Shown here: one piece after another, positions 1 through 64,000 of the stretch
Layout of the letters: each line of letters starts with the position of its first letter
Position numbering within the stretch: the first letter of the stretch is position 1
IMG/VR virus record: IMGVR_UViG_3300043410_000638
Coordinates: 1 to 64,000 of that record
Length of the DNA: 64,000 nucleotides
Source: a virus
Reading direction: 5' to 3' (one strand)
Notes under the pieces: generated by a model
Databases searched by the model: none
Seen by the model: the letters and a program-made list of their open reading frames with translations, nothing else
What the model was told of the DNA's origin: nothing
Translations under genes and position numbers: made by a program

Positions 1-148
1 TCACAACTAAGCCTTGACCCGGTGAAAGCCCTCGATCAAGCATGAACTCGACCAGTGCAGTTGCCTCCTCTTCAAGCTTTTCTTGCGGCATTACGCCAAC
101 CATCAAAGCAATCGCCGCCTCTTCAGAAATATCTTTCTTCATTTTCAT
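1..148 (-). CDS. Hypothetical protein, C-terminus cut by window edge
   Basis: Leftward gene whose first 49 codons are inside the window. It begins MKMKKDISEEAAIALMVG and continues as a helical, acidic stretch. The ATG at 146-148 follows a good AGGAGA ribosome-binding site. A second in-frame ATG lies two codons later. I recognise no family. It lies downstream of a candidate promoter and a hairpin in the preceding 80-base gap and is probably part of the leftward early arm. Confidence 0.6.
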   Translation of the reverse strand, partial: MKMKKDISEEAAIALMVGVMPQEKLEEEATALVEFMLDRGLSPGQGLVV

Positions 149-160
149 CTCCTAGGTTCT

Positions 161-177
161 CGGAAGTACCACTTCCG
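161..177. other. Short perfect hairpin in early-arm gap
   Basis: CGGAAGT, loop ACC, ACTTCCG: 7-bp perfect arms between the stop of the 323-residue gene and the next leftward start. No U-tract follows on the minus strand, so it is not a typical terminator. It could be a leader hairpin or an operator. Confidence 0.45.
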
Positions 178-194
178 GTTGGTTTGCAGGGGTG

Positions 195-222
195 ATCATA
201 CACCCCCATATTTACAAAGCAA
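195..222 (-). promoter_or_regulatory. Candidate leftward promoter with -10 inside an inverted repeat
   Basis: On the minus strand, TTGCTT (217-222), a 16-nt spacer and TATGAT (195-200) form a plausible sigma70 promoter for the leftmost gene. The -10 hexamer is exactly the loop of a 6-bp perfect inverted repeat (GGGGTG 189-194, CACCCC 201-206), so a bound repressor would cover it. The -35 match is only moderate. Confidence 0.4.
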
Positions 223-229
223 ATAATTT

Positions 230-1201
230 TTACGGCTTGGGTCGCGCCATGTTGAAGGCCGCACAGTATGCAGTCTGTCTGCCAATCCTGCGGTAAACCT
301 GTCGCACATAGCGATAGTCATGCGCGTAAACTTTCAGATCCTCATCGTGCCGTAGCATTGCCACGGGGATGAATAACTGTTGGGTCTGGCGTCCGTCATT
401 GTCCACCACATCCTCATATCGTCCGATCCATTCGTCTGGATCACACTCAGGTCTGAGTTCCTTCTCAACCAGTTTGGGTCTGCCGTTCACATCCATGGTC
501 TTCCGCATGATGCGGTGCAACCGCTTGACGTTGGCTTGCAGGAAATCATCAATCGCTTTCACATGAACACGATCTTCCAAGAGAATGGCCTTGCGGGGTC
601 TGCGCGTGCCCTTGGTCGGGCCGGGTTTCTTACCGCGCATCAGGAGTCGGCTTGCTTCACTCAGCATCTGCTCTGCCCAGTCAGCCATCCGCTGAATATC
701 GGGCCACAGTTCAGTATCGCCTAGCTCTACGCGCAGTCGCTCCAATGTCTCATGCACCTTGGCTTGGGTGTTATCCACCTCCTCATTCATAGCGACACGC
801 GCCTTCACGCGCTCGATCTTTAGGGGTCGGCCACGCCTCGGTCTGATCGGATCAGTACGCCCTGCCGGGTTCTCGCTCAGGTCAAAGCACACAGAGTTGA
901 ATCCGCGCACGGTTTTCCCAGAGCCAGAAGCCAGACGTTTCTGAAGCACGCCACAATAGGACGGCTTCTCACGCCAATCCTTGATCGTGTCCTGTAACCC
1001 CAATGCAGTGAACACACGGGTATCAATAAAGAGTAGCTCTCTTGCCCTCTCAAACCGCGCATAGACCACATCAGGAATCTCAGTCCCCGGCTCGGCCTTA
1101 CCATTGGCATCGACTACCAACAGGTAGTCACCAATTGCATTGGCTAATTCGATAGGCGTTCGGATGGGGAGGTGCTCCTCCCGTACTTTGATGTCAATCA
1201 T
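230..1201 (-). CDS. Hypothetical basic protein with an AT-hook-like segment, 323 aa
   Basis: The largest gene of the left early arm. I chose the ATG at 1201 because it overlaps the TGA of the upstream zinc-ribbon gene (ATGA), implying translational coupling. An in-frame TTG at 1291 would add 30 residues that overlap that gene. The middle is basic and contains PRRGRPLK, an AT-hook-like minor-groove motif, followed by a helical segment and a second basic stretch (GKKPGPTKGTRRPRK). The C-terminus is rich in Arg and Tyr. No catalytic motif or named family is recognised. DNA binding is an inference from the basic segments only. It could be a regulator or nucleoid-type protein. Confidence 0.7.
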   Translation of the reverse strand: MIDIKVREEHLPIRTPIELANAIGDYLLVVDANGKAEPGTEIPDVVYARFERARELLFIDTRVFTALGLQDTIKDWREKPSYCGVLQKRLASGSGKTVRGFNSVCFDLSENPAGRTDPIRPRRGRPLKIERVKARVAMNEEVDNTQAKVHETLERLRVELGDTELWPDIQRMADWAEQMLSEASRLLMRGKKPGPTKGTRRPRKAILLEDRVHVKAIDDFLQANVKRLHRIMRKTMDVNGRPKLVEKELRPECDPDEWIGRYEDVVDNDGRQTQQLFIPVAMLRHDEDLKVYAHDYRYVRQVYRRIGRQTAYCAAFNMARPKP

Positions 1202-1383
1202 TCTGTCACCAATCGTTGGGTTGCTCTGCACCAACCTAGAAACTTTTGTTTCGGTTGACGGCCATGCCAGTTGCATAGGACGCAGTGCCAATCTCGCGTA
1301 GCGGGATCATAAATATCCGCTTTCATATTGCACTCGGGGCAATACCCCGGTTTTGTGTTGGGTGCGTCAAAGTCATCAGTCAT
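1198..1383 (-). CDS. Small zinc-ribbon protein, 61 aa
   Basis: Contains two CxxC knuckles (CPEC near residue 15, CVLC near residue 34), the layout of a rubredoxin-like zinc ribbon, then a basic tail. The ATG at 1383 has an ideal GGAGGA site eight bases upstream; the open frame extends further up but without a ribosome-binding site. Its start overlaps the end of the membrane-protein gene upstream and its stop overlaps the start of the 323-residue gene. Such ribbons in phages usually bind nucleic acid or protein partners; the partner here is unknown. Confidence 0.7.
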   Translation of the reverse strand: MTDDFDAPNTKPGYCPECNMKADIYDPATRDWHCVLCNWHGRQPKQKFLGWCRATQRLVTE

Positions 1384-1525
1384 CGGGGTATTCCTCCAAC
1401 CCGCCGCAAGCCAGCACCCAGTAGGTGAAGGCAACCACAAAAAGGATCACACTCCACACAGGTTCGTCGCTCACCAACAGGATGAAAGCCACTACCACCA
1501 TGACATCGAACGCTAAAGTTTTCAC
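1376..1525 (-). CDS. Small two-helix membrane protein, 49 aa
   Basis: Starts at GTG 1523-1525 behind a strong AGGAGG site. Two hydrophobic segments (about residues 4-18 and 24-40) are separated by a short acidic turn (SDEP), predicting a helical hairpin in the inner membrane. Its TGA lies inside the start of the next gene (ATGACTGATG). Function unknown; early phage membrane peptides often affect host envelope functions or superinfection, but nothing here shows that. Confidence 0.6.
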   Translation of the reverse strand: MKTLAFDVMVVVAFILLVSDEPVWSVILFVVAFTYWVLACGGLEEYPDD

Positions 1526-1737
1526 AAATCCTCCTAGTTAAATTAGATGGGGTGGTGACCCGACCCCACGGGAACCGCGCCTGAGCGGAGGCAGGTACGC
1601 CGGACAAACAAGCACCGTAGTGCTTGCCCAATATGAGCGCAACTGTGTCTCATCGCGGTTGGCTATGGTTTTTGCAAGCAGACCACTCATAGCTAGGTCT
1701 GGGGAGGCTACTCGCAACCTCCCTCCCAGCGTCCGCG
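1526..1737. other. Non-coding gap with inverted repeats
   Basis: No convincing gene in these 212 bases. An open minus frame here lacks a ribosome-binding site and has an unlikely composition. Two inverted repeats are visible: CAAGCAC/GTGCTTG with loop CGTA (1609-1626), and a longer imperfect one of GGGGAGG/CCTCCC type around 1698-1730, just downstream of the 23-residue gene on the minus strand. The second could be a weak terminator, although no U-run follows. Confidence 0.4.
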
Positions 1738-1809
1738 TTACCGCCAGACAAAAACCCATAATGTGTAGCCTATACCGAACCCTAGTACAAAGGCAACTAT
1801 TTCTGTCAT
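1738..1809 (-). CDS. 23-residue membrane peptide, translationally coupled
   Basis: A 24-codon frame encoding one hydrophobic segment (MTEIVAFVLGFGIGYTLWVF, then VWR). Its ATG overlaps the TGA of the upstream 72-residue gene (GGATGAC), and a GACGAGG ribosome-binding site lies within that gene's end. The composition is that of a single-pass membrane peptide ending in Trp-Arg. The coupling and clean hydrophobicity argue that it is real, but a frame this short could be chance. Confidence 0.45.
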   Translation of the reverse strand: MTEIVAFVLGFGIGYTLWVFVWR

Positions 1810-2024
1810 CCTCGTCTCTCCTCTAGAAAATGCCTGTAGCTACGGGCCAGAAGTTCATGCAGATCGATATTTCGGTTAGCACATAGATGGCGCAAGTCCA
1901 CCAGTATGTCGCACAGAAGGTCCTCTAGGTTTCCTTCAACTGCGTCTTGGCTCAAGTCCCAGACTATGTCTGCATAATGCTCGACTAGATCGAGCGCCCT
2001 GTCACTTTGTGTCTGTGTGTTCAT
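1806..2024 (-). CDS. Small acidic helical phage protein, about 72 aa
   Basis: All-helical, acidic protein with segments such as LVEHYADIVWDLSQDAVEG and LLCDILVDLRHLCANRNID, and a terminal YRHFLEERRG. I recall similar small proteins in many phages and prophages, of unknown function. The start is uncertain: ATG 2024 (preceded by GGAAAG) or ATG 2036. Either overlaps the end of the upstream gene. The stop overlaps the 23-residue peptide gene. Confidence 0.65.
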   Translation of the reverse strand: MNTQTQSDRALDLVEHYADIVWDLSQDAVEGNLEDLLCDILVDLRHLCANRNIDLHELLARSYRHFLEERRG

Positions 2025-2196
2025 CTGGCTTTCCATATCTATCTTCAATGATTTTCTGCCCTAAAGCCAAGGCCATGATGGTCTCTGCTACGTTGGGGTG
2101 TACACCCTCTAGGTCTTGCGGAGCAAAGGCTACCACGGCGTAGCCCTCTAGTCGCATCTGTTCAATTGCTTTCTTCCATTCGTATGTAAGGTTCAT
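2002..2196 (-). CDS. Small hypothetical protein, 64 aa
   Basis: Contains WKKAIEQMRLEGYAVVAFAP followed by a DLEGV segment and a C-terminal helix. The pattern WK--I--MR--GYAV--F-P--LE recurs in the 56-residue protein at 3543-3713, so the two are probably paralogues. The family looks like a common small phage/plasmid protein with an alpha/beta start; no activity is known to me. It overlaps the next gene downstream. Confidence 0.65.
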   Translation of the reverse strand: MNLTYEWKKAIEQMRLEGYAVVAFAPQDLEGVHPNVAETIMALALGQKIIEDRYGKPDEHTDTK

Positions 2197-2197
2197 A

Positions 2198-2533
2198 TCA
2201 ATACCCTCGGTTGTAGCGTATCTCCAGATCCGTCATGCGCTCGTACACATCCTTCGGATCATCGTAGTCGTAATCAGGCGGGTCGAAGTCATCATCCTTC
2301 TCATCTGGATCGACCAAATCGGAGTTATGGTTAAACACCGCACCGCAATCGTCGCACTCCCAATGCGTCTCATCTGCCATTCGTGCGTCATAACACCCAT
2401 CATCTTCAATAAACTCGCCGTGACCGTCCACTATCCAATCGTGACGTTCTATGCCTGTCACTTTAAACCGTTCATTCCCGCAATCAGGACAAACTTTCTT
2501 GCTCGTGGCTTTCCTCCCATGGGGGAGGGTCAC
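2198..2533 (-). CDS. Zinc-ribbon acidic protein, 111 aa
   Basis: An N-terminal CPDCG knuckle (about residues 15-19) and a second CDDCG knuckle (about 60-64) form a zinc ribbon. The C-terminal half is very acidic (DPDEKDDDFDPPDYDYDDP). The only available start is GTG 2531-2533, which sits inside a perfect palindrome (2522-2540). A zinc ribbon with a DNA-mimic-like acidic tail could bind a host nucleic-acid enzyme; that is inference only. Confidence 0.65.
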   Translation of the reverse strand: MTLPHGRKATSKKVCPDCGNERFKVTGIERHDWIVDGHGEFIEDDGCYDARMADETHWECDDCGAVFNHNSDLVDPDEKDDDFDPPDYDYDDPKDVYERMTDLEIRYNRGY

Positions 2534-2540
2534 CCTCCCC
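2522..2540. promoter_or_regulatory. Perfect 9-bp-arm palindrome over the GTG start
   Basis: GGGGAGGGT, centre C, ACCCTCCCC: a perfect palindrome with a 1-nt centre, too tight for an RNA hairpin loop without melting inner pairs. It includes the GTG start codon of the zinc-ribbon gene and its purine-rich ribosome-binding sequence. It may be a protein-binding operator or a translation-control hairpin. Confidence 0.5.
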
Positions 2541-2557
2541 GGCTTGATAACAGTTCC

Positions 2558-2719
2558 TTAATTATTGTCAGTCTGTGTAACCATCGCATCGGCCAGTTTG
2601 TGCATGATGCCTCTTACCTCTTCCACATAACCCGGCGGTATGTCACCCATCATCAGTGCAGTTGATACTGTAGCGCTCAGCGTTGACAGTTCGTCTTCAG
2701 TCAGTTGTATAGTTTTCAT
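2558..2719 (-). CDS. Small hypothetical protein, 53 aa
   Basis: Begins MKTIQLTEDELSTLSATV and ends AMVTQTDNN. It is predicted to be helical, with a TEDE cap typical of short phage proteins. The ATG at 2717-2719 follows GGGAGGAGTGAG, in which GGAGGAG also encodes the last residues of the upstream gene. No known function. It is followed by about 20 bases before the palindrome and the next gene. Confidence 0.65.
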   Translation of the reverse strand: MKTIQLTEDELSTLSATVSTALMMGDIPPGYVEEVRGIMHKLADAMVTQTDNN

Positions 2720-2720
2720 C

Positions 2721-3020
2721 TCACTCCTCCCATGTGACTTTGACGAACTTGTTCGCCCCCGGACAGTCCTCCCTCGCTTCTTCCTCTGTTACATAGGCTC
2801 CGCACATCGAAGGCATACCGTCCTCTCCTTCTGGATACAATCCTACCCATCCTTCCTTCTTCACCGGCTTAGGTTCGAGCCTCTCGATTAGGGCGAGAAT
2901 ATCGCTGTATTCGTCAATCTCTCCATCCGTCAATTCAGCGGTGTACCCGTACTCTGCCGTGTAGCGCAAGGCACTCAGCACAAGATCGATCTCTTGTGCG
3001 TTCAAGTTATAGGTCTTCAT
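2721..3020 (-). CDS. Hypothetical acidic protein, 99 aa
   Basis: Starts MKTYNLNAQEIDLVLSALRY at ATG 3020 behind GGAGAAAAG. An N-terminal helical part (about 1-50) is followed by a C-terminal domain with GWVGLYPEGEDGMPSM and YVTEEEARE, resembling a small alpha/beta module. The C-terminus TWEE is encoded by the ribosome-binding site of the next gene. Note that the neighbour at 2558 also begins MKT-L/Q-L, hinting at an old duplication. No function recognised. Confidence 0.65.
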   Translation of the reverse strand: MKTYNLNAQEIDLVLSALRYTAEYGYTAELTDGEIDEYSDILALIERLEPKPVKKEGWVGLYPEGEDGMPSMCGAYVTEEEAREDCPGANKFVKVTWEE

Positions 3021-3243
3021 TGCTTTTCTCCACGATCTGATAGATTTCATCTTTGATGCCTTCATAAGCATACTCATCGATGTACTGGGTTATGTCACCC
3101 ATGACAAACTTGTTTAACTCGCTGACCCACACGGGCCCTTGAATGTAATTGATCTGCACAGTCTCGGCTTCGACAGCATAGTCGACCGTGATTGCTACGC
3201 GCCCACCCCCTGCGCCTGTGAACAGTTCGGTTTCGTATTTCAT
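3007..3243 (-). CDS. Hypothetical protein, 78 aa
   Basis: Begins MKYETELFTGAGGGRVAITVDYAVEAETVQ at ATG 3243, with GGGAGGCGTGAG upstream. The N-terminal half has alternating beta character; the C-terminal half is acidic and helical (ITQYIDEYAYEGIKDEIYQ). It overlaps the next gene by 14 bases. No family recognised. The start was chosen for the ribosome-binding site shared with other junctions in this arm. Confidence 0.65.
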   Translation of the reverse strand: MKYETELFTGAGGGRVAITVDYAVEAETVQINYIQGPVWVSELNKFVMGDITQYIDEYAYEGIKDEIYQIVEKSNEDL

Positions 3244-3244
3244 C

Positions 3245-3541
3245 TCACGCCTCCCAAGTAATGTCGGCCACATGGCACTCGATCCTAGTGTTCACCTGTA
3301 GGACGTGTGGCGCTTCATTCGGTACGTGCTTCAACGCATAAGCCACAATGCGGATCAGGTTGCTATCCTCCGGGCGGTGGATGTTGTAGTCGCATTGCTC
3401 AAGATCACTTGCCATGAATGCATTCCACACGTCATTATCGTCCCCTTCAGCGTAGCGTGCGAACGCCACCATAGCTTCAGCTATCATGCGGATGCGGTGC
3501 GCCTTAACAAATGCGTCTAGCTTTTCTTGTGTGTCGATCAT
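3245..3541 (-). CDS. Hypothetical acidic protein, 98 aa
   Basis: Starts MIDTQEKLDAFVKAHRIRMI at ATG 3541, overlapping a GGAGGTTGAG junction. Helical in the first half, then CDYNIHRPEDSNLIRIVAYA and a C-terminal segment ending DITWEA. The WEA end is encoded by the ribosome-binding site of the following gene, as in several neighbours. No known function. Confidence 0.65.
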   Translation of the reverse strand: MIDTQEKLDAFVKAHRIRMIAEAMVAFARYAEGDDNDVWNAFMASDLEQCDYNIHRPEDSNLIRIVAYALKHVPNEAPHVLQVNTRIECHVADITWEA

Positions 3542-3542
3542 C

Positions 3543-3713
3543 TCAACCTCCGTTCTTGTGGTATTGTTGAATATCAACCAAAGCATCGGCCATCCAATCC
3601 TCGGCCGTTCCTGCATCTATATCGCACCTCTCAAGTTCGTGTGGCATGAACCACCACACGGCATACCCTGCATCACGCATAGCATCTATCATTTGCTTCC
3701 ACTCGTCTTTCAT
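3543..3713 (-). CDS. Small hypothetical protein, 56 aa
   Basis: Starts MKDEWKQMIDAMRDAGYAVW and continues WFMPHELERCDIDAG. It shares the W--MI/I--MR--GYAV--F-P--LE pattern with the 64-residue protein at 2002-2196, so it is a probable paralogue. The ATG at 3713 follows GGAGGTGTGAG. Its end (KNGG) is encoded by the GGAGGT of the next ribosome-binding site. Function unknown. Confidence 0.65.
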   Translation of the reverse strand: MKDEWKQMIDAMRDAGYAVWWFMPHELERCDIDAGTAEDWMADALVDIQQYHKNGG

Positions 3714-3714
3714 C

Positions 3715-3903
3715 TCACACCTCCGTGTCTATGCGCCAGACATCCGTAACCACTAAAGGTGCGCTTCCATCGTCCTCGCAAATGAGGGTGTCCCACTCGC
3801 AATCGCCTTCAGCAAACTTTGCTCGGGCCTCTTCTTCCGATTCAGCATAGACATACACCTCGCGGATTTGTCGGCACTCATAACACACATTAAAAATAGT
3901 CAT
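3715..3903 (-). CDS. Small hypothetical protein with Cys pair, 62 aa
   Basis: Begins MTIFNVCYECRQIREVYVYA at ATG 3903. CYEC near residue 7 is a single CxxC knuckle; another Cys pair is spread later (CEW and IC), so metal binding is possible but not certain. The middle EEEARAKFAEGDCEW is helical. The stop codon and the next gene are joined by the GGAGGTGTGAGATG junction. Confidence 0.6.
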   Translation of the reverse strand: MTIFNVCYECRQIREVYVYAESEEEARAKFAEGDCEWDTLICEDDGSAPLVVTDVWRIDTEV

Positions 3904-3904
3904 C

Positions 3905-3991
3905 TCATGTCTCCTCATCAGACGCCCCCTCATCGGGGGCACATAGGTTATAGATCACGTCGAACACGCTACCGTGCGCGTAGAACTCCAT
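3905..3991 (-). CDS. 28-residue hypothetical peptide
   Basis: A 29-codon frame, MEFYAHGSVFDVIYNLCAPD then EGASDEET, with an excellent AGGAGATAAGG site. Its stop TGA lies one base before the next ATG, the same TGAGATG junction seen at four other sites here. The junction and ribosome-binding site make it likely to be translated. No function is known. Confidence 0.5.
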   Translation of the reverse strand: MEFYAHGSVFDVIYNLCAPDEGASDEET

Positions 3992-4000
3992 CCTTATCTC

Positions 4001-4444
4001 CTACCTATACCAATAGTCGTTGTCGTCCACGGTCACCAATGCGTAGTCCTCCTGTACAGCTTCCGCTGTCTTCCACCAGTCGATAGCAATCCACGACGGG
4101 AAATCGTGGGAGATATACCCGCAATCTTTTACTAGCTCCTCAGCGTAGTCTATAAAGTAAGAGTCTTTGATCAGTGTGATGGGATACCATTCGCCGCGCC
4201 ATTCCTCATCACCGCCGTTCCCGGCGAGTTCTTCTAGCAATGCACCGAGTAAGCCGAACTCCTCATCCTCTGCCTCATCGTAGGCAATCTGGTTGCGTTT
4301 CCAATAGTCGTAGTCAACACCTTCGTTTTCTGGGGTGGATTCAAACTCCTTAAATAGCGCGTCTTGCTTAGGTTCGAGTTCCTCATATCTTGCGATAACG
4401 TCACGCACGTCAATGATGTCTGCGGTTAGGTCTAATGTGCTCAT
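4001..4444 (-). CDS. Acidic phage/plasmid protein, possible antirestriction-like, 147 aa
   Basis: Very acidic. The N-terminal helical half contains DVIARYEELEPKQDALFKEF; the C-terminal half contains WYPITLIKDSYFIDYAEELV, a WIAIDWWKTAE segment and the end VDDNDYWYR. I recall this C-terminal layout from a widespread family of small acidic proteins in phages and conjugative elements, sometimes near ArdA-type antirestriction genes. A DNA-mimic role would fit the charge, but no experiment is known to me. ATG 4444 was chosen as the start of the acidic, family-like part; upstream in-frame codons are basic and overlap the next gene. Confidence 0.65.
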   Translation of the reverse strand: MSTLDLTADIIDVRDVIARYEELEPKQDALFKEFESTPENEGVDYDYWKRNQIAYDEAEDEEFGLLGALLEELAGNGGDEEWRGEWYPITLIKDSYFIDYAEELVKDCGYISHDFPSWIAIDWWKTAEAVQEDYALVTVDDNDYWYR

Positions 4445-4448
4445 GGTC

Positions 4449-4763
4449 TTATGCCTCGTTAATTTTAGTGATGGTTTTCTTAGCCTCGTCGATAGCCTCG
4501 CGCACCATGTCCGCATGGTAATCCTCAGCCTCAACAAAATCCTTGTGTTCTTTATAACAACACCCACCCAAGTATGTGGCTCCGAGCACCACACCCGCCT
4601 TTCGCGCCTCGACGCGAACCACGAACCATTCAAACTCATCATCATAGATAGCTTGCACTATCTCGGGGTCATCGAAGCTATGCTTGGGGTCGCAGTCATC
4701 GCCCTGCACTGAGGTTAAAATATCAAAGCCATCTACCGTGCGTTCGTCGATTAAGTCCCACAT
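4449..4763 (-). CDS. Hypothetical phage/plasmid protein, 104 aa
   Basis: Begins MWDLIDERTVDGFDILTSVQ at ATG 4763 after AAGAGGTGTAACC. The C-terminal half, FVVRVEARKAGVVLGATYLG followed by GCCYKEHKDFVEAEDYHADM, resembles a family of small proteins in phages and plasmids, usually next to genes like its neighbour at 4001. A Cys-Cys pair follows the Gly-rich turn. Function unknown. Confidence 0.65.
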   Translation of the reverse strand: MWDLIDERTVDGFDILTSVQGDDCDPKHSFDDPEIVQAIYDDEFEWFVVRVEARKAGVVLGATYLGGCCYKEHKDFVEAEDYHADMVREAIDEAKKTITKINEA

Positions 4764-4774
4764 GGTTACACCTC

Positions 4775-5026
4775 TTAAAATTGTTTGATCGATTGAATGT
4801 TGCATATCTCAGCCGTGGTTAGCCCTCGGCTTAGGGTAAATTCGTAGTCGCTATGTGCTAGCTTGTATGTGCGGTGTAAGCATCCGGCCTCGGTTATGCG
4901 TTGGTGTTTACAGTAGATCCGGCCTTTGATTTGATGGATGTCTCGGGCCATCCATAGCGCCATTCTGAAAGAGTTGACGCCATAATATTGATTCTTGAAT
5001 TCATCATCACTAAACAGAATAGCCAT
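4775..5026 (-). CDS. Hypothetical protein, 83 aa
   Basis: Starts MAILFSDDEFKNQYYGVNSF at ATG 5026, with GAGGATCAAACA upstream. Slightly basic, with single Cys residues spread along it (CKHQ, CLH, C near the end). The segment RMALWMARDIHQIKGRIYC is an amphipathic helix. No family is recognised. It lies 10 bases downstream of the 108-residue gene. Confidence 0.6.
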   Translation of the reverse strand: MAILFSDDEFKNQYYGVNSFRMALWMARDIHQIKGRIYCKHQRITEAGCLHRTYKLAHSDYEFTLSRGLTTAEICNIQSIKQF

Positions 5027-5036
5027 TGTTTGATCC

Positions 5037-5363
5037 TCAAAACTGTCGATAGACGCAACCGCCGGCGACTTCCCCGACAATTACGGTGTTCAACTCTAAA
5101 TAGTTCATCACTTCCGACTGGGTGTCAGTCTCATCTAAGCCTTCCACGTCAATGCCATAATCCTCAGCAATCTCCTCCCACGTAGCTTCCGCGTACTCAC
5201 AGCAAATGGCGATAACGTCAAGTTCCACTTCTGCGCCTGTCTCTTCTTCGTATAGCTCAAAATAGTCGAACAGGATACCCAAACCCTCATAGCTGAATTG
5301 GTTATTGCGCCCCATCTTGCGGAATGCATCGCGAAAATCTGATTTTGTGATTGTCTGTTTCAT
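5037..5363 (-). CDS. Small acidic phage/plasmid protein, 108 aa
   Basis: Starts MKQTITKSDFRDAFRKMGRN at ATG 5363 behind GGAGATAAGACC. The core (FSYEGLGILFDYFELYEEET, then ELDVIAICCEYAEATWEEIA) matches my memory of a common, uncharacterised family in phages and conjugative plasmids, often found with genes like 4001 and 4449. The acidic middle ends in a short beta-rich tail. It is one of the first genes behind the leftward promoters, so probably expressed early. Confidence 0.7.
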   Translation of the reverse strand: MKQTITKSDFRDAFRKMGRNNQFSYEGLGILFDYFELYEEETGAEVELDVIAICCEYAEATWEEIAEDYGIDVEGLDETDTQSEVMNYLELNTVIVGEVAGGCVYRQF

Positions 5364-5367
5364 GGTC

Positions 5368-5526
5368 TTATCTCCGAGTTTCGATTGAAAAGGCAACAAA
5401 GGCGCTCGATGCAATGCACACAAGCATCCCAAGGGTGATTACGTGGTCACTCGCCACTATGGATTCGCCTAGCACGTAGACTGACAGAAGAACTAACGAA
5501 GAACAAACATATTGCATAAATCGCAT
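5368..5526 (-). CDS. Two-helix membrane protein, 52 aa
   Basis: First gene of the left arm downstream of the promoters at 5713 and 5812. ATG 5526 begins MRFMQYVCSSLVLLSVYVLG, a hydrophobic helix, followed by a short loop (ESIVASDH) and a second helix (VITLGMLVCIASSAFVAFSI). The ribosome-binding site is weak (GGGGG). Its TAA overlaps the ribosome-binding site of the next gene. Probably a small inner-membrane protein; function unknown. Confidence 0.55.
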   Translation of the reverse strand: MRFMQYVCSSLVLLSVYVLGESIVASDHVITLGMLVCIASSAFVAFSIETRR

Positions 5527-5712
5527 GGCTTATGACCCCCAGATTGAAAGGTTTCGCCCTGCTTTGGGCTCGTCAGTAGGTCAGCATTAGACCTAAACCT
5601 ACTCTATAAAGCGGGTGGCATGGCCCACCTACCGCAACTTTCTTTATAGTTTGTGCAAGTCAATGCACCCATTTTGTTAAAGAGCCGGTGGCGATCTCGC
5701 TACCGTGGAGCC

Positions 5713-5741
5713 ATTCTAGCTTGAAGTGTCTCCCTTGTCAA
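5713..5741 (-). promoter_or_regulatory. Strong leftward sigma70 promoter
   Basis: On the minus strand, TTGACA (5736-5741), a 17-nt spacer and TAGAAT (5713-5718): 6/6 and 5/6 consensus matches at ideal spacing. It points toward the 5526-1 gene array and is the best candidate for its main early promoter. Confidence 0.75.
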
Positions 5742-5748
5742 CCCCCCG

Positions 5749-5766
5749 GTACATTTAACAATGTAC
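5749..5766. promoter_or_regulatory. Operator-like palindrome beside the leftward promoter
   Basis: GTACATT, TAAC, AATGTAC: perfect 7-bp arms, centred about 19 bp upstream of the leftward -35 box. The size and position suit a dimeric repressor or activator. No cognate regulator is identified in the window. Confidence 0.5.
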
Positions 5767-5811
5767 TAAAAGTCGGGGGTTTCGTTGGCCGTTGCCGGTC
5801 AACGTGGGGAC

Positions 5812-5840
5812 ATTATGGGCAAAACATTTGTGATTGTCAA
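5812..5840 (-). promoter_or_regulatory. Second strong leftward sigma70 promoter
   Basis: Minus-strand TTGACA (5835-5840), 17-nt spacer, CATAAT (5812-5817). It lies about 100 bp upstream of the first leftward promoter and shares the preceding G-run (GGGGTTGACA), so the two look like tandem copies. Confidence 0.7.
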
Positions 5841-5967
5841 CCCCAGATTGATTTCTATCGATGCACTATAAGAATGCGAAGGGCGCAATTGTCGCACTGT
5901 TTCTGGGGGGTTCAAGGTATATTGACTCGACAAAAGATAATTCGTCTGGCCCTTATGGTGTAAGGGT

Positions 5968-5997
5968 TTTACCCCCTTTGTACCCCTGCTATATAAT
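5968..5997 (+). promoter_or_regulatory. Candidate rightward promoter
   Basis: TTTACC (5968-5973), then TGC-TATATAAT with -10 at 5990-5997. The TG one base before TATATA gives an extended -10, which compensates for the 4/6 match at -35. It would transcribe rightward through about 580 bases of leader. Confidence 0.4.
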
Positions 5998-6516
5998 CGG
6001 GTGAAATGATCAGGTTTTGAAAAGGCAATGTTTTTGAGGCCTTGTGTGGCGGGCTCTGTAGGTTTGTCCCTAGTATTATTCATATGTTTTTATTAATTTG
6101 GGTTATGAGCATGAATAAACAAGTAGCCCCCCTTATAGGGGTATGCGTGAAAAAAGGGGTTCTCATATGGGGCTATTATTATTATTTTTAATAACTAATA
6201 TATATATATAGGTACAAATGCCTACACCCCCTGATTTTGCTGGATCAAAAACAAATTGCCTTTTCTACCGGATCATTCCAGCCGTTTAAATAGCGGGGGT
6301 ACACCAAGCCTAAGTCATTGATTTATAAAGAGAAAAAGCAATTTCTTTTGTAGGTAGGTCAAAGCGCCGACCCTACCGGCGGTGGGGAGACCCCTATATG
6401 TTTTACCTCCCCTGAGCGCGCATCTAAATAGCAATACGCACCCTATCCCAGCAATTTTCAATCTTGAGGCCCCTATTTTTTGCACACCAAATTTTTATAT
6501 AAAATTTTTGCACCTA

Positions 6517-6546
6517 TTGCCCCCACCACCCCCGGTGGGGTATAAT
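6517..6546 (+). promoter_or_regulatory. Rightward promoter with an inverted repeat in the spacer
   Basis: TTGCCC (6517-6522), 18-nt spacer and a perfect TATAAT (6541-6546), about 30 bases before the first rightward gene. The spacer is occupied by CCCCACC (6521-6527), loop ACCCCC, GGTGGGG (6534-6540): a perfect 7-bp inverted repeat lying exactly between the two boxes, as expected for an operator. Confidence 0.6.
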
Positions 6547-6577
6547 CTAATTTTGGTACCATCACAGCAAAAACGCC

Positions 6578-7075
6578 ATGGATTACAAAATCACTCAAGA
6601 CCTACTCAAAGAACTTTTCACTTATGACCCTGAAGGTTTCTTAATCTGGACTTCCGCGGCAAACAATCAACACGCGGGCAAACGCGCAGGCTACGCAAAA
6701 AAAGACGGTTATTGGCATATCGATCTTTTCAACAACACCGTATCTAGAGGCGCCCATCGGCTTGTGTTTTTATGGCATTGGGGTTACCTACCTAAATCAA
6801 TTGATCACATCAACCGCAACCCGCAAGACAACCGCATAGAAAACCTGCGAGAAGCTTCACCAACACAACAAAACGCCAACAAAAAAGTCGACCCAAGAAA
6901 CCAAACAAAAATGAAAGGGGTTGAATACGAAAGTAAACGTGGGACCTATCGGGCAAGAATCCGTGTGCAAGGAAAGCGGATCAACATTGGGCGTTATAAA
7001 ACAGCCGAAGAAGCCCATGCCGCCTATTGCGCTGAAGCGCAAAAGCTTTTTGGTGAGTACCATTTTTCAGGTTGA
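6578..7075 (+). CDS. HNH-AP2 homing endonuclease, 165 aa
   Basis: Free-standing mobile nuclease. The HNH_3-type core is SIDHINRNPQDNRIENLREA (about residues 73-92), with the DH pair and the N-x8-N arrangement that binds metal and cuts DNA. The C-terminal part (KGVEYESKRGTYRARIRVQG, then GRYKTAEEAHAAY) is an AP2-like DNA-binding domain. It sits between the rightward promoter and the terminase genes, so it would be transcribed first in the late arm. Similar in layout to the genes at 31275, 50376 and 55484. The sequence is more A-rich than the terminase genes, as expected of an acquired element. Confidence 0.85.
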   Translation: MDYKITQDLLKELFTYDPEGFLIWTSAANNQHAGKRAGYAKKDGYWHIDLFNNTVSRGAHRLVFLWHWGYLPKSIDHINRNPQDNRIENLREASPTQQNANKKVDPRNQTKMKGVEYESKRGTYRARIRVQGKRINIGRYKTAEEAHAAYCAEAQKLFGEYHFSG

Positions 7076-7100
7076 CATCCCTATGGGTCCCATCTAGGCT
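7072..7100 (+). promoter_or_regulatory. Possible promoter upstream of the terminase genes
   Basis: TTGACA (7072-7077) overlaps the stop of the HNH gene, followed at 17 nt by TAGGCT (7095-7100). The -35 is perfect but the -10 is weak (3/6). It could restore terminase transcription independently of the inserted nuclease gene. Confidence 0.3.
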
Positions 7101-7137
7101 TGGTGCCATCTGGGCTACCATACCCTGCGTAAATACA

Positions 7138-7635
7138 ATGGAAGACTTTGAAATCCCCATCGGTCGAGTCCCTCCCGCACATACGAGTGCGGTGTTTGCT
7201 ATGAGCGCGTTTCAGGAAGGCATCATTCCTGAAGAAAGCGCCGGCCCTCTGTCTGAAGAAGACATCGAGTGGGTCCACAATACTGTGGAGCAAGGACAGA
7301 AGACTGAGCCCGCTCCTTCCCCCGTCGCGGAACGCTACCTGCGAAATGCGTTTAGCCAGTACGATTTCGATATGCCAGTCACGCAAGAGCAGTGGCAAAA
7401 CTACGTGCTAACGCAGTGGTATCGGCAGTCCCAAGACCCTGACCCCAAAGTATCCAAATCGGCGCTTGATTCACTGGCCAAGTCCAGTGTGGTCAACCTG
7501 ATGGTGGAGAAGAAGGAAATCAGCATTACGACCAAGTCGGATGACGAGCTAAATCAGGAACTCAAGGCGTTGTTTGCCAGTTTGAAGGCAAAGACGATCG
7601 AAGGGAAAGCGGAGCGAGTGCCGAATGCTGGCTGA
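7138..7635 (+). CDS. Putative terminase small subunit, 165 aa
   Basis: Identified by position directly before TerL and by its layout: an acidic N-terminus (MEDFEIPIGRVPP), a helical centre with YLRNAFSQYDFDMPVTQEQW and WYRQSQDPDPKVSKSALDSL, and a C-terminal helix with KSDDELNQELKALFA. TerS proteins recognise the packaging site and feed DNA to TerL; no motif proves this here. Start ATG 7138 is chosen although its ribosome-binding site is weak. The end overlaps TerL by 11 bases. The 62-base gap before it may result from insertion of the HNH gene. Confidence 0.6.
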   Translation: MEDFEIPIGRVPPAHTSAVFAMSAFQEGIIPEESAGPLSEEDIEWVHNTVEQGQKTEPAPSPVAERYLRNAFSQYDFDMPVTQEQWQNYVLTQWYRQSQDPDPKVSKSALDSLAKSSVVNLMVEKKEISITTKSDDELNQELKALFASLKAKTIEGKAERVPNAG

Positions 7636-10063
7636 GCTTGAGGACATCACACCTGAGGAATATGAGGCGCTGTTAAGCGTTGCCAGCGTCGAGCAGCGGA
7701 AGCGGCTTGAATCTTTAATGGCCGAGATCAACCTCCGAAAAACCCGGGAGAGGGCGCAGCTAGAGTTCATTCCTTACGTGGAATCGGTCTGGCCAGATTT
7801 TATTTCGGGCGCCCACCACCGGAGAATTGCCAAAATCTTTGAACGCATCGCTGATGGCGAGCTCAAACGGGTGATTATCAATCTGGGGCCTCGACACACC
7901 AAATCAGAATTTGCCAGCTACCTCCTTCCAAGCTGGTTTTTTGGGCGGTTCCCCAAAAGAAAAGTCATGCAGATATCCAATACGGGTGAGCTGGCAGAAG
8001 GGTTTGGTCGTAAAGTCAGAAACTTGGTGGATTCAGATGACTATAGAAGGATTTTTCCAGCGGTCGAGCTTCGGAAGGACTCTACTGCTGCTGGCCGGTG
8101 GAATACAAATCATGGTGGGGAGTATTTTGCTGCTGGCGTGGGCGGTACTGTTACTGGCCGTGGCGCTGATCTACTCATTATTGACGATCCCCACTCAGAA
8201 GGTGAGGCGGTCCTAGCCCAGTTCAACCCTGAAATTTACGATAAAGTCTTTAGCTGGTACACATCAGGCCCACGCCAGCGTCTGCAGCCGGGCGGGGCCA
8301 TCGTGATTGTTATGTGTATGACCGGAGACACCCCGGTCCTGATGGCCAGCGGGGAAGAGAGACCCTTGCGGGATGTGCGCTCCGGCGATCTGGTGGCTAC
8401 CTTCGACAATGGCAGATTGACGACCAGTAAGGTCAATAATTGGCAGTCAAATGGTGTTGATTCCATATACAAGATACAAACACAATCTGGTAGAATACTC
8501 CGAGCAAATGAGAGACATCCGTTTCTCATAATGAACGAAGGGGTACTCGAATGGACCAGATTAAGGAACTTACGGCGGGGAGATTTACTTGTATCGTTGA
8601 AGGGTGCAACCGGCCTGCGCGAGCAAAAACCAAACCCGGAAAGTGCGGACCTTGCCAAGCCAGCGACAGCTACCACCGCAAAAACCCAAATGCCCCAAGA
8701 CGAGGGCCGGGGCACCACGGAAAATGGAAAGGTAAAACGTGCGCTGAGCCGGATTGCGAGAAGCCTGTGCACTGTGACGGGTTATGCCAAAACCATTACG
8801 CAAAAAAGTATTGGGCGGACGGAAAAGGAAGAGGGACCGCAGAGCAGCGCCGCGCACGTCGGGTCAAAAGCCGGTATGGAATCACGCTTGATGAGTATTC
8901 AGCACTGCTCAAAAAGCAAGGGGGCAGATGCGCAGTATGCGGAAATCTGCCCGGAGACAATGTTCGGGCCCATTGGGGCGGCAAACTGTGCATTGACCAT
9001 TGTCACGACACTGGAAAAGTTCGGGGTCTCCTCTGCAACGACTGCAATCTCGCCGTTGGCTATGGTAAGACAGCAGCAATACTTGAACGAGCTGCAGCGT
9101 ATCTCAGACTTCACAGCGGACCCGATAGTCTCAATAACTCCTGATGGGGAGGAAGAAGTTTTTGATGTTGAGATCGATCGCACCGAAAATTTCATTGCAA
9201 ATGGCGTTGTAAGCCACAACACCCGCTGGTCGCTCCGAGACTTAACAGGGCAGATTCTCGAGCATTCGATCGAGAAGGGTGGGGATAAGTGGGAGGTTAT
9301 TGAGTTTCCGGCGATCATGAACGAGGGTGAGCTGAACGAGAGACCTCTCTGGCCGGAATTTTGGTCGCTGAAGGAGTTGCAGGCGGTCAAAGCCGAGCTT
9401 CCACCCAGTAAGTGGGCTGCGCAGTACCAACAACAGCCGACCTCGGAAACCAATGCCATCATCAAGCGCGACTGGTGGAGAAAATGGCCTCATAAGAACC
9501 CGCCCCCGCCGGATTTTATCTTGATGACGCTCGATACGGCGTTTGAGAAGAAGAACAGTGCTGACTACTCGGCCATTGTGGTGTTCGGTGTGTGGAACAA
9601 TGATGAGGATGACGGGCAGCCTAACCTCATGTTGCTTGATGCGTACCGGGAGCGCATGGAGTTTCCTGTGTTGAAGGAGCGGCTCTTGGAGTACTACGAG
9701 GAATGGGAACCAGACTCGGTCATCATTGAGAAAAAAGCATCTGGGGCCCCGCTCATCTACGAGATGCGTCGGATGGGTGTACCGGTTGGGGAGTTTACCC
9801 CGACGAGAGGGAACGACAAGATCACCCGGCTCAACGCCGTGGCGGATATTTTTGCTTCCGGTAAGGTCTGGGCGCCCCAGACCCGGTGGGCGGATGAGCT
9901 GATTGATGAGGTGGCGAGCTTCCCCTCTGGTCGGCATGACGACTTTGTGGACTGCGTAAGCTTGGCGCTGATGCGGTTCCGTCAGGGTGGGTTTATTGGT
10001 ACGACCAAGGATGAAGAGGAAGAGAGTTTGCCGCGGTATCGGTCCAGTAGGGGCTACTATTGA
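7625..10063 (+). CDS. terL: Terminase large subunit interrupted by an intein, 812 aa precursor
   Basis: DNA-packaging ATPase and nuclease. Before the intein: an atypical Walker A, GPRHTKS (88-94), and Walker B LLIIDDPH (183-190). After it: TRWSLRDLTG (the conserved coupling motif, normally VMTRW-DDLTG), then the RNase H-like nuclease with LDTAFEKK (Asp637), VIIEKKASG (Glu702) and HDDFVDCVSLAL (Asp772/773/776). The intein occupies residues 231-532, exactly between Met and Thr of the MTRW motif. Splicing would leave about 510 residues, normal for TerL. Without splicing, the ATPase and nuclease halves would be separated by 302 residues. Confidence 0.92.
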   Translation: MLAELEDITPEEYEALLSVASVEQRKRLESLMAEINLRKTRERAQLEFIPYVESVWPDFISGAHHRRIAKIFERIADGELKRVIINLGPRHTKSEFASYLLPSWFFGRFPKRKVMQISNTGELAEGFGRKVRNLVDSDDYRRIFPAVELRKDSTAAGRWNTNHGGEYFAAGVGGTVTGRGADLLIIDDPHSEGEAVLAQFNPEIYDKVFSWYTSGPRQRLQPGGAIVIVMCMTGDTPVLMASGEERPLRDVRSGDLVATFDNGRLTTSKVNNWQSNGVDSIYKIQTQSGRILRANERHPFLIMNEGVLEWTRLRNLRRGDLLVSLKGATGLREQKPNPESADLAKPATATTAKTQMPQDEGRGTTENGKVKRALSRIARSLCTVTGYAKTITQKSIGRTEKEEGPQSSAAHVGSKAGMESRLMSIQHCSKSKGADAQYAEICPETMFGPIGAANCALTIVTTLEKFGVSSATTAISPLAMVRQQQYLNELQRISDFTADPIVSITPDGEEEVFDVEIDRTENFIANGVVSHNTRWSLRDLTGQILEHSIEKGGDKWEVIEFPAIMNEGELNERPLWPEFWSLKELQAVKAELPPSKWAAQYQQQPTSETNAIIKRDWWRKWPHKNPPPPDFILMTLDTAFEKKNSADYSAIVVFGVWNNDEDDGQPNLMLLDAYRERMEFPVLKERLLEYYEEWEPDSVIIEKKASGAPLIYEMRRMGVPVGEFTPTRGNDKITRLNAVADIFASGKVWAPQTRWADELIDEVASFPSGRHDDFVDCVSLALMRFRQGGFIGTTKDEEEESLPRYRSSRGYY
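8315..9220 (+). mobile_element. Intein in TerL, splicing domains in frame
   Basis: 302 codons. Block A starts at Cys231 (CMTGDTPVLM), with GDLVATF following. Block B is LRANERHPFL, with the expected His298 but Asn where Thr is common. Blocks F and G are VFDVEIDRTENFIANGVVSH, then Asn532, with +1 Thr in the host protein. All residues for protein splicing are present. Between about residues 328 and 505 the in-frame sequence matches no endonuclease known to me and is rich in Ser, Thr, Ala and Lys; that DNA encodes an endonuclease in another frame (8551-9144). In effect it is a mini-intein with a long linker imposed by an overlapping gene. Confidence 0.88.
8551..9144 (+). CDS. Endonuclease VII-type homing nuclease nested out of frame in the intein, 197 aa
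   Basis: Read in a different frame from TerL and lying wholly inside the intein. The C-terminal half is a typical recombination endonuclease VII/HNH domain: RYGITLDEYSALL, CAVCG (Cys127/130), CIDHCHDTGKVRGLLCNDCN (Asp149, His150, Cys162/165). The N-terminal half has two Cys-rich segments (CIVEGCNRPARAKT...CGPC and CAEPDCEKPVHCDGLCQNHY) that look like DNA-binding knuckles. The ATG at 8551 has GAAGGGG seven bases upstream, and a stop lies 14 codons upstream in this frame, so it should start here rather than continue from elsewhere. Likely role: cutting intein-free terL alleles to spread the element. Confidence 0.85.
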   Translation: MDQIKELTAGRFTCIVEGCNRPARAKTKPGKCGPCQASDSYHRKNPNAPRRGPGHHGKWKGKTCAEPDCEKPVHCDGLCQNHYAKKYWADGKGRGTAEQRRARRVKSRYGITLDEYSALLKKQGGRCAVCGNLPGDNVRAHWGGKLCIDHCHDTGKVRGLLCNDCNLAVGYGKTAAILERAAAYLRLHSGPDSLNNS

Positions 10064-10092
10064 GCATATACATACACTTGAGAGATGTCTGT

Positions 10093-10650
10093 ATGAAACA
10101 GGAAAAACTTTGTGAGAGCGAGGACATGACGATGGAGGAGCTGGGTATGGAGAATTCACGAGTTGATGAGGTCCGTGAGCGGATCAACATGATGCAGATA
10201 AGCCGGGAAGCAGCAATGCAGACAGACCCCACAAAGGTCATCTTCCCGCCGAATATCACCCCGGAGAACCGGTTAAAGGCGATGGAGACCATGCGTCTGG
10301 CTATGGAAGCCGAGAAAAAGCGGCAACCTATGATCCACACAACCGGGTATGTGAATACGACATTTGCACCATCACAGTTTTTGGTCGATGCTGACGTATA
10401 TAAGACACCCATACCTGCTACGCCGCCAGCAACCAAAGCCAACGATCGACAGGTCGGAGGCAGCCACTACAAGAATGCAGGTGTTGAGCCGTGGGATGTC
10501 ATCGACACATGGCCTAAGGAACAGCAGATTGGTGCATATCGCTCAGGTGCGCTAAAGTATATTATGCGTGCTGGTGACAAAGACCCCTTTAAGCAAGATA
10601 TTGCCAAGGCTCACCACTATCTCGAGAAATTGCTGGAAATTTTGGAGTAA
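10093..10650 (+). CDS. DUF3310-domain protein, 185 aa
   Basis: The C-terminal 70 residues (DRQVGGSHYKNAGVEPWDVI, then a GALKYIMRAGDK-type segment and a DIAKAHHYLEKLLEI helix) are a clear DUF3310 domain, related to T7 gp1.7, which has nucleotide-kinase activity. The N-terminal part is helical and poorly conserved. ATG 10093 is preferred; a TTG overlapping the terL stop at 10060 would add 11 residues. Its place between terL and portal is unusual for a nucleotide-metabolism gene, so a packaging-linked role is possible. Confidence 0.75.
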   Translation: MKQEKLCESEDMTMEELGMENSRVDEVRERINMMQISREAAMQTDPTKVIFPPNITPENRLKAMETMRLAMEAEKKRQPMIHTTGYVNTTFAPSQFLVDADVYKTPIPATPPATKANDRQVGGSHYKNAGVEPWDVIDTWPKEQQIGAYRSGALKYIMRAGDKDPFKQDIAKAHHYLEKLLEILE

Positions 10651-10653
10651 ACC

Positions 10654-13131
10654 ATGGCGGCTCCCTCTCTTGTCGACAAGCGGCTTATGCCGCAGAACCC
10701 CTTCCTGCAGGACGAAGATCAGCCGATTGAGGTAGTGATCGGAGATCCGATGGGTGAGGATGCTCTTGAGATCGACATTGAGATGGAGAAAGAGCCTAGC
10801 TTTGACGCCAATCTCGCGGAATACATGGATGAGGCCGACCTATCCAGTCTGGCCGGCGAGTTGCTGGATGATTTCGATAATGACAAGGACTCCCGGCGTG
10901 ACTGGGAGCGGACCTACATTGAGGGTCTGGACCTGTTGGGATTGAAGTTTGAAGATCGATCGGAGCCATGGGATGGCGCCTGTGGTGTCTATCACCCGAT
11001 GCTGACCGAAGCGACGGTCAGGTTCCAGTCCGAAATGATTGCCGAGACTTTTCCGGCGCAGGGCCCCGTCCGGGCCCGGATCATCGGCAAGGATGACAAA
11101 AAGCAGGAACAGGCCGCGGCGCGAGTTGTCGAGGATATGAACTACAACCTGACCGTGAAGATGGTTGAGTTCCGCTCTGAGCATGAACGCATGCTGTGGT
11201 CGCTGGCTCTGGCCGGCGCCGCGTTCAAGAAAGTCTACTTCGATCCGACCAGCAACCGCCCGGTATCCATGTTTGTGCCGGCCGAGGATCTTTACATGCC
11301 CTACGGGGCATCGGACGTGCGGACTTCACCGCGTGTCACGCATTTGATGCGTAAAACCAAGAACGAGATCCGCAAGCTTCAGTACGCAGGCTTTTACCGG
11401 GATGTTGACCTCGGGGAACCCCGAGTTGAGATGGATGACATCCAGAAGCGCAAGGATGAGGCGGATGGGTTCAGTGCCATCAACGACGATCGGTATCGGC
11501 TCCTTGAGATGCAAGTCGAGTGTGACCTTGCTGGATTTGAGGATGTTGACCCGGAAACGGGTGAGCCGACCGGTATCGCCCTCCCCTACATCGTCACGAT
11601 GGACAAGGGCACCCAAGAGATTCTGGCTATTCGCCGGAACTGGGACGAGTCTGACGCATTCAAGCAGCCCAAACAGCACTTTGTGCAGTACACCTACATA
11701 CCGGGATTCGGTGCGTATGGTTATGGTTTGATCCACCTCATCGGGGGTTCTACTAAGGGCGCAACCGCTATCGTCCGTCAGTTGGTTGACGCAGGCACCC
11801 TGAGCAACCTCCCGGGCGGCCTCAAGGCCCGTGGGCTTCGCATTAAGGGTGACGATACCCCCATCATGCCGGGTGAATGGCGCGATGTGGATGTCCCGGG
11901 TACATCCATCCGAGAGAATATTCTGCCGCTTCCGTACAAGGAACCGAGTCAGACCCTGTTCAATCTCCTCCAGAACATTGTCGAGGAAGCCCGCAGGCTG
12001 GCGGCCGTTGCGGATGTGAAGCTGAATGATATGAACGGCGAGGCGCCGGTCGGTACCACACTGGCTATTCTCGAGCGGACACTCAAGGTCATGTCGGCGG
12101 TACAGGCGCGCAACCATGCGTCCATGGACCAAGAGTTTAAATTGGTCGCCAAGCTGATCAAGGACTACACCCCGGCCACCTACGAGTATGACCCGGGCTA
12201 CGGCGCCACGCCGCAGCAGAAGAAGGAAGACTACGAGCAGACCGACATCATCCCGGTCAGTGACCCCAACGCCTCAACCATGGCGCAGCGGATCATCCAG
12301 TATCAGGCAGCGATCCAGTTGGCGCAGATGGCACCGCAGATTTACAACCTGCCAGAGTTGCATCGCGGGTTCTTGGAAGTGTTGGGCGTCAAGGGTGTCG
12401 ACAAGATCATCCCTGACAACGAGATCACCATGCCGGTCGACCCGGTCACTGAGAATATGAACATTCTCAATCAGCAACCGGTGAAAGCCTTCCTTGAACA
12501 GGACCATAAAGCTCACTTGGCAGTGCATCAGGCGGCGATGAATGACCCAATGATTGCACAGGTCATGGGACAGAATCGGAACGCACAGGCATTGCAGCAG
12601 GCCATGATGGCTCACATCATGGAGCATGTTGCCTTCCAGTACCGTGTTGAGATTGAACAGCAGTTGGGTGTGGCGATGCCGCCTCCCGGGCAGCAGCTTC
12701 CGCAGGCATTGGAGTCGCAGATCTCTCAGCTTCAGGCAGAAGCGGCACCACGTCTCCTTGCACAACACCAGAACCTTGCAGCGGCTGCACAGAACCAGCA
12801 GGCGGCGCAGGACCCGGTACTCCAGATGCAGCAAAAAGAACTGGAGCTCAAGGAGAAAGAACTGGACGACAAGAAATTCCTCGAGATCGAGAAGCTCAAA
12901 ACTCAGGTCGAGGTCGCCATGATCAACAACGAAGCAAAGCTAATGCTTCAAGGCGAAGATTCAAAGATCACGCTCCTGCAGAAGGGTATGGACATGGCCC
13001 AAGCCCAACAGGATGCGCACAGTTTGCTGCCCCCGGGGTCATCTCCTGCTGGAGGCCCCCCACCCACGCCTCCGGTTCCCGGCGCGGCAGCACCTATTCC
13101 GCCGGGTCCCGGCGCACCACCCATGGGTTAA
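10654..13131 (+). CDS. Portal protein, 825 aa
   Basis: Forms the dodecameric ring at the capsid vertex through which DNA is packaged and ejected. Identified by order (TerL, portal, co-chaperonin, scaffold, capsid), size, and segments typical of long podoviral portals: SEPWDGACGVYHPMLTEATV near residue 110, RFQSEMIAETFPAQGPVRA, and a long helical barrel segment in the C-terminal third. The last 150 residues are Gln/Ala-rich coiled-coil sequence ending in a Pro/Gly tail. ATG 10654 follows TTGGAGTAAACC. Portal assignment rests on context and general resemblance, not one decisive motif. Confidence 0.8.
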   Translation: MAAPSLVDKRLMPQNPFLQDEDQPIEVVIGDPMGEDALEIDIEMEKEPSFDANLAEYMDEADLSSLAGELLDDFDNDKDSRRDWERTYIEGLDLLGLKFEDRSEPWDGACGVYHPMLTEATVRFQSEMIAETFPAQGPVRARIIGKDDKKQEQAAARVVEDMNYNLTVKMVEFRSEHERMLWSLALAGAAFKKVYFDPTSNRPVSMFVPAEDLYMPYGASDVRTSPRVTHLMRKTKNEIRKLQYAGFYRDVDLGEPRVEMDDIQKRKDEADGFSAINDDRYRLLEMQVECDLAGFEDVDPETGEPTGIALPYIVTMDKGTQEILAIRRNWDESDAFKQPKQHFVQYTYIPGFGAYGYGLIHLIGGSTKGATAIVRQLVDAGTLSNLPGGLKARGLRIKGDDTPIMPGEWRDVDVPGTSIRENILPLPYKEPSQTLFNLLQNIVEEARRLAAVADVKLNDMNGEAPVGTTLAILERTLKVMSAVQARNHASMDQEFKLVAKLIKDYTPATYEYDPGYGATPQQKKEDYEQTDIIPVSDPNASTMAQRIIQYQAAIQLAQMAPQIYNLPELHRGFLEVLGVKGVDKIIPDNEITMPVDPVTENMNILNQQPVKAFLEQDHKAHLAVHQAAMNDPMIAQVMGQNRNAQALQQAMMAHIMEHVAFQYRVEIEQQLGVAMPPPGQQLPQALESQISQLQAEAAPRLLAQHQNLAAAAQNQQAAQDPVLQMQQKELELKEKELDDKKFLEIEKLKTQVEVAMINNEAKLMLQGEDSKITLLQKGMDMAQAQQDAHSLLPPGSSPAGGPPPTPPVPGAAAPIPPGPGAPPMG

Positions 13132-13137
13132 TAACGC

Positions 13138-13320
13138 ATGACTGCATTGGAACTGCTACGCAAAGAGCTCGAAGAGACGCTCGATGCGCATAAAGAGTCC
13201 GTGGCTTACGGCCACGCCAAGGATTATGCCGAATACCGGCATAACGCTGGAGTAATTATCGGGTTAACCAGCGCGCTCGAGAGAGTGAAAGACCTGCAAC
13301 GCTATCAAGAGGAAAACTGA
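13138..13320 (+). CDS. Small hypothetical protein, 60 aa
   Basis: Helical, MTALELLRKELEETLDAHKE, then a segment with HAKDYAEYRHNAGVIIGLTS and a C-terminal helix. Small proteins of this kind are common just after the portal gene in related phages as I remember them. Its stop TGA shares a base with the ATG of the co-chaperonin gene (TGATG), suggesting coupling. Function unknown. Confidence 0.65.
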   Translation: MTALELLRKELEETLDAHKESVAYGHAKDYAEYRHNAGVIIGLTSALERVKDLQRYQEEN

Positions 13321-13709
13321 TGTCAGCCACAGCAATTGACGCTGAAAAGACTCAAGAAACCGCCGAGAATTTGGCTTCAAGACTTCCCGACCCAGCAGGG
13401 TACAAGATGCTGGTTGTGAAGCCCGAGATCGAGGAAAAGTCGGCCGGAGGCATCGTGTATGCCGACGCGACCCGAAAGAAGGAAGAGCAGGGTGCAGTTG
13501 TAGGTCTGGTCCTGAAGCAGGGATCGATGTGCTACAAGGACGAAACCAAGTTCCCCACCGGGCCTTGGTGCAAGGAAGGAGACTTCGTACTCTTGCGCGC
13601 TTACTCCGGTTCACGCTTCAGCGTGGACGGCAAAGAATTCATCATCGTGAACGATGACCAGATCGAGGGCACAGTTGCTGATCCTCGTGGCATCAATCGC
13701 GCTTACTGA
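13320..13709 (+). CDS. GroES-like co-chaperonin, 129 aa
   Basis: Resembles the Cpn10 fold: GYKMLVVKPEIEEKSAGGIV matches the GroES N-terminal strand and start of the mobile loop (normally RPL-RVLVK...T-GGIV), CKEGDFVLL matches the GD-V-- strand, and FIIVNDDQIEGTV matches the C-terminal strand with I-GTV. A roughly 25-residue N-terminal extension is added. Phage co-chaperonins such as T4 gp31 replace GroES so that the host chaperonin can fold the capsid protein, which fits the position upstream of scaffold and capsid genes. Start overlaps the preceding stop. Confidence 0.82.
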   Translation: MSATAIDAEKTQETAENLASRLPDPAGYKMLVVKPEIEEKSAGGIVYADATRKKEEQGAVVGLVLKQGSMCYKDETKFPTGPWCKEGDFVLLRAYSGSRFSVDGKEFIIVNDDQIEGTVADPRGINRAY

Positions 13710-13719
13710 GGGTTAAGTC

Positions 13720-14715
13720 ATGCCACCCAAAGATCAGATCATTAACGAAGATTTTGAACTGCCCGAACATTTGATCGAGCGCGGGGAAGAAACGGTTGTC
13801 GAACGTCGACAAGCCAAACCAGAACCCGATTTTGAAATCGAGGTGCTGGACGATACCCCGCCGGAAGACCAGAACCGCAAACCTCTGACTGAAACCGAAC
13901 AGGAAGAACAGGAAGAGGAGCTGGAGAATTATTCCGAGAAGGTCAAGAAGCGCATCAATCAGATGAGCCACAAGTACCATGACGAGCGCCGCGCCAAAGA
14001 GCAGGCAGCCCGTGAGCGGGAAGAGGCACTTAAATACGCGCAGACCGTCTACGCAGAGAATCAGCGCCTGATGGAGACCCTGAGCTGGGGCCAGCAGGAA
14101 TTTGCCAAGATGGACATGGCCCGTCTGGACGCAGAACAGCAGCGAGCAGAAGACAAGTATCGCAAGGCGTATGAGGCCGGCGACACGGAAGGCACTCTTG
14201 CAGCGCAGCGCGAAATCGCCAATCTGGCGGTACAGCGTGACAGAGCACAGACTATGGCAGTGCAGCAGGCGCAGCAGTTCCAGCGACAGGTGCCAGAGAC
14301 TCAGGTGCAGCCTCAGGCTTTACAACAACCAAATCCTGCTGTATATAACCCTCAAACACAGCCTGAACGGACCCCGGACCCCAGAGCACAAGACTGGGCC
14401 GCAAAAAACCCATGGTTCGGTAAGGATGATGAAATGACTTCCTTGGCCTACGGCATCCACCAGAGATTGGTGAACGAGGGAGTGGATGTAACTTCTGACG
14501 AGTACTACGCGCAAATCGATTCGGGTATGCGCCAGAGGTTCCCAGAAAAATTTGAACGGCCCAAGAGGCAGACAACCGTAGCCCCGGTGGGTAGAACCAC
14601 TGCAACCAAGAAGGTTACGCTGACTGCATCGCAGGTCGCAATTGCAAAACGTCTCGGCGTACCGCTAGAGGTATATGCCAAGCACGCTCTTATGGGGAAT
14701 AAGGTAAATGGCTAA
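13720..14715 (+). CDS. Putative scaffolding protein, 331 aa
   Basis: Acidic N-terminus (DFELPEHLIERGEETVVERR), then a long charged coiled coil (about residues 60-180: KVKKRINQMSHKYHDERRAK and repeated E/Q/R helices), then a Gln/Pro-rich linker and a small folded C-terminal part with WAAKNPWFGKDDEMTSLAYG and a terminal helix. This composition and the position between portal and capsid genes are typical of scaffolding proteins, which direct procapsid assembly and then leave. The end overlaps the next gene by 8 bases. Confidence 0.75.
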   Translation: MPPKDQIINEDFELPEHLIERGEETVVERRQAKPEPDFEIEVLDDTPPEDQNRKPLTETEQEEQEEELENYSEKVKKRINQMSHKYHDERRAKEQAAREREEALKYAQTVYAENQRLMETLSWGQQEFAKMDMARLDAEQQRAEDKYRKAYEAGDTEGTLAAQREIANLAVQRDRAQTMAVQQAQQFQRQVPETQVQPQALQQPNPAVYNPQTQPERTPDPRAQDWAAKNPWFGKDDEMTSLAYGIHQRLVNEGVDVTSDEYYAQIDSGMRQRFPEKFERPKRQTTVAPVGRTTATKKVTLTASQVAIAKRLGVPLEVYAKHALMGNKVNG

Positions 14716-15190
14716 TCAGATTCAAGACAACAGAAAGCCCCGCGGCACGGATGCACGGGAAATTGAAACTCGGAGTACGGAAGTACGCCAGCAGTCTTGG
14801 TCTCCTGCCCATGACCTGCCAACCCCGAACCCGGTAGACGGGTACGTACATCGTTGGATTCGCGTAGCTATGATTGGCACGCCGGACCCCGCAAACATGG
14901 CCAAGGCCAGACGCGAAGGGTGGGTACCGTGCAAAGCAGCAGACTACCCGGAAATCAGCGCCGATTTGGCCTCTTTTGGTTTGTCACCCTCTACGGATCT
15001 CATCGAGATCGGTGGTTTGGTGCTTTGTAGGACGACGACCGAGAACGCGCAAGCGCGGCAGAAGTACTACGAAAACCTGACTCAGGGGCAAGCGCAGGCT
15101 GTCGACAACAGCTTCCTGCGTGAAAACGATCCTCGTATGCCTTTATTCAAGGATACGAACACGAAAGTCTCATTTGGCAGTGGTTTCTAG
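14708..15190 (+). CDS. Conserved virion-associated protein, 160 aa
   Basis: Between scaffold and decoration genes. Contains VHRWIRVAMIGTPDPANMAK, GWVPCKAADYPEI and a segment IEIGGLVLCRTTTENAQARQ with a helical tail. I recall similar proteins at this position in related metagenomic phages; the role is not established. A head-assembly function is inferred from position only. Start ATG 14708 overlaps the scaffold stop. Confidence 0.65.
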   Translation: MANQIQDNRKPRGTDAREIETRSTEVRQQSWSPAHDLPTPNPVDGYVHRWIRVAMIGTPDPANMAKARREGWVPCKAADYPEISADLASFGLSPSTDLIEIGGLVLCRTTTENAQARQKYYENLTQGQAQAVDNSFLRENDPRMPLFKDTNTKVSFGSGF

Positions 15191-15226
15191 TTTTAGAAGC
15201 CGACCTTAAAATTTTAGGAGCATCCT

Positions 15227-15883
15227 ATGGCATACCCTAACGGTATTGGCCCCTCAGGTCTGGTTCCTGTGAACCTTCTGGGCGGGCGCGTTTACAGTGG
15301 CGCCATTCGTCAGATCCCGATCGCTTCTGCTTATGCGCAGAACATCGGCTATGGCGACTTCGTCACCTACACCACCGATGGTACGATCATTCGTATCGAC
15401 ACCGCCGCTGGCGCAAAGGCAGCTTTTGCTACCCCGCCTGTCGGTATCTTCCTCGGCTGTCAGTACACTCAGGCTTCTGGTCTGAAGTACCCGCTGTGGA
15501 GCCAGTATTGGCCGACCGGTACCGCTATCGGCACCGACAACGAGAACTACGGTTACGGCTGGGCTTACGTTTGTGAAGACCCCGACGCAATCTTCGTAGC
15601 CACCGTTTCTGATGCCTCTGGCAATCTGTACACCTCAGGTGCAGCAACTCAGGCTAGCGTAGGCCTCAATGCAGGTTACTACGTCAAGACCGGTCTTGTT
15701 AACACCACCACCGGCGACAGCCTTGTCACTGTCAATCTGGCTTCTGCTGCAACCACCAACACGCTGCCGCTGCGCATCGTAGACGTAGTTCGTAGCACTG
15801 CACTGAGCGATGGCACCTATCAGCAGGTTCTCGTAACCTTCAATGCTGGGTTCCATTTCTACCGTCAGACCACCGGTATCTAA
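15227..15883 (+). CDS. Putative capsid decoration or minor head protein, 218 aa
   Basis: Beta-rich, Gly/Thr/Ala-rich and of low charge: begins MAYPNGIGPSGLVPVNLLGG, with NIGYGDFVTYTTDGTIIRID and later YGYGWAYVCEDPDAIFVATV. Directly before the major capsid gene and with a strong TTAGGAGCATCC ribosome-binding site, so probably highly expressed. Decoration or head-fibre proteins have this kind of position and composition. Not proven by motif. Confidence 0.65.
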   Translation: MAYPNGIGPSGLVPVNLLGGRVYSGAIRQIPIASAYAQNIGYGDFVTYTTDGTIIRIDTAAGAKAAFATPPVGIFLGCQYTQASGLKYPLWSQYWPTGTAIGTDNENYGYGWAYVCEDPDAIFVATVSDASGNLYTSGAATQASVGLNAGYYVKTGLVNTTTGDSLVTVNLASAATTNTLPLRIVDVVRSTALSDGTYQQVLVTFNAGFHFYRQTTGI

Positions 15884-15896
15884 GGGAGTAACGTAA

Positions 15897-16808
15897 ATGG
15901 CTGCTATTTCACGCGCTCAATTACTTAAAGAGCTGCTCCCCGGCCTGAACGGTTTGTTCGGTCTGGAATACGAGCGTTATGGTGAGGAATACAAGGAAAT
16001 TTTCGAGACCGAAAGTTCCGAGCGTTCCTTTGAAGAAGAACAGAAGCTCTCCGGTTTCGGTGCAGCTCCTGTCAAACAGGAAGGTAGTGCAATCGCGTAT
16101 GACACCGCTCAGGAAGCGTGGTCTACCCGATACACCCACGAAACCATTGCCCTCGGTTTCTCCCTCACTGAGGAAGCGATCGAAGATAACCTGTACGACT
16201 CACTGTCTGCACGTTACACCAAGGCACTGGCTCGGGCGATGGCTTACACCAAGGAAGTCAAGGGCGCCAACATTCTGAACAACGGCTTCAACTCGAACTA
16301 CAAAGGTGGTGACGGTAAGTCTCTGTTCGCGAATGACCACCCGTTGACCTACGGTTCAACCATCTCCAACATCCCGGCTATCGCAGCCGATCTGAACGAA
16401 ACCTCACTTGAAAATGCGGTTATTCAGATCTCTCTGTGGACCGATGAACGTGGCCTGCTCATCGCAGCTAAGCCGAAGAAGCTGATCATCCCGTCTGCTC
16501 TGCAGTTCGTGGCGACCCGCATCCTCGAAACTGAGCTCCGCGTTGGCACCACCGACAACGACATCAACGCTCTGAAGAACAACGGTTCAATCCCGGGCGG
16601 CTGGACTGTCAACCACTGGTTGACCGACACCAACGCTTGGTTCCTGACCACCGATGTTCCGAACGGCCTGAAGCACTTTGTACGTACCCCGCTGTCTACA
16701 TCAATGGACGCCGATTTTGACACGGGTAACGCTAGGTATAAGGCCCGTGAGAGGTACAGCTTTGGGTGGTCCGATTACTTGGCCATCTTCGGATCGCAGG
16801 GTACTTGA
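15897..16808 (+). CDS. Major capsid protein, 303 aa
   Basis: Begins MAAISRAQLLKELLPGLNGL; contains YTKEVKGANILNNGFNSNYK, KSLFANDHPLTYG, and near the C-terminus YKARERYSFGWSDYLAIFGS. The ANDHP motif and the C-terminal R-R---GW-D segment resemble the Mu gpT-like branch of HK97-fold capsid proteins. It is followed at once by a strong terminator, as expected for the most expressed late gene. Size is normal for the family. The HK97 fold is inferred by resemblance. Confidence 0.82.
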   Translation: MAAISRAQLLKELLPGLNGLFGLEYERYGEEYKEIFETESSERSFEEEQKLSGFGAAPVKQEGSAIAYDTAQEAWSTRYTHETIALGFSLTEEAIEDNLYDSLSARYTKALARAMAYTKEVKGANILNNGFNSNYKGGDGKSLFANDHPLTYGSTISNIPAIAADLNETSLENAVIQISLWTDERGLLIAAKPKKLIIPSALQFVATRILETELRVGTTDNDINALKNNGSIPGGWTVNHWLTDTNAWFLTTDVPNGLKHFVRTPLSTSMDADFDTGNARYKARERYSFGWSDYLAIFGSQGT

Positions 16809-16835
16809 TGTAAATCAACGACTTAGGTTGTTAAG

Positions 16836-16863
16836 AGAAAGGGCCTTCGGGCCCTTTCTTTTT
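16836..16863 (+). terminator. Intrinsic terminator after the major capsid gene
   Basis: AGAAAGGGCC, loop TTCG, GGCCCTTTCT, then a T-run: a 10-bp perfect stem with a stable UUCG-type tetraloop. It starts 27 bases after the capsid stop codon and should end most head-operon transcripts here. Confidence 0.9.
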
Positions 16864-16866
16864 GTC

Positions 16867-16894
16867 TTGACACGGGCAATTTTGTTTGTACAAT
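16867..16894 (+). promoter_or_regulatory. Rightward promoter directly after the terminator
   Basis: TTGACA (16867-16872), 16-nt spacer, TACAAT (16889-16894): 6/6 and 5/6 matches. It restarts transcription for the HNH gene and the following small membrane protein. Confidence 0.7.
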
Positions 16895-16924
16895 TCACTC
16901 GTACTGTTTTGAAACGGGTAATTT

Positions 16925-17521
16925 ATGAACAGCATTCCTACTAATAGGGCCGACGCCAAAGCACAAGGCGCCAAACACTACTTCACAGGCAAACCATGTA
17001 AGCACGGCCATATTGCGCTACGGGAGACTAAAGGCTCCTGCGTCGAGTGTCGTAAGTTGGAGCATCAAGCAAGCTATGCGAACCGCAAAGACTACTTTGC
17101 TGACTACAACAAGTCAGACCGCGGGAAAGACAACAAGCGCAAGTATTATGAGCAAAACAAAGACGTAGTGATTGCTAAGGCTATGGCGCGGCCCACCGAA
17201 GCAAAACGTAAGTACACCAAGGTTTGGGAAGAAAAGTACCCAGAAAAGAAACGCGCAATAACGAACGCTAGGCGCAGACGGTATAAGCACGCCACACCAA
17301 AATGGCTGACCGCAGAACATAAAAAAGAAGTGCGGGAGCTTTATCTTGAGGCCCAGCGTCTCATCAAAGAAACAGGTAGAAAGTTTGAGGTTGACCATAT
17401 AGAGCCCATAATGGGTGAAGACGTATGCGGGCTTAATGTGCCATGGAACTTGCAGATTCTGCTGAAAGAAGAGAACCTAAAGAAGTCAAACAAACGGATA
17501 CGAAATGAACAAACTGGTTAA
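16925..17521 (+). CDS. HNH homing endonuclease, 198 aa
   Basis: N-terminal treble-clef-like segment GAKHYFTGKPCKHGHIALRE with a later CVECRK knuckle, a long basic middle (KRKYYEQNKDVVIAKAMARP), and the C-terminal HNH core FEVDHIEPIMGEDVCGLNVP then WNLQILLKEENLKKSNK. The DHI and WNLQ-L----N segments are those of the HNH family that marks roadside nucleases in phages. Similar in plan to the nuclease at 23077, sharing the YF-GKPC-HGH/KGH opening. It has its own promoter and lies between capsid and structural genes. Confidence 0.85.
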   Translation: MNSIPTNRADAKAQGAKHYFTGKPCKHGHIALRETKGSCVECRKLEHQASYANRKDYFADYNKSDRGKDNKRKYYEQNKDVVIAKAMARPTEAKRKYTKVWEEKYPEKKRAITNARRRRYKHATPKWLTAEHKKEVRELYLEAQRLIKETGRKFEVDHIEPIMGEDVCGLNVPWNLQILLKEENLKKSNKRIRNEQTG

Positions 17522-17717
17522 AACAGCCCTGACGGAGCGAGACAATGAAACTTTCTGTGCTATTAGGATTATTGGGTTTCTTGGTGTGGCTCTTGTTGGC
17601 TCAGCTATTGTGGTGGGCGCTGCTCCCCTTGAGATCGGAGCCGGAATCGCCGCCATCATCGGTGCCCTCGGAGGTGGAATACGCCTCAAAAATGAAGGCG
17701 TTGACACAGCAAAGTAA
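17505..17717 (+). CDS. Small membrane protein, possible holin-like, 70 aa
   Basis: Begins MNKLVKTALTERDNETFCAI, then two hydrophobic segments (IIGFLGVALVGSAIVVGAAP and IGAGIAAIIGALGGGIRL) and a charged tail. The TERDNET-C--R opening before a membrane helix is one I associate with small phage membrane proteins. It overlaps the HNH end by 17 bases. A second hydrophobic frame, 17545-17721, is nested within it. A lysis or superinfection role is possible; there is no direct evidence. Confidence 0.55.
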   Translation: MNKLVKTALTERDNETFCAIRIIGFLGVALVGSAIVVGAAPLEIGAGIAAIIGALGGGIRLKNEGVDTAK

Positions 17718-17721
17718 GTAG
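17545..17721 (+). CDS. Alternative nested frame: membrane segment with Pro-rich tail, 58 aa
   Basis: In another frame over almost the same DNA: MKLSVLLGLLGFLVWLLLAQ, more hydrophobic residues, then PLRSEPESPPSSVPSEVEYA and a Lys/Gln tail. It has a GGAGCGAGACA ribosome-binding site, better than that of the overlapping gene. The plan (N-terminal hydrophobic segment, Pro/Ser-rich exterior) recalls Rz1-type nested lysis genes, but there is no lipobox Cys. Either frame, or both, may be real. Confidence 0.3.
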   Translation: MKLSVLLGLLGFLVWLLLAQLLWWALLPLRSEPESPPSSVPSEVEYASKMKALTQQSK

Positions 17722-17729
17722 CTTATAAG
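17701..17729 (+). promoter_or_regulatory. Strong rightward promoter
   Basis: TTGACA (17701-17706), 17-nt spacer and TATAAG (17724-17729): 6/6 and 5/6 at ideal spacing. It overlaps the end of the small membrane gene and should drive the tail and fibre cluster that begins at 17820. Confidence 0.7.
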
Positions 17730-17751
17730 AACTCCAAGATCTGGGGTTTTT
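17730..17751 (+). terminator. Weak terminator-like hairpin
   Basis: AACTCCA, loop AGATC, TGGGGTT followed by TTT: a 7-bp stem with one G-U pair and a short U-run. It follows the small membrane gene. Transcripts from the promoter at 17701 would begin inside it and so escape, which would separate upstream from downstream transcription. Confidence 0.4.
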
Positions 17752-17819
17752 AATGCTCATCCAACCGACCCAGCGGACAACGCGCAAGATGGATGGGTGC
17801 AGGCGCAATGAGGTATATC

Positions 17820-18278
17820 ATGGGTTTTGCAACTCACCTTGGTCCTTGGGGTACCGGTACCGTTAAGGACACCACTGGAACCACTCCGGGCACCGTACGT
17901 AACGTCGGTCTGATGGTTCTTTCTCAGTCAGGCGATCTCGCCGCGGGCGTAAGCCCCACGGTTGTAGCCACCCTCCCGGCTGGTTCACAGATTCTCAATA
18001 TCTACGTCAACACCACGACCCTGTTCAATGCAGCGACTACGCTGACGATCGGTGATGGTACGACGGCGAACAAGTATCTTACTTCTACCACGATCACCAG
18101 TGCTGGTGTGATCTCTACTGCCGGAGGCAATCTGGTGGGTACTGCGATCAACAATATTGGTACTTCTGACGTTCTGGTTACGGCGACCCTTGGAGGTTCA
18201 GCAGTGACTGGTGCGGCGACTGTGACTGTTGTCTACGTCCAGAAGAACTCAAATGGATCTGCAACTCCGACCCCGTAA
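17820..18278 (+). CDS. Virion structural protein, 152 aa
   Basis: Starts MGFATHLGPWGTGTVKDTTG at ATG 17820, which has GAGG at the right distance; earlier in-frame ATGs at 17793 and 17808 lack a good site. The body is Thr/Ala/Gly-rich beta sequence (SQILNIYVNTTTLFNAATTL, TIGDGTTANKYLTSTTITSA). This resembles a family of small structural proteins near neck genes in metagenomic phages; its place in the virion is unknown. Confidence 0.65.
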   Translation: MGFATHLGPWGTGTVKDTTGTTPGTVRNVGLMVLSQSGDLAAGVSPTVVATLPAGSQILNIYVNTTTLFNAATTLTIGDGTTANKYLTSTTITSAGVISTAGGNLVGTAINNIGTSDVLVTATLGGSAVTGAATVTVVYVQKNSNGSATPTP

Positions 18279-18297
18279 TAAGGGAAGGATGCAGGAC

Positions 18298-18531
18298 ATG
18301 GAGTTCCAAAACATACTCGACGGTGTGATGGCGCTAATTGGCGCCATCCTCGGTTGGTTCGTAAAGATTATCTGGGATGCAATTAAGGAATTGCAGAAGG
18401 ATATGAAGGAAACGAACCAGACGATCCATGAGCATTACGTCCGCAAGGAAGATTACCGGATTGATATTGCTGAAATTAGAGGCATGTTTAATCGGATAAT
18501 GGACAAGCTGGACAGTAAGGTAGACAAATGA
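18298..18531 (+). CDS. Single-pass membrane protein with coiled coil, 77 aa
   Basis: Begins MEFQNILDGVMALIGAILGW, a membrane helix that continues FVKIIWDAIKELQKDMKE, then a coiled coil with TIHEHYVRKEDYRIDIAEIR and a terminal DKLDSKVDK. An N-terminal anchor plus helical exterior is compatible with a spanin- or holin-type role but is also seen in unassigned phage proteins. The start may instead be ATG 18289. Its stop overlaps the next ATG. Confidence 0.55.
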   Translation: MEFQNILDGVMALIGAILGWFVKIIWDAIKELQKDMKETNQTIHEHYVRKEDYRIDIAEIRGMFNRIMDKLDSKVDK

Positions 18532-18809
18532 CACGCCCATCGCGGGGGATTGCCCCCATTCAAGAAAAGGCTAGAGGTAATGATATGGCTAAGAAAGATC
18601 CCCGTAAGGCGATGGCGCCCAAACCCGCCAAGTCTTCTATGAAAATCAAGGCAAAGGCTCCGGCAGGCGCTGTGGATGGTATGGGTCCGATGGGTCCGGC
18701 CATGGGCGGCATGGGCATGAAGAAAGGCGGCATGTGTAAAGGTTATGCAAAGGGTGGATCGATCGACGGTATCGCCCAGAAAGGCCGCACTCGCGGCAAA
18801 ATCCGATGA
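18528..18809 (+). CDS. Small Lys/Gly/Met-rich virion-linked protein, 93 aa
   Basis: Begins MTRPSRGIAPIQEKARG; basic and low-complexity, with GPMGPAMGGMGMKKGGMCKG and YAKGGSIDGIAQKGRTRGKI. The A-KGG-ID motif recurs in putative internal virion proteins 16 kb away (34744-40944). An alternative start at 18585 (MAKKDPRK) has a good ribosome-binding site. Start at 18528 overlaps the previous stop by ATGA. No function known. Confidence 0.55.
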   Translation: MTRPSRGIAPIQEKARGNDMAKKDPRKAMAPKPAKSSMKIKAKAPAGAVDGMGPMGPAMGGMGMKKGGMCKGYAKGGSIDGIAQKGRTRGKIR

Positions 18810-19468
18810 GCGGACAGTGCGCTTACGTACATTGTAAACCAGACTCCAGCGTGTTCTACGTGGGGAAAGGTACGCTAAATAGGGCCAAAAGCCTTAGAAA
18901 AGGGCGTAGAAACATCGTGCATGAGCGCACTGTAGTTAAATATGGCGCAGACAATATCGGCGTGGGTATACTGGAGTGCTCATCTGAAAGCGTTGCGTTT
19001 GAGCTTGAAAAAGGATTAATAAAGTGCTTTAGAGCTATGGGCGCCGCTCTGGTCAATATGACTGATGGCGGTGAAGGTAAGGCCGGATGCCCTAACTCTC
19101 CCGATGCTTATGTACGGACCGCAGCTAAAAATAAGGGCCAAAAGCGCTCAGAAGAGTTCAGGCAAGCACAGGCAGCTCGTATGTCGGGCAGAGTGGTCAG
19201 CGACGAAACTCGCGCTAAATTAAGTGCAATCTTTAAAGCGCGTCCGCTACCGGAGGCATTTAAAGCGCAATTAGGAAAACGATGTGGCGCAGCTAATGGA
19301 AAAGCTAGAGCGGTAATCGGATCGCATCCTGAGCATGGCACACACAGATTTGATACGCTCACAGAAGCAGCAAAATACATTAGGGGGCACACCGAGAAGG
19401 TATGTCGCGCTATCAAATTAGGCTATAAACATAAAGGGTGGACTTTTATGTACGAGGGAATCAAATAA
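18806..19468 (+). CDS. GIY-YIG homing endonuclease with NUMOD motifs, 220 aa
   Basis: N-terminal nuclease: CAYVHCKPDSSVFYVGKGTL (the GIY-YIG pair appears as AYV and YVG), with Arg in RAKSLRKGRR and the catalytic Glu in AFELEKGLIK, then TDGGEG. Next, a NUMOD3-like stretch, GQKRSEEFRQAQAARMSGRV, and a C-terminal NUMOD1-like DNA-binding part, HRFDTLTEAAKYIRGHTEKV, with AIKLGYKHKGWTF. Start and stop both overlap neighbouring genes (ATGA at 18806, TAATG at 19466), so the element sits between two structural genes without a gap. Confidence 0.85.
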   Translation: MSGQCAYVHCKPDSSVFYVGKGTLNRAKSLRKGRRNIVHERTVVKYGADNIGVGILECSSESVAFELEKGLIKCFRAMGAALVNMTDGGEGKAGCPNSPDAYVRTAAKNKGQKRSEEFRQAQAARMSGRVVSDETRAKLSAIFKARPLPEAFKAQLGKRCGAANGKARAVIGSHPEHGTHRFDTLTEAAKYIRGHTEKVCRAIKLGYKHKGWTFMYEGIK

Positions 19469-19902
19469 TGGCTGCAGGAGCTTCAGGCGTTCCGAATATC
19501 CCGAGCACAATGCAGGGATTGCAGGGTGCCAGTACGCAAGGCCAACCGGGGGGTATGATGAATTCATCAGCCCCTCAGGGCTTCATGCAGTATCAAGGGC
19601 AAGGACAGCCGAACCAGCCGCAGCAGCTTATGTCGACACAGTACAATGGTGGGCCTGATTCAGGCGCGGACTACGCTCCGGCCAATATGGGTTTTGATGG
19701 CAGCGGCAGTGATGGCGGTGTAGGCGGCCAGCCGGCACCGATGCAGACCCCATTGGGAGCGCCTCCTTCTGGAATAGCTTCTGGTCTTCCACAGCAGCAA
19801 GGAAACAAGCCTTTGAGCTTTTCACAGTTTCAGCAGCCGCAGGGCCTCCAGATTCAAGGTAACCCTTCATCTCAGGTTGTACAGAGGCCGCAGCAGCGAT
19901 GA
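19468..19902 (+). CDS. Gln/Gly/Pro-rich low-complexity protein, 144 aa
   Basis: Begins MAAGASGVPNIPSTMQGLQG and remains low-complexity throughout (GQPGGMMNSSAPQGFMQYQG, ending QVVQRPQQR). No folded domain is apparent. The start ATG shares a base with the stop of the GIY-YIG gene. Its composition resembles disordered linkers of phage internal proteins; it may be a virion or assembly protein. Unknown function. Confidence 0.55.
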   Translation: MAAGASGVPNIPSTMQGLQGASTQGQPGGMMNSSAPQGFMQYQGQGQPNQPQQLMSTQYNGGPDSGADYAPANMGFDGSGSDGGVGGQPAPMQTPLGAPPSGIASGLPQQQGNKPLSFSQFQQPQGLQIQGNPSSQVVQRPQQR

Positions 19903-20054
19903 AAGAAGTATGGGACAAACCAAGGCCAAAAGGTCTCGGAAAGCCTAAGAAGCTGAGTTCAGCTAAGAAAACCGCAGCTAAGGCAGCGGCTAAGAAGGCC
20001 GGACGCCCTTACCCGAATCTCGTCGATAATCTGCGTGCAGCGAGGAAGAAGTAA
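19899..20054 (+). CDS. Small Lys/Ala-rich basic protein, 51 aa
   Basis: MKEVWDKPRPKGLGKPKKLS, then repeated AKK/AAKAAAKK and GRPYPNLVDNLRAARKK. A histone-H1-like basic composition suggests nucleic-acid binding, possibly in the capsid. Its ATG overlaps the previous stop (ATGA) and its TAA overlaps the next ATG (TAATG). Too short for family assignment; the Y-P-N-V-NLRAARKK end looks conserved from memory. Confidence 0.55.
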   Translation: MKEVWDKPRPKGLGKPKKLSSAKKTAAKAAAKKAGRPYPNLVDNLRAARKK

Positions 20055-20605
20055 TGGCTAAGCCGCTAGTTTGGGTTGATGAGCACAAGCAAGTCAAAGC
20101 CTGCACCCATTGTGGCGAGGCTAAGCATATTTCTGACTTTTACACTACGGGCCGAAAAGTCTCGGGGGAGCCTAAGTATAATTCATGGTGCAAAACCTGC
20201 ATTTCGGTAAAGCAGTCGTCATACCACGAGCGTACTTGGGGTGCCGAACGGCTTCAATTTACAAATTTTAAGCGGACAAAGACCGCTAGAAACTATCTAG
20301 CATATCTTCGCAGCAAAGCCATAGGGCGTAAAAAGGGAGCAGAAGTCATATCTTTGGACGCCTTGGAGCTCTTGTGGTTTGCGCAAAAAGGCTGCTGCGC
20401 GGTTACAGGGTGGCCTATGACTATGGACCTTGGAAAAGGCCGCGTGCACACTAACTGTAGTCTTGATCGGATTGACTCTGATTTAGGTTACGAAGTAGGT
20501 AATGTGCAATTAGTCTGTCGCATGGTCAATGTGGCAAAACACGAATTGTCGGTTTCTGATTTTATGAACTTATGTAAGGCCGTTGTGGAGCATAATAATG
20601 GCTAG
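20054..20605 (+). CDS. HNH-type homing endonuclease, 183 aa
   Basis: N-terminal zinc-like segment CTHCGEAKHISDFYTTGRK with a second CKTC knuckle, followed by a basic middle. The C-terminal core CCAVTGWPMTMDLGKGRVHT, then SLDRIDSDLGYEVGNVQLVC, is a degenerate HNH (D-RID-D-GY--GNVQLVC). Phage nucleases of this kind sit between small structural genes. Start shares a base with the previous stop, and its end overlaps the next gene by 8 bases. Mobile element by inference. Confidence 0.8.
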   Translation: MAKPLVWVDEHKQVKACTHCGEAKHISDFYTTGRKVSGEPKYNSWCKTCISVKQSSYHERTWGAERLQFTNFKRTKTARNYLAYLRSKAIGRKKGAEVISLDALELLWFAQKGCCAVTGWPMTMDLGKGRVHTNCSLDRIDSDLGYEVGNVQLVCRMVNVAKHELSVSDFMNLCKAVVEHNNG

Positions 20606-20858
20606 AACACCAGCGTGGCAGCGTAAAGAGGGCCAATCTGAAAAAGGCGGTCTGAACGCTAAGGGGCGCGCCTCCGCCAAGAAGCAGGGGATGAACCTGA
20701 AGCCTCCGGCGCCAAAACCCAAGACTAAGGAAGACACAGGACGACGCAAATCATTCTGCGCCCGGATGTCGGGGATGAAGAAAAAGCTGACTTCAAGCAA
20801 GACAGCGAATGACCCAAACAGTCGTATTAACAAAAGCCTGCGGGCTTGGAATTGCTGA
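20598..20858 (+). CDS. Small basic phage protein, DUF6321-like, 86 aa
   Basis: Begins MARTPAWQRKEGQSEKGGLN, then AKGRASAKKQGMNLKPPAPK, and ends SRINKSLRAWNC. The W-RK-G-N-KGGLN-KGR opening and the C-terminal S-RAW match my memory of DUF6321, a family of small phage proteins of unknown function. Strongly basic. ATG 20598 lies in the last codons of the HNH gene, so it was probably next to the upstream 51-residue gene before the HNH insertion. Confidence 0.6.
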   Translation: MARTPAWQRKEGQSEKGGLNAKGRASAKKQGMNLKPPAPKPKTKEDTGRRKSFCARMSGMKKKLTSSKTANDPNSRINKSLRAWNC

Positions 20859-20866
20859 GGTAGATC

Positions 20867-21157
20867 ATGCGTCCAGTTACTCTCTCACAAACCGGCACGG
20901 GCTCTACCAATGGGTACGTAGTCTCTTCCTACATCTCACCGTTTAATGTCGGCTTTGGTGTTGCGGTTTCAGGAACCGTGAATTACACGGTTCAGCATAC
21001 CTTTGATGGTACGAATTGGTACGATCATCCGACGATCGCGTCTAAGACTACGGCGCAGGATGGTAATTATGCGTTTCCGGTCCTTCAGATCCGCCTCACG
21101 GTGAATTCTGGCGGCGGTACGGCTACGCTGACGGTTATTCAGGCAGGCCCTAACTAA
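20867..21157 (+). CDS. Small virion structural protein, 96 aa
   Basis: Beta-rich: MRPVTLSQTGTGSTNGYVVS, NYTVQHTFDGTNWYDHPTIA, ending TVIQAGPN. The layout (VTL---GTG, Q-TFDG-TW--HP) resembles small structural proteins upstream of fibre genes in related phages. Strong ribosome-binding site (GAGGTAGATC). The last base of its stop is the first base of the next ATG. Confidence 0.6.
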   Translation: MRPVTLSQTGTGSTNGYVVSSYISPFNVGFGVAVSGTVNYTVQHTFDGTNWYDHPTIASKTTAQDGNYAFPVLQIRLTVNSGGGTATLTVIQAGPN

Positions 21158-21384
21158 TGGCTTACGTTGGCTACACTGGAGTTGCCAATCTTGCGAATAC
21201 ATCGCGAGGCACTGCGATCAGTGTGGTTGCGAACAATGTCGACAGTTTTGGGGATGATGTAGGGGATCATGGGGTTGTTGACCTTTACGCCTCGCCTATC
21301 CCGGTAGTGAATTATTTTATTCTGATGGAAAACTCAGGGTACGTGCTGCAGGAGGATGGCAGCAAAATCTATTTGGAGTCATAA
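21157..21384 (+). CDS. Small hypothetical structural protein, 75 aa
   Basis: MAYVGYTGVANLANTSRGTA, then an acidic loop DSFGDDVGDHGVVDLYASPI and a C-terminal NSGYVLQEDGSKIYLE hairpin. Likely a small virion protein because it lies between two structural genes with no spacing (TAATG at its start and a 3-base gap at its end). No family recognised. Confidence 0.55.
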   Translation: MAYVGYTGVANLANTSRGTAISVVANNVDSFGDDVGDHGVVDLYASPIPVVNYFILMENSGYVLQEDGSKIYLES

Positions 21385-21387
21385 CCA

Positions 21388-22389
21388 ATGGCCGACACTA
21401 AAATCTCAGCAATGACCAATGCCGCTACCTTAAACGGTACGGAAATTGTTCCATTGGTTCAATCTGGCGCTAATGTTCAGACGACAGTTACCAATTTTGT
21501 CGCGCAGACTCTGAATGTTCATCCGGTCACTACGACTCAGGGTGGTACGAATGTCACTTCCTACACGTTGGGCGACACGCTCTACGCGTCCGCTACGAAC
21601 ACGCTGTCCAAACTCTCCGGCAACACTACTACGACCCAGAAGTTCCTGACACAAACGGGTACAGGCTCTGCTTCCGCAGCTCCGATCTGGAAAGTTCTTA
21701 GCCCTTCAGATATCAACACCCAGTACGGCGCGTTCCATTTTGATTATTCAACGACACTGACGAGTACGATTAACGGTACGGTTACTACGATCCCTGTGGT
21801 TTCCACAACAGGTTTTTCGGCTACCGGCGCGATTATTATCGGCGTTGAACTTATCACCTATACAGGGATTACGGCAACTTCGTTCACTGGGTGCACTCGT
21901 GGTGTCAATGGTTCTAGCAACGTATCACACACTTCAGGAACTTATGTAAATGGGGCGCAAACGACTCCGCTTAACACATCAACACTCCTGCAGATCAACA
22001 CCAGCGACATTAGCAATGGGGTTACGCTCAACACGACGACGCGCGAAATCTCAGTAGCCGTAGCAGGTACGTACAATATTCAGTACAGCGTTCAGTTTTT
22101 GAACACAGAAAATGCGCAGGATTTGGCGGGTGTTTGGTATGTTCTGGATGGGACAGATGTGCCGTCTTCAGCAAGTTGGGCTTCAGTTCCAGCTCGCGCG
22201 AGCTCATCAAATCCCGGCGCATACATTATGACAGTGAATTTGTTTTTGACGCTGACTACCTTAAACAAGCTGACTTTAAAATGGTTGACTACGTTGGGGC
22301 ATACATCTGTTGTAACTTACTCTCCAAGCGCAAGCCCGGCGTACCCATCAGCCCCTGCCGTCATCGTAACCGTTAATCAGGTATCGTAA
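21388..22389 (+). CDS. Tail fibre or receptor-binding protein, 333 aa
   Basis: Begins MADTKISAMTNAATLNGTEI, an opening I associate with fibre proteins. The centre (about residues 118-190) is a module TTIPVVSTTGFSATGAIIIG then VELITYTGITATSFTGCTRG with SHTSGTYV; a related module is found in the tail-hub protein at 31790. The C-terminal part is a jelly-roll-like beta domain with YNIQYSVQFLNTENAQDLAG and Q-S at the end. Thr/Ser-rich and uncharged. Overlaps the next gene by one base. Confidence 0.7.
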   Translation: MADTKISAMTNAATLNGTEIVPLVQSGANVQTTVTNFVAQTLNVHPVTTTQGGTNVTSYTLGDTLYASATNTLSKLSGNTTTTQKFLTQTGTGSASAAPIWKVLSPSDINTQYGAFHFDYSTTLTSTINGTVTTIPVVSTTGFSATGAIIIGVELITYTGITATSFTGCTRGVNGSSNVSHTSGTYVNGAQTTPLNTSTLLQINTSDISNGVTLNTTTREISVAVAGTYNIQYSVQFLNTENAQDLAGVWYVLDGTDVPSSASWASVPARASSSNPGAYIMTVNLFLTLTTLNKLTLKWLTTLGHTSVVTYSPSASPAYPSAPAVIVTVNQVS

Positions 22390-23087
22390 TGACCACTTCA
22401 GGCACTGCTAACTGGACACCTGATGTCACCGAGATCATTGAAGAGGCCTGCGAGCGCGCAGGCTTCGAGATCCGTACGGGTTATCAGGGGCGGACAGCGC
22501 GGCGCAGCCTCAATATCCTATTTCAGGAATGGGCCAACCGAGGGATTAACCTCTGGACCATTGAGGAAGCTGAGATCACTCTGACTCAGGGCACGGGCAC
22601 TTACAACCTCCCTGAAGATTGCGTCGACATCGTAGAGCAGGTGATCCGGCAGTATCCGGGCAGCCAAGCCAATCAGGTTGATCTGGTCATTCCGCGCATC
22701 GCGCTTCCGACCTATGCAGCAATTCCGAACAAGCTGACGCAGGGACGCCCTGTGCAGGTGTGGATCGATCGCTTGGCGCCGATCCCGCAAATCAATATCT
22801 GGCCGACTCCAAATCAGTCTGGGTATTTTTTCCATTATTGGTATCTGCGCCGAATTCAGGACGCTGGACAGGCCGGCTCTAATACATTGGACATGCCGTT
22901 CAGGTTTATACCTGCAATCATCGCTGGGCTGTCTTACCACATGGCGATAAAGAACCCTGAGTCCTACGATCGGATTCCGATGCTCAAACAGATGTATGAT
23001 GAAGCATGGCAACTGGCGGCTGACGAAGATCGTGAGAAAGCACCTATAAGGATGGTCCCTATGGCGGGATATATCAGTGGCAGATAA
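22389..23087 (+). CDS. Head-tail adaptor (P22 gp4-like neck protein), 232 aa
   Basis: TPDVTEIIEEACERAGFEIR, then RTARRSLNILFQEWANRGIN and LWTIEEAEITLTQGTGTYNL: the helical N-terminal half of podoviral adaptor proteins that dock under the portal, followed by a beta insertion and the C-terminal helices with GLSYHMAIKNPESYDRIPML. The P22 gp4-like assignment is from general resemblance and is moderately sure. Its end overlaps an HNH gene by 11 bases. Confidence 0.7.
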   Translation: MTTSGTANWTPDVTEIIEEACERAGFEIRTGYQGRTARRSLNILFQEWANRGINLWTIEEAEITLTQGTGTYNLPEDCVDIVEQVIRQYPGSQANQVDLVIPRIALPTYAAIPNKLTQGRPVQVWIDRLAPIPQINIWPTPNQSGYFFHYWYLRRIQDAGQAGSNTLDMPFRFIPAIIAGLSYHMAIKNPESYDRIPMLKQMYDEAWQLAADEDREKAPIRMVPMAGYISGR

Positions 23088-23775
23088 AGTTTTAACTAAC
23101 GCAGAAGCTAAAAGCTTAGGATTGAAGACGTACTTCAACGGTAAGCCTTGCCCTAAAGGGCATACAGCGGAGCGTTATGTAGGCGGATCATGTGTGATAT
23201 GCAGCCGAGAACGCGCAAATAAAAAGTACGTTGAGAACATAGAAAAGCGATTGGCATACGAGAAAGCTCGGTATGCACAGAACAAACTAAACCCCGAGTT
23301 TGTAACCAAAGAACGGGCGCGCAAAGCAGAATGGAAAAAGAACAACCCAGATAAAGTACGTGCACAAGAGGCTAAAGATCGCACAAACAACCCAGAAAAG
23401 TATCGAGCCAAGGCAAGAAAGTCTTATGCTAAACACAAAGAAAAAAACAAGCTTCGTTGTGTAGAATGGCGTAAAAGCAATAAAGCTCTTGTACAAGCGT
23501 ACGTTAGTGAGCGCAGGGCGTTTAGAAAAAATAGAGCTGTAAGAAGTGACGATGTTGACTACCGATGGTTCTTTAAAGAAGCACACGAGCTAGCTAAACT
23601 TAGATCTGAAGCAACGCAGGTGCCGTGGCAGTTAGATCACATTGTGCCGCTTAAAGGGCAAGAGGTCAGCGGGCTACATGTACCATGGAACATTCAAGTA
23701 ATCCCAGCGGTTGTGAATATTTCTAAGCGGAACTACTTACCTCCAGAAAGCCAACGGATAGGAGGTGGCTGGTAA
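23077..23775 (+). CDS. HNH homing endonuclease, 232 aa
   Basis: GTG start. Opening LGLKTYFNGKPCPKGHTAER with CVICSRERANKKY; long Lys/Arg/Glu-rich middle containing repeated N-P-K-R motifs; C-terminal HNH core WQLDHIVPLKGQEVSGLHVP then WNIQVIPAVVNISKRN. Related to the gene at 16925 (same GKPC-KGH opening and DHI-P...VPWN-Q end). Visibly richer in A than the flanking adaptor genes, indicating transfer. It overlaps both neighbours (11 bases, and TAATG), so it splits no gene. Confidence 0.85.
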   Translation: MADKVLTNAEAKSLGLKTYFNGKPCPKGHTAERYVGGSCVICSRERANKKYVENIEKRLAYEKARYAQNKLNPEFVTKERARKAEWKKNNPDKVRAQEAKDRTNNPEKYRAKARKSYAKHKEKNKLRCVEWRKSNKALVQAYVSERRAFRKNRAVRSDDVDYRWFFKEAHELAKLRSEATQVPWQLDHIVPLKGQEVSGLHVPWNIQVIPAVVNISKRNYLPPESQRIGGGW

Positions 23776-24167
23776 TGGCTACTCGGTTTGCTAGTAATAG
23801 ACGAGCGTTTGGGTTCTGCGATCGATGTGGGTTTCGAGGCCCGCTGCGGACCTTTACGTACGTCTATATCTTGGGCAAACAGCAGAACATCAAAGTCTGT
23901 AAAGAGTGCCAAGACTATCGGAATGGGGACAATGAAGCATACTGGTGGGGTATTTTGGGCGGCCAGAAGGCTGCGAATGACCCTCAGGCGCTCCGTAACC
24001 CACGTCCTGATACAAACAGGAATGCAAGCTGTTCTGACTTCGCATTTAATCCAGTTGCGACTCTCATAGCGTATACTGAGCTAAATAACGTAAATGTAAC
24101 TGGGTATGCTTCGGTTGTACCTATCTTCCGTCCCGTCCCGCCCGTCATGGGCCCTGTTGATTTTTGA
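23775..24167 (+). CDS. Zinc-ribbon protein in the neck cluster, 130 aa
   Basis: MATRFASNRRAFGFCDRCGF, then a second knuckle CKECQD near residue 43: a four-Cys zinc ribbon. The rest is beta-rich with PQALRNPRPDTNRNASCSDF and a Pro-rich end. I recall similar proteins next to adaptor genes of related phages; probably a structural or assembly factor. Start shares a base with the HNH stop. Confidence 0.6.
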   Translation: MATRFASNRRAFGFCDRCGFRGPLRTFTYVYILGKQQNIKVCKECQDYRNGDNEAYWWGILGGQKAANDPQALRNPRPDTNRNASCSDFAFNPVATLIAYTELNNVNVTGYASVVPIFRPVPPVMGPVDF

Positions 24168-24175
24168 GGTGCCAA

Positions 24176-24373
24176 ATGAAGCACGAAGACATTAAAGAAG
24201 ACAAAAAGATGGTGAAGAAGGCTATCGGCATGCACGATAAGCAGCTTCACGGTGGTAAGAAGACCGATCTTAAAGGTCTCAAGAAGGGTGGTGTAACCTC
24301 TCTCGAGATGAAGAAGTACGGTCGCAATCTGGCTCGCGCAATGAACCAGAAGAAGCCTACCCGGAGCAAATAA
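24176..24373 (+). CDS. Small basic protein, 65 aa
   Basis: Start at ATG 24176 (GAGGTGCCAA upstream): MKHEDIKEDKKMVKKAIGMH, then DKQLHGGKKTDLKGLKKGGV and EMKKYGRNLARAMNQKK. The pattern MKHEDIK-DK-MVKKA---H is familiar from small phage proteins of unknown function. Strongly basic and helical; probably nucleic-acid or virion associated. Confidence 0.6.
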   Translation: MKHEDIKEDKKMVKKAIGMHDKQLHGGKKTDLKGLKKGGVTSLEMKKYGRNLARAMNQKKPTRSK

Positions 24374-24374
24374 C

Positions 24375-24599
24375 ATGGCTAGAGCAAAAGAGAATAAGCC
24401 GGCTTCTGCTTACTATAAGCAGGGTACCGAGATCCACACGAACGTCGAACCCGGCGGCAAGGCGATCGAAAAGCTGGATATGTCAGTCGGCGGCTATAGC
24501 AAGGGTAACCGCCCTCCGATGAACCGTCACGGTGAGATCACCATGCGGGGTACTGGTGCGCAGACTAAAGGCACCAAGTGCCGAGGACCGATGGCATAA
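24375..24599 (+). CDS. Small hypothetical protein, 74 aa
   Basis: MARAKENKPASAYYKQGTEI then GGYSKGNRPPMNRHGEITMR and GTGAQTKGTKCRGPMA. Gly/Lys-rich and probably disordered. It is placed between two structural genes with a one-base gap upstream and two bases downstream, so it belongs to the same operon. No function known. Confidence 0.55.
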   Translation: MARAKENKPASAYYKQGTEIHTNVEPGGKAIEKLDMSVGGYSKGNRPPMNRHGEITMRGTGAQTKGTKCRGPMA

Positions 24600-24601
24600 G
24601 C

Positions 24602-25270
24602 ATGACTGCTTACGACATTACGACATACGCGGGGCTGGTCAACGCTATTCAGGCATTCACGGAAGTGAATGAGCAGACGTTCGTCGACAACATTCCGACG
24701 TTTGTGCAGGATACTGAACGGCTCGTTAACAACACGGTCCAGCTCCCCGCGTTTCGTAAAAATGTCACGGGGTCGGCTACGGCCAACTTTCCCTATCTGA
24801 CGCTCCCATCTGATTTTTTGGCGACGTTCTCTGTCGCGGTGATGAATGTAGATGAGCCGTTAGTGCCTAACGACTATCGGTATTTGTTGAATAAGGACGT
24901 GAATTATATCCGTGAGTTTTTTCCTTATCCGGCGGTTACTGGCGTACCTCAGTACTATGCTTTGTTCGACAACAACACCTACATCCTTGGGCCTACCCCG
25001 GATGTGAACTACGACATCGAGCTACATTACTTCGCCTATCCGCAGTCTATTGTGACTGCTGGATCGACTTGGTTGAGTACGAACTTCCCGAACGTGTTGC
25101 TATACGGTGCCCTTACGGAAGCCTACCTTTTCCTCAAAGGCGAAGCGGATGTGCTGCAGTCGTATCAAGCAAAGTTCCAAGAAGCCATGATCCCGCTCAA
25201 ACAGCTTGGTGATGGTAAGGATCGTCAAGATGCTTACAGAACTGTGCAAGTCAGGGATAAGGTGGTCTAA
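24602..25270 (+). CDS. Tail/neck structural protein, 222 aa
   Basis: Begins MTAYDITTYAGLVNAIQAFT; contains RLVNNTVQLPAFRKNVTGSA, LPSDFLATFSVAV and a C-terminal LLYGALTEAYLFLKGEADVL helix ending DAYRTVQVRDKVV. I recall abundant homologues in aquatic phage metagenomes, always near the adaptor gene; a head-closure or tail-connector role is plausible. Start chosen at the ATG just after the previous stop rather than the longer 24578 option. Confidence 0.65.
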   Translation: MTAYDITTYAGLVNAIQAFTEVNEQTFVDNIPTFVQDTERLVNNTVQLPAFRKNVTGSATANFPYLTLPSDFLATFSVAVMNVDEPLVPNDYRYLLNKDVNYIREFFPYPAVTGVPQYYALFDNNTYILGPTPDVNYDIELHYFAYPQSIVTAGSTWLSTNFPNVLLYGALTEAYLFLKGEADVLQSYQAKFQEAMIPLKQLGDGKDRQDAYRTVQVRDKVV

Positions 25271-25692
25271 TGGCTATCTCACAGGCGCTAGTAACTAGCT
25301 TCAAAAAAGAGATTTTGCAAGGTGTTCACGACCTTGATAATGATGTTTTCTACATGGCGCTCTACACGAGCAACGCCAATCTAAGTTCAGCAACGGCGGT
25401 TTATACAGCCGCCGGAGAGACATCAGGTACGGGATATACCGCAGGCGGAACGGTTCTGGCTAATTTAGGCGTGACCCAATCAGGCACCGTCGCCTATGCT
25501 AGTTGGGAAAATGCTGTATGGCCCGGCGCTATCATTTCAGCCGCGGCTGGCTTGGTATACAATTCATCCAAAGGAAACAAGGCCGTAGCGGTTCTTAATT
25601 TCGGCGGAACCTACACTTGGGATGGTTTAGAACCTGTAACGGTCGCTTTCCCTCCAAACACGAGCACCACAGCGGTGGTCATCATTAACTGA
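25270..25692 (+). CDS. Virion structural protein, 140 aa
   Basis: SFKKEILQGVHDLDNDVFYM then ALYTSNANLSSATAVYTAAG; later LNFGGTYTWDGLEPVTVAFP and a hydrophobic end VVIIN. This fits a conserved family of small phage structural proteins (F-KE-L-GVHD-----KMALYTS) frequently found near fibre genes. ATG 25270 shares a base with the previous stop (TAATG). Confidence 0.65.
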   Translation: MAISQALVTSFKKEILQGVHDLDNDVFYMALYTSNANLSSATAVYTAAGETSGTGYTAGGTVLANLGVTQSGTVAYASWENAVWPGAIISAAAGLVYNSSKGNKAVAVLNFGGTYTWDGLEPVTVAFPPNTSTTAVVIIN

Positions 25693-25702
25693 TGGAGTTC
25701 AG

Positions 25703-26314
25703 ATGAGTAACGAACTTTCAAATTTTGGCGACCACGCTGTAGCGTCCCTGCAGGCCAACGCGGTTATTCCTGAAGGCATGGGCATCGAAGGCGCATGGCA
25801 TGTTGAGTGTCGTGGTCAGGATGGCAATCTGAAGTGGGAAGAATCTTTTCCTAATCTCGTTGTCGCCGCAGGCAAAGAACTGCTCCTGAATACTCTGCTT
25901 CGCACCACGGGAACGTACACCACGGTAGGTCCATTCTTGGGTCTGACCAAGGTCAGCCTGACTCCGGCAGCTACAGATACCATGACCACGCTGGTTACGA
26001 CCAATGCGGCGGAATTCACAAACTATACGGTGGGCGGATCTGCAGTTCGTGGTACGGCTTCTTTTGCTGCGGCAACTTCTACGGGTACTACGCCTTCCAA
26101 CGTGACTTCATCTACGGCTACGGCAATCACCTACACCATTACGGGCGCGGGCGGTACGGTCTACGGATGTTTCTTGGTCACGGGTACGGGCGCTGTGAAT
26201 ACTCAGAGCTCAACCGCAGGTACGCTGTATTCTGAAGGCAACTTCACTACGGCCAAGACGGTAACGGCTGGAGACACAGTCAGTTGCACATATTCGACCT
26301 CAGCCACGTCATAA
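25703..26314 (+). CDS. Fibre-associated structural protein, 203 aa
   Basis: N-terminal GMGIEGAWHVECRGQDGNLK, WEESFPNLVVAAGKELLLNT, then a long Thr/Ala-rich beta region (about residues 95-203) with no charged residues. The opening resembles virion proteins with a conserved W-HVECRG--G-LKWEE-F-NLVV motif. Position in the fibre cluster suggests an exposed appendage. GGAGTTCAG serves as ribosome-binding site. Confidence 0.65.
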   Translation: MSNELSNFGDHAVASLQANAVIPEGMGIEGAWHVECRGQDGNLKWEESFPNLVVAAGKELLLNTLLRTTGTYTTVGPFLGLTKVSLTPAATDTMTTLVTTNAAEFTNYTVGGSAVRGTASFAAATSTGTTPSNVTSSTATAITYTITGAGGTVYGCFLVTGTGAVNTQSSTAGTLYSEGNFTTAKTVTAGDTVSCTYSTSATS

Positions 26315-26342
26315 TTTAGCTTTAGCTAAATAGGTATACAGC

Positions 26343-26840
26343 ATGGGGCTCGTATTAGCTGACCGAATACAGGAGACGACCACGACAAGTGGTACGGGAA
26401 CGCTGACGCTTGCAGGGGCTTCGGTTGGGTACAAGACTTTCTCATCAGCCATCGGCAATGGGAACACGACCTACTACGTGATCTTCGACCAGACTGCGAA
26501 TGTTTGGGAAGTAGGTCTGGGTACAGTCGGAGCGGGTACGCTCACGCGAGATACGGTGTACTCGAATTCTTCGGGGACTACGGCGAAGATTTCATTCGCG
26601 GGTAATCCCTCAAATGTCTGGTGCGATTATCCTGCAACGCAGTCTGTCTATAAGGACTCTCTGAATGATGCGACTGCACCGCAGATGGTGGCAAGCAATG
26701 GATTGCTTGTGAATTCGCAGACGGTCTCCGCGAGTTATACTATCGCATCAGGCAATAACGCCGTCTCAGCAGGCCCGGTCAGCGTGGCTTCAGGCATTAC
26801 GGTAACAGTAAGTAGCGGATCAACTTGGGTGGTGGTTTAA
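26343..26840 (+). CDS. Tail-fibre protein, 165 aa
   Basis: MGLVLADRIQETTTTSGTGT then LTLAGASVGYKTFSSAIGNG, WEVGLGTVGAGTLTRDTVYS, and a C-terminal beta-repeat YTIASGNNAVSAGPVSVASG. The L-DR-QETTTT-GTGTLTLAGA opening is a very common phage fibre module, as I remember it. Followed without a gap by the 62-residue gene. Probably one component of a multi-part fibre. Confidence 0.75.
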   Translation: MGLVLADRIQETTTTSGTGTLTLAGASVGYKTFSSAIGNGNTTYYVIFDQTANVWEVGLGTVGAGTLTRDTVYSNSSGTTAKISFAGNPSNVWCDYPATQSVYKDSLNDATAPQMVASNGLLVNSQTVSASYTIASGNNAVSAGPVSVASGITVTVSSGSTWVVV

Positions 26841-27029
26841 ATGGCAGTTACAATTAACGGTACTTCAGGCATTACGACTCCGGGGTTTAATCTGCCTCCG
26901 CAGCCGTACCCTAGCTGGGTGTTGAGCCCTATTACTATCCTGTGGGAAGCCCCCGTGCTGTATCCTACGGATGGGAAAAACTACGCTTGGGACGAAGCAA
27001 CGACTTCTTGGATTGAGGTAACACCGTGA
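26841..27029 (+). CDS. Small fibre-type protein, 62 aa
   Basis: MAVTINGTSGITTPGFNLPP, then a Pro/Trp-rich segment and TDGKNYAWDEATTSWIEVTP. MAVTINGT-GI-TP is a typical opening of small fibre proteins. The second half (DG--Y-WDE-T-SW) is a short carbohydrate-module-like or fibre-tip motif. ATG abuts the previous stop, and the end overlaps the next GTG. Confidence 0.6.
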   Translation: MAVTINGTSGITTPGFNLPPQPYPSWVLSPITILWEAPVLYPTDGKNYAWDEATTSWIEVTP

Positions 27030-27700
27030 GCGGAAACCTAAAACTTAACCTTCCTTCTGGGGGTAGCGTAACGCTCTCAGCAGGTGACTCTGCGTCGAAT
27101 ACAACCGCGACGATTCCTAATACGACAAGCACGTTGGTGGACTTGTCCACGACTCAGACCCTGACGAACAAAACGCTGACCAGCCCGACGATTACGAGCC
27201 CGACGATTACGGGAACGCCGAGCATTACAGGCTACGAGCAGATCGTCCAAGGTACGGCTCAATCACCCGCTGCTGGAGCAACCGCTGTAAGTTTCACTGG
27301 CGTTCCTAGCTGGGCGAAAAGAATTACGCTTATAGTAAACAATGCTACTGCAACAAGTACAACCCCGATCACCCAGTTGGGGTCTGGAAGCTATACGACT
27401 TCAGGGTACGTATCTAGTACTTTTCTTTTCAATAGCGGTGGTACTTTTTATTCAAATAACCAAAACACCGCTGGTTTTCCTTCACCGACATACTCAGTAT
27501 TGATTCTTACGTTGTTGTCGGCAAGCTCAAATACTTGGGCTGTAACGGGCTCCTGCGAATACCCAGCATCTTATTCGGGCTTCATAGCCGGATCAATTAC
27601 TCTTGCTGGAACGCTGGATAGAATACAAGTAAACGCTGGGTTTTCGGCTGGAAACACGTTTGCTGGCGGCGGCACTATCAACATCATCTACGAGGGCTAA
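27026..27700 (+). CDS. Tail fibre with receptor-binding-type C-terminus, 224 aa
   Basis: GTG start overlapping the previous stop. N-terminal part has LSTTQTLTNKTLTSPTITSP, a trimeric-fibre motif (TLTNKTLTSP). The C-terminal half, from EQIVQGTAQ, contains FTGVPSWAKRITLIVNN and TQLGSGSYTTSGY and ends INIIYEG. This C-terminal domain is shared with the next gene and is common at fibre tips. Host-receptor contact is the likely role. Confidence 0.75.
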   Translation: MSGNLKLNLPSGGSVTLSAGDSASNTTATIPNTTSTLVDLSTTQTLTNKTLTSPTITSPTITGTPSITGYEQIVQGTAQSPAAGATAVSFTGVPSWAKRITLIVNNATATSTTPITQLGSGSYTTSGYVSSTFLFNSGGTFYSNNQNTAGFPSPTYSVLILTLLSASSNTWAVTGSCEYPASYSGFIAGSITLAGTLDRIQVNAGFSAGNTFAGGGTINIIYEG

Positions 27701-27703
27701 CAA

Positions 27704-28429
27704 GTGTCAACTTTAAAGACAAACAACGCCCAGATCGGTCAGTCGGCCACGGCAACAAATAACTTCACGCTCTACCAGCCTGCTTCGCCGGACGGTACTG
27801 TTCGCCTTGGGGTAGGCAACTCCGGCGCTACGACTGCTGATGCAATCACTGTGACCAACGCTGGGAACGCGACTCTTCTTGGAAACCTCACCGTTTCGGG
27901 TACGGGTACTTCTACATTTGCGGGAACTCTGAACGCCACTACGGCTCTTCAGTCAGGTGGTGTCGCTGCGGAAAGGATCGTCCAAGGTACGGCGCAAGCG
28001 ACGACTTCGGGAACGGCTGTTGGGTTTACGGGAATTCCTAGTTGGGTGAAGAGGATTACTGTTCAAAGTTCAGGAGTAACTACATCAGCCGATTTAGCTG
28101 TGATTCAATTAGGATCAGGTAGCTATGTCACTAGCGGGTACACAGGCGGATGGACGCAAAGTAGCACTTCAGGCAATAGTTCTTTGGTGGTTTCATCAAC
28201 GGGTGTGTTGGGCGCAGCTAATTCAGCAGCAAATGGCTTTATGGTTTGTGCATTGACCGATGTTTCAGCCAACAAATGGGCTATTTCTGGGAATATGACA
28301 ACGGCGGCCAACGGTAATCTTATCAGTAGCGGATCAGTAGCTCTTTCAGGGGCGCTTGACCGTATTCGTATTACGGTACCCACTGGTAACTTCACTGCTG
28401 GAACCATCAACATCATCTACGAGGGTTAA
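27704..28429 (+). CDS. Tail fibre, tandem paralogue, 241 aa
   Basis: GTG start. N-terminal segment MSTLKTNNAQIGQSATATNN then FTLYQPASPDGTVRLGVGNS is a shaft-attachment module; the C-terminal half has ERIVQGTAQATTSGTAVGFT, GIPSWVKRITVQSSGVTTSA and VIQLGSGSYVTSGY and ends INIIYEG, closely matching the preceding gene. Different N-termini with the same tip domain suggest domain shuffling between neighbouring fibre genes. Confidence 0.75.
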   Translation: MSTLKTNNAQIGQSATATNNFTLYQPASPDGTVRLGVGNSGATTADAITVTNAGNATLLGNLTVSGTGTSTFAGTLNATTALQSGGVAAERIVQGTAQATTSGTAVGFTGIPSWVKRITVQSSGVTTSADLAVIQLGSGSYVTSGYTGGWTQSSTSGNSSLVVSSTGVLGAANSAANGFMVCALTDVSANKWAISGNMTTAANGNLISSGSVALSGALDRIRITVPTGNFTAGTINIIYEG

Positions 28430-28431
28430 AA

Positions 28432-28785
28432 ATGTCTCAAGCGAATCTTATGTACTGGGGTCAGGCTGTAATGTCCCTCAACCCCCAAGTGACTTACATG
28501 ACCGATTGGGTCAATGCGTGGGATGCTCAGAACAACCCCGTTGAGTACGATCACGATGCGGCAAATATCAGAGCTGATGAATTGATGCTGGAAGCCGAGC
28601 TCGCGGCGTGTACCGCTCAGGCTAAGACACTGATTGCAGCTTCTGACTGGTCAGTCCTGCCGGATGTAAACCTCACCAACAAGGCGGATTTTGAGTCTTA
28701 TCGTGCGACTCTTCGGGGTTTGATCCTGAACCCGGTTGCTAATCCCGTTTGGCCTGTTGAACCTCAGCCTGTCTGGGGCAGCTAA
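28432..28785 (+). CDS. Putative tail-fibre assembly/chaperone protein, 117 aa
   Basis: Directly after the fibre genes. The C-terminal part (TLIAASDWSVLPDVNLTNKA, then DFESYRATLRGLILNPV and a WPVEPQPVW end) matches the layout of phage fibre-assembly proteins (T--DW--L-D--L------F--YR--LR---------PWP--P). Such proteins help fibres trimerise. The N-terminal YWGQAVMSLNPQVTYMTDWV is less typical. Gap of 2 bases upstream. Confidence 0.65.
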   Translation: MSQANLMYWGQAVMSLNPQVTYMTDWVNAWDAQNNPVEYDHDAANIRADELMLEAELAACTAQAKTLIAASDWSVLPDVNLTNKADFESYRATLRGLILNPVANPVWPVEPQPVWGS

Positions 28786-28790
28786 TCTAA

Positions 28791-29690
28791 ATGTTCGGCA
28801 GGTATGCCATCTCGGCGGCACCGTTTGCAGGTCAATCGGGAAATGCGTTCATCCTGTCGCAATCGGAAAATATCACTCTAGCGGATGCTTATACAGCGTC
28901 CGCGGGGTTCCCAGCGTCCGTAACAGAAAACATCACCCTTGCGGATTCCAGCACGCAGACCTCTGCGTTTCTTCAGTCACTGACTGAGAACTTCACCTCT
29001 GATGATTCGAGCACGCAGGCCAGCGCGTTCCTTCAGTCTCTGACAGAACCTTTCACTTCCAGTGAAAGCGAAACCATTGCTGCGCAGTTCGCCGCTTCGC
29101 GGACTGAAGACATCATCCTCACGGATAGCAGTACAGAACAATCCAACTTCCTCGATACCCTTACGGAAGACATGACGCTGGCAGACACCAGCGCGCATGT
29201 GGATGTGCTGTACTTCGGTATTGTGGAGAACATTCTCTCTGAAGATGTCATAGGAATCACCGCGCAGTATCCTGAGACGGTGCTGGAAAACATTGATCTG
29301 ACAGAGAACTCCGTCATCACGGCGCAGTTTGTAGGGTCTGTAGACGAAGCCTTTACAAGCCTTGAAGACGCCGTAGGTGGGTTGGTTATCCTCTTCTCTA
29401 TCGACGAGAATCAAAGCGTCAGCGACGCGTATACTGCCAGCGCAGGGTTCCCACAGACTATCACCGAGAACTTAACCGCTACCGCGGCGCAGACCATTAC
29501 CGCCCACTTCGTGGTCTCCGATAACGAGGTGATGACTCTTGCGACTCATCTCGAAGTGCATGGTTGGATTAAGATTCCCGATGCTCAGCTCGCTAACTGG
29601 GTCAATATCAACGATGCGCAGACACCCAATTGGACCAACATCAACGATGCCCAGACACCAAACTGGACACCCATACAGGACGAACAATGA
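28791..29690 (+). CDS. Virion protein built of twelve 20-residue repeats, 299 aa
   Basis: After a 19-residue start come twelve consecutive 20-residue repeats (residues 20-259), consensus F--S-TENITL-DSST--SA, for example FPASVTENITLADSSTQTSA and FLQSLTENFTSDDSSTQASA. The repeats suggest a regular beta structure, one turn or hairpin per repeat. The C-terminus has about three 11-residue repeats of INDAQTPNWTN type. It is acidic and Thr/Ser-rich. Position between fibre-assembly and endolysin genes suggests a fibre or spike component. Its stop overlaps the endolysin start. Confidence 0.75.
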   Translation: MFGRYAISAAPFAGQSGNAFILSQSENITLADAYTASAGFPASVTENITLADSSTQTSAFLQSLTENFTSDDSSTQASAFLQSLTEPFTSSESETIAAQFAASRTEDIILTDSSTEQSNFLDTLTEDMTLADTSAHVDVLYFGIVENILSEDVIGITAQYPETVLENIDLTENSVITAQFVGSVDEAFTSLEDAVGGLVILFSIDENQSVSDAYTASAGFPQTITENLTATAAQTITAHFVVSDNEVMTLATHLEVHGWIKIPDAQLANWVNINDAQTPNWTNINDAQTPNWTPIQDEQ

Positions 29691-30109
29691 TCACATCAAG
29701 ACAAGCCTTTCTGAAATGGGGTGATCCTGCGGCTAATGAAGCAAAGTTTATGACCGTCTGGGATGTTCCGACCTGCTGTGAGCATGGTGCTATTCCGAAA
29801 AAGGTCTACTGTAACAAGATCATGGTCGAGCCGTTGGCGCAGGCGTTCAAGAATATCAACGAGCGTGGGTTGGCGGATCAGGTTAAGACTTGGGACGGCT
29901 GCTTCAACATTCGGAACAAACGCGGTGCCGTGAGCATGTCCCTGCATTCTTGGGGTATTGCCATAGACATCAATGCTGCGTGGAATGGTTTTGGAAAGAA
30001 ACCTACGATGAGCCCAGAATTGGTACAATGCTTCACAGACGCTGGTTTTGATTGGGGTGGGCTGTGGACCAAACCCGATGGAATGCACTTTCAGCTCAAG
30101 AGGATTTAA
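29687..30109 (+). CDS. Endolysin, M15-family peptidase, 140 aa
   Basis: Cuts peptide cross-links of the cell wall at lysis. The catalytic core is AVSMSLHSWGIAIDINAAWN (zinc-binding His and Asp of the SxHxxGxAxD motif) and the C-terminal second site FDWGGLWTKPDGMHFQL (the last zinc His in MHF), as in VanY/L-Ala-D-Glu peptidase-type endolysins. Length is normal for a single-domain enzyme. ATG 29687 overlaps the previous stop. No signal peptide is seen, so a holin should be needed. Confidence 0.88.
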   Translation: MITSRQAFLKWGDPAANEAKFMTVWDVPTCCEHGAIPKKVYCNKIMVEPLAQAFKNINERGLADQVKTWDGCFNIRNKRGAVSMSLHSWGIAIDINAAWNGFGKKPTMSPELVQCFTDAGFDWGGLWTKPDGMHFQLKRI

Positions 30110-30110
30110 C

Positions 30111-30287
30111 ATGGCTGCAGTATCTTGGATTTTTGACCGTTTGAGAGAGCCATCTACGTGGTATGGGCTGTCCGTTATTCTGGTCAGCGTCGGGGTTAAT
30201 GTAGACCCTGAGCTTTGGAAAGAGATCACTTCTGCGGGAGTGGCTATTTCTGGTCTTGTTTTGGTCGTCACCAAAGAAAAGAAGTAA
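30111..30287 (+). CDS. Putative holin, 58 aa
   Basis: MAAVSWIFDRLREPSTWYGL, then a membrane helix (SVILVSVGVNV), a short helix PELWKEITSAG and a second hydrophobic helix VAISGLVLVVTKEKK. The W---REPSTW-GL...VNVDPELW pattern is typical of small phage holins. It follows the endolysin by one base, the usual lysis-cassette arrangement. Function inferred from topology and context. Confidence 0.75.
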   Translation: MAAVSWIFDRLREPSTWYGLSVILVSVGVNVDPELWKEITSAGVAISGLVLVVTKEKK

Positions 30288-30305
30288 CCCTTCGAGGTAT
30301 CCCCC

Positions 30306-31193
30306 ATGCCATCCACACCTTCTCCTAATCTCCGAATTCAGCTCATTGCCTCGGGCGAGCAGGCGAACACTTGGGGAACCACGGCTAACACCAACCTTGG
30401 TACGCTCATCGAGCAAGCCATTTCGGGTATGGCAACCCTGACCCTGACGGGCGCTACGTACACACTCAGTGTGTACAACTACGTGCAAGACGAAGCACGT
30501 ATGATGGTGCTGAATTGCGGAGGTTCTCCGGGTACGACTTGCACGATCACAGCCCCTGCTGTGACCAAAATCTACGTCATTGCCAATAATACCCTTGATG
30601 ATTCCGATGTCGTCATTACGACAGGTTCAGGCGCTACGGTAACGATTCCGCCGGGTTTGAGCACCTTGGTCTGGTGTGATGGCACGAACTTCTACTACGG
30701 CGACAACGCCCTAGCTAATAATGCAGTTTATGAAACAGGTCCTACGGGGGCTATCATTACCCCCGCTGGCACTACGGCGCAGCGTCCTTCTCCCGCGGTA
30801 GATGGTTATTTCCGATACAACACGGATGATGGAATCTTTGAAGGCTACGATGGCGCGGACTGGTGGCAGTTTCCTATTCAGGATTCTCAGTTCGGTGCTA
30901 TTACCATTCCTTCAGGTACCATAGCTGATCGCCCCGGTACGGCGCTTGATGGCTGGTTCCGCTACAACTCGGATTACAATCAGTTTGAAGGCTACATTGC
31001 CGGAGGTTGGGGTCCCGTAGGTGGCGGTGCTACAGGTGCGGGTGGTGATCAGGTTTTTGTTCAGAACCAGATGATTGTCACTACGACTTACGAACTCCCT
31101 CCGGGGTTCAGCGCATCCAGTGTAGGCCCTATAGAAATCAACTCAGGTGCGACGGTTACTATCCCTGACGGGCAGTATTGGGTCATCCTGTAA
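30306..31193 (+). CDS. Tail fibre/spike protein, 295 aa
   Basis: N-terminal domain LRIQLIASGEQANTWGTTAN then TNLGTLIEQAISGMATLTLT is a phage fibre module. The centre has two related segments: GTTAQRPSPAVDGYFRYNTD followed by FEGYDG, and GTIADRPGTALDGWFRYNSD followed by FEGYIAG, each with the RP----DG-FRYN-D---FEGY motif. The C-terminus is a beta segment ending QYWVIL. Separated from the lysis genes by 18 bases; an HNH gene follows. Confidence 0.75.
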   Translation: MPSTPSPNLRIQLIASGEQANTWGTTANTNLGTLIEQAISGMATLTLTGATYTLSVYNYVQDEARMMVLNCGGSPGTTCTITAPAVTKIYVIANNTLDDSDVVITTGSGATVTIPPGLSTLVWCDGTNFYYGDNALANNAVYETGPTGAIITPAGTTAQRPSPAVDGYFRYNTDDGIFEGYDGADWWQFPIQDSQFGAITIPSGTIADRPGTALDGWFRYNSDYNQFEGYIAGGWGPVGGGATGAGGDQVFVQNQMIVTTTYELPPGFSASSVGPIEINSGATVTIPDGQYWVIL

Positions 31194-31208
31194 AAACAGA
31201 GTAAAATC

Positions 31209-31242
31209 GCACCAGAGGGCAGTTGGCGCTGCCCAGAGGTGC
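31209..31242 (+). ncRNA. Stable two-part hairpin between fibre and HNH genes
   Basis: Outer stem GCACC (31209-31213) with GGTGC (31238-31242); symmetric internal loop AGA/AGA; inner stem GGGCAG with CTGCCC; loop TTGGCG (31223-31228). Eleven pairs with no mismatch. No U-run follows, so it is not a normal terminator. It may be an RNA-processing or protein-binding site, or part of the mobile HNH element. Confidence 0.5.
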
Positions 31243-31274
31243 TTCATCAACGCGACTAGTAAAGAGTCACGAAA

Positions 31275-31787
31275 ATGCGAAAAGAGTCTATCACGCAGGC
31301 TGAACTAAAGGAACTTCTGGACTACGATCCTCTGACCGGGATTTTTAAGTGGAAGGTTTGTAGGGGAAGTGTAAAAACAGGTAGCACAGCGGGTCGAGTG
31401 CATCAAAAAGATGGTTACATTCAGATTAAGGTAATGAATATGCTGCACATGGCCCACCGCTTAGCTTGGCTTTACATACATGGTGTCTTTCCCCCATGTC
31501 AGCTAGATCATATTAACGGCGACAGGCGCGATAATAGAATTAACAATCTCAGAGAAGCGCCTAATAATTGCGTGGATAACGGACAAAACTTAAAAACGTA
31601 TAAGAATAATTCAGTAGGTTACGCTGGTGTTTGCTTCAGCAAAACTGTTAATAAATTCTTATCCCGTATTTGTGCAAACGGTCGCAGATATAATTTAGGT
31701 TATTTCGATACCGCGGAAGAAGCCTACGCGGCTAGGTTAGAGGCGCAAAAGCGTTTATGGCCTTTTCAACCTAAACCCAGAGACTAG
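31275..31787 (+). CDS. HNH-AP2 homing endonuclease, 170 aa
   Basis: HNH_3 core: PCQLDHINGDRRDNRINNLR (about residues 75-94), preceded by MAHRLAWLYIHG. C-terminal AP2-like part: YAGVCFSKTVNKFLSRICAN then GRRYNLGYFDTAEEAYAARL. Visibly A/T-rich compared with the fibre and tail genes around it, a sign of acquisition. It lies between the fibre gene and the tail-hub gene, two bases before the latter. Same plan as the genes at 6578, 50376 and 55484. Confidence 0.85.
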   Translation: MRKESITQAELKELLDYDPLTGIFKWKVCRGSVKTGSTAGRVHQKDGYIQIKVMNMLHMAHRLAWLYIHGVFPPCQLDHINGDRRDNRINNLREAPNNCVDNGQNLKTYKNNSVGYAGVCFSKTVNKFLSRICANGRRYNLGYFDTAEEAYAARLEAQKRLWPFQPKPRD

Positions 31788-31789
31788 TC

Positions 31790-34417
31790 ATGCCGGAAAA
31801 CCGCCTGCAAGTATTGAACTTACGTCCGGGGATCAACAGAGAAGGAACTAGTTATGCCGGTGAAGGGGGCTACTATGCCTGCGATAAAGTAAGATTTCGT
31901 TCCGGGCTTCCCGAGAAACTAGGCGGCTGGGTTCAATATAGCGCAAGTTCCTATGATGGCGTTTGCCGTCATTTTGCCGAATGGGTTTCCCTTTCAGACT
32001 ACTATCTGCTGGGTGTAGGAACCAACTTAAAGTACTACATTCTTACAGGCAATGTTTTCTATAACATTACGCCTATCCGCGCTACATTCACGCTTGGCGC
32101 GAACCCCATTCATACCATGCGTTCGACGCTGACTTCCAGCATCAGTGCCACGACCACGGTTATTCCGGTAGCCTCTGTAACTGCAAATAATATGGCGCGC
32201 CTAGCGCCTTTTGTCGTTCGTATCGGATCAGAAGACATTTATGTCCCTGCGGTGGATACCGGAGCTAATACACTCGGAACGACTTCTTACCCTTGCACGA
32301 GAGGCTATCTCAGCACGACGGAGGCGGCGCATTCTTCAGGTGCCGTGGTTTCAAGCTCAATGATTGCGGTAAGTAATACCAATAACGGAGCATATCCGGG
32401 GGATTTCGTTACTCTATCGGGCGCTACGGGTCCCGTAGGCGGAATTGCAGCCACGGCTATCAACGCCGAGTTTCAGATCTTTGCTGCGGATACGAGTTAC
32501 ATCATTGTCGATACAGGAACTCAGGCTACGAGCACAGCGAATGGTGGTGGTAGCGCAGTCATTGCGGCGTATCAGATTCATGTAGGTTCAGCATTTACGC
32601 AGTTCCTTCATGGATGGGGTGCAGGTCCTTGGCCCGGTAATCCGGCGGGGGGCTTTAATCATCCTTGGAATTTCCCGTACACAGGTGGCTTTGAGTCTGT
32701 GCTGCGTCTCTGGAGCGCCAGCAACTACGGGCAGGATCTTTATTTCAACCTACGCAACGGCCCCATTTTCTATTGGGATGCGGCGACTAATCTGTCACAG
32801 TACGGTTCGGTAACAGGCCCCGGCGTAAACATTACTGATCAAACAGTAGCTTCGATTCCAGCGACTCAAATTGTCAACGGCAATTACTACATGATTGCCT
32901 CTGTGGGTACGACGAGCTTTACGTCGATTGGTGCGACCAGCAACACCGTAGGCGTGGGGTTCATCGCGGATCTCACCTCGGGTGCGGCTACAGGCACAGG
33001 TACTGTTTGGGACCCCGCTACACCTTCAGTTGCGGCTTATGTTCTGGCTACAGATGAACGACATATTGTGGCTTTAGGCTGCAATGACGCGGTGTCTGCG
33101 GCGCTTGCGCCGGTATCTGCGGGATCTTTTGTTTCGGGAACAACCTACATCATCAACTTTATAGGCACAACGGACTTTACTTTGATTGGCGCGACTTCCA
33201 ATGCGCTAGGGGTAACCTTCGTTGCCGATGGTCCGGGTACGGGCACAGGCACAGCTCTCGAAGTAGTTCAAGATCCTATGTTTGTCGCGTGGTGCTCGCA
33301 AGAAGCCCCGCAAGTGTGGTACCCCACAGTAACGAACACGGCAGGCTCATACCGCCTGACCTACGGTTCCAAGATCATTGCAGCGGAAAGAACACGACAG
33401 GAAATTCTGATCTGGACCGACACAGCCCTCTACTCCATGCAGTATCTGGGTGCCCCTTACGTTTATGGATTCAATCCAATCTCAGTCGATATCACGATTG
33501 TTTCTCCGAATGCTTTCACAACAGCCACAGGTGTGACTTACTGGATGGGTCAGGATAAGTTCTATGCTTATTCAGGTCGTGTGGACACACTGCCTTGTGC
33601 ACTTCGCCAGTACGTATTTGATGATCTCAATACGGATCAGTGGGATCAGGTTTGCGCAGGCACCAATGAAAAGTACAACGAAGTCTGGTGGATGTATCCT
33701 TCCGCGGATTCACTGATCAATGACCGCTATGTGATCTACAACTACCTTGAGAAACTCTGGTACTACGGCCAGCTCTCACGCACGGCGTGGCTGGACTCGC
33801 ATATTATCGGCAATCCTTTGGGTGCTTCAGCACAGACACCTTCAAGCAGTCTTGTTACTGGCGATACGTACATCATCTCTTACGTTGGTAATACCGATTG
33901 GGTTTCCGTGGGCGCGGCATCGGCTACGCAGGGTGATACGTTCATTGCCACAGGAAGTGCAGCAGGTACCGGCTGCGCGGTGCAGCTAACAGGGTATGTT
34001 GTAGAACATGAAGTAGGCACGGATGATGGATCAGTGAATCCTACGCAACCAATCGCGGCGTACATTGAATCTGCTGACTTTGATCTGGGCGATGGTGGAT
34101 ACCAATTCTCGTTCGTAAAACGCCTGATTCCTGACATCGACTTTATCGGTTCATCTAACACCGCTCCTGTAGCGACTATGACTCTCAAAGCGCGGAACTA
34201 TCCGGGGCAGGGCGTAGCGGGGTTGAGCACCATGCAGAATACCGCGAGTGGTATTACAGGAAGCGAAGTCTCGACGCAGGTCTATGATTACACACAAGAA
34301 GTATGGATTAGGATCAGAGGTCGTCAGCTTGTATTCCGAGTTGAATCTGACTCTTTGGGAACTAAATGGCAGTTGGGCTCTCCCCGACTCCAGATCCAGC
34401 CTGATGGACGTAGGTGA
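31790..34417 (+). CDS. Large tail-hub/tail tubular protein, 875 aa
   Basis: Begins MPENRLQVLNLRPGINREGT with YYACDKVRFRSGLPEKLGGW, a start typical of long podoviral hub or tubular proteins (P22 gp10/T7 gp12-type role, by analogy). Residues about 105-185 hold the RIGSEDIYV...TRGYLSTTEAAHSSGA module. Three copies of a roughly 45-residue module are inserted (nt near 32870, 33120 and 33855), with the pattern G-TY-I---G-TDF--IGA-SN--GV-F-A-----GTGTA. The C-terminal region (FVKRLIPDIDFIGS, VWIRIRGRQLVFRVES) resembles T7-like tail tubular protein B ends. Confidence 0.75.
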   Translation: MPENRLQVLNLRPGINREGTSYAGEGGYYACDKVRFRSGLPEKLGGWVQYSASSYDGVCRHFAEWVSLSDYYLLGVGTNLKYYILTGNVFYNITPIRATFTLGANPIHTMRSTLTSSISATTTVIPVASVTANNMARLAPFVVRIGSEDIYVPAVDTGANTLGTTSYPCTRGYLSTTEAAHSSGAVVSSSMIAVSNTNNGAYPGDFVTLSGATGPVGGIAATAINAEFQIFAADTSYIIVDTGTQATSTANGGGSAVIAAYQIHVGSAFTQFLHGWGAGPWPGNPAGGFNHPWNFPYTGGFESVLRLWSASNYGQDLYFNLRNGPIFYWDAATNLSQYGSVTGPGVNITDQTVASIPATQIVNGNYYMIASVGTTSFTSIGATSNTVGVGFIADLTSGAATGTGTVWDPATPSVAAYVLATDERHIVALGCNDAVSAALAPVSAGSFVSGTTYIINFIGTTDFTLIGATSNALGVTFVADGPGTGTGTALEVVQDPMFVAWCSQEAPQVWYPTVTNTAGSYRLTYGSKIIAAERTRQEILIWTDTALYSMQYLGAPYVYGFNPISVDITIVSPNAFTTATGVTYWMGQDKFYAYSGRVDTLPCALRQYVFDDLNTDQWDQVCAGTNEKYNEVWWMYPSADSLINDRYVIYNYLEKLWYYGQLSRTAWLDSHIIGNPLGASAQTPSSSLVTGDTYIISYVGNTDWVSVGAASATQGDTFIATGSAAGTGCAVQLTGYVVEHEVGTDDGSVNPTQPIAAYIESADFDLGDGGYQFSFVKRLIPDIDFIGSSNTAPVATMTLKARNYPGQGVAGLSTMQNTASGITGSEVSTQVYDYTQEVWIRIRGRQLVFRVESDSLGTKWQLGSPRLQIQPDGRR

Positions 34418-34420
34418 TTT

Positions 34421-34735
34421 ATGGCCAAGCCTAATCAGATCTCACCCGGAGCGTTTGCGGTACTTCCCCTACCGCCATTGGAATACGACGTTCAGTATCA
34501 GAACCAGATCGTTCGCGTGTTGACGTTTATTCTGAAGCAGATTCAGAATCCCGGCCCCGTAAAGACGGACAACCTGACAGTCACAGATCGGGATGAAGAT
34601 ACGCAGTTCACCGTAAACCCCCAAGAGCTGACCGAAACGCTTACAATTATCGCCAAGAATCTTCCGACTTCATCCACGGGTCTTGTTAAAGGCCAGCTCT
34701 GGAACGATTCCGGCACTATCAAAATTATCCCGTAG
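34421..34735 (+). CDS. Small tail-associated protein, 104 aa
   Basis: MAKPNQISPGAFAVLPLPPL then YDVQYQNQIVRVLTFILKQI, and a C-terminal ISPT-like beta end SSTGLVKGQLWNDSGTIKII. The second half (L-TS-TGL--G-LW-DSGTIKI) is common in fibre and tail proteins. It follows the hub gene by three bases. Probably a minor tail or fibre-attachment component. Confidence 0.6.
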   Translation: MAKPNQISPGAFAVLPLPPLEYDVQYQNQIVRVLTFILKQIQNPGPVKTDNLTVTDRDEDTQFTVNPQELTETLTIIAKNLPTSSTGLVKGQLWNDSGTIKIIP

Positions 34736-34743
34736 GTATTGAT

Positions 34744-36123
34744 ATGCAGCACACAGCCAAAGGATTAGCCGCTCTGGGACGCAATGGCGACTCTATGTTG
34801 CTACACGTCAACCCTACGGAAGTCGCAGCACTGAGTAAGGTGCTAGGCCCTTTGACCACTAACCCAAAGACCGGCATCTCTGAAGCATACGGTTGGGGTA
34901 ATATCGCTGGCAGCATCCTTGGTGGGATTGGAAGTTTTGGCGCAGGCGCCATGATGACGCCTATGTTGTCAGAGATTGCACCTGAAGGGTTAATGGGTGA
35001 TCTTGTTAAAAAAGCGGTCCCTGCCCTGACTGGTGCGGCGATCAATACGGCTGTTGGGGTTGCAGCGGGCGGCAAGAATGCGGCTCTCGGTTCTGCAGTG
35101 CAGGGATTAGGTTCCGGTTTCCTCGGCAGCATGGCTGGCGAAGACCTGATGGGTAAACCCTACCAACCAAAGTTTGAGAAGAGCATGAGTGTCACTGACA
35201 TGAAGATGCCTTCTGAGAGCGGTTTCCAACCACAAGCGCCTAAGACTGGTTTTGGTTATGATCCGACCGCGCAGTTGCGTGATCCTACGGAAAGTGTAGG
35301 CCGAGCGATAGATAAGTCGATCGATTCTTCTGGTGGCGCACAGTATTCCGCCGGAGACATTGCCAGTAAGATGATGTCATCCGAAGGCTTCCATAAGATG
35401 GAAGACTATATGAGCCCTCTGTTTACCATGGGTATGCTAGGTAGCACCATCACAGCAGGCAAAGAACAGCAAGACATAGCAAAGCAAGAAGAAAAGCAGG
35501 CTGCAGGATACAGCCTTCTTCAGCAGCTTGAAGCAGATCGTTTGGCGCGTCAGACCTATGGCCCGGCCCGTTTTAACAATATGGGTGGCTATGCTGCAGG
35601 TGGTCCAATCACTATCCAAGGTCAGGGCCCGCTCCCGGTGAGTGTCACGATCCCGGGACCGATGGCAGACAAGGTTACGCAGGCTGGCGGCCTTTCAAAC
35701 TATATCGACAGCCAAGCCCGTGGGTTGGCTAGTTTTGCCAACGGCGGTTATGTCAATACGCAGCCTTTCAACCCCCAGCAGTTTTACCCTCAATCAAGAA
35801 TCAGTTCCGCGCAACCTTATGGAGCTGCAGCTCCGACAAGTGTTATCAACACCATCCACCAAGGCGCAAGCTTTGCTGACGGTGGCCTGATCGAAGGTGA
35901 GGGCGACGGGATGTCTGATGACATTGATGCTAACATCGATGGGCTTGAGGACGTGCGCGTAGCAGACGGTGAGTATCTGGTTCCTAGTGATATTGCTCAG
36001 ATGATTGGCGCTGATCGGTTGGATGAGCTTCTCCGGGCTGTCCGCAAAGCGGCTCACGGTAAGGAAGAACAGGTCAGAGAAGGCGCAGGGTATGCTGCTG
36101 CCGGCCGAGTGCTGGGGGTCTAA
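34744..36123 (+). CDS. Putative internal virion protein with Gly-rich motifs, 459 aa
   Basis: N-terminal HVNPTEVAALSKVLGPLTTN, then an amphipathic, Gly-rich segment (GNIAGSILGGIGSFGAGAMM) suited to membrane insertion on ejection. Middle and C-terminus carry Gly-Gly motifs (GYAAGGPITIQG, SFANGGYVNT, SFADGGLIEGEGDGMSDDI) and the end VRVADGEYLVPSDIAQMIGA. The last segment is also found in the 36551 protein. Position after the tail hub suggests an ejected internal protein, like T7 gp14-16 in role; this is inference. Confidence 0.6.
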   Translation: MQHTAKGLAALGRNGDSMLLHVNPTEVAALSKVLGPLTTNPKTGISEAYGWGNIAGSILGGIGSFGAGAMMTPMLSEIAPEGLMGDLVKKAVPALTGAAINTAVGVAAGGKNAALGSAVQGLGSGFLGSMAGEDLMGKPYQPKFEKSMSVTDMKMPSESGFQPQAPKTGFGYDPTAQLRDPTESVGRAIDKSIDSSGGAQYSAGDIASKMMSSEGFHKMEDYMSPLFTMGMLGSTITAGKEQQDIAKQEEKQAAGYSLLQQLEADRLARQTYGPARFNNMGGYAAGGPITIQGQGPLPVSVTIPGPMADKVTQAGGLSNYIDSQARGLASFANGGYVNTQPFNPQQFYPQSRISSAQPYGAAAPTSVINTIHQGASFADGGLIEGEGDGMSDDIDANIDGLEDVRVADGEYLVPSDIAQMIGADRLDELLRAVRKAAHGKEEQVREGAGYAAAGRVLGV

Positions 36124-36554
36124 TGAATGCAGTTGCCAAAGAACTTCCGTCGATCGATGCGATCCGGTCTAGCATGGACCAGTTCATTGAGGAGCGCGGT
36201 GTTGAGCGCGTCAATCCAGAGCCAATCCATTACCACACCGATGAGTTGTACGGCCGCCGGATCATCGTCCCTACAGGTACCGTATTCGTTACCAAGGTGC
36301 ATAAATCCGACCACATTGCGGTATGTATGCGCGGGCACATCACCATTATGGACGAGCAAGGCAACAAACGTGACGTTATTGCCCCGGATGTGGTCATCAC
36401 TCCTAAGGGTACACAGAGGTTCATTTTTGTCCATGACGAAGTCGAGTGGATAACTGTCCACCACTGCGAAGAGCAGGAGATTGAGGCGGTGGAAAAAGCT
36501 CTCGTGTGTGACACAATGGAAGAATACAACAGATTATTGGAGGCTCCGAAATGA
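36123..36554 (+). CDS. Cupin-fold protein, 143 aa
   Basis: Beta-barrel segments LYGRRIIVPTGTVFVTKVHK, HIAVCMRGHITIMDEQGNKR, and a second half VVITPKGTQRFIFVHDEVEW with ITVHHCEEQE match a small cupin. His residues (HKSDH, HH) lie where metal ligands would be. Cupins of this kind occur among phage structural genes, but no substrate is known to me. Start ATG 36123 overlaps the previous stop and its end overlaps the next gene (ATGA). Confidence 0.65.
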   Translation: MNAVAKELPSIDAIRSSMDQFIEERGVERVNPEPIHYHTDELYGRRIIVPTGTVFVTKVHKSDHIAVCMRGHITIMDEQGNKRDVIAPDVVITPKGTQRFIFVHDEVEWITVHHCEEQEIEAVEKALVCDTMEEYNRLLEAPK

Positions 36555-37390
36555 GCTTTATTGCGACAGGTCTGGGAATCGCTGGATTGATGGGCGTCGA
36601 GGGAGCTCTCGCCGCAGCCGCTACGGTAGCAATAGGAGAAGCCGCAGGCGCAGGGATAGGCGCTCTCACTAACCCAAAGGATCGTCTTAAAGGTGCTTTG
36701 ATGGGTGGCCTGACAGGCGCGGTCGGTGGGGGTATCGGTGCAGGTATCGGTGCTTTAGGTGGAGCAGCCAGCGGCGCAGCCGAAGGCGTAGCAAGCGGAG
36801 CTGTAGGTAATGCAGCTACTCAGACAGGCGGGCAAGCTGTTACACAGGCCGCGTTAACCGAGGCCCCGGGCGCAATAACCAGTCAAGGTATTGGCACGGC
36901 AGCAGGTGCTCCGGGTATCGGTATTCCTTCAGCTTTACCCGCCGCGGCTCCGGTGGCTGCGCCTGTAGCAGCCCCCGCCGCAGAAAGCTCATTGCTTGGT
37001 ACTGCAGGGTCAACTCTGACTAAAGCGGCGGCACCTAAACTCCTTGAGACGGGGCTCTCATTTGTTGGGGGCGGCGGCCAGCCAGTTTATGATAAGAGCG
37101 GACAGCAAAAAATAGGCGCTGCAAATCTGGAAGGTGCTCAGATGACGCAGGATGTTTATGGTTCTCTTCCCTCATCGTGGAAGCCTTATGGCAAAGCCAA
37201 AGGCGGTGCTATTCACCTGCGTGATGGCGATTTTATTATCCCGGCCGACGTAGTTAGCGCGATTGGTAATGGGTCGACCAAGGCTGGCGCCGAGTATCTG
37301 GATCACCTATTCAATGCATTGCGTGCAGGGCCGAAGCCGAAGGCAGGCAGTCTAGCCAAGCGCCGCGCTAAGGAAAGGCGCACTGCATGA
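36551..37390 (+). CDS. Putative internal virion protein, Gly/Ala-rich, 279 aa
   Basis: Extremely Gly/Ala-rich N-terminal half with glycine-zipper repeats (GALMGGLTGAVGGGIGAGIG and similar), then a Pro/Ala linker. The C-terminal part YGKAKGGAIHLRDGDFIIPA then DVVSAIGNGSTKAGAEYLDH parallels the end of the 34744 protein (DGEYLVPSDI). Glycine zippers can insert in membranes, so this is a good candidate for a channel-forming ejection protein. Basic C-terminal tail (KRRAKERR). Confidence 0.6.
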   Translation: MSFIATGLGIAGLMGVEGALAAAATVAIGEAAGAGIGALTNPKDRLKGALMGGLTGAVGGGIGAGIGALGGAASGAAEGVASGAVGNAATQTGGQAVTQAALTEAPGAITSQGIGTAAGAPGIGIPSALPAAAPVAAPVAAPAAESSLLGTAGSTLTKAAAPKLLETGLSFVGGGGQPVYDKSGQQKIGAANLEGAQMTQDVYGSLPSSWKPYGKAKGGAIHLRDGDFIIPADVVSAIGNGSTKAGAEYLDHLFNALRAGPKPKAGSLAKRRAKERRTA

Positions 37391-37791
37391 ACATTCAGGA
37401 AGTCCCCGTACATCTTGTAAATCAGGTTCTCCCATTGGTGGAGGACTATATCGAGAATGCGCTGGGCTACACTGAAGACTATACGATCGATGAAGCTCGA
37501 GTTTTTATTACGTCAGGGGCATGGTCTCTGATCGTTGCTTTTGATGAGCCGGGTAAATTTAAAGGTGCTGCAGCAGTGCAGTACTTCAATAAACCCCGTG
37601 ATAGGACCGCATTTATTATTGCCTTAGGTGGTAGGCTCGTTACGGGCCATGAGAATGCTGAGATCTTGTTCAATATATTTCGCGCCAATGGCGCTACGTC
37701 AGTTGAAGCTGGCGCTAGAGATGAGATCCTCCGGCTGTGGGAACGCTATGGCCTCAGGAAGAAACACACTATAATTGGCGCATCGCTTTAA
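37387..37791 (+). CDS. GNAT-like protein, 134 aa
   Basis: YIENALGYTEDYTIDEARVF, SGAWSLIVAFDEPGKFKGAA and RANGATSVEAGARDEILRLW with ERYGLRKKHTIIG resemble a small GNAT acetyltransferase fold (the final helix-strand with Y-GLRK). No clear acetyl-CoA Q/R-x-x-G-x-G/A signature is visible, so it may be inactive. T7 gp13 is a comparable GNAT-like virion-assembly protein. It starts within the previous gene's end (ATGA). Confidence 0.55.
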   Translation: MNIQEVPVHLVNQVLPLVEDYIENALGYTEDYTIDEARVFITSGAWSLIVAFDEPGKFKGAAAVQYFNKPRDRTAFIIALGGRLVTGHENAEILFNIFRANGATSVEAGARDEILRLWERYGLRKKHTIIGASL

Positions 37792-37802
37792 GAGGTATCA
37801 CC

Positions 37803-39608
37803 ATGGGTAGCGCATCAGTTCCCTCCAGTACATCACAATACCAGCAGCTTGCTACAGGCATTTGGGGATCTCCTCAGGCGACGAAGCTGGCCATGCCCAT
37901 CCTCAAGCCGGCCTTGGGTAACATCAAAGAGCAGCAAGATATGCTACTTGGTGTGCAGCATGGTGATCCGTCACAGCTCGCTGCATTCTTTGGTTTGCCT
38001 GAAGGGGCTTCTACTGAAGAGGCAGGTGCAGCCGCGCATCGCTATATGTCCGGCCCTAAGATCGCAATGCCGCCGCCTGATGCGGGGCAGAAACCTGAAG
38101 CACCTCCGACCAAGCTCGCTGCTCGTGGCGGAATCATGTCATTAGATGACGATGAACGTACGTTTGCGGATGGTGGCGACACTACACCTAAAGACCTCAA
38201 TAGAGGTCAGGCTAATACTCTTGCTAGCCTACAACGGCAACTCGATGCCGGTAGAAAACTTTCACCAGCTAATCAGAAGAAGTATGACTATCTGACGCAA
38301 ACTAGGCAGGCTTTCCAGCAGTACACGGCGCAGCAGGACGCAGGTAAAGCTAACCTTGCAGCACAGGGCATTACCCCCGCAGCCGCCTATATGGGTCAGG
38401 CCGGGTTCTTTGGCGGTGCGTATGATCCAGCTACAGGCACGTTCCGCGTCACTAATCCCTATTACAATCAAGCGACTGACGTTCTTCAGCAGATGAACAA
38501 ACAGCCGGAGCAATTTGGGCAGGCCACACAGGCATACAATCAAGCAATCCAAGGGTTGCAGAATCGCGCTAGCTACACGCCGCAGCAAGTACAAGCAGCT
38601 CAAGGAATGGCAGCTCAAGCTAATCGTGGGGACATCCGTGATATTGCCGCTCAACAGGCTCAGGTAGAACGCTACAACGCCACACCGATTGCACAGACAA
38701 AACGGGAAAAAGCCACACAGACCGCAGCGCCTCAGTCTTGGACCGATCCGGGTGTTGCTCGGCAATACATGAACCCGTATACCCAAAACGTGCTTGATCA
38801 AGAGCTCTTTGAAGCTAATCGTCAGGCCCAGATGCGAGAGAACCAGCAGCGCAGTCAGGCCACTCAGCAGAAGGCTTTTGGTGGCACCCGTGCCGCACTG
38901 CAGGAATCCGAAGGGCGTAGAAACCTTGGATATACACTTGCGGATATCGAACAGAAAGGTTTGCAACAGGCTTACGGTCAGGGTATGGGTCAGTTCCAGC
39001 AGGAACAGCAACTTGGTTCGCAGGTCGGTTTAGCCAATACGCAGGCTATCAATCAGCTCAAGTCTCAGTATATGAATATGGGATTGACTGAAGCTCAGGC
39101 TAATCAGGCCGCGATGAATGCTGCTTCTCAGTTCGGCGCAGCCGCACAGAATCAGGCCTACAACAACTATGTAGCTCAGCAACTTGCTGCCCAGCAGGCT
39201 AACCAAGGCGTAGACTGGAATACGGTAAATCTGAATACCATGAACCAACAGCAAGCGAATCTCCAGAATGCACAGCTCGCGCAGCAGGCGGCGCTGGCGA
39301 ACCAGAGTGCGGGGCTTCAAGCTAATCAACAGAATGTTGGTGCTTATGGTCAAATGCTGGGTGGCGCAGGCGGTCTCGGGTCTCTTGGTTCTACCATTGG
39401 CGGATACAATACCAACCTTGCCAACATGTGGGGTCAGGCAGGTTCAACGCTTCAGGGACTTGGTCAGGGCTACTTTAACCAGCTTCAGCAGAATGCAGCC
39501 AATATTTATGGTGGGCCGACAACGCTGGCAAACCAAGGTATGGGTATTCTTGGCGGTATGGGCGGCGGTCAGTCCGGCATGACCAATCAGATCCAGAAGA
39601 TTCAGTAA
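37803..39608 (+). CDS. Large Gln/Ala-rich internal virion protein, 601 aa
   Basis: MGSASVPSSTSQYQQLATGI at ATG 37803; early part has KLAARGGIMSLDDDERTFAD. Much of the protein is Gln/Ala/Asn helix (LANTQAINQLKSQYMNMGLT; QAANQQ-type runs), with WTDPGVARQYMNPYTQNVLD and KAFGGTRAALQESEGRRN in the middle. This kind of long, Q-rich helical protein is usual for podoviral ejection proteins. The longer upstream reading has no ribosome-binding site, whereas AGAGGTATCACC precedes this ATG. Confidence 0.65.
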   Translation: MGSASVPSSTSQYQQLATGIWGSPQATKLAMPILKPALGNIKEQQDMLLGVQHGDPSQLAAFFGLPEGASTEEAGAAAHRYMSGPKIAMPPPDAGQKPEAPPTKLAARGGIMSLDDDERTFADGGDTTPKDLNRGQANTLASLQRQLDAGRKLSPANQKKYDYLTQTRQAFQQYTAQQDAGKANLAAQGITPAAAYMGQAGFFGGAYDPATGTFRVTNPYYNQATDVLQQMNKQPEQFGQATQAYNQAIQGLQNRASYTPQQVQAAQGMAAQANRGDIRDIAAQQAQVERYNATPIAQTKREKATQTAAPQSWTDPGVARQYMNPYTQNVLDQELFEANRQAQMRENQQRSQATQQKAFGGTRAALQESEGRRNLGYTLADIEQKGLQQAYGQGMGQFQQEQQLGSQVGLANTQAINQLKSQYMNMGLTEAQANQAAMNAASQFGAAAQNQAYNNYVAQQLAAQQANQGVDWNTVNLNTMNQQQANLQNAQLAQQAALANQSAGLQANQQNVGAYGQMLGGAGGLGSLGSTIGGYNTNLANMWGQAGSTLQGLGQGYFNQLQQNAANIYGGPTTLANQGMGILGGMGGGQSGMTNQIQKIQ

Positions 39609-39618
39609 GGAACGCATC

Positions 39619-40944
39619 ATGAACTATCCGAATGTGATGGCTCCCGGGCCGCAGGAAATCTACGAAAGCCTGAAGATGATTCCTAACACCCCGCAAGGCA
39701 AACAGATGCTGAGCGGGCTTGTCCAGCAAGGCCAACAGACCGGCAGCGTAGAGGGCGGCATTGCCGCTGCCCTCCTCAACTCCTACAACAAGGTTCAACC
39801 CGCACCTCCTGCACCGCAGGGGACTGTGGCTAGCCAGCTTGTTGCGCAGGCTCAACCGCCTGCCCCGATGTTCGATCCCAATATGATGGGTCTTGCTGCG
39901 CCGGGTCTTGAGCAAGCAGCTCAAGCAAACCAACAGCAAATGGCTGCGGGCGGCATTGTTGCTCTGGCCGGAGGCGGCCCTGTTCGTGGTTTTGAGATCG
40001 GTGGCGAGACCAACCCATGGTTGAGCGGAATGCCAAAGATGCTTGATGCGCCTGATACACGAGCTTATGAGCAGGACCTTGCGCGTCCTAGCCCGCTTAC
40101 TAATCCGACGACTTCTCGTACGGTCGGTGCAGGTGAGTCAAGCTCTCCTAGCTATGAAGAACGCATTCAGCAATATGTCGATCTGGAAGGCGTACCGCCT
40201 GATGTAGCGGCTGAGTTGATTGCTCGCCATGACCACCAGAATGCACAGCGCAGCAAGATGAATGTCTTCGAGAACATTGCTTCTGCTCTTGGTGGTTATC
40301 TTGGCGCGACCGGTTCAGGCCAGCGCCGCGCAGGTGCAGGCATCATGTCCATGATGCAGTCTATGGGTCAGCATCAGAAAACGGAAGACCGCGAACAAGA
40401 GCTCATGGATGCCATGTATGCTAAGTCTCGTATGCTCCCTTACGAACAGCGCAGCAAAGCTCTCTCTACGATTCTTGCACAGGATCTGGCACAGAGTAAG
40501 GCCGCTCGCGAATACGCTCAGAAGCTGCGTGAACTGGAAGAAGAACGCAAGACCAGATTGCTGACGGGCGAGCAAGCGGGCAAGTATGACATCCAAAAGG
40601 CAGATATCGGGGCAGCAGCGCAGCGGTATGGCGTAGATGTTGGTGCTACCTCTCGTGAAAACGTGGCTAATATCCACGCAGACGCTATGCGTGAAGTGCA
40701 GAAGCTTAAAGCCGCAGGCGTCACTGATCTATCATCCAATAACATCACGGCGTTAGCTAAATCACTAGTCGATATGGGGTACAATCCTAAACAAGTGGAG
40801 CAAATGCTGCCTACATTAGTATCGTCAGCGCGTTCGCAGTTTAGAAACGCTGCTCCGACGCCAACTACTGGCGGCGGTTGGGGTAATCCATACCAACTTG
40901 GTAACTACCCAGCATGGCTCAGTGACGACAACCCTCAAGATTAG
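39619..40944 (+). CDS. Putative internal virion protein, 441 aa
   Basis: MNYPNVMAPGPQEIYESLKM; a GGIVALAGGGPVRGFEIGGE segment near residue 112; then coiled coil and helical regions (QYVDLEGVPPDVAAELIARH; LPYEQRSKALSTILAQDLAQ; KLRELEEERKTRLL). The Gly-Gly-Ile-Val-Ala-Leu motif is shared with other proteins of this block. The function is inferred from position before the giant lysozyme-containing protein. Confidence 0.6.
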   Translation: MNYPNVMAPGPQEIYESLKMIPNTPQGKQMLSGLVQQGQQTGSVEGGIAAALLNSYNKVQPAPPAPQGTVASQLVAQAQPPAPMFDPNMMGLAAPGLEQAAQANQQQMAAGGIVALAGGGPVRGFEIGGETNPWLSGMPKMLDAPDTRAYEQDLARPSPLTNPTTSRTVGAGESSSPSYEERIQQYVDLEGVPPDVAAELIARHDHQNAQRSKMNVFENIASALGGYLGATGSGQRRAGAGIMSMMQSMGQHQKTEDREQELMDAMYAKSRMLPYEQRSKALSTILAQDLAQSKAAREYAQKLRELEEERKTRLLTGEQAGKYDIQKADIGAAAQRYGVDVGATSRENVANIHADAMREVQKLKAAGVTDLSSNNITALAKSLVDMGYNPKQVEQMLPTLVSSARSQFRNAAPTPTTGGGWGNPYQLGNYPAWLSDDNPQD

Positions 40945-40951
40945 GTGACAC

Positions 40952-43900
40952 ATGGCTCGAGGCGAATTCAACCCGCTTGACTTTGGCGACCAATACGCAA
41001 TCGAGCCACCCACCAATACCGGTGGCGTATCTGAATTAGAGCAATACCTACCCCGACAAGAGGCTGCGCCGAAGGCGCCAGCCCGCGGTGGTAATGTTGC
41101 CGCTCTCCGCCATGCCTTCAATTACTTCCTCGACAAAGGATTAGCTCCGCATCAGGCGGCAGCTATTGTCGGCAATATTGCTCAGGAGTCTGGCGGGCAC
41201 TCTCGTGCTGAAGGCGGCGGCCGCACTGCGCATGATCCCTATTCTCTGGGCTATGGTCAGTGGAATCGTGAACGTCTTCACGGTGGTAAGGGCTATGTCG
41301 GTCTGATCCCATTTGCTGAAGCCATGGGTCGCCACGCAAGTGATCCTAACGTCCAGCTCGATTACATGTGGCATGAACTGCAGGGCCCTGAAAGCAAGGC
41401 TTTGAAGCAGTTGCTGGCGGCTAAGGATGTTGCAGAAGCAACCCGCGCTTTTGGTGCGTCCTATGAACGCCCGGACGAACGCTTTGCCAATTACGAGAAT
41501 CGCATTGCGCAGGCTCAGACCATGCTGCGTGGTGCGCCAGAACAGGCGCCGCAAGGGCCTCCAGCTTCTGGTATGCAGAGCTTTGAAGTCTTCGATCATG
41601 ATGCTAAGAAGCCGCGCACGCTGACCCTCCCGGCCGAGGCTGATCCAGTGCAGGCTATTCAAGCATTTCGCGAGCAGGGTAAAAATCTTGAAAGAATCAT
41701 CCCGCATGCCCTGACAAACAATAAGACGCTACGTCTATTGGAGAGCGCGGATGTGAATCAGGCGTTGGCCGAGCTGGCCAAGCAACACCCTGACCAAGAG
41801 TGGATGACCCAAGAGCACGCGGCCAAGACTGGCTTCGGTGCGGGTGCTGCCTCTGCATTCAAGAGCATTCCCTCTCTATTGCAGCGCGGTGCAGGTGAGA
41901 TTGCTGAAGAGTTCGGCCCGACTCAAGCTATGGGTCAAGAGTGGATCAAGTCTGCAAAGGAACGCCAAGCTGAGCTGGCCAAGCAGTATGAAGCACCGCT
42001 TCCGACTGATCCTCTGCTATCAAAGCTCGGCTATTATGGCGGCGCGGCTTTGGGCAGTCTTCCGGCGGCAGCTCCTGCGCTTATGGCAGGGCCGGCTGGC
42101 GTGGCCGCTATGGCGGGTACCGCGGGTCTTTCTGCCGTAGGCAGCTCTGCGCAACGCTTTGATGAGCAGGGCAAACCCTATTCAATTGCTGAACCGACTA
42201 ATCTCCTAGCTGCTCTTGGTGAGACTGCATTCCAAACCATGGGTATGCGGGCCCTCAATCCTGCTGCGGGCAAGTTCCTTGAAAGCGCCGCTAAAGGTGC
42301 TGCTGGTGCGACTGCTGCGGATATCCCGTCTGTGGCTCTTGAGCGTCTGGCCGCAGGCCAGCCTGTATCACCTGCTGATAAAGCAGCGGCTGAAGAATAC
42401 CTCGGCACCTTCATGGGTGACGTGATGGGCGGTGGTATGGTCGGCGGCGCCATGGGTCGCGCTAAGCAGCCACGTGCAGAGGTTCCGCCTCCTGCTGAAG
42501 TACCCCCGGGCGAAGCGCCTTTACCTCCTGAAGTTCCGACTGAGCCTGCCGTAAAGGCAAAGGGTAAGAAGGAAAAAGTTCTTGAGGAAGAAGGTACGGT
42601 TGAGGATCTGGCTCAGCAAGTGCTGGAAGCAGACGCTGCGCTTAAAGCTGCGCGTACTGTTCCGCCCGTTACACCCGAAGCTCAAGTTCCGGTAGAGCCC
42701 GTTACACCCGAAGCTGCGGCCATTATACCCGAACCTATTGTTGAACCGCCTGCTCCGCCAGTAGAAGCAGCGGCTGCGCCATGGCCGGTAGAAATGCTTG
42801 GGTTGAGACCTTCACAGCCGATTGCCAAGAAGCTGGAGAAGCTGGACCCGAACAACCTCGAAGATCATGCAGCGATCGATGAGCTGGTCACCAAGAACAT
42901 TCAGAACATTAATCCGACGAAAGTCATTGAGTTTGGCCAATACCTAGATGAGGTGAAGAATGCCCAGCAAATCCCCGAAGCAGGCCCGGTTGATGGCGGC
43001 CGCGGCCCACAACCCATCATTCGCGAAGAAGGTAGGGATCAAGCAGTCAGTGGCCAAGGAGTGGAACCAAGCGGACAAGGGGTCAAAGCTCCTGAAGTCA
43101 GCGGTGAAAAAGTCCAAGTCCCTGAAGAAAAAGTAGATGCTCTGATCGCCCGTGTTGGTGAAATGCAGCAGGCTAAGCCTGTAGAAGCGCCTGCGCCCGT
43201 TGAACCGCCTAAGGTAGTTGAACCTCCGAAAGCGGTTGAGCCCCCTCCTGTAGAAGCACCGAAAGCTGCCGAGCCGCCAAGTGCTGTTAAGACCCCGGAA
43301 GGCACGCTTGTCGACCATAACGGCTCTGTCTACATGGTGAAGGGTACGGCAGTTAGCAAGCTGACTTCTAAGGGTAAATTCTCTCCTTTGCATGCACAAG
43401 AGTCTGCAATTGCAAAGGTTGTTAGAGAGAAAGCTGCATCGGCAGAAATAGAGCCTCCGAAAGCGCCGGAACCCCCGGTGGTTGAGGCGGCCAAGACTAT
43501 TGAGCCAACGGCTGAAAAGGCTGTAGAACCTGCTGCACCTGTAGCAGAAGAACCTGTAGCGCCTAAAGTATCCGAACGCCCGACTGGCCCTATGGCACCT
43601 CACGTCGAGGCATGGGAAGACCTGCGCAGTCCGACTGATCCGGCATTCAGAGATATGCCTCGTGAGGCACAGGGTCTTTGGAAAGCGGCCCACATAGAAG
43701 GTGCTGATACCAAGGGTTACTTCGACGATCTCGTTGAAAAGCTGGGCCCGGTTGAACATAAGAAAGTCACGCAGGAAGAGATTGATGCTGAAACCGCCAA
43801 GACTCTAGGGGCGGAACCTGATCCTGATGTGCATCTGTATACCAAGGGCGAAGCACCTGAGCAGGCACATACTGTTGAGTCGCTGGGGCAGAAAGTTAAG

Positions 43901-46900
43901 GAAACCTTTGGTGAAGACGCGCCAGAAGTAGTGCTGTCTACTCGTGAACAAGAAGGTGTCGGCCCAGATGTCCGCGGGTTCCATGACCCCAAGACCGGGC
44001 GCACTGTGCTGATCGCTGACAATATCGACACCCGCCATAACCTCCGCGGTTTAGTACGCCATGAGGTTGCTGTTCATGCAAAGAAGCTGGGCAAGACCGA
44101 TCCTGAATTCCAAAACATTCTGAAGCAGGTCCAGACGCTGCGTGATCGTGGGGTGCAGGCCGTCAAGGATGCGTATGCCCGGGTACCGGAAGGCACACAT
44201 CCAGACCATATTCATGAAGAAGCTCTGGGTTATCTGGTCGAGCACGCAAAGAATTTGCCGGTCGTTAAACAGTTCATGTCATGGTTGCGCCGCACTGCGC
44301 ACAAATTGACGGGCAGCGCCAAGTGGTTGCGTGAAGATGATTTCGGGCCGATGGCTGATGCCATTCTGAAGCAGGGTGAAAAGGTCAAGACGGCAGCTCG
44401 CGCCGAAGGTGCAGAACCTCTCTACTCACGCCGCCACGCGGCTGAAGATGTGGAGCAGGAAGTCAAGACGATCCAATACGACAATTGGTTCGACAAGTAT
44501 TACACCCGGGCCCGGGCGGCTCTGGTCAATGCACGGTCACCGATCGAGTATGTATTGAGAGAACTTCCGCTCTACTCAAGAAACGGCAATCAGATCCGGT
44601 CAACAGCCAAAATGGCGCAGTCGACCCGTGACATCCAGATCATCAACCATGCGCTTGAGTCGGGTTACCTGTACCTCGACAAGTATGGTCTCGTTGCAAC
44701 GCGCAATGATGATGCGATCAACCCGATGAAGATCAAGGAATCGTTCCTTGCTATGGGTAAGGAAGCGCAGGACAAGTTTGCCAAGGCTATCAACACACTG
44801 GCACAGAACGGGCACAATCTCCGGGCGGAAGAACACCGCCAATTGCTTGAGGATAACCGCCGTGAACTGGCGGCAGTCGAGTCTGAGTTTTACTCTCGGC
44901 AGGATGTGCTTGATAAGCAGAAGCAAGAGATTGCGGACATTAAGGCGCTGCCGGATAAAGACATCGATGTAGACCGTCTCGAGCAATTAGAGGGTGATCA
45001 CAAGGCGCTCAAAGCAGAGCAGAAAGCTGCGCGTGATGTCATCAAGGCACGTAAGGCGCTCATCCACAATGTGGAGACCCGCTACAAAGGTGTGAAGCAT
45101 ACGAAGGATGGTAAGGTCTTCGACGTGTCAGATGAAGCTGTGGCGGAGGCCCGGGCATTCCTGAACAGCTCTCCTGAAGTTAAAGAGATGGCGCAGAATG
45201 TTCGCCAGCTCTACAAGCAGAATGCCAAACTCTTACGGGATACGGGTGTCATTTCTGACAAGACCTATCAGTCATTCATTGCTGACAAGTATGACTACGC
45301 CCCGCTCTATAAGAGCATCGAGGATCTTAATGACGATCTGGAAGGGCGTGGTGACTATTTCTTTGTCGGTGGTGGCCAGAAGCGTGTAGGTACTCCGAAG
45401 AAACTCCGGGGCGGCCGCGGCGCGGAAGACATGGATCGGGTTAACTTCCTGCAGAACATGTTCAGGCATCAGGCTAAGGTCGGTGCATGGGCTATCCACA
45501 ACAACTCAAAGCGAGCCACTCTGGCGGACCTTGCGGGAATGGGCTTTGCCAAGCGTACAGCGGCCGGCCGTATCCCGAAGGATACTGCGCATCTCGTAGC
45601 AGTCATGGAAGACGGCAAGCGGCGTTATTACCGGGTAGAAGACGACGGGCTGTTTGATGCGTATCAGATCATCAACAATGCGCCGCGCAGCAAGCTCGGC
45701 AAGATCACCCGTGCTGTCACCAAAGAGCTCAGCCAGTGGATGCTGATCGATCCGGCCTACTGGTACCGCCAGATGTGGCGCGAACCGGTCATGTCAGCCT
45801 TCATGTCAGGCGCAGGCGCTAAATCTTTCTTTGCCCCGTTCAAAGCTATGGGTGCATTGACTGAGCTGGCTACGGGTAAGGGCACTGCACGGCAGGCATA
45901 CCAAGAACTTAAAGGCCGAGGCATTTCAGGATCTCACGACTACCTGAGTGATGAGCGGTTGATCCAGCTTGGCAAAGCCAACATTGACCCTAGCACTCTG
46001 AAAGAGAAGGCAGCGTTCTATTACGATAATGCCAAGAAGCTGGGCCAAAAGGTACAGGAGAATATCGACGCTGCATCCAAGGTCACGGTCATGCGTGAGT
46101 ACGAGCAGCAGCTTCTGAAGCAGGGCATGAGCCCTGAGAAGGCACGTGAAGGTGCCATCCAACGTGTTGGCGATATGCTGAATTTTGCAAACCGAGGCAC
46201 CGCTGCATCGGCGCAATACTTCAACAGCACCATTCCGTTCTTCAACTCATGGGCTCAGGGTATGGATGCTCTCATCCGCCACGCCACGGGCTACGGGTTT
46301 GATCGGAATAGCTCTGAAGGAAAAGCGGTCATGAAGACTTTCTGGGGGCACGCCGCAGCGATGGCCGCCATGGCTACAGCCTATTCAGCTTTCATGTCCG
46401 ACAATAAGGACTACCAAAACCTGAGCGCCGAAAACCGCGCCCGTAACTGGTATGTGCCTTTACCCGGCACTAACAACCTGATGAAGATTCCAGCGGCGTT
46501 TGAAACCACGGTCTTCAAGGCAGTTCCAGAAGCTATTGTTACGGCATCGCTCGGTAAAGATCCACGTGATGCAAAAGACATGATGGTCGGCACTTTGTGG
46601 CGGGATCTGATGCCGCCCGGATCTGAATTGCCCGGTGTTCCGTATCTTGTCCGCCCGCTTCTCGAATCTGCGGTAGGCTACAAGCTATCTCTCCGCCCGG
46701 GTGAAACCCGTCCGATCGGTGATCAGTCACTGCGGCCTGAGTTGCGGGAACGCGGTAAGTCAGCGGCAGCCGACTTCTTCTCTGACGTTACTGGCGGCGC
46801 TGTTTCTCCGGCCACGCTTCGTTATCTGGCTACGGGTTACACACCGTCAATCGCCAAGGTTGGCGAGCTTGCGGCCAAGGGTATTGCAGCAGGTGTTACC

Positions 46901-47305
46901 TCTGCGTTTGGTCAGCCTGATGGCAGGCAGCAGATCAGAGATATAGTGGACCTCGCTCGGGACATCACTGGTGCTATCTCCAATCCTGATATGGTCGACC
47001 GGTCACGGGCGTACGAGTTTGCTGCAGAGCAAGCACTCAATGCGCACAGCGCCAGATATGCACAGCGCCACGGTTTTGAGGGGGTTGCTGATAAGTTCAG
47101 GGAAGAAGGTCGCTACGCCAAGGCGGCTCAGAATCTCAAGAGTGTTCTCTCTACACTGCAGATGCAGGAAGACCGCATCAAGAACAGCAAGGACTATAAG
47201 AGCGCGGAAGCGGCTGAGAAGGATCTGCAAGAGGTGATTGCGCGTAGGCGGGAGATCACCAAGAGCTTGGAAGATTTGGAAAAGAGAGCGAGCGAAGAGG
47301 AATAA
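40952..47305 (+). CDS. Giant multidomain virion protein with lysozyme domain, 2117 aa
   Basis: Residues about 47-200 are a phage-tail-lysozyme-type peptidoglycan hydrolase: AFNYFLDKGLAPHQAAAIVG then NIAQESGGHSRAEGG (the Glu in QESGG is the likely catalyst) and SLGYGQWN. A Gly/Ala hydrophobic segment near 360-400 could cross membranes. About 500-920 is Pro/Glu/Val-rich linker. Near 1033-1046, LVRHEVAVHAKKLG resembles the HExxxH metallopeptidase-like motif of phage polyvalent proteins. The C-terminal part (about 1608-1960: MWREPVMSAFMSGAG, RVGDMLNFANRGTAASAQYF) looks like the polyvalent-protein domain LPD38. Likely ejected to open the cell wall and act in the host. Confidence 0.8.
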   Translation: MARGEFNPLDFGDQYAIEPPTNTGGVSELEQYLPRQEAAPKAPARGGNVAALRHAFNYFLDKGLAPHQAAAIVGNIAQESGGHSRAEGGGRTAHDPYSLGYGQWNRERLHGGKGYVGLIPFAEAMGRHASDPNVQLDYMWHELQGPESKALKQLLAAKDVAEATRAFGASYERPDERFANYENRIAQAQTMLRGAPEQAPQGPPASGMQSFEVFDHDAKKPRTLTLPAEADPVQAIQAFREQGKNLERIIPHALTNNKTLRLLESADVNQALAELAKQHPDQEWMTQEHAAKTGFGAGAASAFKSIPSLLQRGAGEIAEEFGPTQAMGQEWIKSAKERQAELAKQYEAPLPTDPLLSKLGYYGGAALGSLPAAAPALMAGPAGVAAMAGTAGLSAVGSSAQRFDEQGKPYSIAEPTNLLAALGETAFQTMGMRALNPAAGKFLESAAKGAAGATAADIPSVALERLAAGQPVSPADKAAAEEYLGTFMGDVMGGGMVGGAMGRAKQPRAEVPPPAEVPPGEAPLPPEVPTEPAVKAKGKKEKVLEEEGTVEDLAQQVLEADAALKAARTVPPVTPEAQVPVEPVTPEAAAIIPEPIVEPPAPPVEAAAAPWPVEMLGLRPSQPIAKKLEKLDPNNLEDHAAIDELVTKNIQNINPTKVIEFGQYLDEVKNAQQIPEAGPVDGGRGPQPIIREEGRDQAVSGQGVEPSGQGVKAPEVSGEKVQVPEEKVDALIARVGEMQQAKPVEAPAPVEPPKVVEPPKAVEPPPVEAPKAAEPPSAVKTPEGTLVDHNGSVYMVKGTAVSKLTSKGKFSPLHAQESAIAKVVREKAASAEIEPPKAPEPPVVEAAKTIEPTAEKAVEPAAPVAEEPVAPKVSERPTGPMAPHVEAWEDLRSPTDPAFRDMPREAQGLWKAAHIEGADTKGYFDDLVEKLGPVEHKKVTQEEIDAETAKTLGAEPDPDVHLYTKGEAPEQAHTVESLGQKVKETFGEDAPEVVLSTREQEGVGPDVRGFHDPKTGRTVLIADNIDTRHNLRGLVRHEVAVHAKKLGKTDPEFQNILKQVQTLRDRGVQAVKDAYARVPEGTHPDHIHEEALGYLVEHAKNLPVVKQFMSWLRRTAHKLTGSAKWLREDDFGPMADAILKQGEKVKTAARAEGAEPLYSRRHAAEDVEQEVKTIQYDNWFDKYYTRARAALVNARSPIEYVLRELPLYSRNGNQIRSTAKMAQSTRDIQIINHALESGYLYLDKYGLVATRNDDAINPMKIKESFLAMGKEAQDKFAKAINTLAQNGHNLRAEEHRQLLEDNRRELAAVESEFYSRQDVLDKQKQEIADIKALPDKDIDVDRLEQLEGDHKALKAEQKAARDVIKARKALIHNVETRYKGVKHTKDGKVFDVSDEAVAEARAFLNSSPEVKEMAQNVRQLYKQNAKLLRDTGVISDKTYQSFIADKYDYAPLYKSIEDLNDDLEGRGDYFFVGGGQKRVGTPKKLRGGRGAEDMDRVNFLQNMFRHQAKVGAWAIHNNSKRATLADLAGMGFAKRTAAGRIPKDTAHLVAVMEDGKRRYYRVEDDGLFDAYQIINNAPRSKLGKITRAVTKELSQWMLIDPAYWYRQMWREPVMSAFMSGAGAKSFFAPFKAMGALTELATGKGTARQAYQELKGRGISGSHDYLSDERLIQLGKANIDPSTLKEKAAFYYDNAKKLGQKVQENIDAASKVTVMREYEQQLLKQGMSPEKAREGAIQRVGDMLNFANRGTAASAQYFNSTIPFFNSWAQGMDALIRHATGYGFDRNSSEGKAVMKTFWGHAAAMAAMATAYSAFMSDNKDYQNLSAENRARNWYVPLPGTNNLMKIPAAFETTVFKAVPEAIVTASLGKDPRDAKDMMVGTLWRDLMPPGSELPGVPYLVRPLLESAVGYKLSLRPGETRPIGDQSLRPELRERGKSAAADFFSDVTGGAVSPATLRYLATGYTPSIAKVGELAAKGIAAGVTSAFGQPDGRQQIRDIVDLARDITGAISNPDMVDRSRAYEFAAEQALNAHSARYAQRHGFEGVADKFREEGRYAKAAQNLKSVLSTLQMQEDRIKNSKDYKSAEAAEKDLQEVIARRREITKSLEDLEKRASEEE

Positions 47306-47334
47306 AAAAGGCCCCGGGAGGAGATACCGGGGCC
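47304..47334 (-). terminator. Intrinsic terminator of the leftward replication arm
   Basis: Read leftward: GGCCCCGG, loop TATCTCCTC, CCGGGGCC then TTTTTT (the A-run 47304-47309). It is placed just after the primase-helicase stop, overlapping the last bases of the rightward 2117-residue gene. In the rightward direction there is no U-run, so it mainly ends leftward transcripts where the arms converge. Confidence 0.8.
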
Positions 47335-47372
47335 AGAGCACATTCCTGCTAAGTCGCTTGCACTGTCAGGCG

Positions 47373-50366
47373 CTATTGTAGGGGATGCTCAATCTCTGCG
47401 GCAAGGTCACTGTTCAATATGTGAACCTTTGCCATATCAATAACGATGCATCTCACGCTGACGCCGGGGCTCGCTGTCCCGGCCGCAAGTGCCTTGAACT
47501 GAGATGAAGAGATCAACACGCCTTTGGCTTTCATTTCAGCAATCATCGCATCAAAGTGTGCTCGGTGATCTGCACACCACGATCTAAGAGGTGACGAGGC
47601 GATATACAGTCTGTCGGTGTCACGCTCCATGCGCATCACCAGTCGGCCCAAAGGCTCCTTGATGGGCATCTCAGAGATGGCTAAGCCACCTGCTGTGATC
47701 TCCCCATGGTTCACGATCAGCTCATTGCGCTTGTTCTCGTTGATGAACTGACCCAGCGTCTGCAATGCATCCTGCTCTACAGACTCCTTCATCACGGTTG
47801 TGATATCGCCAAGCTGTTGGATAGCCCATGCTTCCACCCGGTCTACATCGATGTTGTGCAGACCTAAAGCTTTAGCAGCTCTTGCACCAGTGAACACGGC
47901 TGCGCACACACCTCGGAAGAACCGATGCTGACGTTTGAAGTTGAACTTCTTCACGTAGCTCTGGTAAGTCTCAAAAGTTTCCCGTTTGAGATCATCTTCC
48001 ATATCCGCAAGGTACTGCGCATAGATGTGCCCGGCTAGACCATAGTTGTTTGGCAACACATGCTCATACCAATGGCTGGCTTCCTCTTGAGTCAGGGCGT
48101 CCTTCACATCGATGTTCAGCTCGATGATTCGGTTCATTTCCCCACCAAGATTGATCCGATGCTGTTTCAGGGTGTCATACAGGCTGTTGTTACCTGATGA
48201 GACCACAATGGTTTCCCACTTGGTCTGGTTCCTGCGCAGTGAGTTACTATGTGAATACTGACGATGCTTGCCTCGGTTTTCCGAGATGCGGTACGCCAGC
48301 TCACTCAGCTCGTCCGGGTCCATGTTGGTAATCTCATCGATCCACACAGGCAAGTGCCTGTACACACCCATCTGATGATACCGAGCATTGTCGGTATCGG
48401 TCTTCAAGAGCATGAGTTCCTTGGGGTCACCCCAGACACTGGCACCGACCCTCTGATTGGTCGACTTACCCACGCCTGACTCCTTATTGGACAGATGCAC
48501 CAGACAGCTACCTAGCTCCAAGAACTTGTAGAGCGGAGCGCCGTAGGCGATGAACATGGTGAATGCCTTGGCCTCATTACCCGGGGCCCCGTACAGGTTC
48601 GCCATCTCAACCCATTCAGCAAGTGATCCTACCGGATCAAACGCATCAGCCGTGTGTGCTGTAGCTTTGGAAGGCGGGCTGTAGGTTGGGCTCATGTTGG
48701 CCACGTATTCACGCTTACCAACCACAAAGCTTCCTTCATGCCAGCCGTAGTGAGCCCGAGCAATACCCGGTTTAGTCTCCCTCTCAAGCTGCACAACCCA
48801 CGCTTGGATGTATTGCTGAAGCAAGGCAGTGGTCCCTTTAAAAAAGGCGCCATGGACCCCGTGATGCGCAAGACGCTTCTGTAGGGTGTCCTGCTTGGCA
48901 ATCTCTTCATAAGGGATCATGAACTGCACTGCACGCTTCTGGTGGGGGCCGAACGGCTGTACATGCACCATGTGCAATGCCATACCCTCATCTTCATCCT
49001 GCATCAGCTCTTTCACCCAGAGGTCGTTACCATAGACAAAGGTCTCCATGGATTCGCCGGCCTCTTCAGCCTGCTCGACTTCATCAAAGTCCCTGCGGAC
49101 TACACCACCCTGTCTGGGCCGGGCCCATGGTGCTGGGTAGGAAAGAGGTGCTTCGACTGTGGTCTCTCCGGGCAGCCCTTCATGGATCACGTTCTCAATG
49201 ATCAAATCAGACGCAGTGGAAAGCTCTACTGAGCGACCCAGACTGATTGGGCCTTTGATCTTGCCTTGAGTCCGATGAACACATCCGATGCAACCATCAG
49301 GGTTTTTCTGTTGGAATGCCGCGCACGCGGCTGGTCCCTTGTTGAGAGACGCAGCTTTCTTAGCCACAGCCACAGCATCATAGTCTGGGTGACCTTCTGA
49401 GATGAGCTGAATTGCTTCATCTGCATCGGTGCAGAACTGAGCCACAGACAGGGCAAGAAGCCACATATCGTATTCAAGGTGCGCACGTTCCTCGTAACAC
49501 TTCTTGATCTGCTGACAGCCAGCACAGGCTTCCACAGGTTCCTCTCGGAGCACAGCCTGATCATTGCCATCCTTGTCCTTAATGATCTTCTTGACCGGGA
49601 CTTTGATTTGCTTAGTGATGAGGCTTTTGCGAAGCAATACGTCAAAACTGCAGCTCGGGTACTCACCCATCAAGCTGCTGGTCATCGGGTCAATAGACGT
49701 ATTGACCGTACCATGAGTTAGCGCAACAGGGATGATGCGTTGGAAAGTTTCCAGTGTCATCACCGGGGCAGCGTGCCGCACCTTGACCTGCTTGGGTTTG
49801 TCGGGATTCTTGGTGTTGAAACTGTCTGGCGGGCGCAGAAGTGATGCGCCGTCTCCGATCACACGTCGATCGGTTTCAAACTGATACTCATTGGCCTTAG
49901 CCACCAGACCCATGACAGCCGGCTTCCATAGGTCGTATGGGATGTCCCGGTCCATGATCCAGTAGCAGTGGATGCCATAACCAGAACTGACCAGCGTAGG
50001 CATGGGCAGCCCTGTGTGGGTTAAGAATTGCTGTAGGGCCGCTAGACCTTCTTTCTGGGTCTTATAGGGCTTCTTAGCATCTGGACCACAATCGATGTCC
50101 ACATAGAACGATCGATGGCTTTTTACGTTGGATGCGGTAGCACCGCTGTATTTATCACCTTTCTCCTTGAACAGCCCGGGGACATAGTAAGGCTCCCTGC
50201 CTTCAGACTGAAAGTGTTCGATTGCTTGATCAGCCTCATCAAAATCCTTTGCCCAGATATGGTAAGGACCCTGACCGGGCCTTGGTTTGAAATAAATCCC
50301 CCGGATGCATATCCATCCTTGAGGTTCATCTCCGAATAATGTGTTGAAAAATTCCCGCCTGTTCAC
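47373..50366 (-). CDS. Primase-helicase (archaeo-eukaryotic-primase-like plus AAA+/D5-like helicase), 997 aa
   Basis: GTG start with AGGAG upstream. N-terminal primase-like core: SFYVDIDCG (Asp90, Asp92), SSGYGIHCYW (His133) and LLRPPDSFNTK (near 176-186), the three AEP-type motifs. A Cys-rich stretch (CAGCQQIKKC) near 280 follows. C-terminal helicase: GVGKST Walker A (631-636), WIDE Walker B (near 675), and arginine-rich sensor segments (NRIIELNID). It should prime and unwind DNA at the fork and is the last gene of the replication arm. The AEP assignment is by motif only. Confidence 0.78.
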   Translation of the reverse strand: MNRREFFNTLFGDEPQGWICIRGIYFKPRPGQGPYHIWAKDFDEADQAIEHFQSEGREPYYVPGLFKEKGDKYSGATASNVKSHRSFYVDIDCGPDAKKPYKTQKEGLAALQQFLTHTGLPMPTLVSSGYGIHCYWIMDRDIPYDLWKPAVMGLVAKANEYQFETDRRVIGDGASLLRPPDSFNTKNPDKPKQVKVRHAAPVMTLETFQRIIPVALTHGTVNTSIDPMTSSLMGEYPSCSFDVLLRKSLITKQIKVPVKKIIKDKDGNDQAVLREEPVEACAGCQQIKKCYEERAHLEYDMWLLALSVAQFCTDADEAIQLISEGHPDYDAVAVAKKAASLNKGPAACAAFQQKNPDGCIGCVHRTQGKIKGPISLGRSVELSTASDLIIENVIHEGLPGETTVEAPLSYPAPWARPRQGGVVRRDFDEVEQAEEAGESMETFVYGNDLWVKELMQDEDEGMALHMVHVQPFGPHQKRAVQFMIPYEEIAKQDTLQKRLAHHGVHGAFFKGTTALLQQYIQAWVVQLERETKPGIARAHYGWHEGSFVVGKREYVANMSPTYSPPSKATAHTADAFDPVGSLAEWVEMANLYGAPGNEAKAFTMFIAYGAPLYKFLELGSCLVHLSNKESGVGKSTNQRVGASVWGDPKELMLLKTDTDNARYHQMGVYRHLPVWIDEITNMDPDELSELAYRISENRGKHRQYSHSNSLRRNQTKWETIVVSSGNNSLYDTLKQHRINLGGEMNRIIELNIDVKDALTQEEASHWYEHVLPNNYGLAGHIYAQYLADMEDDLKRETFETYQSYVKKFNFKRQHRFFRGVCAAVFTGARAAKALGLHNIDVDRVEAWAIQQLGDITTVMKESVEQDALQTLGQFINENKRNELIVNHGEITAGGLAISEMPIKEPLGRLVMRMERDTDRLYIASSPLRSWCADHRAHFDAMIAEMKAKGVLISSSQFKALAAGTASPGVSVRCIVIDMAKVHILNSDLAAEIEHPLQ

Positions 50367-50375
50367 CTTGTTCTC

Positions 50376-50864
50376 CTACTGATGCAGAAAAGTAAAAAGC
50401 TCCTTTTCCGCGGCTAAGCGTGCGGCCACTGCATCTAATAGGTTTTCATAAACACCCACATATTTCTTTTTCTTATCCGTCTGGATTTGTACTTCCCATT
50501 TCCTTATGCGCGCAATCCAAGAGACGCCTTTAATACCAGAAGTGTTATCTTTCCTAAGAGATGTGTTTTGTTGGTTGTCGGAATCATTACGTGCCGCCAA
50601 CCTAAGATTTTCTATCCGATTGTTGCTTCGATCTCTATCAATATGATCTAGTTGGCACATCGGTAAAGAGCCATCACCGTACCACCACAGCCAAACAATT
50701 CTGTGCAGTTGATAAGTTACACCCTTTATTTTTACTTGCCTGTGCCCACTACTGTCTGTAGATCCGGCGACTTTGCCTGAGCGTTTCCAATACAACTTTC
50801 CATCTTTGGGGTCGTAATCAAACAATTGTCTTAGCAAACATTGCGATGGCATTGCACTGTGCAT
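50376..50864 (-). CDS. HNH-AP2 homing endonuclease, 162 aa
   Basis: HNH_3 core MCQLDHIDRDRSNNRIENLR (about residues 69-88) with LHRIVWLWWYGDG before it; C-terminal AP2-like GIKGVSWIARIRKWEVQIQT then YVGVYENLLDAVAARL. Inserted between the putative SSB gene's terminator and the primase-helicase gene. Its stop codon is followed at once by the AGGAG that serves the primase GTG start, so it must be read through to make primase unless another promoter exists. More A/T-rich than its neighbours. Confidence 0.85.
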   Translation of the reverse strand: MHSAMPSQCLLRQLFDYDPKDGKLYWKRSGKVAGSTDSSGHRQVKIKGVTYQLHRIVWLWWYGDGSLPMCQLDHIDRDRSNNRIENLRLAARNDSDNQQNTSLRKDNTSGIKGVSWIARIRKWEVQIQTDKKKKYVGVYENLLDAVAARLAAEKELFTFLHQ

Positions 50865-50890
50865 AGTACCTGTGCTCCTAAATATGAGTG

Positions 50891-50919
50891 AGAAAAGGGG
50901 AGCAGTGCTCCCCTTTTCT
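50891..50919 (-). terminator. Bidirectional intrinsic terminator after the putative SSB gene
   Basis: AGAAAAGGGGAGCA, centre G, TGCTCCCCTTTTCT: 14-bp perfect arms. U-rich sequence is within the arms in both directions (CCCCTTTTCT). It sits 25 bases after the stop of the putative SSB gene and should reduce downstream primase expression relative to SSB. Confidence 0.75.
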
Positions 50920-50944
50920 TGGTGGGCTAAATAATAATTAACCC

Positions 50945-51907
50945 TTACTCATCATCATCGTCGCCCCATGCGCCCAGTACGGCCGCAAGTTCATTCGGTT
51001 CTTCAGCAGGCTTAGCCTTGCTACGGACCTGCGGTGCTTCTTCCTCTTCAGGCTCTTCAACCGGTGCAGGAGCTGCCTTGGCCTTCTTAGGCTTCGGTTC
51101 TTCCGCAGGCTCATCACGGAAGACTGCAGGCTTCTTCTCAACCTTCTTTGTTTCAGCCGCAGGCTTCTCAGCAGCACCCTGACGATCGGTCTGTGCCGGG
51201 TTGAAGGTGATCGCGTTGATAGCATCCTGTGACTGACCATGCTCGATGACTGCATCCATCTCATCCTCAGTCAACGGGCGAACCGCACGGAAGACAATCT
51301 TAGGAGTTGCTGAGCTGGTGTCGAACTTGAGTTCGGTGACCACAGAGTTGATAGAGAGGCCGTGGCCGCCGATGAAGCGAGCGTAAGCTTCGAGAGGCAT
51401 CTTGCCATCTTCAGCCTTACCGAAGATAGACTGGGACGGAAGAACCAACTGGAACACTTCACCCTGCTCGATGTTGTTAGCCAACACGACTGCAACACGA
51501 CGATGGAAGCGACATGCGCGTGAAGTGCCTTGGCCTGATCCTGCCACGTTCATGGGGCAATTAGCACAGGCACTGGCCTGTGGCGCTTCGGACTTTGGGT
51601 CGGGCTTGATGCCGTCATTAGACCAGCAGTCAGGAAGCTGACCCTTAGACTCTTCCGAGTAAGTGCCTTTGTAGTAAGAGCGTGAAGTCTTGGCCGCAGC
51701 GTTGACAATGACAACGTCCAGATTGCGGTCTTCGTTCTTTGCGATCTCTTCGCCGCCAGCGATCATACGCCAGACACCACCCAGAATAGAGATGCGCTTG
51801 CCGACGGAGCTGCCGCCCATAAGGGCCTTGGTAATTTCATCCACACCCCTAGCTGCTGCCGGGAGTGCTGCGTTCTTGTCGCGGAAAAGTGCAATTTCAT
51901 TAGCCAT
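50945..51907 (-). CDS. Putative single-stranded-DNA-binding protein, 320 aa
   Basis: N-terminal folded part with VWRMIAGGEEIAKNEDRNLD and VIVNAAAKTSRSYYKGTYSE, then a zinc-binding-like stretch CANCPMNVAGSGQG with CRFHRR (C-C-C-H). About residues 240-300 is a Pro/Glu/Lys linker. The C-terminus GAWGDDDDE is an acidic tail like those of SSB proteins that recruit replication partners. It has its own promoter and leader, consistent with high expression. The SSB role is inferred from the tail and position. Confidence 0.55.
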   Translation of the reverse strand: MANEIALFRDKNAALPAAARGVDEITKALMGGSSVGKRISILGGVWRMIAGGEEIAKNEDRNLDVVIVNAAAKTSRSYYKGTYSEESKGQLPDCWSNDGIKPDPKSEAPQASACANCPMNVAGSGQGTSRACRFHRRVAVVLANNIEQGEVFQLVLPSQSIFGKAEDGKMPLEAYARFIGGHGLSINSVVTELKFDTSSATPKIVFRAVRPLTEDEMDAVIEHGQSQDAINAITFNPAQTDRQGAAEKPAAETKKVEKKPAVFRDEPAEEPKPKKAKAAPAPVEEPEEEEAPQVRSKAKPAEEPNELAAVLGAWGDDDDE

Positions 51908-51933
51908 GATTAATCCTCAAAAGTATGGAGCCT

Positions 51934-51989
51934 TGTGCGTCCTAATTCACTCGTGGCAACAACCACGGGTACCCTCGGCAGGACGCACA
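51934..51989. promoter_or_regulatory. Structured leader of the putative SSB gene
   Basis: Outer inverted repeat TGTGCGTCCT (51934-51943) / AGGACGCACA (51980-51989), a perfect 10-bp match, enclosing CGTGG, loop CAACAA, CCACG (51952-51967). Only transcripts from the upstream promoter (52461) would contain the whole structure; those from 51989 would start within the outer arm. It may be a translation-control leader or a DNA operator. Confidence 0.6.
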
Positions 51990-52018
51990 TCATAGGCCGG
52001 GGCAAAACGTACAGTCAA
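51989..52018 (-). promoter_or_regulatory. Promoter for the putative SSB gene
   Basis: Minus-strand TTGACT (52013-52018), 18-nt spacer, TATGAT (51989-51994): 5/6 and 5/6. It overlaps the end of the upstream gene and abuts the inverted-repeat arm of the SSB leader. Confidence 0.55.
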
Positions 52019-52417
52019 TCAACCTTTAGATCGACGGACACTAATTTGGTATGAACTCAAGCAGTTCAAGCCGGGTGGCAGTTCTTCGGGATTCTCATCC
52101 AGAAAAGACTTCATATTGGTCTCATGGATGCGTTGCTGCAGCAGCTCAAATGCATCGTGCTTCTTGATGAAGTCGTAAAGCTCCGGCCAGTTTGTGGTGG
52201 TGTAGCGGTGCTTAACGGTGCGAGACACGGTGCCCTTGGATGTCTTGAGACTATTGGCATTGATTGCCTTCATCATATCCATGAGCTTTTCCGAGACCAA
52301 TTCTTGTTGGGCCTTGAGCTCTTCATCTTCCTGCTCAAAGGCGCGCTTTAATTCTGACCGCTTATCGCGGATCTTGATGTAGACAGCAGCCAGTCTGTCG
52401 GCCGTTACGTCAGTCAT
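52019..52417 (-). CDS. Conserved helical replication-region protein, 132 aa
   Basis: ATG 52417 behind CAGGAGACAATT. MTDVTADRLAAVYIKIRDKR, then a charged coiled coil (KAQQELVSEKLMDMMKAINA), a beta hairpin (KTSKGTVSRTVKHRYTTTNW) and a C-terminal part with NMKSFLDENPEELPPGLNCL. I recall the family as abundant in aquatic phages next to SSB-like or recombination genes, with no proven function. It has a near-perfect promoter of its own (52461). Confidence 0.65.
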   Translation of the reverse strand: MTDVTADRLAAVYIKIRDKRSELKRAFEQEDEELKAQQELVSEKLMDMMKAINANSLKTSKGTVSRTVKHRYTTTNWPELYDFIKKHDAFELLQQRIHETNMKSFLDENPEELPPGLNCLSSYQISVRRSKG

Positions 52418-52460
52418 AATTGTCTCCTGTTGCTCTCGCCACAATGACGAGGTGATTTCG

Positions 52461-52488
52461 ATTATATGCTCGAGTGAGGGCCTGTCAA
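52461..52488 (-). promoter_or_regulatory. Consensus leftward sigma70 promoter at the helicase 3' end
   Basis: Minus-strand TTGACA (52483-52488), 16-nt spacer, TATAAT (52461-52466): both boxes are perfect. The -35 overlaps the stop of the helicase gene. It should give strong independent expression of the 132-residue and SSB-like genes. Confidence 0.78.
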
Positions 52489-54056
52489 GTCAGCCCGATT
52501 ACGTCCTTGTACATGGCCAGTAAGCTGGCCTGATCTTCTTTTTTACCTTGCAGTCGCGTATACATCTGCCGCTCCACAGTGGAACCAAACAAATGGATGA
52601 CGGTGCAAGGATTCTTTTGCCCTGCCCGATGCACTCGGGCGTTAGCCTGAAGATAATACTCTAGGCTAGGGATGGGTGACCACCAGATAATGGTATTGGC
52701 TGCGTGCAGGGTGATTCCATGGGAGGCCGCCTGCGGCTGAATGACCAATACGTGTGGCTCTGGTGTGGTCTGGAACCTCTGGATGATGTCTGACCGTTTG
52801 TTGAGGGACACATCGCCCGAGATGGCCGCATTAGTGATCTTGTGCTTGGTTAAAAACTCCTGAATAGTGTCAATTGAGTGTTTGAAGTTCGCAAAAATAA
52901 GCGTCTTGTGAGATGCCTGCTCAACGATCTCCAGCATTTCATTCAGCCGGTTCTTACAGTCGAAGGCTACGATCTCTCCAGTATCGGAATAGACAGCGCC
53001 TGAACTTATCTGAAGAAGCTTGTTCATCTCAACCGCAGCATTGATCGCACTGATCTCCTGACCCGCAGCTTCAACGAGCAGCTCCTGTCGCAAGTTTTCA
53101 TAATACCTTGCCTGTTGGGAAGTCAATGGAACCTCACGGTCCACGTAAGTCATCTCTGGCAGATCCATGCATTCTTCTTTGGTGAACCGGATGGCCGGCT
53201 GCAAAGTGCGGTGGACAATCTCCTTGGCTTCCTTCCTCGGCACATAGCGGAATGTGCTGACCTTATACATGACCAGATCCTTGAAGGCCCCGTGGTACTT
53301 AGGCACGCTCTTGGGGTTGATCATCTTGGCGAGGCCGTAGGCTTCATCAGGCGACTGCGCTGCAGGCGTACCGGTCAGGAGCCAGACCCAAGTCTCCGGG
53401 GAGATCAATTGGTTGATCAACTTCCAGCGTTTGATGTTGGAGTTCTTGAGGGCTGATGCCTCATCACAAATGATGAGATCGAAGCCACCTTCCAGCAGGT
53501 CTTTATGGACCACCTCAATACCGTCATAGTTGATGATGACGAACTCAGCCCCCGCCTTGAGCACAGCGCGGCGTTTCTCTGGGGTGCCATGGGCAATGTC
53601 CACTCGTCGGTGCATCACCGATTTGAAGAGGTCTGCCCGCCATGCCGTGTCGAGAATCGACAGCGGGGCAATGATTAGCACACGATTGATAATCCCACGC
53701 TCCAGCAAATAATCGGCCGCCCATGCACAGCTCATGGTCTTGCCCGTACCCATGTCATTCAGACAAAACGCTCTAGGATGCATAGTCAAGAATGCTGCCG
53801 TCTCCACCTGATGCTTCATCGGGGTGTAAATGCCGGGCCATTTGTATTTGCCAGTGATCGGGGCAGGCGTTTTCTTGAACCCCAGATTCCGTAGGATCTT
53901 GGTGTTCCGCATGTTCCATGGCACGGCCACGGTCGACCCGACCTGACCATTGGGTAGCTCTGTTTGCTGCACAATAGTCGCTTTCTCAATCACCTCTGTG
54001 ATTTTATGCGGGTGCCGCGTATTCACGAGCACCGCCTTATTCTGGACGATCTCCAT
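52485..54056 (-). CDS. SNF2/DEAD-type superfamily 2 helicase, 523 aa
   Basis: RecA-like domain 1: YTPMKHQVETAAFL (Q-motif-like), MGTGKT (102-107, Walker A), ICDEASALKN (DEAS, Walker B) and LLTGTPAAQSPDEA (motif III). Domain 2: LIFANFKHSIDTIQEFL, VIQPQAASHGITLHAANTII (motif V) and YLQANARVHRAGQKN (motif VI, RVHRAGQ). The layout is that of compact SNF2-like phage helicases, which translocate on double-stranded DNA; a recombination or replication-restart role is likely. ATG 54056 has AGGAGA; a longer in-frame start at 54098 lacks a site. Confidence 0.88.
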   Translation of the reverse strand: MEIVQNKAVLVNTRHPHKITEVIEKATIVQQTELPNGQVGSTVAVPWNMRNTKILRNLGFKKTPAPITGKYKWPGIYTPMKHQVETAAFLTMHPRAFCLNDMGTGKTMSCAWAADYLLERGIINRVLIIAPLSILDTAWRADLFKSVMHRRVDIAHGTPEKRRAVLKAGAEFVIINYDGIEVVHKDLLEGGFDLIICDEASALKNSNIKRWKLINQLISPETWVWLLTGTPAAQSPDEAYGLAKMINPKSVPKYHGAFKDLVMYKVSTFRYVPRKEAKEIVHRTLQPAIRFTKEECMDLPEMTYVDREVPLTSQQARYYENLRQELLVEAAGQEISAINAAVEMNKLLQISSGAVYSDTGEIVAFDCKNRLNEMLEIVEQASHKTLIFANFKHSIDTIQEFLTKHKITNAAISGDVSLNKRSDIIQRFQTTPEPHVLVIQPQAASHGITLHAANTIIWWSPIPSLEYYLQANARVHRAGQKNPCTVIHLFGSTVERQMYTRLQGKKEDQASLLAMYKDVIGLT

Positions 54057-54072
54057 ATGTTCTCCTGTTGCT

Positions 54073-54089
54073 GCGCCCTTAGGGGGCGC
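54073..54089 (-). other. Hairpin upstream of the helicase ribosome-binding site
   Basis: GCGCCC / GGGCGC with a 5-nt loop (CCTAA on the minus strand), immediately upstream of the AGGAGA site of the helicase gene. It could influence translation initiation. Confidence 0.4.
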
Positions 54090-54103
54090 GACTTCCATCG
54101 AGC

Positions 54104-54328
54104 TTAAAGCAGCTCGTGATCTTCGTCTTTCAGTACTTCCAATACGGAAGGCTTGCCAATGTCAGTGTTAAATACCCAGCCGCGGATCTTGGTCCGACAG
54201 AAGTTACGTTCCTTCTTGGCAATTCGCCAGACAAGTTGAGTGATCTCATCCATGTACTGATCGATGATATGCTCAGGGAATCCGCACTCGCGGCTGATGT
54301 CCTTGATTGCTCTGGTCTTGAGGATCAT
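54104..54328 (-). CDS. Small hypothetical protein, 74 aa
   Basis: MILKTRAIKDISRECGFPEH, then IDQYMDEITQLVWRIAKKER and NFCRTKIRGWVFNTDIGK. Helical, of mixed charge; no motif. It overlaps the next upstream gene by 4 bases (ATGA) and is followed by a 48-base gap before the helicase gene. Unknown function; likely co-transcribed with polymerase and exonuclease genes. Confidence 0.6.
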   Translation of the reverse strand: MILKTRAIKDISRECGFPEHIIDQYMDEITQLVWRIAKKERNFCRTKIRGWVFNTDIGKPSVLEVLKDEDHELL

Positions 54329-54597
54329 TTGCTGTATTTGTTTTTGGGTTTGCCGTTCGACAATCGAGCGAACGTCCTATTCTTCTTCGGGCTTTCCAGT
54401 TTCACACCGTCTGAATTAGAACCGCCCCGGGCAAGGGCCTTCACATGAGAAACATCCTTACCTGTACGGTCGACACCTTTCTTATCTAGCGCACGCCTTG
54501 CGCGCTGACGCTCCATGCGGGCTTCAAAAGCTCCGGGCTTCTTTTTCTCAAGGGCCCGCTCATGGGTGTAGTTACGCTTCTCTTTCGGTGTCGGCAT
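54325..54597 (-). CDS. Small basic HNH-like protein, 90 aa
   Basis: Starts MPTPKEKRNYTHERALEKKK. Strongly basic; the second half has GVDRTGKDVSHVKALARGGS, then NSDGVKLESPKKNRTFARLS. The H-K-LA-GGSNS...NR pattern recalls HNH-type motifs, but the first His of a standard DH/HH pair is absent, so catalytic activity is doubtful. I remember similar proteins in replication regions of related phages, so it is more likely a resident gene than a mobile one. Confidence 0.5.
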   Translation of the reverse strand: MPTPKEKRNYTHERALEKKKPGAFEARMERQRARRALDKKGVDRTGKDVSHVKALARGGSNSDGVKLESPKKNRTFARLSNGKPKNKYSK

Positions 54598-54826
54598 CGT
54601 CTTCTTCCTCATAAGGCCAAACGATCAAAGGCGTGCCTTCACCCACATATGCGCCCTCAATGTTGTAAGCGCAGTACTCAAGGGCCTCAATGTCTGTCAA
54701 ACCCTGATTCATGAGGATATCAAGAATCTTCTGGCCGTCATAGACAATCTTCGGGGTAGGCAACCATGTATCGGTTGTGCCAATGATAGCAGCATCGAAG
54801 CCATCAATCTTCATAGGCTCATCCAT
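54572..54826 (-). CDS. Small acidic conserved phage protein, 84 aa
   Basis: MDEPMKIDGFDAAIIGTTDT, then LPTPKIVYDGQKILDILMNQ and EYCAYNIEGAYVGEGTPLIV. The IDGFD-AIIG...YD--KI-EIL...D--EAL-Y--YNI-GAYVGE-TP pattern is common in phages; function unknown. An alternative start ATG 54814 would fit family openings (MKIDGFD). It overlaps the exonuclease gene at its start and the basic gene at its end. Confidence 0.65.
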   Translation of the reverse strand: MDEPMKIDGFDAAIIGTTDTWLPTPKIVYDGQKILDILMNQGLTDIEALEYCAYNIEGAYVGEGTPLIVWPYEEEDDADTEREA

Positions 54827-55487
54827 TGTGTGGGCACCCCTTCACGTCACACCAGTTACGGCACAAACCATTCTTCTTAGGGTTCCAAACATTGGTCTTG
54901 TATGCGACCTCTCGGGCGGTCAGGAGTTCATTCAGATCAGCGAAGACATCCAACCCAAACTCCCGCTCGACCTTGTCTTTGATGAAGTCTTTGCAGACCA
55001 CAAAGATCAGTGAAGTCTTGATTTTCTTGAGCTGGGGGAACTTCAAAAAGAGCGCGGCCGCCATGAGTTTGAGCTGCCGCATATCCGCATACTTGGAATT
55101 CTTGTTGGTCTTATAGTCGGTGACCAGTGCCGTATCCCCGTTGATGATGACGAGGTCAGCGACCCCTCTGAACCAGACATCTGGATCAAAGAAGTCACAC
55201 GCAACCAAGCGGCCATTTGACCGCTTGACTCCCAATTTCAACTCGCAATGCTTGATGCCGGGTTTCTTCTTTAGCGCATCCAGATAGGGCTGGATGAAAG
55301 CAAACCGCGGATCGATCGGTGTATCGTCCTTGATGTAATCTTCAGCCGCTTTGTGTAGCTGCTCTCCGTAAAGCGCCGCCTCGTTTTGGGTATAAGCTAC
55401 CTCTTTCGTTACTTTTTCTGCTTGGTACTTTCTTGGGCACGTTTCAAACAATTTCAGAGAGCTAAAGCTCCAAGCTGGAATTTTCAT
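54819..55487 (-). CDS. Cas4/RecB-like PD-(D/E)XK exonuclease, 222 aa
   Basis: SSLKLFETCPRKYQAEKV (first Cys, residue 17), then FRGVADLVIINGDTALVTDY and KTNKN: the D-x(n)-D-Y-K nuclease core, with Asp in VADLVI, Asp in VTDYK and the Lys. The C-terminal CRNWCDVKGCPHNG supplies three Cys residues that with Cys17 suit a 4Fe-4S cluster, as in Cas4/AddB-type exonucleases. Phage copies act in recombination or DNA-end processing. Start overlaps the HNH stop by 4 bases. Confidence 0.85.
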   Translation of the reverse strand: MKIPAWSFSSLKLFETCPRKYQAEKVTKEVAYTQNEAALYGEQLHKAAEDYIKDDTPIDPRFAFIQPYLDALKKKPGIKHCELKLGVKRSNGRLVACDFFDPDVWFRGVADLVIINGDTALVTDYKTNKNSKYADMRQLKLMAAALFLKFPQLKKIKTSLIFVVCKDFIKDKVEREFGLDVFADLNELLTAREVAYKTNVWNPKKNGLCRNWCDVKGCPHNG

Positions 55488-55957
55488 TTGTTACGCTCCA
55501 CAGGGTTAAATGAGTGCAGTTTAGCTTTAGCTGCAATTCTAGCCTGTATCGCTTCTTCTTTAGTCAGAAAGAAACCCAGTACTATGCGCTCTCCATCGAC
55601 ATCTATTCTTGCTTCCCATCGACGGCTTTGCTTTTTGTAAGTGACACCGACATGCCCCGATGTGTTATCAGTGCGTAGCTTTCTGTTCTGTGCATTTTGC
55701 GCATGGGTTGCTAGCCTAAGATTCTCTATCCTATTATCGTTTCGCACTCCGTTTATATGGTCTATTTGCATTCCATGTGGGATTGGGCCAAATTTATATT
55801 CCCAAATTACACGATGCGCGCAATAGGTTCGGCCATTAAGCTTTATATGCACATAGCCGTTGTCTTTAGCGCGGCCTCCGCACTCTATTAGCCTATGAAT
55901 CGTTCCTTTTTCCGGGTCGATGATAAGGCCTAATGCTTCGTAATCGAGAGGTTTCAT
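55484..55957 (-). CDS. HNH-AP2 homing endonuclease, 157 aa
   Basis: HNH_3 core GMQIDHINGVRNDNRIENLR (about residues 62-81) after AHRVIWEYKFG; C-terminal AP2-like TSGHVGVTYKKQSRRWEARI then GFFLTKEEAIQARIAAKAKL. Exactly between DNA polymerase and exonuclease genes: its ATG overlaps the polymerase TGA and its TGA overlaps the exonuclease ATG (both ATGA). Flanking these replication genes is typical of phage homing nucleases. A/T-rich composition. Confidence 0.85.
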   Translation of the reverse strand: MKPLDYEALGLIIDPEKGTIHRLIECGGRAKDNGYVHIKLNGRTYCAHRVIWEYKFGPIPHGMQIDHINGVRNDNRIENLRLATHAQNAQNRKLRTDNTSGHVGVTYKKQSRRWEARIDVDGERIVLGFFLTKEEAIQARIAAKAKLHSFNPVERNK

Positions 55958-57801
55958 CCTAAGAAAGCCTCCAGCTTTTTCATCTTGAAAGCGAGACTCT
56001 GACCGGCTCCGATCTCTGCGTCAAGGGGTAAGCCCGGCGCCCACTCAGGCTCTCTTTTTAATTCCTCGATGATGAACTTAGCGACCTTATTCACGATCTG
56101 ATCCGGCACCACACAGTAGAGCGCGTCATGGATAGTCAGGGCTACCGGAATGCGCTTATGGACTCGCACCATGGACTCACCCATCACACACCGCGCCAAT
56201 GCTTGAATGGCATTCTGATAGCACTTGGGCCCGTGGATCTTGATGCGTTCCTTACGCTGCGCGTAGGTCCATTCTTTCTTCCCGGCCTCGTTAGTGCCTA
56301 ACTGCAGGTCAGGATATTGCAGGAACATCTCGGAGGGTAACTGAATCCCTGCTTTACCCATTACCTCAAGCTTGGGGTGCACCCCGAACATGTACGCCAT
56401 GTTGTTGAGGATCGCCCGCAGGGCAGTCTCACCATGGCTCCACGACTCAACGACTTTGGTATAGTCGCTACGGTAGAAGTCCACAATACGCTTGGCTTCC
56501 TTCTCACCAATATCCTTACCGGACATCAGTTTGATCTGGTTGCGAAGCTTTTTGTGGCCCGTGCCATAAATCAGTGAGAGCTGTGAGGTCTTACCAATGA
56601 ACCGCTGGTCATCATCGACATCATCGTAGTCGACACCAAACACGTCTGAGGCAAAGTCTTTATAGAGGTCAACGCCATCAGCCAAGAGCTTCAGTTTATC
56701 CATCTGGCCGGCAAAGTAGAGACCCACCCGCAGCTCGATGTTGGATAAGTCGGCGCCTACAATCTTCCAACCTTCAGGGGCAATGATGGCTTCCTTGAGC
56801 TTAGATCCTCGTGGGAGGTTCTGAAGATTGGTCTTGTCTGTGGCCGCCCAGCGCCCGGTCATAGCACCATAGTATTTCAGCGGGACAGGCAACTTACCGA
56901 ACCTTTCAGAGAGATCGATGAACCGCTCGGTGCGGGTCTCTTCCAGTGTAGATTTCACACCCAGCCGCGCCGCCACCAGTGCTTGCACATTGGGGTCTTC
57001 ATGGTCGAGCAGGGCTTTCATCCCTTCATCTGACTTGGCAAAGGCAAAGGTCTCTTTCCCAGTGCGGGCACTCACCTTCATCGGCGGCTCCACCCCAAGG
57101 TTAAGCAGCGCCTCGGCAAACTTCGGGTTGGACATGAGTTCTGACTTGTCGGCTGTCACCCGGGCCATCAGCTCTTCCTTCTTCTCCTTAACCTCGTGGA
57201 GGTGATCTTTCAGGACGAAGGGGTCCAGATACATACGCGGCTGCGTGTGCATCCTTAAAGTCATGTCGATTAATTTAATCTCCGACTTATTAAAGCAGGG
57301 GGCCATGCGTTTAAATATCTCATAAGTGAGATCCACGTCATTGGCGCAGTAGAGCATATAGGCTTCTATCTCTTCCCGGCGGAACTGCAGCCTGCGCTTA
57401 CCCAGCGCATTCATCACCTCGGTACCTTTTTCACCGACACCGTAGAAGTTGGACAGCTTAGCCAGAGACCCGCCGACCTCAGTGCCGTGAATGGCCCGGG
57501 CCATCGATAGCGTGTCCAGCAAAAGCTTGGGGTGAATATTGAAGCGGTATGCCAGAATCGTGGCATCGAACAGCGCGTTGTGCGCCAGCGCCCACGAATT
57601 TTCCCAGTCATACTGGGCAAGGAAGGCAGCCGTCTGATTGCGAGGACCAGTAAATGTGGTTGTTTCACCGTCATTGACCTTGACGCCTACCCCGATCGTT
57701 TCGTACCGGGGATCGTTCACATAGGCTTCTGTGGACATCTTCGAGAGTGAATAGTCCTTATCATAGAAAGTTTCAAAATCAACTGTGATGATGTCTGGCA
57801 T
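55954..57801 (-). CDS. Family A DNA polymerase with 3'-5' exonuclease, 615 aa
   Basis: Exonuclease: TVDFETF (DxE, residues 6-12), AHNALFDATIL and YCANDVDLT (DEDDy type). Polymerase: motif A GADLSNIELRVGL (near 349), motif B RFIGKTSQLSLIYGTG (near 399), motif C LTIHDALYCV (near 557). Two points are unusual: at the position equal to E. coli Pol I Phe762 the residue is Leu, and motif C is HDA instead of HDE. The enzyme should replicate the phage genome. Length is normal for phage PolA without a 5' nuclease. Gene ends in an ATGA overlap with the HNH gene. Confidence 0.92.
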   Translation of the reverse strand: MPDIITVDFETFYDKDYSLSKMSTEAYVNDPRYETIGVGVKVNDGETTTFTGPRNQTAAFLAQYDWENSWALAHNALFDATILAYRFNIHPKLLLDTLSMARAIHGTEVGGSLAKLSNFYGVGEKGTEVMNALGKRRLQFRREEIEAYMLYCANDVDLTYEIFKRMAPCFNKSEIKLIDMTLRMHTQPRMYLDPFVLKDHLHEVKEKKEELMARVTADKSELMSNPKFAEALLNLGVEPPMKVSARTGKETFAFAKSDEGMKALLDHEDPNVQALVAARLGVKSTLEETRTERFIDLSERFGKLPVPLKYYGAMTGRWAATDKTNLQNLPRGSKLKEAIIAPEGWKIVGADLSNIELRVGLYFAGQMDKLKLLADGVDLYKDFASDVFGVDYDDVDDDQRFIGKTSQLSLIYGTGHKKLRNQIKLMSGKDIGEKEAKRIVDFYRSDYTKVVESWSHGETALRAILNNMAYMFGVHPKLEVMGKAGIQLPSEMFLQYPDLQLGTNEAGKKEWTYAQRKERIKIHGPKCYQNAIQALARCVMGESMVRVHKRIPVALTIHDALYCVVPDQIVNKVAKFIIEELKREPEWAPGLPLDAEIGAGQSLAFKMKKLEAFLG

Positions 57802-58096
57802 CGGATTGGATCTCGTTCAAGAGTTGCCGGAGGTCAGACAGATTGGCCTCATTGATCGTGAGCGCATATCCACCTGCATCCTTGATTCGTCGTATCTCTC
57901 GCTGTTGAAGCAAGGTAGGCGCATTATCCCCTGCCTTCGTTTCGATGGCAATTAGGAACCCAAGGAAGCAGCAAATAAAATCTGGCACTCCTGACCGACC
58001 GTAGCCATGCGTTGCAGGCATGAAGAACCAAACCCCGTATTCTTCAAGGGTCTTCTTAACATCCGCCTTGACGGCGCCTTCAGGAGTCTTGGCCAT
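57779..58096 (-). CDS. VRR-NUC domain nuclease, 105 aa
   Basis: Single-domain PD-(D/E)XK nuclease: GVWFFMPATHGYGRSGVPDF, ICCFLGFLIAIETKAG with the Asp of VPDF and Glu-x-Lys of ETKAG, then TLLQQREIRRIKDAGGYALT. This matches VRR-NUC (Holliday-junction or flap endonuclease-like) proteins of phages. Start MAKTPEG at 58096; its end overlaps the polymerase start by 23 bases. Probably resolves branched DNA in replication or before packaging. Confidence 0.85.
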   Translation of the reverse strand: MAKTPEGAVKADVKKTLEEYGVWFFMPATHGYGRSGVPDFICCFLGFLIAIETKAGDNAPTLLQQREIRRIKDAGGYALTINEANLSDLRQLLNEIQSDARHHHS

Positions 58097-58277
58097 GTTC
58101 TGTCTCCGCACGTTCGTCGATGATTTTGAAAATCACTTGTGGGTCCATATTGAACTCTTTACCTAGAGTCACGAACGCGCTCATGCGAGATGTTGGCTTC
58201 ATCAAGAGTTTTCCGAGTTTGTAGTGGAATAGCCCATTACGATAGACATTTGTCTGTTTCCATTCTTCCTTAGTCAT
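58080..58277 (-). CDS. Small hypothetical protein, 65 aa
   Basis: MTKEEWKQTNVYRNGLFHYK, then LGKLLMKPTSRMSAFVTLGK and a helical end with RAETEHGQDS. Possibly a small helix-turn-helix fragment, but no clear motif. ATG overlaps the preceding stop (ATGA), and its end overlaps the VRR-NUC gene by 17 bases. Unknown function. Confidence 0.6.
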   Translation of the reverse strand: MTKEEWKQTNVYRNGLFHYKLGKLLMKPTSRMSAFVTLGKEFNMDPQVIFKIIDERAETEHGQDS

Positions 58278-58444
58278 TCTTCCTCCATAAGAGTCATCTG
58301 CTCTTTGTACTCCAGATGCAAATCATCGATCATTTGATCGACCACGTCGGCTCGGATATATTGCACTTCCTCGATGAATTCGGACTTCTCTTCCAGATCC
58401 TCGGCCAACCCCGGGTCAACCCAGATTGTTCTTGGTGCGTTCAT
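58274..58444 (-). CDS. Small acidic protein, 56 aa
   Basis: MNAPRTIWVDPGLAEDLEEK, then SEFIEEVQYIRADVVDQMID and a helical tail ending MTLMEEE. ATG 58444 follows GGAGGGAAA; both ends overlap neighbours as ATGA. The IWVDP...V-YIRADLV pattern resembles phage proteins annotated as hypothetical that precede polymerase genes. Acidic and helical. Confidence 0.6.
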   Translation of the reverse strand: MNAPRTIWVDPGLAEDLEEKSEFIEEVQYIRADVVDQMIDDLHLEYKEQMTLMEEE

Positions 58445-58779
58445 TTTCCCTCCCTCACTTTCCTAGTCCTGTAATACCGGCTCCGTTCGATACCGGCAGT
58501 CCTTAAAGCATCGGCAACTTTTACTCCATCATTAATTAGCGAACAGGCTTTGGTGTATGCCATCTCAAACTTAGGGTCTGGTGTATAGGGTCCGGGGCCA
58601 AAGTTGGCACTGCAATAGGGAGACTTCAACCCCAGTATGCTTACCCTACGCCTGATCGAATTGCTCGTTCTTGAATACCCTGCCAACTGCAGTTTCACCA
58701 TCGCGCCGGGGAGCCCTTCCTTGGGGTACCACTCTCTAAGAATGTCATCCTCCTTCTTTGTGTAGGCATAGCCTGTCAT
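58441..58779 (-). CDS. SANT/Myb-like DNA-binding protein, 112 aa
   Basis: Begins MTGYAYTKKEDDILREWYPK with a Myb/SANT-like helix pattern (Y-K-ED-IL--WYP--G-----L--YSRTSNSIRRR--ILGL). The second half, AYTKACSLINDGVKVADALR then TAGIERSRYYRTRK, looks like another helix-turn-helix. Two DNA-binding segments suggest a transcription regulator or recombination accessory factor. ATG 58779 has GGAGAAGAACAC upstream. Confidence 0.6.
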   Translation of the reverse strand: MTGYAYTKKEDDILREWYPKEGLPGAMVKLQLAGYSRTSNSIRRRVSILGLKSPYCSANFGPGPYTPDPKFEMAYTKACSLINDGVKVADALRTAGIERSRYYRTRKVREGK

Positions 58780-59003
58780 GTGTTCTTCTCCTTTAGGGCT
58801 TGCTCCACGAGTAGCATCAGGGTCCACTCTCCTCCGCTCAGGGGTCCGTAATCCTTAGATACTTCATCCCGTTCCTCGTCCGTCAGCCCTTGCCACTCGG
58901 CCTTTTTGTAAAGGGGAATCACATCATTTCCATTAGCTTTCGCCAGTGAAGCATCCAAGGTAACGGCTCCGGGGATCATCCATGCTATTGGTTTGTCATT
59001 CAT
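58776..59003 (-). CDS. Small hypothetical protein, 75 aa
   Basis: MNDKPIAWMIPGAVTLDASL, then NDVIPLYKKAEWQGLTDEER and a C-terminal LMLLVEQALKEKNT. Phage proteins with KP-AWM--G are common near early genes; role unknown. The EQALKEKNT tail is also in the upstream 131-residue protein, with the DNA partly conserved, so the tail may come from duplication. ATG 59003 fits AGGAGG better than 59006. Confidence 0.6.
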   Translation of the reverse strand: MNDKPIAWMIPGAVTLDASLAKANGNDVIPLYKKAEWQGLTDEERDEVSKDYGPLSGGEWTLMLLVEQALKEKNT

Positions 59004-59391
59004 CATCCCCTCCTATCCCGTGGTGTTTTTCTGCGAAACGGACGCCGTTATAAAAAGCCCGCATAACTGACTCCCCGAAATACTCTTTATCTATCTCGTA
59101 CTGCTTCTCCATTTCCTCACTTGTCATCGGCTTTCTTGCTGGCTCGGGTCTGGTGTTCTTTTCTTTCAGTGCTTGCTCTATAGCTCTAGCAAAATAAGCA
59201 GGGTCTAATGCTTCGCTCCATAACGAAGCAACTTCGTGCATTTTCAGCCCTTGCCATGTTTTTGGCTTTGCTTCTGGCTTGGCGGCGAGGAAATTTTCAA
59301 TGTCATCGCATAACTCATTAGGGCCAACACATACATTAGCCCATCGCATTGCGCCCATTGCCTCCCTCAGCAATTCGTTTGCGGTACTCAT
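58996..59391 (-). CDS. Hypothetical protein, 131 aa
   Basis: MSTANELLREAMGAMRWANV, then FLAAKPEAKPKTWQGLKMHE, AIEQALKEKNTRPEPARKPM and a helical C-terminus ending GIGGDDE. Shares WQGL and EQALKEKNT with the following gene. Low-complexity Lys/Pro linkers in the middle suggest two small domains. Function unknown. Start overlaps the previous stop (ATGA). Confidence 0.6.
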   Translation of the reverse strand: MSTANELLREAMGAMRWANVCVGPNELCDDIENFLAAKPEAKPKTWQGLKMHEVASLWSEALDPAYFARAIEQALKEKNTRPEPARKPMTSEEMEKQYEIDKEYFGESVMRAFYNGVRFAEKHHGIGGDDE

Positions 59392-59642
59392 GGCTCACCT
59401 CTGGCTTTGGCTAGGGCGTCTAAAGCGGCCTGATGCCATTCAATTAAAACGCCTTGCGCTTCAATGTCAGTCGCTATCTGATGAAGAATCCAATAGAGAT
59501 CAGGCGCGGCGGCGATTAGGTGGGCGTCTTCGATATCAATGTAGCCTGTGACCTCTTCTCCGTTTGCTCCATCAACAGCCATTCGTCCGCTTTCGTAAGC
59601 CCCAATTTTCCAAGGCCCCGGCGTGAATTTTGTTTCGCTCAT
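59388..59642 (-). CDS. Small conserved phage protein, TPGPW family, 84 aa
   Basis: MSETKFTPGPWKIGAYESGR, then GYIDIEDAHLIAAAPDLYWI and a helical tail. The TPGPW...DA-LIAAAPDL pattern is one of the most frequent in phage early regions; no biochemical role is known to me. ATG 59642 overlaps the stop of the small membrane gene (TTATGAGC). Confidence 0.7.
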   Translation of the reverse strand: MSETKFTPGPWKIGAYESGRMAVDGANGEEVTGYIDIEDAHLIAAAPDLYWILHQIATDIEAQGVLIEWHQAALDALAKARGEP

Positions 59643-59755
59643 AACAACACCTGTTTTCCAACCCACAATACAAAAATAAGCGCCAAGCCAACTAAAACAA
59701 TAAACGCAAGCACAGCTAAACCAGTTTTGAGATCCTCAAGAACTTCTTTACTCAT
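59639..59755 (-). CDS. Single-pass membrane peptide, 38 aa
   Basis: MSKEVLEDLKTGLAVLAFIV, then LVGLALIFVLWVGKQVLL: a short cytoplasmic helix followed by a membrane helix. Located between two typical early genes, with overlaps on both sides (ATGA-type). Start ATG 59755 follows GGGGATGGA. Unknown function. Confidence 0.5.
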   Translation of the reverse strand: MSKEVLEDLKTGLAVLAFIVLVGLALIFVLWVGKQVLL

Positions 59756-60078
59756 TCCATCCCCCTGCCAATCTCAGCGGCGGCTCTAACGATGGCTCTA
59801 CGGGTTGCAATGAGGACGTTTTCAAAAGAGTCATCACCTGTGTTTTCTGTAATCCAGTTATCTTTTTTGCCTATCGGAACTTCAATGCAAACCGAATTAG
59901 GGCAGTCTGTCATTACATCCAACCTCAACTTCACAGCAAGGCGCAAAGCGTCACCATCGTCGGTTAGGGGGTTCCAAGGCACTTCATTGCCTAGCCAATA
60001 AGTTCCTTCAGCGTCAACAAATTCAAGTTCAATCCCCGCCGCTTTCGCCGCAAGTTCTAGGAGTTCTTTGTCGGTCAC
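59752..60078 (-). CDS. Conserved early phage protein, 108 aa
   Basis: GTG start at 60078, overlapping the previous TGA (GTGA). VTDKELLELAAKAAGIELEF, then GTYWLGNEVPWNPLTDDGDA, LRLAVKLRLDVMTDC and a C-terminal ATRRAIVRAAAEIGRGME. The LL-LAAKAAG...WNPL-DDGDALRLAV--- pattern is a widespread phage family of unknown function. Preceded by GGGGGAAAA as ribosome-binding site. Confidence 0.7.
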   Translation of the reverse strand: MTDKELLELAAKAAGIELEFVDAEGTYWLGNEVPWNPLTDDGDALRLAVKLRLDVMTDCPNSVCIEVPIGKKDNWITENTGDDSFENVLIATRRAIVRAAAEIGRGME

Positions 60079-60278
60079 TTTTCCCCCAGCGGAACATCCC
60101 GCCATTCGGTTTCTTTTGAATTTATGTCAGCCCATAACTGTTGCAGAACTCGCACTTTGGTCGCGGTATGCTCATCTATCGAAACCGATCGCTTAACGAA
60201 CCTGAGCATCATGGTCGGCTGAAATATCTTGCCTCGAAAGATCGTGGCTCCGGCTGTTATGTCGATGTTGTTTTCCAT
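60075..60278 (-). CDS. Small protein with EWRDVP tail, 67 aa
   Basis: MENNIDITAGATIFRGKIFQ then PTMMLRFVKRSVSI and the tail KVRVLQQLWADINSKETEWR-DVPLGEK. The tail VLQQLW...EWR-VP is shared with the proteins at 61777 and 61953, and the middle PTMMLRFVKR parallels PTMELRFMDR of 61777. ATG 60278 has GGAGG seven bases upstream. Small module of unknown role, perhaps a protein-contact tag. Confidence 0.6.
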   Translation of the reverse strand: MENNIDITAGATIFRGKIFQPTMMLRFVKRSVSIDEHTATKVRVLQQLWADINSKETEWRDVPLGEK

Positions 60279-60544
60279 CACTTTTCCTCCAACGCTTTCA
60301 GCGCGGTTTTTGCCGTTATAACTTTTTCCATAATTTCAACAGGATCATCCTGACAGGACAGCAATCCCTCCAACGCCTCAACCAACCCATCCAATAGGTC
60401 TGCGCGGATGTAGGCGATATCGTCTTTGTGAATCTGGTCTTCACACCAAGTAACTTCTCCAAGCTCAGAAAATGAGCATTCGCCATTGCATCCAGCGTCC
60501 TCGCATCCTGTTTGAAGCCATATCTTCTTCGGTGCTTCGTTCAC
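60278..60544 (-). CDS. Small Cys-containing early protein, 88 aa
   Basis: GTG 60544 (GGAGGAG upstream, GTGA overlap with the previous gene). VNEAPKKIWLQTGCEDAGCN, then GECSFSELGEVTWCEDQIHK and IAYIRADLLDGLVEALEGLL. The PK-I-LQ...EVTWCEDQI...YIRAD pattern is a common phage family. Four Cys residues in the first half could bind metal. Function unknown. Confidence 0.65.
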   Translation of the reverse strand: MNEAPKKIWLQTGCEDAGCNGECSFSELGEVTWCEDQIHKDDIAYIRADLLDGLVEALEGLLSCQDDPVEIMEKVITAKTALKALEEK

Positions 60545-61110
60545 ACGCTCCTCCACGGAGTGATCCGATACATAAAGCAGGATCGGCCCTGTTGCACATC
60601 ATCGAGCTTCCAACCAAAGCGATAGAACGAGTAGTGCTTATCTGTCCAGTAGAAAGAGAATGAGTAGGACCACCAAGGGAATGAAGACAGGCGCTCAATC
60701 TTGAGCTTTCCAAACGTCCACACTCTGCGGTTGAACTTCTTCTCACCACAACCAATCAGCCATCGGCTGACGTTCGTTACCGGGTTACGCCATGTGACCC
60801 ACTGCCACCTTCTAGCGAAAGTTCTTTCGTTGCCCTTCTGTGAATTGACCACGCTCTTCGCCGTAGCTATAGGATCAGGACTACTCATAACCCACGGATT
60901 GCAGATGCCAACCCAATTCAGATTCATGTAATCAATCGTCCCGTTGATCCCGGCATTGCTGTCCCAGAACCACCAAGGGAACCGCATGTGTTCTGCACTT
61001 CGGCTCTTACCGACAAGGCCAAGCCATGTCACGAGGAAACCCAACAGATAGAAAGGAATCCATACACCAACCCACAGCAGGGTGCTGATAAGCCATGCAA
61101 AAATAATCAT
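60541..61110 (-). CDS. Conserved phage membrane protein, 189 aa
   Basis: N-terminal two hydrophobic segments (MIIFAWLISTLLWVGVWIPF, YLLGFLVTWLGLVG), then a large Trp/Arg/Phe-rich domain with FPWWFWDSNAGINGTIDYMN, RRWQWVTWRNPVTNVSRWLI and SSFPWWSYSFSFYW. I remember this family well from tailed-phage genomes; its role is unknown. The aromatic C-terminal domain would sit at the membrane surface. Start and stop overlap neighbours. Confidence 0.75.
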   Translation of the reverse strand: MIIFAWLISTLLWVGVWIPFYLLGFLVTWLGLVGKSRSAEHMRFPWWFWDSNAGINGTIDYMNLNWVGICNPWVMSSPDPIATAKSVVNSQKGNERTFARRWQWVTWRNPVTNVSRWLIGCGEKKFNRRVWTFGKLKIERLSSFPWWSYSFSFYWTDKHYSFYRFGWKLDDVQQGRSCFMYRITPWRSV

Positions 61111-61337
61111 TGTCCTACCTCCACAACATTCTCTTTCTTAATGCACAGCCGTTCGCTGTGGGAAGTCTTGCCTACCATCGTGCTGTACTTACTCGGTACG
61201 CCTCCGGCTTGTTCGCACTTCGCCGCCCAGATAGCTTCGTACTCAGCACTCAACGCCGCGAGGTATAGCCCACCACCGATGATGAGCACAGTGGTTACCA
61301 CAAACACCAGAAACATCTTCGCTTCAAAGCTATCCAT
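61107..61337 (-). CDS. Small membrane-anchored protein with Cys pair, 76 aa
   Basis: MDSFEAKMFLVFVVTTVLII then GGGLYLAALSAEYEAIWAAK: one N-terminal membrane helix, then a small domain CEQAGGVPSKYSTMVGKTSH with a second Cys (RLCIKKEN). Two Cys in what would be the periplasmic part could form a disulfide. GGGAGGCGAAAC precedes the ATG. Unknown role, possibly in lysis control or superinfection. Confidence 0.6.
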   Translation of the reverse strand: MDSFEAKMFLVFVVTTVLIIGGGLYLAALSAEYEAIWAAKCEQAGGVPSKYSTMVGKTSHSERLCIKKENVVEVGQ

Positions 61338-61554
61338 GTTTCGCCTCCCATGCTTGTTGTTCTTGTGTCTTGCTGTTGTGCTGCACCCGGAGGGTGACGT
61401 AGCTGGCGCACTCGAGCCCTGTTAACGCAACTTCACCTTCATCGATAGCACCCAGATGAGTTTGTGCTTTAGCCAGCCGAGTCCAGAGTTTGGTACCCAT
61501 CGGGTCGAACCCGATGATGAGGTAGTTACCTTCTGCATACTTAGAGCGAGTCAT
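61330..61554 (-). CDS. Small hypothetical protein, 74 aa
   Basis: MTRSKYAEGNYLIIGFDPMG, then TKLWTRLAKAQTHLGAIDEG and VALTGLECASYVTLRVQHNS. Mixed alpha/beta; no motif recognised. GGGGGAAGG lies directly before the ATG. Overlaps its neighbours at both ends. Confidence 0.55.
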   Translation of the reverse strand: MTRSKYAEGNYLIIGFDPMGTKLWTRLAKAQTHLGAIDEGEVALTGLECASYVTLRVQHNSKTQEQQAWEAKHG

Positions 61555-61780
61555 CCTTCCCCCGGACCCATTCAAGTTTAGGATCTATCAAACTTACGGT
61601 AACCATGTGCCCTCCCCATGTTCTCTTATGCTCTTCTACAAAATCAAATGCTTTGACTGCGTCTGGGAATGGGCCGTAACAATCGTACCCATCATGGATG
61701 CTCCCACTCAGTACAACATACCCACTGCATTTGTATCGCCAGCCTTCGTTTAAGGCATATATTACGGGCTCTTCGCTCAT
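61541..61780 (-). CDS. Small hypothetical protein, 79 aa
   Basis: MSEEPVIYALNEGWRYKCSG, YVVLSGSIHDGYDCYGPFPD and a helical end with FVEEHKRTWGGHM. The ATG at 61780 follows CGGAGGAGAG; the same GGAGGAG-n-GATGAGYGAAGAG start region is found for the upstream gene at 61950, hinting at duplicated start sequences. No known function. Confidence 0.55.
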   Translation of the reverse strand: MSEEPVIYALNEGWRYKCSGYVVLSGSIHDGYDCYGPFPDAVKAFDFVEEHKRTWGGHMVTVSLIDPKLEWVRGKDDSL

Positions 61781-61950
61781 CTCTCCTCCGTATATGTTAG
61801 CGCGTTGCGCCACTCCACTTTGAATGGATTGTTAGCGGTTCCCTTTCCTGAGACCCACTTTTGTTGGAGTAGCTTCGTTAGGGTTAAACCCACGTATCTG
61901 TCCATAAACCGCAGTTCCATTGTTGGCTCCCAACCATTCTCTTCACTCAT
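61777..61950 (-). CDS. Small protein related to the EWRDVP-tail family, 57 aa
   Basis: MSEENGWEPTMELRFMDRYV then GLTLTKLLQQKWVSGKGTAN and FKVEWRNALTYTEER. It parallels the 60075 protein (PTM-LRF--R...LQQ-W...EWR). ATG 61950 has GGAGGAGTAAAG upstream and overlaps the following gene. Confidence 0.55.
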   Translation of the reverse strand: MSEENGWEPTMELRFMDRYVGLTLTKLLQQKWVSGKGTANNPFKVEWRNALTYTEER

Positions 61951-61952
61951 CT

Positions 61953-62324
61953 TTACTCCTCCACTACCGGCACAGCGCGCCATTCATACTCGGGTTTCAG
62001 CTTGTTCACGTATAACTGCTGCAGGACGCGCCTCGGGAAAGTCTCTTGTGTCTCTAGCCACCTAAAGCTACAACAGGCGCTTGGCTTCCATATAGCGAGT
62101 TCGGGTTCTTCGTACATGAAGAGATCAAATTCACTAGGATTAAGGATGGCAATATGGACTCCGTCCTCATACCAACTGCAGGGGATAGCAACCCCATCTA
62201 CCACACCAAACAATTCCTGCGATCTATGCGTCCCTTTAAACTTCACCAACTGCGTGACCTCACGGCCATCTCGGGTGACTACCTTCTCACCGCGCAACGC
62301 GGCTTCTAAGTTGAATGGTTTCAT
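61953..62324 (-). CDS. Conserved early phage protein with VLQQLY...EWRAVP tail, 123 aa
   Basis: MKPFNLEAALRGEKVVTRDG then REVTQLVKFKGTHRSQELFG, a known-looking phage N-terminal domain (MKPFNLE-AL-G--VVTRDG--V). The C-terminal tail FPRRVLQQLYVNKLKPEYEW-RAVPVVEE is shared with the small proteins at 60075 and 61777. ATG 62324 follows AGGAGGACGA. Function unknown. Confidence 0.65.
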   Translation of the reverse strand: MKPFNLEAALRGEKVVTRDGREVTQLVKFKGTHRSQELFGVVDGVAIPCSWYEDGVHIAILNPSEFDLFMYEEPELAIWKPSACCSFRWLETQETFPRRVLQQLYVNKLKPEYEWRAVPVVEE

Positions 62325-62557
62325 TCGTCCTCCTTGACTACCGTATACCCTCTGGCAGTCAGCCAATGTATGTGGTTGAGTATTTTCTGGTTCTCCACTT
62401 TTGCTATAGCATCCATGAAGATCTGCATTACGATCTCTCGTTTCTCTTCTGGTATATCTAAATCCCAGATGTCTTCGTCATTAAGCTCTAGGTCTTCGAT
62501 TATTAAATTGATGCCGACTTGCAAAGCGTTTCCAGCAGTAGACCTTGGATGTATCAT
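62321..62557 (-). CDS. Small acidic hypothetical protein, 78 aa
   Basis: MIHPRSTAGNALQVGINLII, then EDLELNDEDIWDLDIPEEKR and a helical tail with TARGYTVVKEDE. Acidic and helical. No family recognised. It overlaps the upstream zinc-knuckle gene and the following gene by four bases each. Confidence 0.55.
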   Translation of the reverse strand: MIHPRSTAGNALQVGINLIIEDLELNDEDIWDLDIPEEKREIVMQIFMDAIAKVENQKILNHIHWLTARGYTVVKEDE

Positions 62558-62799
62558 TCTTCATCTCCTACTTTCAGATCGTCCATCAGACTTCTTATCG
62601 TCCTTACGCACTGCACGCAGATCCACCCATTCTGACCGTGCACAAGGAATTGTTCCGGGGTTAAAGACTTTGGCCAGTCGCAAAACCCACAGCAGTCTTC
62701 ACCTTCTTCTGGCTCACCATCAACCCCAACTTCAAACCGATATGCCGGGTGAAAGGTGAAGACATTATCGGAGAATGATTCGGGACTCTTCTTTTCCAT
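62554..62799 (-). CDS. Zinc-knuckle protein, 81 aa
   Basis: MEKKSPESFSDNVFTFHPAY then a zinc site CCGFCDWPKSLTPEQFLVHG with a second pair CVQCVRTIRSLMDDL: two CxxC knuckles spaced as in ClpX-type zinc fingers. Such small zinc proteins can bind partner proteins. ATG 62799 is chosen at the start of the folded part; the longer open frame upstream overlaps the 85-residue gene. Confidence 0.6.
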   Translation of the reverse strand: MEKKSPESFSDNVFTFHPAYRFEVGVDGEPEEGEDCCGFCDWPKSLTPEQFLVHGQNGWICVQCVRTIRSLMDDLKVGDEE

Positions 62800-63022
62800 C
62801 GTCCAGATCCTTTTGATTGAGCCAGATATCCTGCATCTTCTTGGCAACCCACTTGGCGTTTGCTGTCGGGTTCTTGTGGCAGGCATCGTAGAAAACCTTG
62901 ATCATCTCCCGCTGAGCCATGAGGATCAGCACCTGTGCCAGCTCAACATCCTTGTCCGTAGGATCTATATCCTCCATATCCAACTGCGCCCGTATGCGCT
63001 TCAACGTCGACTTATCAAACAT
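62765..63022 (-). CDS. Small helical protein, 85 aa
   Basis: MFDKSTLKRIRAQLDMEDID then PTDKDVELAQVLILMAQREM, IKVFYDACHKNPTANAKWVA and KKMQDIWLNQKDLDDGK. All helical and amphipathic; no motif recognised. The 3' end overlaps the zinc-knuckle gene by 35 bases, more than typical here, so one of the two starts may be wrong. Confidence 0.55.
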   Translation of the reverse strand: MFDKSTLKRIRAQLDMEDIDPTDKDVELAQVLILMAQREMIKVFYDACHKNPTANAKWVAKKMQDIWLNQKDLDDGKEESRIILR

Positions 63023-63260
63023 TTTCTTCCCTCGCTTTCAGCATTGCGTCTGCTTCTTCGTAGGCCATCTTTGCTATGTCGGCGCTTGTAAGCGGATCAG
63101 GCATAGGCGTTCCATCAGCACGGTAAAGCTGTACCGGACAGGCATAAATCCCCTGCATTGCCTTGGTCGCGAAGTAATCGCGGAGGGTCATGCCTTTTTC
63201 AGACAAATCTGGGCAATTCTTCACATTCGGGAATGCAGGTCCACCATTATTCTTACTCAT
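63015..63260 (-). CDS. Conserved phage protein, GGPAFP/GMTLRDYFA family, 81 aa
   Basis: MSKNNGGPAFPNVKNCPDLS then EKGMTLRDYFATKAMQGIYA and LTSADIAKMAYEEADAMLKA. The GGPAFP...GMTLRDYFA-KAMQG...A--AY--ADAML-AR pattern is among the commonest small phage families; role unknown. Clear start at 63260 after a run of in-frame codons with no site. Confidence 0.75.
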   Translation of the reverse strand: MSKNNGGPAFPNVKNCPDLSEKGMTLRDYFATKAMQGIYACPVQLYRADGTPMPDPLTSADIAKMAYEEADAMLKAREENV

Positions 63261-63501
63261 TCTCAATCTCCCATTCTTTAATCGAATGCTCTGCCTCAAT
63301 GAGGCGGGCAAACTTTTGTGGTTTCCCTTCGGACGCAATCCAGAGTTCCTTGAGTCTTTCCTTCGGTATGGGGCGATCCGCCCAAGTTAATGGGCGGTGC
63401 CTTACGTCAGGTTTCTTATCCCAGACAACCTCTTTGAGGACGCCGTAGATATCGACCCAGTAGGGTATGGTGCGTGTGCCTACCCGATCAGAGCTCTTCA
63501 T
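63253..63501 (-). CDS. Hypothetical protein, 82 aa
   Basis: MKSSDRVGTRTIPYWVDIYG, VLKEVVWDKKPDVRHRPLTW and a helical end with GKPQKFARLIEAEHSIKEWE. Basic start and acidic end. ATG 63501 overlaps the upstream stop by 14 bases. No family recognised. Confidence 0.55.
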   Translation of the reverse strand: MKSSDRVGTRTIPYWVDIYGVLKEVVWDKKPDVRHRPLTWADRPIPKERLKELWIASEGKPQKFARLIEAEHSIKEWEIENE

Positions 63502-63772
63502 CATTAGCCGCTGCAACTTCTTCAGCTCTTACTACTCGCTTTATATCCGTGAGGTACCCAAGGATTGCAGTACCAATCGCTCTAGCAGTTTCTTCCCATT
63601 CATCAGGGGGCATAGTCGAGGTCACTACCACACAGGTGCTGTAGCCCAGAGCACTAATCGCCAGATTTGCCGGAACACCTTCCATGAGAGCTAACACTCT
63701 CTGGCTAAGATCATGGTGCTCGTTGGCTTCTTGCTCGGGTGCTACGTCTTCAATCTTTGTTTCTTCAGTCAT
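63488..63772 (-). CDS. Small hypothetical protein, 94 aa
   Basis: MTEETKIEDVAPEQEANEHH, then DLSQRVLALMEGVPANLAIS and an alpha/beta stretch with TSTMPPDEWEETARAIGTAI. The L-L-EGV---LA-SALG--T cluster hints at a small helical fold. ATG 63772 has GAG upstream at fair spacing; a longer in-frame start at 63799 is possible. Function unknown. Confidence 0.55.
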   Translation of the reverse strand: MTEETKIEDVAPEQEANEHHDLSQRVLALMEGVPANLAISALGYSTCVVVTSTMPPDEWEETARAIGTAILGYLTDIKRVVRAEEVAAANDEEL

Positions 63773-63812
63773 TTTGTTTCTCAGTAAAATGCCGTCCATG
63801 GCTATGATGTCC

Positions 63813-64000
63813 TTATTTAGTCGGCAGACTTAACATCGGAATCGAAGACGCGCCAAACGTAGTCGTCGGCAGTTCACCATTCCACTTTTGCGCGATCTCA
63901 TATTGGACAAGCTGCGGATTCGCAGTAAGCGCCTTGGACTTTGCATTAATTGCTTCAGCCTCAGCATCGCCCTGAAGACGTACGGCGTCTGCATTCGCTC
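63813..64000 (-). CDS. SPFH/prohibitin-like protein, C-terminal fragment
   Basis: The visible 61 C-terminal residues include GDAEAEAINAKSKALTANPQ, LVQYEIAQKWNGELPTT and a SSIPMLSLPTK end. The A-GEAEA--AK--AL--NP-LVQYE-A-KWNG-LP pattern is the C-terminal tail of SPFH (band 7, prohibitin-like) membrane-scaffold proteins. The membrane anchor and SPFH core would be upstream, beyond the window edge. Phage-encoded SPFH proteins may modulate host membrane proteases such as FtsH/HflKC; this is inference. Confidence 0.75.
   Translation of the reverse strand, partial: ANADAVRLQGDAEAEAINAKSKALTANPQLVQYEIAQKWNGELPTTTFGASSIPMLSLPTK

What the first reader, a model, noticed from the sequence alone, without database searches (positions are those of the whole stretch)
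40952..47305. 2117-residue polyvalent virion protein
One chain combines a tail-lysozyme domain, a hydrophobic Gly/Ala segment, a 400-residue Pro/Glu linker, an HEVAVH metallopeptidase-like motif and a C-terminal region resembling LPD38. Polyvalent proteins are thought to be injected and to act on the host. It would act both as wall-opening enzyme and as effector.
Basis: partly seen in the sequence, partly recalled or inferred. Interest (0 to 1): 0.6.

Follow-up and report, generated by a model that had tools for sequence, protein, structure and literature searches.

The report
Short-tailed phage's wall-opening ejection protein
This is one very large protein that a short-tailed virus of bacteria probably packs in its head and pushes into the host ahead of its DNA, carrying a cell-wall-cutting enzyme at one end, a probable self-cutting zinc protease in the middle and a delivery module at the other end; it is a good new example of a class already described in 2017, not a new class.

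Summary
One intact 2117-codon ORF (40952-47305, +) carries Phage_lysozyme2 (aa 53-191, E 3.8e-26) and a true LPD38 (aa 1819-1976, E 1.7e-13). Between them lie a Gly/Ala-rich segment, a Pro/Glu linker and a probable zincin. The HEVAVH motif is not the classical HExxH but the HExxxH variant already described for polyvalent proteins. H1037, E1038, H1042 and a downstream E1090 are the only invariant residues in 28 divergent relatives, and the model gives the minimal zincin fold order. An ortholog with the same architecture and synteny exists (L117). In close relatives the N-terminal slot holds unrelated wall enzymes: lysozyme here, lambda-type lysozyme in L005, SLT transglycosylase in L087. The 720-aa C-terminal module occurs in phages known to be short-tailed. 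In a CRISPRi study a homolog (PTXU04 gp25) was needed for infection. By mass spectrometry a similar giant (JC1 gp69) is a virion protein. Best reading: an ejection protein, T7 gp16-like in role, of a short-tailed phage. New member of a known kind.

The parts
40952..47305 (+). 2117-aa polyvalent ejection protein
   Evidence: ortholog L117 2095 aa; ribosome-binding-site-like AGGTGA
41108..41524 (+). N-terminal lysozyme domain, Phage_lysozyme2 (aa 53-191)
   Evidence: PF18013 E 3.8e-26; swapped for lambda-type lysozyme in L005 and SLT in L087
42014..42466 (+). Gly/Ala-rich segment (aa 355-505), possible membrane-active part
   Evidence: composition, no classical transmembrane helix, part of the region aligned with L117 and L005
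42464..43831 (+). Pro/Glu-rich linker (aa 505-960)
   Evidence: 28.7% Pro+Glu; aa 750-950 among the least conserved parts vs L117
42794..43111 (+). conserved element inside the linker (aa 615-720), unknown role
   Evidence: 37-49% identity in L117, L005, L087
43820..44434 (+). zincin-like HExxxH metallopeptidase domain (aa 957-1161)
   Evidence: alignment A9, model pLDDT 77.8 with most core blocks 80-98, own-family HMM
44060..44077 (+). HEVAVH motif (aa 1037-1042)
   Evidence: H, E, H invariant in 28 sequences
44219..44221 (+). codon of E1090, predicted third zinc ligand
   Evidence: invariant in 28 sequences; lies in a helix after the motif helix
45131..47293 (+). C-terminal module (aa 1394-2114), mostly helical, shared with short-tailed phages
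   Evidence: alignment A6, model, HMM hits in PTXU04, Pag-Yong1, Pascal, FGH, phiARM81mr, HTVC010P
46406..46879 (+). LPD38 domain within the C-terminal module (aa 1819-1976)
   Evidence: PF18857 E 1.7e-13
36551..37390 (+). 279-aa Gly-zipper-like protein of the same cassette (candidate small ejection protein)
   Evidence: weak Gly-zipper match E 9e-4, below the Pfam cut-off; homologs upstream of LPD38 giants in other contigs
37387..37791 (+). 134-aa cassette protein
   Evidence: homologs upstream of giants in L112, L070, L096, L117, L119
37737..39608 (+). 623-aa Gln/Ala-rich cassette protein (candidate second ejection protein)
   Evidence: homologs upstream of giants in many further contigs
39619..40944 (+). 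441-aa cassette protein directly before the giant (candidate ejection protein)
   Evidence: homologs in the same place in L117, L005, L087

Best explanation
It is an internal virion ('ejection') protein of a short-tailed phage, the functional counterpart of T7 gp16 and of the N4 virion RNA polymerase chain, built on the LPD38 C-terminal module. Proposed sequence: (1) the C-terminal module packs the chain in the head and takes part in its ejection (inferred from conservation and from the N4 precedent); (2) on infection the chain leaves the head before or with the DNA together with the three or four proteins encoded just upstream (inferred from synteny and the T7/N4 precedent); (3) the N-terminal lysozyme opens the peptidoglycan locally (the domain is shown, its activity inferred); (4) the Gly/Ala-rich part helps to cross or line the envelope (weak inference); (5) the HExxxH metallopeptidase cuts the chain itself to free the wall enzyme or the C-terminal part, or less likely cuts a host protein (active-site signature and fold order shown; substrate unknown).
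For: Lysozyme and LPD38 matches. Different muralytic domains at the same N-terminal slot in the closest relatives: lambda-type lysozyme in L005 (E 8.6e-10 to 1am7), SLT in L087 (E 4.5e-19), PF18013-type in ortholog L117. C-terminal module in Planktothrix phage Pag-Yong1, whose portal and terminase match this phage's and whose giant at the same place is annotated 'large polyvalent protein', and in phages reported as short-tailed: E. coli PTXU04 (podovirus by electron microscopy) and Bacillus podophage Pascal. PTXU04 gp25 carries both modules and its knock-down causes a large drop in plaquing (PMC11879866). Burkholderia podovirus JC1 gp69, with an N-terminal lytic-transglycosylase-like domain and a C-terminal LPD38, was found in purified virions with 51 unique peptides (PMC9144972). 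Upstream cassette genes recur next to such giants. Among the ORFs searched, the only matches to tape-measure families were through the lysozyme domain. N4 virion RNA polymerase has a zincin-type domain followed by a large helical domain (PMC12633501), the same order as here.
Against: No direct evidence that this protein is in the virion. No detectable sequence relation to solved T7 or N4 ejection proteins. The C-terminal model is of low confidence and matches no solved structure. No classical transmembrane helix. The protease fold search gave no significant solved zincin. Not every relative with a similar portal has the module: no match in the HTVC027P or HTVC023P candidates or in the Caulobacter phage RW proteins tested. 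Not all ORFs of the window were searched against families.
Confidence: 0.68

Rival explanations
1. Injected effector first: the metallopeptidase cuts host defence or regulatory proteins after entry, and the lysozyme only helps entry.
For: The metallopeptidase is the most conserved part of the chain (76% vs L005 over aa 1001-1050) and is kept at 55% in L119, whose C-terminal module is only 22% identical. It also occurs in L088, which has no detectable C-terminal module. PTXU04 gp25 was among the genes reported toxic or interfering when expressed in E. coli. Other giants carry ART, DdrB-ParB, RadC or helicase-methylase domains.
Against: No other effector domain recognised here. Phage P1 DdrB is proteolytically processed and its own metallopeptidase is proposed, not shown, to do this (PMC5512222).
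Confidence: 0.2
2. Tape-measure or tail protein of a long-tailed phage with a built-in lysozyme.
For: The lysozyme domain's best PHROG matches are tape-measure proteins.
Against: Those matches stop at the lysozyme domain. The C-terminal module occurs in phages reported as short-tailed. Portal relatives include Pelagibacter HTVC023P and HTVC027P, whose 'P' suffix denotes podovirus by naming habit (the habit is from my own knowledge).
Confidence: 0.05
3. The metallopeptidase is a degenerate, purely structural domain; only the lysozyme is an enzyme.
For: The extra residue in HExxxH moves the second His by one helix position; no significant structural match to a solved zincin; the C-terminal module occurs without it in Pascal (no HExxH or HExxxH).
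Against: Only the four predicted catalytic residues are invariant across 28 sequences at 13-53% identity to this one, the pattern of an active enzyme; HEXXXH is an accepted variant in the polyvalent-protein survey.
Confidence: 0.12

Closest known systems
PTXU04 gp25 / Pondi giant (Xuquatrovirus, E. coli podovirus)
   Same: About 2200 aa; HExxxH metallopeptidase about 1037 aa before the C terminus; LPD38 C-terminal module; last large gene of the virion module
   Different: No lysozyme match at the N terminus (Pondi); about 21% identical in the C-terminal part
JC1 gp69 (Bcep22-like DarB-like giant)
   Same: N-terminal wall enzyme and C-terminal LPD38; shown in virions by mass spectrometry
   Different: 4515 aa; methylase-helicase and LPD3 cargo; lytic-transglycosylase-like rather than PF18013 lysozyme (from PMC9144972; sequence not held here)
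T7 gp16
   Same: N-terminal peptidoglycan hydrolase, large remainder, member of an ejection-protein set
   Different: No detectable sequence relation in searches of solved structures; no metallopeptidase domain mentioned in the passages of the T7 review read here
N4 virion RNA polymerase (gp50)
   Same: Zincin-type domain followed by a large helical C-terminal domain; ejected giant
   Different: HExxH instead of HExxxH; carries an RNA polymerase domain, absent here; no lysozyme mentioned in the passages read
Phage P1 DdrB
   Same: Head protein with a predicted C-terminal zincin, proteolytically processed
   Different: Myovirus, ParB cargo, no LPD38 reported; comparison from the literature only

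Membership tests
Polyvalent proteins (Iyer et al. 2017) | Several domains of disparate activity in one chain | tested here: met
   lysozyme plus metallopeptidase plus LPD38
Polyvalent proteins (Iyer et al. 2017) | Encoded among late virion genes of a phage | tested here: met
   last gene of the + strand structural run after terminase, portal, capsid
Polyvalent proteins (Iyer et al. 2017) | Delivered into the host with the DNA | not testable with these tools
   needs virion proteomics and a translocation assay
Phage_lysozyme2 PF18013 | Score above the curated cut-off | tested here: met
   92.4 bits vs 28.2, profile positions 4-136 of 140
LPD38 PF18857 | Score above the curated cut-off | tested here: met
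   51.6 bits vs 27, profile positions 2-170 of 189
Polyvalent zincin, HEXXXH variant | HExxxH plus a downstream Glu on a second helix, conserved | tested here: met
   four invariant positions in 28 sequences
Polyvalent zincin, HEXXXH variant | Helix, three short strands, motif helix, Glu helix | tested here: met
   model mab23563ec037 secondary structure; there are additional helices between the motif helix and the Glu helix
Polyvalent zincin, HEXXXH variant | Structural match to a solved zincin | tested here: inconclusive
   no match below E 1; anthrax lethal factor entries recur at E 2.7-4.1, not significant
Polyvalent zincin, HEXXXH variant | Zinc binding and proteolysis | not testable with these tools
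   bench assay needed
T7 gp16-type ejection protein | N-terminal wall hydrolase in a cassette of candidate ejection-protein genes | tested here: met
   that the neighbours are ejection proteins is inferred
T7 gp16-type ejection protein | Sequence homology to gp16 | tested here: not met
   no match of the chain or of the C-terminal profile among PDB sequences; presence of gp16 entries in that copy was not checked. So 'works like', not 'is a', gp16
N4 virion RNA polymerase | Single-chain RNA polymerase domain | tested here: not met
   no RNA polymerase match in Pfam or PHROGs

The most novel reading that the evidence does not exclude
The roughly 720-aa LPD38 C-terminal module is a so far unrecognised general ejection or packaging chassis of a large, unrelated-looking set of short-tailed phages (E. 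coli, Vibrio, Pelagibacter, cyanobacterial and Bacillus phages), onto which wall enzymes and effectors are plugged. The HExxxH protease, in front of it, separates chassis from cargo after passage through the tail.
Probability: 0.35. Interest if true: 0.55.

Novelty: new member of a known kind. Interest (0 to 1): 0.36.

Why it matters
How short-tailed phages carry very large proteins and DNA across the envelope is still poorly understood, and LPD38 has had no assigned role beyond co-occurrence. Different wall enzymes at one slot, a protease with an invariant active site, and a C-terminal part kept across distant short-tailed phages turn this into a testable division of labour (cargo, cutter, carrier). 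A laboratory E. coli phage, PTXU04, already carries the cutter and the carrier.

Tried and rejected
Single-protein scans of viral contigs with the whole chain or its C-terminal part found nothing; alignment-based scans worked. A scan of the species-genome collection with the close-lineage protease alignment found no relative, so no host can be named. PDB sequence searches with the protease and C-terminal profiles gave only chance matches. Foldseek of both models against PDB gave nothing significant; the recurrence of anthrax lethal factor among weak hits agrees with the published zincin link but is not evidence on its own. The classical HExxH reading was rejected: the spacing is HExxxH. The tape-measure reading was rejected. 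Bcep22 could not be fetched, so the JC1 comparison rests on the paper. A Kyte-Doolittle transmembrane search was negative.

Full report
The reading frame. Window 40952-47305 (+) is an uninterrupted 2117-codon ORF preceded by a Shine-Dalgarno-like AGGTGA. It is the last gene of a + strand run holding terminase, portal, capsid and tail-fibre-like genes; replication genes follow on the - strand. The window is part of a 68,984-base virus record.

Domains. Pfam gives two families well above their curated cut-offs: Phage_lysozyme2 (aa 53-191, E 3.8e-26) and LPD38 (aa 1819-1976, E 1.7e-13). Between them are a Gly/Ala-rich stretch (aa 355-505), a Pro/Glu-rich linker (aa 505-960, 28.7% Pro+Glu) and the HEVAVH region. 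Pfam and PHROGs recognised nothing in that middle part.

The metallopeptidase. HEVAVH is HExxxH, one residue longer than the classical motif. One such motif in a protein of this composition has a 7% chance, so I tested conservation. In 28 HExxxH regions from viral contigs, the others 13-53% identical to this one, exactly four positions are invariant: H1037, E1038, H1042 and E1090. AlphaFold on that alignment gives pLDDT 77.8 (most core blocks 80-98) and the order helix, three short strands, motif helix, later helix with the Glu, the minimal zincin core described by Iyer et al. 2017 (PMC5512222), who also report HEXXXH as a polyvalent-protein variant. Foldseek found no significant solved relative, so the fold assignment rests on signature and topology.

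Relatives. L117, from a 67.8-kb viral contig, is a full ortholog: 2095 aa, 45% identical over aa 1-716 and 40% over aa 962-2117, with the neighbours from 34744 to the - strand primase-like gene in the same order. L005 (2134 aa) is 39% identical in the C-terminal half, but its N-terminal domain is a lambda-type lysozyme (1am7, E 8.6e-10). L087 has an SLT transglycosylase (E 4.5e-19) in that place and ADP-ribosyltransferase domains (two stretches) further in. L119 has no sequence aligned with the first 250 residues here, keeps the protease at 55% identity, yet is only 22% identical in the C-terminal part. L088 has the protease but no detectable C-terminal module. So wall enzyme, protease and C-terminal module are exchangeable units. 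The wall-enzyme slot is refilled by different enzymes of like activity, good indirect evidence that wall cutting is what the slot is for.

The C-terminal module. The last 720 residues align across 34 giants. 30 of 31 full-length ones carry HExxH or HExxxH, against 1.4 expected by shuffling. A tblastn with the Achromobacter phage CF418P1 module finds 51 phage records, including Vibrio, Pelagibacter, cyanobacterial, E. coli and Bacillus phages. Those whose morphology I could check are short-tailed: PTXU04 by electron microscopy (PMC6563267) and Bacillus podophage Pascal (PMC4319499). Pascal has the module without any HExxH or HExxxH, so the module does not depend on the protease. The predicted structure is mostly helical but of low confidence (pLDDT 61), without a match in the PDB.

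Experimental anchors from relatives. PTXU04 gp25 holds both the C-terminal module (E 4e-204) and the HExxxH protease (E 7e-25); targeting it causes a large reduction in plaquing, and it was among the genes reported toxic or interfering when expressed in E. coli (PMC11879866). JC1 gp69, a podovirus giant with an N-terminal lytic-transglycosylase-like domain and a C-terminal LPD38, was found in CsCl-purified virions with 51 unique peptides (PMC9144972). In N4, the ejected RNA polymerase chain has a zincin-type domain followed by a large helical domain (PMC12633501), the same order as here.

How it most likely works. Shown: domain content, active-site conservation, slot exchange, synteny, and the two published facts on relatives. 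Inferred: packaging in the head, ejection with the DNA, local wall digestion, and self-processing by the protease.

Novelty. The class, the HEXXXH variant, LPD38 and lysozyme fusions were all described in 2017, and a wall-enzyme plus LPD38 giant is known from JC1. This is a new member. What seems fresh is the comparison: replacement of the wall enzyme by different enzyme types within one close lineage, and the C-terminal module as a recurrent part of short-tailed phages.

Noticed in passing
window 7625-10063 (aa about 229-532 of the terminase): The large terminase is interrupted by a roughly 290-residue intein (Intein_splicing E 2.8e-16, Hint E 2.8e-5).
   Followed up: partly
window 16925-17521, 18806-19468, 23077-23775, 31275-31787: Several endonuclease genes scattered through the structural module: two endonuclease VII-like, one homing endonuclease, one HNH.
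   Followed up: no
window 42794-43111: A conserved element of about 105 residues inside the otherwise variable Pro/Glu linker, 37-49% identical in three relatives, without a family match.
   Followed up: partly
window 47309-47335: A strong GC hairpin (GGCCCCGG...CCGGGGCC) just after the giant's stop codon with an A-run on its left: looks like a terminator for the opposite (-) strand operon; not reported by the consensus scan.
   Followed up: no
L119 and L088: The HExxxH protease stays 42-55% identical while the C-terminal part is only 22% identical or undetectable: the protease seems to travel as its own unit.
   Followed up: partly
L114 3-8321 (Planktothrix phage Pag-Yong1): A cyanophage with a related portal and terminase has a 2772-aa giant with the same C-terminal module and a classical HExxH about 1056 aa before its end.
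   Followed up: partly
window 1-64000: No tRNA and no Rfam family match.
   Followed up: yes
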